The notes under the pieces are model-generated. The model saw nothing but the letters and a program-made list of their open reading frames with translations, was not told the DNA's origin and did not search any database. Positions 1 to 25,112 of a stretch of DNA of 25,112 nt are shown one piece after another. Made by a program: the position numbers and the translations under genes. Every line of letters starts with the position of its first letter. Position 1 is the stretch's first letter. Location of the stretch: positions 1 to 25,112 of IMG/VR virus record IMGVR_UViG_3300008120_007066; one strand, written 5' to 3'. The DNA comes from a virus.

Positions 1-1782
1 TAACTTTAAATTTTTAAATCCATTATATTCATCTTGAATATAGATGTCAGTTCTAGTGGATTTTAAAGTTTGCATTGGTGCAATACCACCTGGTAAAGCT
101 GAATAGCGAAGTTGAAAACGTGCAGGTGCAAAAGTTGAAGGAGCTCCATTAGCAGCTAATGATTGATTAGCAGCAGTATAGAAGTCATTCAAACTATTAA
201 AAATATAAACACCATTAGATGCTGGGAAGAACAAGTTGTTTGATTGGTATTGTTGGAAATTAATACCATGTACTATTGTATGCTTACCAGCATATTTTGT
301 AATGTTATTAGTTACATTAAATGTCCAATAATTCAACTTATTATCAGGAGTAAATGGATCAAAACCTACAGAAGTGTAGGTAGCAGAACCTTCACGAATG
401 TCAATTGTAGGGAACATATTACTCAAATAAGCTCTATCTTCAATTTGCTTATCATAAGAAACGATTAAGCTATTGTGTAAAGTGTTAGAGATTTTAGAGT
501 TTAATTCCAATACAGCTGAACGAGTGTTATCCTGGATGATGTAACCACTATTTTTAAACGACATAGCGTTAAATTGAGTGGTACGATTACCAGCACCTGC
601 TGATTGAGAGTTAGAAATGTTTATCTCAGCTGATGAGTTATGGTGAACATAACGAGCAGTAAGTTTGTTCTTAGCATCGATGTTCCAATCAGCACGAATG
701 AGAAATTTATTAGATGAATTTACATTTGAGTACCCCTCCCATGGACCAGTTGTGTAGTTAAATTTAGACTGCATGAATTTAGAAAGTGAATCCATAGCAG
801 AATATCTAACACGAGATACTTGACTACCAGCTAAAGGTGAACCAGCTGAAATCCAAGTGGTACCAGGTTCTGTTCTTTCAATTTGCTCATAGTTACCAAA
901 AATAAATAATTTGTTCTTGATAATTGGAGCACCTAAACGGAAACCTTGTACTTTTTCATCAAATTTAGCTGCTGTAACTGTAGTACCACGAGCGTTATTA
1001 CCTACATAACGTGAAGAGTTATCACGTTGTGTTTGGTAAACACTACCTTCAATGTCATTAGTACCAGAGCGTGTTACAGCATTAATACCAGCACCTGTAA
1101 ATCCAGATTGACGAATGTCAAATGGAGCTACGTTAACTTGTAATTGATCAATAGCGTCAAGTGAGATTGCTGAAGCACCTGTACGGCCACCAGCTTGTGC
1201 TGAAGATCCTAATCCAAAGTTGTTGTTAAACTGAGAACCGTCAATAGTGAAGTTGTTCATACGGCTGTCTTGAGCGCCGAATGAGTTACCATTACCAAAT
1301 GGATTGTACTTGGTAATACCATCAATTGTTCTAGCTCCTGTAATAGGAATTGAAGTTAATTCTCTACGAGTAAATTGTTGAGCGGCACCAGTTCTTTCTT
1401 TAGAGAAGATACTGTTACGACCACCAGTTACAACTACCTCTTTAAGAGCTTTCACTTCATCAATCAAAACGAAGTCAACGTTAGATGTTAAACCTAACTG
1501 TGTGTTAACTTCTGTAATTTCGCCCATTTTGTATCCTACAAAAGAGGCATGAATTGTGTAAGGTCCACCTACACGAACTGCAGGTAAAACATACACACCA
1601 GATTTGTTTGCAGTAGCAGTGTACTGCGTTCCTGTTGGAAGGTGAGTTGCATGGATTGATGCACCTACCAACACTTCTTTCTTCTCGTTAGTTACGATAC
1701 CTGAAATTGCGGAAGTGGTAATTTGGCCAAATCCAACAAAGGCAAGCATCATGAACAACAAGGATAAGACTGTTTTTTTCAT
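1..1782 (-). CDS. TonB-dependent receptor, Oar-like (C-terminus off the window)
   Basis: This is an outer-membrane beta-barrel receptor that would import a substrate using TonB energy. The frame is open for 594 codons from the ATG at 1782 and runs off the left edge, so the rest of the barrel is missing. Residues 1-20 form a signal peptide (MKKTVLSLLFMMLAFVGFGQ). Residues about 25-105 are a carboxypeptidase-regulatory-like beta-sandwich (SGIVTNEKKEVLVGASI, with a SFVGY segment). A TonB-box-like LKEVVVTGG follows, then a plug domain with VNVAPFDIRQSGFTGAGINAVTRSG, which is typical of the Oar subgroup of Bacteroidota. Codon use (AAC and TTC frequent) and visibly higher GC differ from the AT-rich phage genes to the right. 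It is therefore either a host gene at a prophage or assembly boundary, or a gene acquired by the phage. The family call is firm; which genome owns it is unresolved. Confidence 0.9.
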   Translation of the reverse strand, partial: MKKTVLSLLFMMLAFVGFGQITTSAISGIVTNEKKEVLVGASIHATHLPTGTQYTATANKSGVYVLPAVRVGGPYTIHASFVGYKMGEITEVNTQLGLTSNVDFVLIDEVKALKEVVVTGGRNSIFSKERTGAAQQFTRRELTSIPITGARTIDGITKYNPFGNGNSFGAQDSRMNNFTIDGSQFNNNFGLGSSAQAGGRTGASAISLDAIDQLQVNVAPFDIRQSGFTGAGINAVTRSGTNDIEGSVYQTQRDNSSRYVGNNARGTTVTAAKFDEKVQGFRLGAPIIKNKLFIFGNYEQIERTEPGTTWISAGSPLAGSQVSRVRYSAMDSLSKFMQSKFNYTTGPWEGYSNVNSSNKFLIRADWNIDAKNKLTARYVHHNSSAEINISNSQSAGAGNRTTQFNAMSFKNSGYIIQDNTRSAVLELNSKISNTLHNSLIVSYDKQIEDRAYLSNMFPTIDIREGSATYTSVGFDPFTPDNKLNYWTFNVTNNITKYAGKHTIVHGINFQQYQSNNLFFPASNGVYIFNSLNDFYTAANQSLAANGAPSTFAPARFQLRYSALPGGIAPMQTLKSTRTDIYIQDEYNGFKNLKL

Positions 1783-1796
1783 GTGGTTTGTTTTAG

Positions 1797-1830
1797 TTAA
1801 AAATAAAAAGCGGATGCACAGGCATCCGCT
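1797..1830 (-). terminator. Intrinsic terminator ending the phage minus-strand cluster
   Basis: Read on the minus strand there is a perfect 9-bp stem (AGCGGATGC / GCATCCGCT, 1809-1817 with 1822-1830) with a 4-nt loop, followed by a T-rich tract (TTTTTATTTTT). It lies about 80 bp after the stop of the PD-(D/E)XK nuclease gene and ends only about 15-25 bp before the receptor ATG at 1782. It could terminate the phage operon, act as an attenuator in the receptor leader, or do both. Confidence 0.85.
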
Positions 1831-1907
1831 AAGAGTTTATATACTTAGATACGTTTCGTTATAATAATTCATTACTTCCGAATTTTCAGCTATAAATATA
1901 GTATATA
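1831..1907 (-). promoter_or_regulatory. Putative promoter/leader region upstream of the receptor gene
   Basis: This AT-rich spacer contains, on the minus strand, TATATTTATAG (near 1890-1900). The same core recurs before several phage genes (for example 7760-7767 and 22018-22025) and loosely fits the Bacteroidota -7 element TAnnTTTG. No other promoter fits between here and the receptor ATG, because the remaining 26 bp are occupied by a hairpin and its T-tract. The assignment is by pattern only. Confidence 0.35.
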
Positions 1908-2693
1908 TTACTGAGAAATTTTGACAGAAATAGGTAATAATTCCGTCATAGGCTTAAAGTCAGGATTTTCTAGTTTGTAAATTTCCTGAATATTTTGGAA
2001 CATTTTAAAGTTCTTTTCAATATCATCTACAACTTTTAATTGCCATCCTTTTCCTTGAACATTATCTCCTTTTCCCTCTCCACGAGTAGATGCTTTTAAC
2101 CATAATATACCTGTTTTTTCAATTGTTTCATTGTGTGTTTCACTCCATGCTGTAGCATAAGCAGCTAACTGCAAATCATAAGCAGTGTGAAGTGAATTAG
2201 ATGTTTTAATATCTAATAACCATAATTTATCTTGAAAACGAACAATTAAGTCAGCTGTACCAGCAAACTCATATTTGTCTGAGAATAAATGATATTCAGT
2301 TGCTACTAATTCTGGTTTATGTGTATTCCAAAATTCAGCAAATTTAAGAATCATCTTCCAAACTTCAAGTGAATACTTAGCATTTCCGAATTCGTCAATC
2401 CAAGTAATTTCATTTCCGTTTAGGAAAGAATCAATTGCAGTGTGTACTTGAGTACCCTCACCTGCTGCTTTAGCAGCAATAATATCTGAATTATGTCCTA
2501 CATCTTTCAACCATGAATGGAAGAAATGATTTTTAGGAAAATAATTTAGAATTGAGGTTACTGAAGGATAATACTTGCCATTTCTCCTATAAAACCTACT
2601 GTCTAGTACATTGATTTGTTTGTTGTCTTCTGTGTACTCAACAATACGTTTAATTTTAGGGTCTTTAATGACATTTACATTTTTGTCAATCAT
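1908..2693 (-). CDS. PD-(D/E)XK nuclease, RecB/Cas4-like exonuclease family
   Basis: This 261-aa protein is predicted to be a Mg2+-dependent DNA exonuclease. The motifs appear in the family order: H84 in GTQVHTAID, E133 in ATEYH, D148 in EFAGTADLI, the core D161-x-K163 in LLDIKTS, and the QLAAY signature at 175-179. The fold therefore matches the RecB C-terminal nuclease and the Cas4-like nucleases common in phages. There are no clustered cysteines, so an iron-sulfur cluster of the Cas4/AddB kind is unlikely. Its ATG overlaps the stop of the primase gene by 4 bp (ATGA), implying translational coupling and a shared role in DNA replication, recombination or host DNA degradation. It is the last gene before the terminator at 1797-1830. 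Confidence 0.85.
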   Translation of the reverse strand: MIDKNVNVIKDPKIKRIVEYTEDNKQINVLDSRFYRRNGKYYPSVTSILNYFPKNHFFHSWLKDVGHNSDIIAAKAAGEGTQVHTAIDSFLNGNEITWIDEFGNAKYSLEVWKMILKFAEFWNTHKPELVATEYHLFSDKYEFAGTADLIVRFQDKLWLLDIKTSNSLHTAYDLQLAAYATAWSETHNETIEKTGILWLKASTRGEGKGDNVQGKGWQLKVVDDIEKNFKMFQNIQEIYKLENPDFKPMTELLPISVKISQ

Positions 2694-3628
2694 AAGTGTT
2701 GTAGTTTTTTAGCTAATAGGGATTGGAAATCAAGAGGTTGCGATTGTTCAATCGTGTTTAAAAACCTCTCAAACCCTATTTCATTAGCATCTTTACCATC
2801 TAATTCTACCAAATATACTTCTTTACCATATGACATTAGCATTTCAGCATGTTTAAAAGCATTTTTAATAGCATCAGGATCTAGTGCAATGTAAATCCTA
2901 TTAACTGATGAGCGTACTAATTTTTTCATTAGTTTCTCGTGAATAATTTTCCCAAACAAGGGAATTACGTTTCGTTTGATTGTTAAAGCATCAAATACTC
3001 CTTCTACAAGAATAATTGGTGCGTTCCAATTTATATATAACTCCCAACCAATAGCTGATTTAGCATCAGTAGGAGGATTTTTATATTTTTGTATTCCATC
3101 TTTATATGCTCTAGCTATAAAGTAATTTAATGATGAATTTTCATCATATGAAGGAACAATAACTCTATCTTTATATGGTCCATCAAGACAAAACCCAATA
3201 TTATATTTAATGATATCTTCTTGTGTTATACCACGTTTCTTTAAAAACTTTAAAGCATGTTTTGCCTCAATTTGAGCAATTTTATCTTCAATCTGAGTAT
3301 ATAATGGGGTAAATTCTTTAGGTAATTCAATAGTGCCAATTTCTTGTTTAACACGTTTTTCCCCAGGAACAATGATTAGGTTTAGTTCCGCTACTTTATT
3401 AGCGGGTACTTTAATGCTTTTAAATAAAGATCTAATGGTTTTTCCTTTTGCCTCACATACCCAACAATGCCAAGGATTTTGTTTTTTTTCGTCCGTTACG
3501 CAATTGATTTCGAGTTTATTTTTATGGTGTTTGCAAAACGGACATTTAAAAGCATGGTTGCCACGACTAGTCTTGTTGCTAGCACCTAGTACGGATTCCA
3601 ATAAAACTAGTAAAGCGGCATTTTCCAT
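2690..3628 (-). CDS. DNA primase with CHC2-type zinc finger and TOPRIM domain
   Basis: This 312-aa protein would synthesise RNA primers for lagging-strand replication. An N-terminal zinc-binding region holds four cysteines (C29, C32 in CPFC; C55, C58 in CWVC). A TOPRIM domain follows: E209-G210 in ILVEGVFDA, then D250 and D252 in IALDPDA, and D280 in DGKDANE. Between them, residues about 125-195 resemble the DnaG RNA-polymerase core (FLKKRGITQEDIIKYNIGF, then RVIVPSYDE). At 312 aa it is much shorter than bacterial DnaG and has no helicase-binding C-terminal domain, as in T4 gp61-type phage primases. It overlaps the downstream nuclease gene by 4 bp. The upstream GIY-YIG gene ends 27 bp earlier. 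Confidence 0.88.
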   Translation of the reverse strand: MENAALLVLLESVLGASNKTSRGNHAFKCPFCKHHKNKLEINCVTDEKKQNPWHCWVCEAKGKTIRSLFKSIKVPANKVAELNLIIVPGEKRVKQEIGTIELPKEFTPLYTQIEDKIAQIEAKHALKFLKKRGITQEDIIKYNIGFCLDGPYKDRVIVPSYDENSSLNYFIARAYKDGIQKYKNPPTDAKSAIGWELYINWNAPIILVEGVFDALTIKRNVIPLFGKIIHEKLMKKLVRSSVNRIYIALDPDAIKNAFKHAEMLMSYGKEVYLVELDGKDANEIGFERFLNTIEQSQPLDFQSLLAKKLQHL

Positions 3629-3655
3629 AACTTGTAATATACGAAATTACTTTGA

Positions 3656-4081
3656 CTACAACAAGTCTTTAGAGAAGAACTTCCCTAATATGTTGTCGTT
3701 ATAACTTAATGAAGGAGAAACTAAACATTCAAACTTGCATTGGTAGTGCATTTCGTAATAAGTAAGTTGTTTTTTTGTTTTACAAACTTGTAATATCAAA
3801 CATTCAAAATGATCCTCGCCTAATGTTTTAACATCAGCAAGAAGTTGTTTGTTTGAGCCCCAATATGTTTTCCAATCGCTTTCAGAGCGAATAGTTTCAT
3901 GAGTTGGTTTGCGGCCTGGTCCTGTTTGCTCGGCTAATTGTTTTTTGGTTAATTTGTGTTTTTTATTATTCCAAAACACCTTTTTACCAATATAAAATTT
4001 ACCGTTAGTTAAGTTTGTAATTTTATAAACAAAACCAAAATTATCTTCGGAATTTATTATATCCCAATATTTCCATTTCAT
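3656..4081 (-). CDS. Free-standing GIY-YIG endonuclease
   Basis: This 141-aa protein has the GIY-YIG fold near its N-terminus: FVYKIT at 17-22 replaces the GIY strand and KFYIGKK at 28-34 carries the YIG element. The segment SDWKTYWGSN (68-77) and the likely metal-binding E110 in YYEMHYQ follow, as in the short GIY-YIG proteins of T4-like phages. It would make a site-specific DNA break, either as a selfish homing nuclease or in intergenome competition. It lies between virion genes and the primase gene. The leader is AT-rich, with no Shine-Dalgarno sequence. There is no sign of an intron in the adjacent genes, so it appears free-standing. The family call is good; activity and target are unknown. 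Confidence 0.85.
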   Translation of the reverse strand: MKWKYWDIINSEDNFGFVYKITNLTNGKFYIGKKVFWNNKKHKLTKKQLAEQTGPGRKPTHETIRSESDWKTYWGSNKQLLADVKTLGEDHFECLILQVCKTKKQLTYYEMHYQCKFECLVSPSLSYNDNILGKFFSKDLL

Positions 4082-4100
4082 AACAAATTAATTTAATTAT

Positions 4101-4412
4101 TTAAGTATCATATTTAACTATAAAGGTCATATCTGTGTCAGGTGAAATCATAATTGGTTTACCTAACTTTGCAACCATTAATAAATCATTATTATCGTTA
4201 TATAATCCAACAGTCGTTACATAAGGGGTAAAATCAGATCCTGTAGCAAAACTACGTAATGAACCACTAGCATAACTACCAGTTACTAATGATGGATTAT
4301 AAGATAAATTAAATTCACTTTCTTTAACAATGCAGCGCACTTCATTTTCATAAATAATATGTTCATTTTGAAATGATAAACTAAATGATCCTGTATGTGT
4401 TATTGCTGGCAT
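4101..4412 (-). CDS. Small virion protein paralogous to the C-terminus of the 329-aa structural protein
   Basis: This 103-aa protein has no enzymatic motif. Its second half (residues 60-102, containing YVTTVGLYNDNNDLLMVAKLGKP) matches the C-terminal end of the protein at 6054-7043 (FITTVGMYNDNNELLAVAKLSKP), and weaker similarity extends through the whole protein (ESEFNLSYNPS versus NSDFNYTTNPS). The two are probably paralogues from a partial duplication. Domains of this type occur in structural proteins of T4-like phages, so a virion role, perhaps at a tail or fibre tip, is inferred. It ends the structural block and is followed by DNA-metabolism genes. Only 8 bp separate it from the upstream gene. 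Confidence 0.7.
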   Translation of the reverse strand: MPAITHTGSFSLSFQNEHIIYENEVRCIVKESEFNLSYNPSLVTGSYASGSLRSFATGSDFTPYVTTVGLYNDNNDLLMVAKLGKPIMISPDTDMTFIVKYDT

Positions 4413-4420
4413 AATTTATA

Positions 4421-5776
4421 TTAACATGTTGCTAAAACATTTGCTACTACTTTAGCTTGTACAGATATACTTTCACTTTGATTCATTATTACTGAGTAGA
4501 CACTTCCTGTACCACAGAATAAAGTAACACCTGGGCCTGAACAAGATCCTGTATTAGATGCTTGAAAGTTTACCCCTACTGATCCAGTCATTATACCTAC
4601 ATAAATAGTAGACCCTGTTGGTACAGATACATTTCCAAAGTTAGTACAAGTATCATCCCATATATTACCTAATAAAGTATATGATCCTGATCCTCCTCCA
4701 CCTATACTATAGTATACACTAGCTGTTGTTGGGTTTGTAGTATTAGCTCCAAGCTTAGCATATATGTTAGCACTATAAGAAGAAGTTGGAGTTGGTGAAG
4801 GTGATGGAGACCCACAGTGTAAGTTTATAAGAGTATAACTTCCATATGGATTAGCTAATGTTATACTTCCTGTAATACATCTATATGGTTCATCTCCAAA
4901 AGTTTGACTTATACATCCACCTCCTGTATTTCCAACACTTTCAGTTACAGGAGCTCCACTACATGTTACATAATAAAACTCAGCTAAAGGAGCTCTATCC
5001 GCACCACATAATAAATAAAGTGAACATCCTGATGAAGCCGTAACTCCTCCTCCACAAGATCCTATGTAAGAATAAAGTGAACTACCTGATACTCCAAAAT
5101 CAGCATCAATACATTTTTGAATAGGATAATCTGTATCAGTTAATGTTAATGAACTTGTTGTATTAGATCCACATTCTACAAACCAGAACGTTTGATCTGG
5201 TTTACCACCATAAAATTCAACTGTGATACAAGGAGGTGGGTTTACTGCTACAACATTTACTTCAACTTTAGCTTTATTACTTGTTAAACTACATCCATTT
5301 CCACATAAACTATTTACAGTATAATAAACATCATAATTACCAGAAGCAGATGTATTAAGTGTAATAGTACCATTTGAATTAACAGTATAATAAACAGAAT
5401 TACTACCAGATAAAATAACAGACCCTGTATCTAAAGCACAGGATCTAGAAACATCATTTTGTAAAATAGGAATATTTTTAACTGATGTATCTGATGTAAG
5501 AAAAGTAGCAATATCATTATAAGCTAAAGGAGGTAAAGGGAACATATTTTGATAGTCAGGATTAGTTATAATAGCTAATCCATGGGCATAAAATATATTT
5601 CCTACATGTGCACTTCCACTACCAAATAAATTTCCATATCCATCGTCTGTAATATAATATGCTGATGAAGATAAAACAAATGAATTAGGTAATACTTTAT
5701 AAAAGAGGATTAGTATTATAATCAAAATAAGCACCTGTTGGGTGTTGTTGAGAAGCAAATTCATAAGTTGTAACAT
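4421..5776 (-). CDS. Surface-exposed virion protein with Ig-like region; apparent frameshifted continuation of the gene at 5697-6050
   Basis: The open frame gives 451 aa, but the first 26 or so residues are an out-of-frame reading of the upstream gene and only resemble a hydrophobic helix by accident. Sensible protein begins near YKVLPNSFVLSSSAYYITDDGYGN. Residues about 95-175 (PILQNDVSRSCALDTGSV and VYYTVNSNGTITLNTSASG) resemble a bacterial Ig-like or cadherin-type beta-sandwich. A Cys- and Gly-rich middle follows, then a SPSPTPTSS linker and a final beta-rich domain. Such proteins sit on virion surfaces and may bind the host. The start at 5776 lies inside the upstream gene (80-bp overlap), which is unusual here, where overlaps are 1-4 bp. 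The original gene probably spanned 4421-6050. Confidence 0.65.
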   Translation of the reverse strand: MLQLMNLLLNNTQQVLILIIILILFYKVLPNSFVLSSSAYYITDDGYGNLFGSGSAHVGNIFYAHGLAIITNPDYQNMFPLPPLAYNDIATFLTSDTSVKNIPILQNDVSRSCALDTGSVILSGSNSVYYTVNSNGTITLNTSASGNYDVYYTVNSLCGNGCSLTSNKAKVEVNVVAVNPPPCITVEFYGGKPDQTFWFVECGSNTTSSLTLTDTDYPIQKCIDADFGVSGSSLYSYIGSCGGGVTASSGCSLYLLCGADRAPLAEFYYVTCSGAPVTESVGNTGGGCISQTFGDEPYRCITGSITLANPYGSYTLINLHCGSPSPSPTPTSSYSANIYAKLGANTTNPTTASVYYSIGGGGSGSYTLLGNIWDDTCTNFGNVSVPTGSTIYVGIMTGSVGVNFQASNTGSCSGPGVTLFCGTGSVYSVIMNQSESISVQAKVVANVLATC

Positions 5777-6050
5777 TAAACATTAATGAACCTGTATCTA
5801 AACTACCACTAAATTTTTGATAAAATAAATGGTTTATAGAATCGTAAACTAATCTTTCATATTGACCATTAGTAACAGGATCAGTAGAATAATTATTTAA
5901 AGCAAAAGTACCTGTTATGAAAGTACCTTTGTAAATATTAAAATAACCATTGCTAAGTGAAGGACATGAAAATGGTAACGTCCACTGCTTATTAGCAGCA
6001 TACGAAACCGAAGTTACATCTGCTTTGCTTAATTGTTTGAATGAAGACAT
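5697..6050 (-). CDS. N-terminal part of the frameshifted virion surface protein
   Basis: This 117-aa frame begins MSSFKQLSKADVTSVSYAANKQW and ends ASQQHPTGAYFDYNTNPLL. Content is beta-rich, with Ser/Thr/Tyr/Gly typical of its neighbours, and shows no catalytic motif. It stops at TAA (5697-5699) inside the run CCTCTTTTATAAAG, whereas the +1 frame continues without interruption into the 4421-5776 protein (YKVLPNSF). The stop therefore looks like a frameshift or small deletion inside one long gene, unless +1 slippage at CTTTTA joins the halves. The intergenic gap to the upstream gene is only 3 bp, consistent with one operon. Function is inferred from context as a tail or baseplate surface component. 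Confidence 0.6.
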   Translation of the reverse strand: MSSFKQLSKADVTSVSYAANKQWTLPFSCPSLSNGYFNIYKGTFITGTFALNNYSTDPVTNGQYERLVYDSINHLFYQKFSGSLDTGSLMFNVTTYEFASQQHPTGAYFDYNTNPLL

Positions 6051-6053
6051 GCA

Positions 6054-7043
6054 TTAATAATCTAATTTGATTCTAATTAGAGCCTCTTTAGTAAAATCTT
6101 TAACTAATGGTTTACTTAATTTAGCTACAGCTAACAACTCATTATTATCATTGTACATACCAACTGTTGTAATAAATGTTTGTGGGTTGTTAATCAATGT
6201 AGTATATAATAAGTTACCATTTGCATCTATAATAGATGGATTAGTTGTATAGTTAAAATCACTATTTTTAACACGGGTAAAGAAATAACGTGAAGAAACA
6301 GTTTCATTTGATTGAGCTTGAAATCCATTTCCTGCTGCACCTGAAGCTGAGATAGCATTAAATAATTTTAAATGATTATATTGGGCAGAAGAGGTGGATA
6401 AATTAGCTGCCTGAATATATGGTGTTAATGAACCAGAAGCATCTAAAACAACAAATCCTAAATCAGGTAACATAATACCATAATAAGGAGTTGTAGCAGC
6501 ACTAGAAGTATAAGCATTACCATTACTACCACTAATAATATAGAATACTCTGTTTTCTCCAATAAAACGAGTTAATGAAGTAGTATTACTATCATCAGTT
6601 AATTTAATAACAGCACTTCCGCTTGTTAAAGTTAAATTAAATGTTCCTGGTTGGATAGATTCTTTATAACGAGAACGAGCAATATTGATTATATAAATTT
6701 GATTAGCAGTTGTAGTACCACCATCAAAGCTAAAGTTTTCAGTTTCAGTGCCATAAACTAAATTCCTATATTGACCATATATAATGCGTGATGGCGAATA
6801 TCCAGGAACAGATGGGTTGATAGGTACAGATCCAGATCCTGCAATATGACCGTATTGAATATCAAATTGTACTTCTGAACCAGAAGTAGATGGATTAGCA
6901 TTATAGGTATCTAAATAATATTCAGTATATCCACTAGCAGTAAAGAAAGTAGATAAAGTATAGGTATCTCCTGTCCACATAGATCTAACTACGCTTTCGG
7001 CACTAATTACTGAATCTTCTGGGTTATATCTTACAAATGACAT
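6054..7043 (-). CDS. Virion structural protein with conserved TTVGxYNDNN C-terminal domain
   Basis: This 329-aa protein has no enzymatic signature. It starts MSFVRYNPEDSVISAESVVRSMW and consists of predicted beta strands with many TSGS and SGS turns. Near residues 90-120 it has IYGQYRNLVYGTETENF, echoed in the neighbour at 5697-6050 (NGQYERLVYDSINHLF), so the two may share an N-terminal fold. The C-terminal 90 residues are paralogous to the protein at 4101-4412. Proteins with this C-terminal motif are found among structural proteins of T4-like phages. A tail-tip or baseplate-associated role is inferred from composition and from the flanking virion genes. A gap of 18 bp separates it from the upstream gene. 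Confidence 0.7.
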   Translation of the reverse strand: MSFVRYNPEDSVISAESVVRSMWTGDTYTLSTFFTASGYTEYYLDTYNANPSTSGSEVQFDIQYGHIAGSGSVPINPSVPGYSPSRIIYGQYRNLVYGTETENFSFDGGTTTANQIYIINIARSRYKESIQPGTFNLTLTSGSAVIKLTDDSNTTSLTRFIGENRVFYIISGSNGNAYTSSAATTPYYGIMLPDLGFVVLDASGSLTPYIQAANLSTSSAQYNHLKLFNAISASGAAGNGFQAQSNETVSSRYFFTRVKNSDFNYTTNPSIIDANGNLLYTTLINNPQTFITTVGMYNDNNELLAVAKLSKPLVKDFTKEALIRIKLDY

Positions 7044-7061
7044 TTGTTAAATTATTTTAAA

Positions 7062-7736
7062 TTATATAGTTGATACTTTTTGAATATTAAGAGGAATAGT
7101 AACTCTTGCACCACTATCTCTACCTACTACAGTAATTGTAGTAGCTAAAGTAGTTAATGTAGAACCAAACAATGTATTAACTGTAGTACCAGTTAAAGTA
7201 AATGAAGTACCAATTTCTGATTTAGATAATACAGTACCAGTAGTTGTATTTAATGAAGCAGCATTTCCAACAGTTACTTCAGTTGTAGTAATACCTGTAC
7301 CTTGGAAAGAAGACAACAATCTAATATCAGCAATAGTTGCTACATATCCATTAGCTTCAAATGTTGAAGTAGCACCTAAGTAGTTAAGTGTTTGTGGGGT
7401 GATTGTTAATGAAGCACCTTGTTTCAATATAATAGTATTGTAACCCAAACTAACAACAGGTAGACGTGATGTACCACGTGGAAGTGTTACTAATTTATAA
7501 CGCATAATTTGCGTATCTTCAGGAAATGCCTGAATAATTGGCATAGCTTCAATTGCTTCACCATAAAACGCAGATCCAGATGGTTGATTTGGATTGTACA
7601 AAGTATAATCAATTTCATCATCTGCTAGTGAGAATTGTGTAATTTGGAAAGAACCGTCATTACGAGCCAATAATTCGCGGCCCTTCGTGGTTAAAATTGC
7701 ATCTACGGTTACTACTGTAGGATTTAATATTGCCAT
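7062..7736 (-). CDS. Virion structural protein, uncharacterised
   Basis: This 224-aa protein has the N-terminal pattern ILTTKGRELLARNDGSF followed by FSLADDEIDYTLYNP and FPEDTQIMRYKLVTLPRG. That arrangement recurs in structural proteins of T4-like marine and freshwater phages. Residues 100-224 are a Thr-rich beta domain (for example SFTLTGTTVNTLFGSTLTTL). No catalytic residues are apparent. A 51-bp AT-rich spacer upstream carries a putative promoter, so it may head a short transcript with the genes at 4101-7043 as well as being read from upstream. A baseplate or tail-fibre-adaptor role is an inference only. Confidence 0.68.
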   Translation of the reverse strand: MAILNPTVVTVDAILTTKGRELLARNDGSFQITQFSLADDEIDYTLYNPNQPSGSAFYGEAIEAMPIIQAFPEDTQIMRYKLVTLPRGTSRLPVVSLGYNTIILKQGASLTITPQTLNYLGATSTFEANGYVATIADIRLLSSFQGTGITTTEVTVGNAASLNTTTGTVLSKSEIGTSFTLTGTTVNTLFGSTLTTLATTITVVGRDSGARVTIPLNIQKVSTI

Positions 7737-7787
7737 TGTTAATTATTTGTTGTATATACTATAAATATGTTAAAGTTATGTTTTTAA
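7737..7787 (-). promoter_or_regulatory. Putative late promoter upstream of the 224-aa structural gene
   Basis: On the minus strand this 51-bp spacer reads CATATTTATAGTATATACA and then AACAAATAATTAACAATG. TATTTATA (7760-7767) sits 24 bp before the ATG. The same core occurs ahead of the receptor gene (1891-1898) and of the 66-aa gene (22018-22025). A recognition site for the gp55-like sigma factor is possible but unproven. Confidence 0.35.
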
Positions 7788-8420
7788 TTATGGAGCAGGG
7801 CCTAAAACAGAAAAAGTTACTTGATAATCATGAAATGCTACAGGTGTATAAGAAGCAGATATATAAGAGTTTGATGCCGATATTGAAAATATATTTGATC
7901 CTGATGTCATATCATTAAGATATAAATAAGCATCATAGCTTCCACTTCCTGATACAGTAAAAGAATAAGTATTCCCTGATATTAAAGGAAATCCACCTCC
8001 ATTTGATTCTGAAAATTGGGATAAATATAAAATAGCAGAAGATGAATCATAAATTGTACATCCACTACCGCTTGCTTCTGGTGGATTGACATAATTTATT
8101 GTAAAATCCCATGTAATATATGAAACAGAAGAAGTGAATGTTGGGGAAAATACAGAAGAATTAAAATTATAATCAGGAAATTCATAATATAAATTTGTTT
8201 CTTCTAAAGGAAATGATACAAGTAATGTACTACCACTATAAGCATAAATTCGAATTGTGGTTGCTGATCCACTAACACTAGATCCACTAACAGTTGCACC
8301 ATAAGCACTACCTGATATTTCTAATGAAGAAACATTATTCCATATATGAGGAGCAGGTTCATTAGGCTTAATTAAGGTTAATGATGAAGATGCTGCTATA
8401 TAAAATAAATCTTGTGCCAT
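7788..8420 (-). CDS. Uncharacterised beta-rich virion surface protein
   Basis: This 210-aa protein is built of short beta strands joined by Gly/Ser turns (SGSAYGATVSGSSVSGSAT; YSFTVSGSGSYDAYLYLND). The last third resembles an Ig- or carbohydrate-binding-type sandwich (YTPVAFHDYQVTFSVLG). There is no signal peptide or catalytic motif. Its start shares one base with the stop of the 1554-aa gene (TAATG), showing co-translation with that large protein. Phage adhesins and decoration proteins have this composition, so a host-contact role is plausible, but nothing identifies it specifically. Confidence 0.65.
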   Translation of the reverse strand: MAQDLFYIAASSSLTLIKPNEPAPHIWNNVSSLEISGSAYGATVSGSSVSGSATTIRIYAYSGSTLLVSFPLEETNLYYEFPDYNFNSSVFSPTFTSSVSYITWDFTINYVNPPEASGSGCTIYDSSSAILYLSQFSESNGGGFPLISGNTYSFTVSGSGSYDAYLYLNDMTSGSNIFSISASNSYISASYTPVAFHDYQVTFSVLGPAP

Positions 8421-11400
8421 TATTGAAGATCAGGATTAAGGGTTTTAAATATATTACCTACAGCAGCTTTAATAGTACTACTAGCATCACTAGGTACCAA
8501 TATAGTTTGTGATACCTCTCCTGGTTGTTTTTTAAAGTTTATAATTACAGATGTTTCATCTGATTTAGGTCTAAATATTGCAAAATTTTGAGCTACATCT
8601 GATAAGAAAGATCCAGTATCAATATTATTACTTAAAGTAACATAAACACCATTAGTAGAAGAACTTACATTTAATACTTCGTAATATGTTGAAGCAGGAG
8701 AAGTAAAGGATCCTATTCTCAATAAATCATATTTTTGTAATCCAAACTGATCTACTACTGGGGAATAAAGATTTTGAGTAGGAGTAGTTGGGGTGAAGGT
8801 TGAAGATGTAGTAAATAAATAACTAGCAGAAGGATTAAATAATAAAGTATTTATTGAACTAGTTGTAAATAATGAAGGGATCTGCTGATATGATGAAGTA
8901 TATATATAGTTTGTAACTTGTGTACTTGTATCAAATATTTCAAAATAAGTATCACTTACTGCAGTAACAGGAAATGTATTAATTGTAGTAGGTTTTCCAA
9001 AACAGAAAATTATATCAAACACATTTCCATCTCCATAATTAAATCCTCCATATGCTGGTGGTAAACCAAACATGTTATTTATATCTATAATATAAAATTG
9101 AAATCTTACTAGATCATTATTATTCAAAGAAACAGTAATATCTAAATCACAATCAAAAGAAGTAAATCCTGTTGTACCATTTGCTGCAAATACAAAGTTA
9201 TAATTACTATTGTAATATGGAGGGGTACCTTGATCTCCTTGAACAGTTGGGCTACTAATAGTTGTTTCTCCTAAATATGTCCAACTATTATCATTGTTTA
9301 TATTACCATTTCCTGTATATTTTTCTGCTATACCTACTATTTTAAATCCAACTCCTTTATTGTTATTGGATGCTACACTCATTTTATAAGTAAATGGTAT
9401 TTTTCCTTTAATTTTATATGTACCACCTCTTGGAACTTTATAATAATATTGCCCATCTGAGGTTTGATAGTATGTATTTGGGTTAGGTTCATTATTATAA
9501 CCTAAACTAGTATTACTAAAATCTAAAATATTAAAGGCATAAGCAAAAGTAGTAGTACTAGCTCCATATTGATATAAAGAAAAAATTGTTGGGGTTAGTA
9601 ATCCATTTCCAGGAACAGCAAAATTTATTTTATTATTTGGTTGACCACTTGGTAAAAGAGCACTATAATATTTCCATCCTCCTGTTCCACTATAGTTGTA
9701 TATAGCATATGCCATTGGACCACCTTCAACATTCCCGTTTGCTTTATATCTATAAACATTATAGTTTAAAGCTCCTCCAGTGTAATCAGAAGTTAATGAT
9801 GGGGGACGATTAATACGTGTACCATTTGTAGAATTTGCTTCATATGAGTAATTACTAGTCATATAAGCTTTGATACCTAAATTACCTAAAGATGAACTTA
9901 TAGGAGTATCATGTGTAAAAACTAATGTTTCATTATTTTCTCTAAATAATATTGGATCATAAGAATATCCACCTTTCCAAATCGTTTTAGTACCATCTAA
10001 TGTTGTTTGATTTGATGGAACTTTAACATCAGAAATAGATAATATTACTGGATCTCCTGATTGGAATATTCTTTGTACTTCAGGTAAATTAAGATTACCC
10101 TTAGATAATTCAGTTAAATTATTAGTAGCATCTACTAAATATTTTAAACTAATAGATGTTTTATCATAGAAATTTAAACTTTGAGATGGTATGTTTTTAA
10201 CCCAAGCTACTTTATATGAATTAAGATCAATAGCAGCTGTTTTACCATATGAATCATCCCCAGGCCATGCTGAAGAAGAAGTAGTATAATTATTATATGT
10301 TAAACTGGTTACTTTACAACCATCATAACGGGAGGTATTATAGGATGTTAAAGTTAAATAAGAATCCTGTAATTCGGCGCTACTTGTTAAACTACCTGTA
10401 GTACCATAAATATACTCAATGTCTTTTCTAATCGATGAAGTTACACTTTGAGAAACATTATTTAATAAAACGTTCCAATCAGAATGTAAGAATGTATTAA
10501 AATTTATACTTGCTGATGCAGGGGCTTGAGCATTATAGACAGTCCAATCTCCATCATAAGGATTAAAATCATCTTCAAAATATTGATTTATATCTATAAC
10601 ACTTCCACTTAATTCACCATTAAAGAAAGGCATTTTATTACCTTGTAAAGCAGCATAAAGTTGACCATATTGTGGAGTTATTTCTCCAATTTCATAATTA
10701 GCTTCTTTAACAATTTCTTTAGTAGCAGTAGGAACAGAATAAACTTCTTTATTTCTTTCTAGTACTGGGGAGGTAATAGTTACACCTGTTGATAGGCTTG
10801 CCCTTTCAGGAACAAAATCTTCAAGCATTTTAAATAATGAATTATCAAAATATTCAATTAATCTGATAAACCCATTATAATCTAAAAGTGAACCTGTAAA
10901 TCCAGGATAGCCTGGTACACCTGTTTCGAAATATAAAGTGCGTTGAGCATCTAAATCTGGGTATGAGCTACTATATTGTTGTCTAGGATCACCTATGTAA
11001 TTATCTAAGCTCCAGGTTGGGTTATAAGAGGCAATAGCACCTGAAATATAAGTATTCATTTGAGTTTCAGGGCTAAATGATATGTCAACATAATGCATAT
11101 CATTTTCTCTAAACGCAGACGATGCTGTAGGAAATGTTTGTAAACTTAATTCAGATGATAGTACACTACCTGTAATTGTATTAGTTATAAGTCTTACTTT
11201 TTCTGTATTATATCCTTTTATTAAATTGGCTTTAAGATCACCACCAAATTCTTTAACATTTAAAATACTAGCTGTGATGGCACTACCTGTTGGGGTATAA
11301 AATGAACTACTTCCTACTGTATAATAAGTTCGGTTTGGAACACCAAATGTAGTCATTAAATAGTCTAAACCAGCAACTGTACCTTTAGTTTTTAATAGTA

Positions 11401-13084
11401 AAGGTAAGTTATGATAAATACGTTTATATAATTCTGCTACTAAATCAGCTCGTGGTATATTATTTAAATAACTACCAGTAATTGTAAAATTATTATCAAA
11501 TATACTACTACCAGTATTGGCACCTATCAAATAATCTGCTACACTATTACCTGCTTGGCTATTATATAACTTAACTCCTAGTGATTTTAATTGCTGATAT
11601 ACTAAATCTTTAGATATACCTTTTTCTAAGTTATTATTTGCTAAATTAACATCAGTAATAGATTTAATATAAATCCAAATATTATCAAAATACTGACCAA
11701 CCATATTTAGGAATGTTAAAAAAGGTTGGTTATTACCATCATCTTTAATAAAGGCAGGTACTGAATATTCTAAATTGTCATAGTTTTCTAGATCATATGT
11801 TTCTGCAGACCCAGTTAAAGCATTATACCATGTTTGAACAGTAGCAGATCCAGTTGATAATAAAACAAATGGTTTGTTTAGATTTGCTTTAGGCCAAGCA
11901 TATGAACTTGATTCGTAATACAAATATGTTTCATATCCATCAAATTGACGAATAATATTTGTAATACTAGATGAATATTGATTTATTGTAGTTTGTAGGC
12001 TTGCTGTTGTAGCTATAAATGGAGTATAAGTTGAAATAAAATTATTATAATCCTCAATTTCTTTAACTTTAGTATAGAAATTTTTAACACGCTGTTCAGC
12101 AGATCCAAAAAATACAAAATTATTAAAGTCTGTATAATCAACATTAATATCAATACTTTGTGATACTAATAAATTTTGAATTTGATTATATGATGAACTT
12201 TGTAATGTTTTTAAATTAGTAATTAAATTACCATAACTACCATATGAAGTAGCAACAGTACCTTGATTTTCAATTTGTATGTTAAAGTTAGGTCCTCTTA
12301 ACTGTAGAGGGGAGGGAGGTGTTACTAGAGTATCTAAATTAATATCAAATATATAAGGACTAACTTGCTCTTCAACAACCCATAATGTTTGTTTTTCTTG
12401 TACACTTGTTGGTAATGGCTGATATAATTTGAATAATATTTCATATCCTCCAGGGTCTTTATTTAAAGCAACATTAACAGCAACATATTGTGTATTATCA
12501 CCAAAATTTAATAAATAGTCTACATAATAATTAGTATCATTAATTTTATTTATTAGATCTAAAGAAGCACTTTCAATTTGTTGATTTGTTAATGTAGTAG
12601 AAGCTAACGCTATTTCTGTTCTATCTTGAGAAATAGTTTTAACAAATAAACTTTGTTCAATAAAATTAGATACTTTATTTTGAAAAAAGTTATATCTAAC
12701 AGAAAATTCACCTGATGTATATCCTAAATCTTGTAAATCCTTAACAGGATCAATTTCGATAATAGGAAATAATGAACTAGTTTGAGGAGCTAAAGTAGAA
12801 TCAATTCCTACATCTGTAGTTTGAATTTCACCTCTAGTATTAGGAAAATCACTTACAGCAGGAGTTAATCCATTAGTAGAAGGAAGTTTATAATCAACAT
12901 AATTATAGTTGATATTTAAAAGATTTCCTGCTATGTCATAAACATAGTATTCAATATAATCATTAGTACCACCAAAATCTTCTTGTAAATTCCTAGAAGC
13001 AATTAAATTAGTATCTTCTACAGAATAACGAGAAACTGTTGTAGTATTGATTATATTACCTACTATTTTAATATTATTAGCCAT
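8420..13084 (-). CDS. 1554-aa baseplate/tail structural protein with P2 gpI-like segment
   Basis: This is the largest gene of the window. Residues about 440-590 (FLTFLNMVGQYFDNIW, then ELYKRIYHNLPLLLKTKGT and LMTTFGVPN) resemble the phage tail protein I region that connects the baseplate wedge to tail fibres. The N-terminal 430 residues are mixed, with a helical segment near 285-350. Residues 600-1550 are mainly Ser/Thr/Tyr/Asn-rich beta structure, suggesting a fibre-like or multi-domain surface extension. The C-terminus has SVIINFKKQPGEVSQTILV. By position after the gp6-like, lysin and DNRLRE-like genes, it may combine jobs split among several proteins (such as gp7 and gp10) in T4; that is inference. 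The start overlaps the previous stop by 1 bp. Confidence 0.72.
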   Translation of the reverse strand: MANNIKIVGNIINTTTVSRYSVEDTNLIASRNLQEDFGGTNDYIEYYVYDIAGNLLNINYNYVDYKLPSTNGLTPAVSDFPNTRGEIQTTDVGIDSTLAPQTSSLFPIIEIDPVKDLQDLGYTSGEFSVRYNFFQNKVSNFIEQSLFVKTISQDRTEIALASTTLTNQQIESASLDLINKINDTNYYVDYLLNFGDNTQYVAVNVALNKDPGGYEILFKLYQPLPTSVQEKQTLWVVEEQVSPYIFDINLDTLVTPPSPLQLRGPNFNIQIENQGTVATSYGSYGNLITNLKTLQSSSYNQIQNLLVSQSIDINVDYTDFNNFVFFGSAEQRVKNFYTKVKEIEDYNNFISTYTPFIATTASLQTTINQYSSSITNIIRQFDGYETYLYYESSSYAWPKANLNKPFVLLSTGSATVQTWYNALTGSAETYDLENYDNLEYSVPAFIKDDGNNQPFLTFLNMVGQYFDNIWIYIKSITDVNLANNNLEKGISKDLVYQQLKSLGVKLYNSQAGNSVADYLIGANTGSSIFDNNFTITGSYLNNIPRADLVAELYKRIYHNLPLLLKTKGTVAGLDYLMTTFGVPNRTYYTVGSSSFYTPTGSAITASILNVKEFGGDLKANLIKGYNTEKVRLITNTITGSVLSSELSLQTFPTASSAFRENDMHYVDISFSPETQMNTYISGAIASYNPTWSLDNYIGDPRQQYSSSYPDLDAQRTLYFETGVPGYPGFTGSLLDYNGFIRLIEYFDNSLFKMLEDFVPERASLSTGVTITSPVLERNKEVYSVPTATKEIVKEANYEIGEITPQYGQLYAALQGNKMPFFNGELSGSVIDINQYFEDDFNPYDGDWTVYNAQAPASASINFNTFLHSDWNVLLNNVSQSVTSSIRKDIEYIYGTTGSLTSSAELQDSYLTLTSYNTSRYDGCKVTSLTYNNYTTSSSAWPGDDSYGKTAAIDLNSYKVAWVKNIPSQSLNFYDKTSISLKYLVDATNNLTELSKGNLNLPEVQRIFQSGDPVILSISDVKVPSNQTTLDGTKTIWKGGYSYDPILFRENNETLVFTHDTPISSSLGNLGIKAYMTSNYSYEANSTNGTRINRPPSLTSDYTGGALNYNVYRYKANGNVEGGPMAYAIYNYSGTGGWKYYSALLPSGQPNNKINFAVPGNGLLTPTIFSLYQYGASTTTFAYAFNILDFSNTSLGYNNEPNPNTYYQTSDGQYYYKVPRGGTYKIKGKIPFTYKMSVASNNNKGVGFKIVGIAEKYTGNGNINNDNSWTYLGETTISSPTVQGDQGTPPYYNSNYNFVFAANGTTGFTSFDCDLDITVSLNNNDLVRFQFYIIDINNMFGLPPAYGGFNYGDGNVFDIIFCFGKPTTINTFPVTAVSDTYFEIFDTSTQVTNYIYTSSYQQIPSLFTTSSINTLLFNPSASYLFTTSSTFTPTTPTQNLYSPVVDQFGLQKYDLLRIGSFTSPASTYYEVLNVSSSTNGVYVTLSNNIDTGSFLSDVAQNFAIFRPKSDETSVIINFKKQPGEVSQTILVPSDASSTIKAAVGNIFKTLNPDLQ

Positions 13085-13425
13085 TACTGTCTAACTTGGT
13101 TTATTTCGTTTAATGCTGTTTGAGCATCTAATACTTGTTGTCTTAATGCTGTTATTTCATCAAGTAATGCTTGAATATCATCTTGATCAATTATTACTCC
13201 TAGATAATCTGCTTCACGTTGTAAAATATATCTATGTGAATTAGCATCTCCTTCTTTAGGTATTTGATAAAATAACTGGTCATATAGAGTAAAAAAATCA
13301 TCTAAAGTAAATGTTGGGGTTGGAATTTCAGTTTGTTGATTTAATAATTGAGTAAATTCCGTATCAATTACTTTACCAAATTGATTTTTATCAAATACTT
13401 GTTTTTCTATAGGAATTTGAGACAT
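13084..13425 (-). CDS. Small baseplate-cluster protein with C-terminal coiled coil
   Basis: This 113-aa protein has an N-terminal stretch beginning MSQIPIEKQVFDKNQFG, a central aromatic region (FTLDDFFTLYDQLFYQIP), and a C-terminal coiled coil of about 35 residues (QDDIQALLDEITALRQQVLD). The arrangement suggests an oligomeric adaptor between larger baseplate proteins. It overlaps both neighbours by 1 bp, indicating tight translational coupling with the 369-aa and 1554-aa genes. The family has no function that I recognise. Confidence 0.65.
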   Translation of the reverse strand: MSQIPIEKQVFDKNQFGKVIDTEFTQLLNQQTEIPTPTFTLDDFFTLYDQLFYQIPKEGDANSHRYILQREADYLGVIIDQDDIQALLDEITALRQQVLDAQTALNEINQVRQ

Positions 13426-14534
13426 TATCTTATAACTTTAAAGTAATAATTTTCATCAAATACTATTACCTCACCATTATCTAGTACTGATTTAAATAAT
13501 AATTTATAATATCTTTCTGGTTCTAGTCCATTCATATATAAATCAAAGTAGCTGCCACTTTGGTCACAGCTAATTTTGGTATACGTTGTATCATAATCTA
13601 CGATAATTTCCTCAGTATCCAAATCTTTTATTGACCAATATGAAGAAGATGGTAAAGCATAGTTTACTAAAGCATATCCAAATGAAGATGTTTGGAATGT
13701 TCTAGGTGGATATTTTGCTCTAACTTTAACTCTAAAACGTTGTACTGAGTCTTGTTGATATGAATTTTTATTATTACCTAAACTAGTAACATATAAATCA
13801 GAATCTATTATTTGTAATGTTCCAATACTATATGAAAAATCATTCCATCTTATTTCTAATGCAGGTGGATAAATAGTGTGGGTAGTGTCTGAAAAATATT
13901 TTGTTTCAAACTTGGAAGCAGTTGTAAATTCTATTGAGCTACTATGTTTAAGAATAAATCCATAATTTGAAATAGAACTACTATTCCATGCATTAACAGT
14001 ATTAGTTACTTTTAATTCAATATCTTTAGAACTAATACGATCAAATGACTGAGAAGACACATATTGTGATCCTGTCCACCATAAACCACCTCCTATATTT
14101 GAACCAAATTGATATGATCCTGTTTGGCCTGATGGGAAAGACGATGGATTAAACCAAACACCGCTTCCACTTTCTTGTGTATATCCCCAACTAACTCCGT
14201 CTGTTGTGATAGGTGAGTTAGCTAATCTACCCGTTCCTATATTCCAGTTAGAAGCTACTGGGTGGCTAAATACAGTATAGTTTAATGGTATGCTAGTAGC
14301 ATCGGCTAAATATAATTTTAAATAAGCATCAAAAGCTGCTCCACTTACTTTATTATTTATAATATCACTTATTTCATCACTTGGAAATTGAATTAAAATA
14401 CGTGATACTTCATTAGTAAGATCAGTAGATTCAAAAGTACTAAGTTCTAGTATCTCATCTAATCCAGTATTTAAAGTTGGATAATATGAGAAAAGTGTAG
14501 CACTTTTTTCAGGAAATATTTTATATACAGCCAT
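13425..14534 (-). CDS. Virion protein with DNRLRE-like carbohydrate-binding fold
   Basis: This 369-aa protein begins YKIFPEKSATLFSYYPTLNTG. Its first 230 residues follow the DNRLRE-type pattern: a start describing regularly spaced strands, ILIQFPSDEIS, then AYLKLYLADATSIPLNYTVF and VASNWNIGTGR, then an Asn/Trp-rich jelly-roll core and ALEIRWNDFSY. Residues about 250-369 look like a fibronectin-III or Ig-type module (VQRFRVKVRAKYPPRTF; ERYYKLLFKSVLDNGEVIVF). DNRLRE-like domains bind polysaccharide in other proteins, so recognition of host surface glycan from the baseplate is a reasonable inference. It lies between the GH19 lysin gene and the 113-aa protein gene. Confidence 0.7.
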   Translation of the reverse strand: MAVYKIFPEKSATLFSYYPTLNTGLDEILELSTFESTDLTNEVSRILIQFPSDEISDIINNKVSGAAFDAYLKLYLADATSIPLNYTVFSHPVASNWNIGTGRLANSPITTDGVSWGYTQESGSGVWFNPSSFPSGQTGSYQFGSNIGGGLWWTGSQYVSSQSFDRISSKDIELKVTNTVNAWNSSSISNYGFILKHSSSIEFTTASKFETKYFSDTTHTIYPPALEIRWNDFSYSIGTLQIIDSDLYVTSLGNNKNSYQQDSVQRFRVKVRAKYPPRTFQTSSFGYALVNYALPSSSYWSIKDLDTEEIIVDYDTTYTKISCDQSGSYFDLYMNGLEPERYYKLLFKSVLDNGEVIVFDENYYFKVIR

Positions 14535-14546
14535 TGCTTGTTATTT

Positions 14547-15140
14547 TTATGCTAATAAGTGATAATATTCTTTAAAGTGTTTCTGGCGATCAGCTAAACC
14601 AATAGTACCACCATTTACACATTTAGTAACAGCAAGTACAGACGCATCAGAAGCATCTTTGCATTTAGCTAAGCAATTTTTAGAAAAAAACCAAGCAGCA
14701 GATAATAATGGATATTTAGTAGCAACTAAGTCAGGATTAGTAGCAATATCAATACCAATTGCTTTACCAAATGCTGTATAATTTTGTTTACCTGTCAATT
14801 GAATATACCCACGTCCACGATATTTAAATCCTTCACCTGAAGCCTCATCACCATTACCCATGCGAGATGCATAAACGCGGTTGGCAATTTTTTCAGGTTT
14901 ACGTTGATATTGTTCAGCTAATACTGGGGTTGGGAAATATTTTTTGAATATACCCATAAGTCCTTTAGCAGAATAATTAAGATTTTCGTTTACAACCCTA
15001 AACCCACCTGATTCATGGCCACATTGTGCTAAAAAATGTGCTAATTCAACTGGTGTATCAATACCAAATTTAGTCATTACATCAGGAATTTGGGCAATTA
15101 CTGTGTCTGGTACGTGTCCTTTTAATTTATTTAAATTCAT
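14547..15140 (-). CDS. GH19-family lysozyme/chitinase-like endolysin
   Basis: This 197-aa enzyme is predicted to cleave the glycan strands of peptidoglycan. The catalytic acid is E43 in AQCGHESGGF; the second acid is E99 or E103 in NGDEASGEGF. The family signature follows as YRGRGYIQLTGKQNY (107-121), and AAWFFSKN and CVNGG are also typical. It has no signal peptide or transmembrane segment, so lysis would need a holin, or the enzyme could be carried on the baseplate for entry. Its location between the gp6-like and DNRLRE-like genes, together with the lack of a lysozyme domain in the spike protein (19070-20269), makes a virion-associated role possible. The family assignment is firm. Confidence 0.92.
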   Translation of the reverse strand: MNLNKLKGHVPDTVIAQIPDVMTKFGIDTPVELAHFLAQCGHESGGFRVVNENLNYSAKGLMGIFKKYFPTPVLAEQYQRKPEKIANRVYASRMGNGDEASGEGFKYRGRGYIQLTGKQNYTAFGKAIGIDIATNPDLVATKYPLLSAAWFFSKNCLAKCKDASDASVLAVTKCVNGGTIGLADRQKHFKEYYHLLA

Positions 15141-15152
15141 ACTTCATAATTT

Positions 15153-16973
15153 TTAAAATGGTACAACTCTTCCTTGAATATCTGTATCTGGGAATCTTAC
15201 TTCAAATATACTTGGGTCTACTGAAGGATAAATATTACCCATTCTAGTAGCTCCTGGAATATCATAAGCATAAGGGGAATAATTTCCTCCTTGTTTATTT
15301 ATAATTTCAACTTTAATAACATTTTGTACTCCTTTAACCTGTAGTAAACGAGATGTAATATCAGCAAGTATAATTGGTTGATTAATATTCCATTTTTCAA
15401 TATTAAAATGATCTTGTAAAGCCAAAATACAGTTTGCTACAACATCATTATTACTATACCCACTAGCTATTACAATATCAAAATTAACTCCAATATTAAT
15501 ATAAAAGGCATCTTTAATGTTTATAGCATCAGTTACCATTCTAAATTCATTAATATAGGTAGCTAAATTGTTTTTTAATGTAGTTGATGGTGAAGTTAAT
15601 TGTTTATCACTATTATAAGCTAAGACATACATATCTAAAGACAAAGGATTACGTTCTTCAGTAGTTGCTACTGTTGGTGTAGCTAATGCTTCACGAGCAA
15701 CATCTTGTGTAACATATACTTTAGCTATTGAACCATAATTAGAAGGTAAAGACAATGCTCTTACCATATAGTCTTCTCTAGTTACTGCACGTAACTGAGA
15801 TTGATATGCATAAAATGCATTATTTCTAATTTCTTCAACTTGATCTCCATTTCTACCACCTGATGCTACTATAGGATTGGTTGAAGCTATACTATCTATA
15901 ATAGTAGTAGTTAAAGCCCCTGTAATCCCACTTGGGAAATAAGCAGTTGTTTTATCTATAGTAGTTAAAGCATTTGTAGGAACATTTGATGTTATTCCTC
16001 CTCCAATAAGATATCTTACAGTAATATCATTACTTGGAGCTAACCCATATTCTTGAGTAAAAAATACAGATGCTTGATTAAAATTATTATATAAATTAGA
16101 TATACCTGGTACTAATCCAAGTTGAATATTATCTGGATTAGGAATAATATTATTATCAGGTAAATTGGATATCCCTGCTCCAAATTCAAGTTGAAGTGTA
16201 TTATCAGTTAAAAAACGAGAAACAAAACGACGAGGTACTCTTCTTAAAGTAACTAAATATGGTACTCCATCACTTCCAGAATTAGGGTTTTCAACTTTAT
16301 CAAATATTGAAGATTGTGCTAAATAAGGTACTTCATACCATCTATTTCCTTGAGTATCAGTAGCGTCTAATATTTGTAATATGTTTGTATCTGAAATAAC
16401 AGCAGTAGAAAATTTCTCAGGAGTAGTAAAAGGTAAAGTAGTTGATTTAATTTCAGCAGATATAGCTTTAACAGATTTTTTTAATAAAAAATAATTATTA
16501 TCTACAAAAGTAATTTCCATACTTCCTGTATCTCTAAAATCAACTTTATCTGTAGTTAAAAACTTAACATTATTAGTATTAGAAGTAACCTGTGTATTTT
16601 CAGGAATTATTAAGGCATATCTATAATCAGGTACTAAATTAATTCCTGAACCTGAAGTAGGAATTAATTGATATATATCAACTAATGTATTAGCGGCATA
16701 AGAAACTTTAGGGCGATATCCTAACATATAAGATAAAGCATATAAATTTTCTTTTTCTTTAGCGTATAGTAAGAAATTTTCTTGTACTTGAGTATCAATA
16801 TAAAATGAAGATACATCTCCAACATAAGAAGCTAACTCAATAAATAAATTACCTGGGGTTGCTTCTGTAAAGTCATTATAAACAGTTGGAAAATAAGTTT
16901 TAGCATAATTTATTAAATTAGCCTTAAACTCAGGAAATGTTTTATTTAAATATGATATACTATTATCTGCCAT
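15153..16973 (-). CDS. 6: Baseplate wedge protein, T4 gp6-like (baseplate J family)
   Basis: This 606-aa protein is near the length of T4 gp6 (660 aa). Its N-terminus (SISYLNKTFPEFKANLINYAKTYFP; then FTEATPGNLFIELASYVGD and QENFLLYAKEKENLYALSYMLGYRP) is the conserved gp6 region in many T4-like phages. Later parts carry the baseplate-J-like features: GGRNGDQVEEIRNNAFYAYQ, RAVTREDYMVRAL, and the end RLLQVKGVQNVIKVE. Gp6 dimers form the inner ring of the baseplate and reorganise on contraction. The gp25-like gene is directly upstream (1-bp gap), as in other contractile tails, where the two contact each other. Confidence 0.93.
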   Translation of the reverse strand: MADNSISYLNKTFPEFKANLINYAKTYFPTVYNDFTEATPGNLFIELASYVGDVSSFYIDTQVQENFLLYAKEKENLYALSYMLGYRPKVSYAANTLVDIYQLIPTSGSGINLVPDYRYALIIPENTQVTSNTNNVKFLTTDKVDFRDTGSMEITFVDNNYFLLKKSVKAISAEIKSTTLPFTTPEKFSTAVISDTNILQILDATDTQGNRWYEVPYLAQSSIFDKVENPNSGSDGVPYLVTLRRVPRRFVSRFLTDNTLQLEFGAGISNLPDNNIIPNPDNIQLGLVPGISNLYNNFNQASVFFTQEYGLAPSNDITVRYLIGGGITSNVPTNALTTIDKTTAYFPSGITGALTTTIIDSIASTNPIVASGGRNGDQVEEIRNNAFYAYQSQLRAVTREDYMVRALSLPSNYGSIAKVYVTQDVAREALATPTVATTEERNPLSLDMYVLAYNSDKQLTSPSTTLKNNLATYINEFRMVTDAINIKDAFYINIGVNFDIVIASGYSNNDVVANCILALQDHFNIEKWNINQPIILADITSRLLQVKGVQNVIKVEIINKQGGNYSPYAYDIPGATRMGNIYPSVDPSIFEVRFPDTDIQGRVVPF

Positions 16974-16974
16974 T

Positions 16975-17391
16975 TTATATAAATTGTACTGTTACTTGAT
17001 CTGATGTTCCTGAAATTTTAATTTTATAGTTAACTGCAACAGATACAGCATTATTATCAGGAGTATTTAAATCTACTATTACATTAGTTATTTTTACTTC
17101 AGGTACAAATATTTCTACATTAGTATTAATTAAATCTGTAATAGTAGTCACTATATCTTCATTTATACCTTCAAATAATGTTCTTCCTAAATCAGCGCCA
17201 AATTCAGGATTAAATACTCTTTCACCTTTATTAGTAAGTAAAAGATTAAGTAAATTAGACTTAATTTGAGTTTGTGTACTATAGGTGCTATTAAATGGAC
17301 CTGATGGACCATTAAAAGGTAATGATACCCCAATAGCAATGTTTCCTTGCAGATCTAGTGGATTAACACGTACTGTTTGAGGTATTGGCAT
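16975..17391 (-). CDS. 25: Baseplate wedge protein, gp25/TssE-like
   Basis: This 138-aa protein is about the size of T4 gp25 (132 aa). The family core lies at residues 46-70 (LLNLLLTNKGERVFNPEFG, then ADLGRTLFE), where the usual EPR turn is represented by NPEFG. The remaining part is a compact alpha/beta domain (TITDLINTNVEIFVPEVKI). Gp25 nucleates sheath assembly on the baseplate and contacts gp6. It sits 1 bp upstream of the gp6-like gene and 1 bp downstream of the 114-aa gene, so it belongs to a tightly coupled operon. Confidence 0.93.
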   Translation of the reverse strand: MPIPQTVRVNPLDLQGNIAIGVSLPFNGPSGPFNSTYSTQTQIKSNLLNLLLTNKGERVFNPEFGADLGRTLFEGINEDIVTTITDLINTNVEIFVPEVKITNVIVDLNTPDNNAVSVAVNYKIKISGTSDQVTVQFI

Positions 17392-17392
17392 A

Positions 17393-23935: not shown

Positions 23936-23950
23936 TACCACCGTATAGCC

Positions 23951-24202
23951 CTACAAACTTACGCTAGCCGGTACTTGAGGTATATATTTTATTGACTTAC
24001 CAGCACCTAATTCATATAATTTGAAATCGCTGAGTATCTCTAAATTTCCATCATCATCATTACCTTCCATTATTTCCTCGAGGGCATCCTTCACATCGAT
24101 CCACTCTCCCTGACATACTAGCTCCATGTCAGAATCTAGGACGATGTAGTACTTGGGTTTACTTGTTGTTGCTGTCTTGGTTGTTGTTTGCTTTTTAGCC
24201 AT
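23951..24202 (-). CDS. Small acidic hypothetical protein
   Basis: This 83-aa protein has a Lys/Thr-rich N-terminus (MAKKQTTTKTATTSKPKYYI) followed by a small, acidic alpha/beta segment (VLDSDMELVCQGEWIDVKDA; EEIMEGNDDDGNLEIL) and a short tail. It has no cysteine cluster or membrane segment and is unrecognised. A duplicated leader cassette lies upstream (24203-24258) and the hairpin at 23901 lies downstream, so it appears to be a separately controlled single-gene unit. Confidence 0.62.
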   Translation of the reverse strand: MAKKQTTTKTATTSKPKYYIVLDSDMELVCQGEWIDVKDALEEIMEGNDDDGNLEILSDFKLYELGAGKSIKYIPQVPASVSL

Positions 24203-24258
24203 ACGTTTAATTTTTAATTGTGATATGAATATATGAATTGTGTTCTGCCTAGCCCTAT
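24203..24258 (-). promoter_or_regulatory. Leader cassette A: promoter-like element before the 83-aa gene
   Basis: On the minus strand, CATATATTCAT (24225-24235) lies 22 bp before the ATG and is followed by AATTAAAAATTAAACGT. The spacer before the 104-aa gene carries the same 11-mer, the same AATTAAAACGT end and a related GGGCNNGGCAGA upstream. Conservation of a non-coding spacer between adjacent unrelated genes argues for a functional promoter and translation-initiation region. Confidence 0.55.
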
Positions 24259-24573
24259 TTACCTTACCTCTCTTAACATGCGTTGATATTCAGCTGGTGA
24301 TTCATCTCCATACCCAATATACGTTCTACCATCTCCACCTTTAATAGTATATGTGTTGTTCTTTTTATTATTATATCTACTATGCAGTTGTTTTCTTAAT
24401 TGCTCGATGTCTTCCTTCTGCTCCTCAATGATCATGAAGCAGATGAATATGATTGCCATTAGTAGGGCTCCAAACCCAATAATCAGATCTTGATTGGTTT
24501 GGGCTTTAATGAACATTAAATACAGGGCAATTACGCTTAATACTGAACTCAGGATACCATTAATTATTTTCAT
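24259..24573 (-). CDS. Small two-helix membrane protein with cytoplasmic tail
   Basis: This 104-aa protein has hydrophobic helices at about 5-22 (NGILSSVLSVIALYLMFI) and 28-49 (DLIIGFGALLMAIIFICFMI). A charged coiled-coil tail follows (EEQKEDIEQLRKQLHSRY), then TYTIKGGDGRTYIGYGDESP. No signal peptide or known domain is recognised. It sits between two copies of the duplicated leader cassette, so it is probably transcribed from cassette B. An early phage protein acting at the host membrane is a reasonable but untested idea. Confidence 0.65.
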   Translation of the reverse strand: MKIINGILSSVLSVIALYLMFIKAQTNQDLIIGFGALLMAIIFICFMIIEEQKEDIEQLRKQLHSRYNNKKNNTYTIKGGDGRTYIGYGDESPAEYQRMLREVR

Positions 24574-24628
24574 ACGTTTTAATTTTATGACATGAATATA
24601 TGAGTGGGGCTCTGCCCCACCCCATTTA
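24574..24628 (-). promoter_or_regulatory. Leader cassette B: hairpin plus promoter-like element before the 104-aa gene
   Basis: It contains a perfect hairpin GTGGGGC-TCT-GCCCCAC (24604-24620) immediately upstream, on the minus strand, of CATATATTCAT (24592-24602) and AAAATTAAAACGT before the ATG. It parallels cassette A in length (55 versus 56 bp), in the 11-mer and in the CGT-ATG junction. The hairpin may end transcription of the 47-aa gene before re-initiation. Confidence 0.55.
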
Positions 24629-24772
24629 CTAGTTACCCTTATTAATATGTGATTGTATTAACTGGGTTAACTCGTTTATGTACTGTTGTACTTTGTAGTT
24701 ATCTATTAATTTGTTGTTTTTAATAGTAACACTTACAGTTACATCTTTGGTTGTGTTTTTTAATTTACTCAT
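24629..24772 (-). CDS. 47-aa hypothetical protein
   Basis: The frame runs from ATG at 24772 to TAG at 24629: MSKLKNTTKDVTVSVTIKNN followed by a helical end (KVQQYINELTQLIQSHINKG). Too short for most gene callers, it is supported by a complete frame that exactly fills the space between cassette B and the next small gene, and by polar, non-random composition with a strand then an amphipathic helix. It is probably soluble; the function is unknown. Confidence 0.5.
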   Translation of the reverse strand: MSKLKNTTKDVTVSVTIKNNKLIDNYKVQQYINELTQLIQSHINKGN

Positions 24773-24814
24773 ATAGTAAATATAAGTAATTAATTGTGAC
24801 CAGTTATATTTATT

Positions 24815-24982
24815 TTATACTAATTCATCTTCATTATATACCTCACTCATTATACTATCCCTCATCATATCCATTAATCTATCTATTTCATTATCATCCA
24901 TCATCTTATCTTTCATATCTCTCACCTTACCTAAACAATAATACAAATCATTCAATTCACTAACAGTTAATTCTATAATCAT
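24815..24982 (-). CDS. 55-aa acidic hypothetical protein
   Basis: The frame runs from ATG at 24982 to TAA at 24815: MIIELTVSELNDLYYCLGKV followed by a Met/Asp-rich helix (RDMKDKMMDDNEIDRLMDMM) and an acidic tail. The leader on the minus strand carries GTATATTTATTAAAATTAAAATT, resembling the other small-gene leaders. The amphipathic helical character supports coding. It could be an anti-host or regulatory peptide, as many small acidic phage proteins are, but nothing specific shows this. Confidence 0.5.
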   Translation of the reverse strand: MIIELTVSELNDLYYCLGKVRDMKDKMMDDNEIDRLMDMMRDSIMSEVYNEDELV

Positions 24983-25112
24983 AATTTTAATTTTAATAAA
25001 TATACATAATTAATTTTGCCTTTTTAAATAATAATATAATATATTTTCAAACTATTTCATTAATTATATTATTTAAACTTTATCAACTATACTTTTCAAC
25101 TATTTTATTTAT
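24983..25112 (-). promoter_or_regulatory. AT-rich right-edge leader with direct repeats
   Basis: This stretch holds the leader of the 55-aa gene and, further right, the near-identical direct repeats TATATTTTCAAACTATTTC (25040-25058) and TATACTTTTCAACTATTTT (25088-25106), plus a second TCAACTAT at 25083-25090. On the minus strand a short open stretch ending at 25083 (IVEKYS, then stop) could be the tail of a gene beyond the edge, but is too short to claim. Confidence 0.35.

Follow-up and report, generated by a model that had tools for sequence, protein, structure and literature searches.

That cyanophages carry phosphate genes is well established. The available part of one account (PMC10976474) describes a lower output of cyanophages at low phosphate and a later lysis in phages without pstS, with DNA replication itself unimpaired, and it warns that Pho boxes predicted in phages are unreliable absent binding tests. 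Another kind of uptake gene is illustrated by the marine megaphage Mar_Mega_1, whose SusC-like TonB-dependent receptor is interpreted, in the portion of the source available, as serving carbohydrate uptake and is said to be present in one other megaphage (PMC9723777). In the bacterium Flavobacterium johnsoniae, the accessible text of a third study reports that low phosphate induces Fjoh_3841 (FC 7.69), an orphan TonB-dependent transporter (TBDT) with PF13620 as its sole Pfam label, as well as the TBDT Fjoh_0545, the lipoprotein Fjoh_0546 and PlcP (PF12850) (PMC8115612). Single phage TonB receptors and cyanophage phosphate genes are therefore already known, while no account of a phage slot for outer-membrane PHO-type genes was found in a literature search that was thin in its coverage of subscription journals and bioRxiv.

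The DNA analyzed here, termed the window, is an entire linear IMG/VR record of 25,112 bases (IMGVR_UViG_3300008120_007066), the left end of which holds the 5′ part of an Oar-like TonB-dependent transporter gene (594 codons, positions 1 to 1782, minus strand) that is truncated by the end of the record. It is separated by an intergenic leader of 125 bp (1783 to 1907) from a phage PD-(D/E)XK exonuclease gene (1908 to 2693), directly behind which lies what is termed here the accessory slot. Together with a conserved block that includes a SegE-type GIY-YIG endonuclease gene (3656 to 4081) and a DNA primase gene (2690 to 3628), this gives the order endonuclease, primase, exonuclease, receptor, all on the minus strand. 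We consider it fairly probable that the receptor gene is an auxiliary gene of a freshwater T4-like phage infecting Bacteroidota, and that its product would be an outer-membrane transporter, of the kind that Flavobacterium uses in phosphate starvation, for phosphorus acquisition in the course of infection. A broader proposal, to which we give slightly less than an even chance, is that such phages possess behind the exonuclease gene an exchangeable site for outer-membrane phosphorus cassettes, where non-homologous PHO-type parts (an Oar-like transporter, a TonB receptor with a lipoprotein, a phosphate-selective porin, or a glycosyltransferase with a PlcP-like phosphoesterase) stand in for one another or occur together. 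These would be under two modes of control, with the TonB receptor and lipoprotein pair (c110 and c111) outside the slot often responding to host PhoB, and the Oar-like gene uncoupled from it and equipped with a phage-specific hairpin leader.

The initial annotation of the window had recognized an Oar-like receptor with 594 open codons located 125 bp after a phage gene in the same orientation, and this is confirmed by the open reading frames and by Pfam. The window protein matches PF13620 and PF13715 (carboxypeptidase-regulatory-like) and PF25183 (outer-membrane barrel), an N-terminal domain and barrel that assign it by sequence to the Oar-like subgroup; the name Oar is that of the initial annotation, and no NCBIfam model matched. 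While the carboxypeptidase-regulatory-like domain of that annotation is thus seen by Pfam, the signal peptide is a judgement by eye, made without a predictor from a signal-peptide-like start, and for the plug the Plug model (PF07715) had no match in the window protein at E 1e-3 or, even at 0.1, in the full-length relatives tested (three phage, one bacterial). A plug is suggested only by the predicted fold of the relative L038 (1,092 aa; AlphaFold2, mean pLDDT 80.2, pTM 0.79). The top matches of this model are TonB-dependent transporters, namely ferredoxin, siderophore and similar receptors, all of them plugged, with FusA as the best PDB match (E 4.5e-31), and the large beta-barrel with TBDT fold that the model predicts places the family in the TonB-dependent transporter superfamily. 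Relatives at full length have about 1,090 codons and a C-terminal strand with an aromatic residue (YxFG), which we take to be the ending typical of outer-membrane barrels, and inspection of the window protein by eye shows LKEVVVTG, a possible TonB box. No solved structure related by sequence to the Oar-like receptor, c110 or c111 was found at E 0.01. In BFVD the top fold match, with an identity of 10% across the aligned part, was an uncultured marine phage protein named “TonB-dependent receptor SusC”. Among the top 50 matches in the viral fold library one uncultured marine phage protein alone was named a TonB receptor, with a phage phosphate-selective porin also named. Only 2 of 50,697 named phage records match the window protein, one of them an unannotated faecal record of 6,129 bases (34.6% identity over 98% of the query).

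The T4-like character of the phage, also part of the initial annotation, is upheld because of matches to baseplate-wedge, SegE-type, primase and exonuclease proteins, and a T4-like phage of Bacteroidota fits the baseplate-like genes and the exonuclease, whose nearest relative among named phages is in Flavobacterium phage immuto (55% identity). The late sigma factor ascribed to the phage is only weakly supported, by a possible sigma factor at 20694 to 21476 (minus strand) with a PF04542 match at E 0.004, which is under the Pfam cut-off, and no PHROG match. Elsewhere in the window, a protein with T5orf172/MUG113 domains is encoded at 22641 to 23138 (minus strand), and a GC-rich stretch at 23570 to 23930 (GC about 0.39 to 0.40 in the surrounding 1-kb windows) holds no convincing gene and has near position 23900 a GC-rich inverted repeat with no Rfam match.

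An integration junction or a chimeric assembly had been offered in the initial annotation as alternatives to a receptor gene carried by the phage itself. The receptor does have a higher GC content than the phage genes, as was stated there (0.368, with a GC3 of 0.239, against 0.26 to 0.34 for the majority of 1-kb windows between 2001 and 22500), and it is situated at a contig end, both of which would be expected of an assembly chimera or a junction of phage and chromosome. We nevertheless regard this origin as extremely improbable and have rejected it, since the exonuclease-receptor junction recurs in eight further IMG/VR loci (L002, L003, L005, L006, L016, L017, L021 and L038, where the receptors of L002 and L003 are almost the same), and the receptor tree places 40 of 41 phage copies in phage-only groups. 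The window itself ends in the receptor, but the phage genes that the initial annotation had suggested seeking on its far side are present in five of these loci (L005, L006, L016, L017 and L038), and they belong to the same kinds as the genes found behind the exonuclease in receptor-less phages. The phage itself therefore carries the receptor gene, and nutrient uptake, one of the roles named at the outset, is in line with the explanation preferred here.

In all, 43 IMG/VR loci encode proteins with 74 to 92% identity to that of the window. Their reconstructed proteins exceed 1,050 aa in 30 cases (including L036, which is truncated at the 5′ end as well), run off the contig end in 12 and are split between frames in one (L042). 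The T4 major capsid protein gp23 (PF07068), sought on the records of 39 of the 43 loci, is encoded on 14 of them, which together with their common phage synteny argues against bacterial contamination of the viral contigs. Each of the 39 records tested has a single receptor copy, that of L042 being the one split over two frames. The distribution of the receptor is patchy because 26 of 27 exonuclease-bearing records, many of them fragments but four of them of 155 to 183 kb, do not have it, and the sole positive, L045, is the same contig as L003. The gene is host-derived by the tree described below, patchy and single copy, as is characteristic of phage accessory (auxiliary or moron) genes.

The origin of the receptor was examined with a FastTree phylogeny, without bootstrap, of 41 phage and 78 bacterial sequences (two of 80 bacterial loci had no long ORF and were excluded), on which the phage label has to change twice. 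Of the phage receptors, 40 form two groups that contain no bacterial sequence (support 100 and 92), and the remaining one, that of L018 on a record of 287 kb, is placed with the orthologs from Sediminibacterium and its relatives. In the comparison with candidate host receptors that the initial annotation had advised, which covered 80 of 125 bacterial loci, the nearest orthologs (66 to 70% identity) are in MAGs labelled Sediminibacterium or Chitinophaga and in a few other Bacteroidota MAGs, and Flavobacterium-type orthologs have 54 to 62% identity. The tree and these Sediminibacterium-type neighbors indicate that the gene is host-derived. Given the tree grouping and a dN/dS of 0.06 to 0.15 in the 11 phage-phage pairs computed, the receptor has been long established in phages and kept intact, and it is a conserved phage gene under purifying selection in an accessory slot. 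That the nearest bacterial matches might be binned phage contigs was considered and rejected, as the flanking ORF layout is alike by eye among the Sediminibacterium-type contigs; in L076, the one case scanned, an FAD oxidoreductase gene (PF01266) follows the receptor. A contig with a Flavobacterium-type receptor in a MAG labelled Limnohabitans (L108) is probably a binning error.

The slot was surveyed in 34 phage loci that are non-redundant by the last 300 nt of the exonuclease gene, the window excluded; two end at this point and 32 are readable. The Oar-like receptor occupies eight of these 32, and a second TonB-dependent receptor, c110 (Plug and PF14905), another eight, and both counts are too high, since those proteins themselves had been used to retrieve the Oar loci and seven of the eight c110 loci. 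A third TonB-dependent receptor, c186 (Plug and PF00593), is found in two, a glycosyltransferase (c117) with a calcineurin-like phosphoesterase (c118) in three, and a phosphate-selective porin (PF07396) in one (L059). None of these gene types is present in the remaining 10 of the 32, which counts against the phosphorus reading. In the L292 slot, tallied under c110, c110, its lipoprotein c111, c117 and c118 occur together. Among contigs that were found by the exonuclease alone, 10 of 24 readable ones carry such a gene, in a hand count that includes some near-identical pairs. The slot is a hotspot for accessory genes. In the phages c111 directly follows c110 in all 72 loci with readable downstream DNA, out of 80 c110 loci kept from 112, and c118 matches PF12850, the family of PlcP, and is an LpxH-like or PlcP-like phosphoesterase.

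Other arrangements were seen around these genes. An exported DNA/RNA non-specific nuclease (PF01223) is encoded directly behind the receptor in L008 and L010 and nearby in L042, which would fit a scavenging of phosphorus from nucleic acids. GroEL-type chaperonin genes are near the receptor in L008 and L010 and directly behind it in L012 and L018 (13371 to 14987), and in L037 (13374 to 13976) this position is taken by a CpeT/CpcT-family protein (PF06206) with a signal-peptide-like start. Both an Oar-like receptor and c110 are held by the records of L009, L011 and L037, and a 221-kb record (L019, 14374 to 17822) has the Oar-like receptor and the c110-c111 pair. In L053 (10815 to 12966) c110 is in two overlapping frames, and it is intact in the near-identical L054. 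In two Flavobacterium genomes (L381 and L382) a c186 homolog is directly behind an ortholog of the Oar-like gene, and this ortholog is 58 to 60% identical to the phage receptor.

The majority of the other genes in the slot have homologs with a link to the PHO regulon. In all five Flavobacterium clusters read, c110 and c111 have homologs that adjoin phoB-phoR and are near pstSCAB and phoU, and these likewise adjoin phoB-phoR in Lacibacter (phoB, phoR and the pst genes were named by eye and PhoU by PF01895). Of the 20 genomes scanned, six Flavobacterium genomes matched PhoU, and each of them has a c110 homolog within about 13 kb of it, as does a seventh genome by a weak match; PhoU had no match in the other 13. 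In four Sediminibacterium-type genomes the c110 and c118 homologs are 6 to 9 kb apart. Two of the five Flavobacterium genomes have, within the phoBR-pst cluster, a porin that shares 56% identity with the L059 porin over 379 aa. Several results count against the phosphorus reading. PF07396 porins are present in only one of 50 phage records tested and the PstS-type PF12849 in none, and in F. johnsoniae OprP (Fjoh_0542, PF07396), despite belonging to the phoBR operon, is given in the available part of the source as not induced at low phosphate (FC −1.3, not significant; PMC8115612).

Regulation by PhoB was addressed with a 22-bp Pho-box matrix trained on 18 bacterial upstream regions (of pstS, porin and c110 genes, with none from Oar-like genes) and applied at a threshold of 8 bits; the trained matrix is a TTAAC repeat at 11 bp. 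Bacterial orthologs of the Oar-like gene (79 of 80 upstream regions after L112 was dropped, 74 after redundancy removal) have this box in 35 of 74 cases, compared with 17 of 828 bacterial control genes, the Flavobacteriales contributing 26 of 30 and other bacteria 9 of 44. An exact 11-bp spacing is found in 44 of the 74, with 5 to 11 at each of nine other spacings and 32 of 828 in the controls. Bacterial homologs of c186 (three of three read) and of c118 (six of eight read, a count that leaves out 9 of 18 loci and one mis-assigned ORF, L373) also have the box, in both cases without a control set. Phage c110 genes have it in 22 of 57 upstream regions (phage controls, 10 of 458), and the 11-bp spacing (N6) is exact in 41 of 57 (controls, 21 of 458); an N3 spacing of half-sites is frequent too (24 of 57). 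The c110 copies located in the slot, which have almost no gap upstream, have no box. The Oar-like gene of the phages is different. A Pho box was sought in the window leader and is absent (score −6.1), and the non-redundant phage copies have it in only 3 of 25 (L004, L013 and L024; a little more often than phage controls, p 0.025), with the exact 11-bp spacing in only 2 of 25. The nearest bacterial relatives, the Sediminibacterium-type orthologs L072 to L082, are at 0 of 11 at 8 bits, even if several of them show, by eye, a TTAA repeat at 11 bp, and phage c186 genes are at 0 of 7. All of these count against the phosphorus reading. By this measure the Pho-box-like repeat expected of PHO regulon members appears to be a property of the bacterial orthologs that the phage copy lacks.

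In place of the box, the leader of the window gene contains a terminator-like hairpin (1809 to 1830, minus strand) of nine pairs that is followed by a T-run and is about 26 nt before the receptor ATG, as found by folding (−15.4 kcal/mol, z −5.27) and a terminator scan. By a rule that was set after examples had been seen and that counts near-identical copies (the terminator-like hairpin, with its T-run, must be no more than 60 nt from the ATG), such a structure precedes 28 of 34 phage receptor copies including that of the window, compared with 5 of 79 orthologs in bacteria and 4 of 30 c110 genes in phages; it is present in 4 of 7 phage c186 copies and, by a similar rule, in 119 of 1,179 other phage ORFs. 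It is also found where the upstream gene faces the opposite way (L009, L011, L037 and L039), and therefore is not the terminator of the upstream gene in those loci. The leaders of L002 and L003 have no hairpin, and that of L003 contains an element, TACCTTTG, that we take to resemble the Bacteroidota −7 box. Directly behind the exonuclease stop codon, ATATTTAT is conserved in the window (about 1885 to 1900) and in L003, L005, L006, L016, L017, L021 and L038, and its other strand, in our view, resembles a T4 late promoter. Control of the window gene would hence differ from that of its bacterial orthologs, with a predicted hairpin leader instead of the box.

What the receptor does for the phage can be read in other ways. 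TonB-dependent receptors are frequent phage receptors, and the Lc porin of phage PA-2 is a phage-encoded porin that replaces the host receptor, so the window protein might replace, dilute or mask a host transporter to bring about superinfection exclusion or to prevent re-adsorption to debris, and the glycosyltransferase and LpxH-like or PlcP-like phosphoesterase of other slots could likewise alter the envelope. We judge such remodelling of the surface unlikely, however, as the unrelated genes of the slot have phosphate-starvation homologs in common rather than one surface target, the constant pairing of c110 with a lipoprotein is like that of an uptake pair, and the phage copies remain near their bacterial orthologs (up to 70% identity) with purifying selection over the whole gene. 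The favoring of phosphorus acquisition over receptor replacement or superinfection control is thus based on the direction in which most of the other slot genes point. Less likely still is that the receptor serves nutrition in general, by uptake of carbon, iron or peptides. TonB-dependent transporters have diverse substrates, the top fold matches are receptors for ferredoxin, siderophores and the like, and carbohydrate uptake is the interpretation given for Mar_Mega_1 in the available text (PMC9723777), but this does not account for the Pho-box-like element upstream of the bacterial orthologs or for the phosphate-linked families in the same slot.

If phosphorus acquisition is the function, the phage would express the transporter from a leader of its own at a time when host genes are no longer expressed, and the protein would be inserted into the outer membrane of the host. 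There it might take up, with TonB as the driver, a substrate that contains phosphorus and is probably an organic or complexed phosphate, and the sustained phosphorus uptake could feed phage DNA synthesis. Lake Bacteroidota phages would then act at the outer membrane, one step before the periplasmic PstS, and would do so with several interchangeable transporters. This would also provide a testable link among phosphorus limitation, phage gene content and the outer-membrane composition of the host, and a proposed function for the TonB-dependent receptors found in phage genomes.

Compared with the systems described so far, the locus shares with Flavobacterium phage vB_FspM_immuto (Immutovirus) the primase-exonuclease gene order, but in immuto the gene behind the exonuclease encodes a 302-aa hypothetical protein (gp089) with no Pfam match. 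Mar_Mega_1 is similar in that a TonB-dependent receptor is encoded by a phage, and different in its carbohydrate interpretation and in that the part of the report available describes no slot or family (PMC9723777). The likeness to Fjoh_3841 consists of one label, PF13620, as reported in the accessible text (PMC8115612), to which can be added the 11-bp tandem box upstream of the Flavobacteriales orthologs of the window gene; unlike these relatives, the window copy has a hairpin leader and no box. The cyanophage PstS and PhoA genes, which are under host PhoBR, concern other hosts and, in PstS, a periplasmic binding protein (PF12849, absent from the 50 records) rather than an outer-membrane transporter, but on the available part of that account they too are host-derived and patchy phosphate-acquisition genes (PMC10976474), and the likeness extends to the Pho-box-like element that many phage c110 genes keep.
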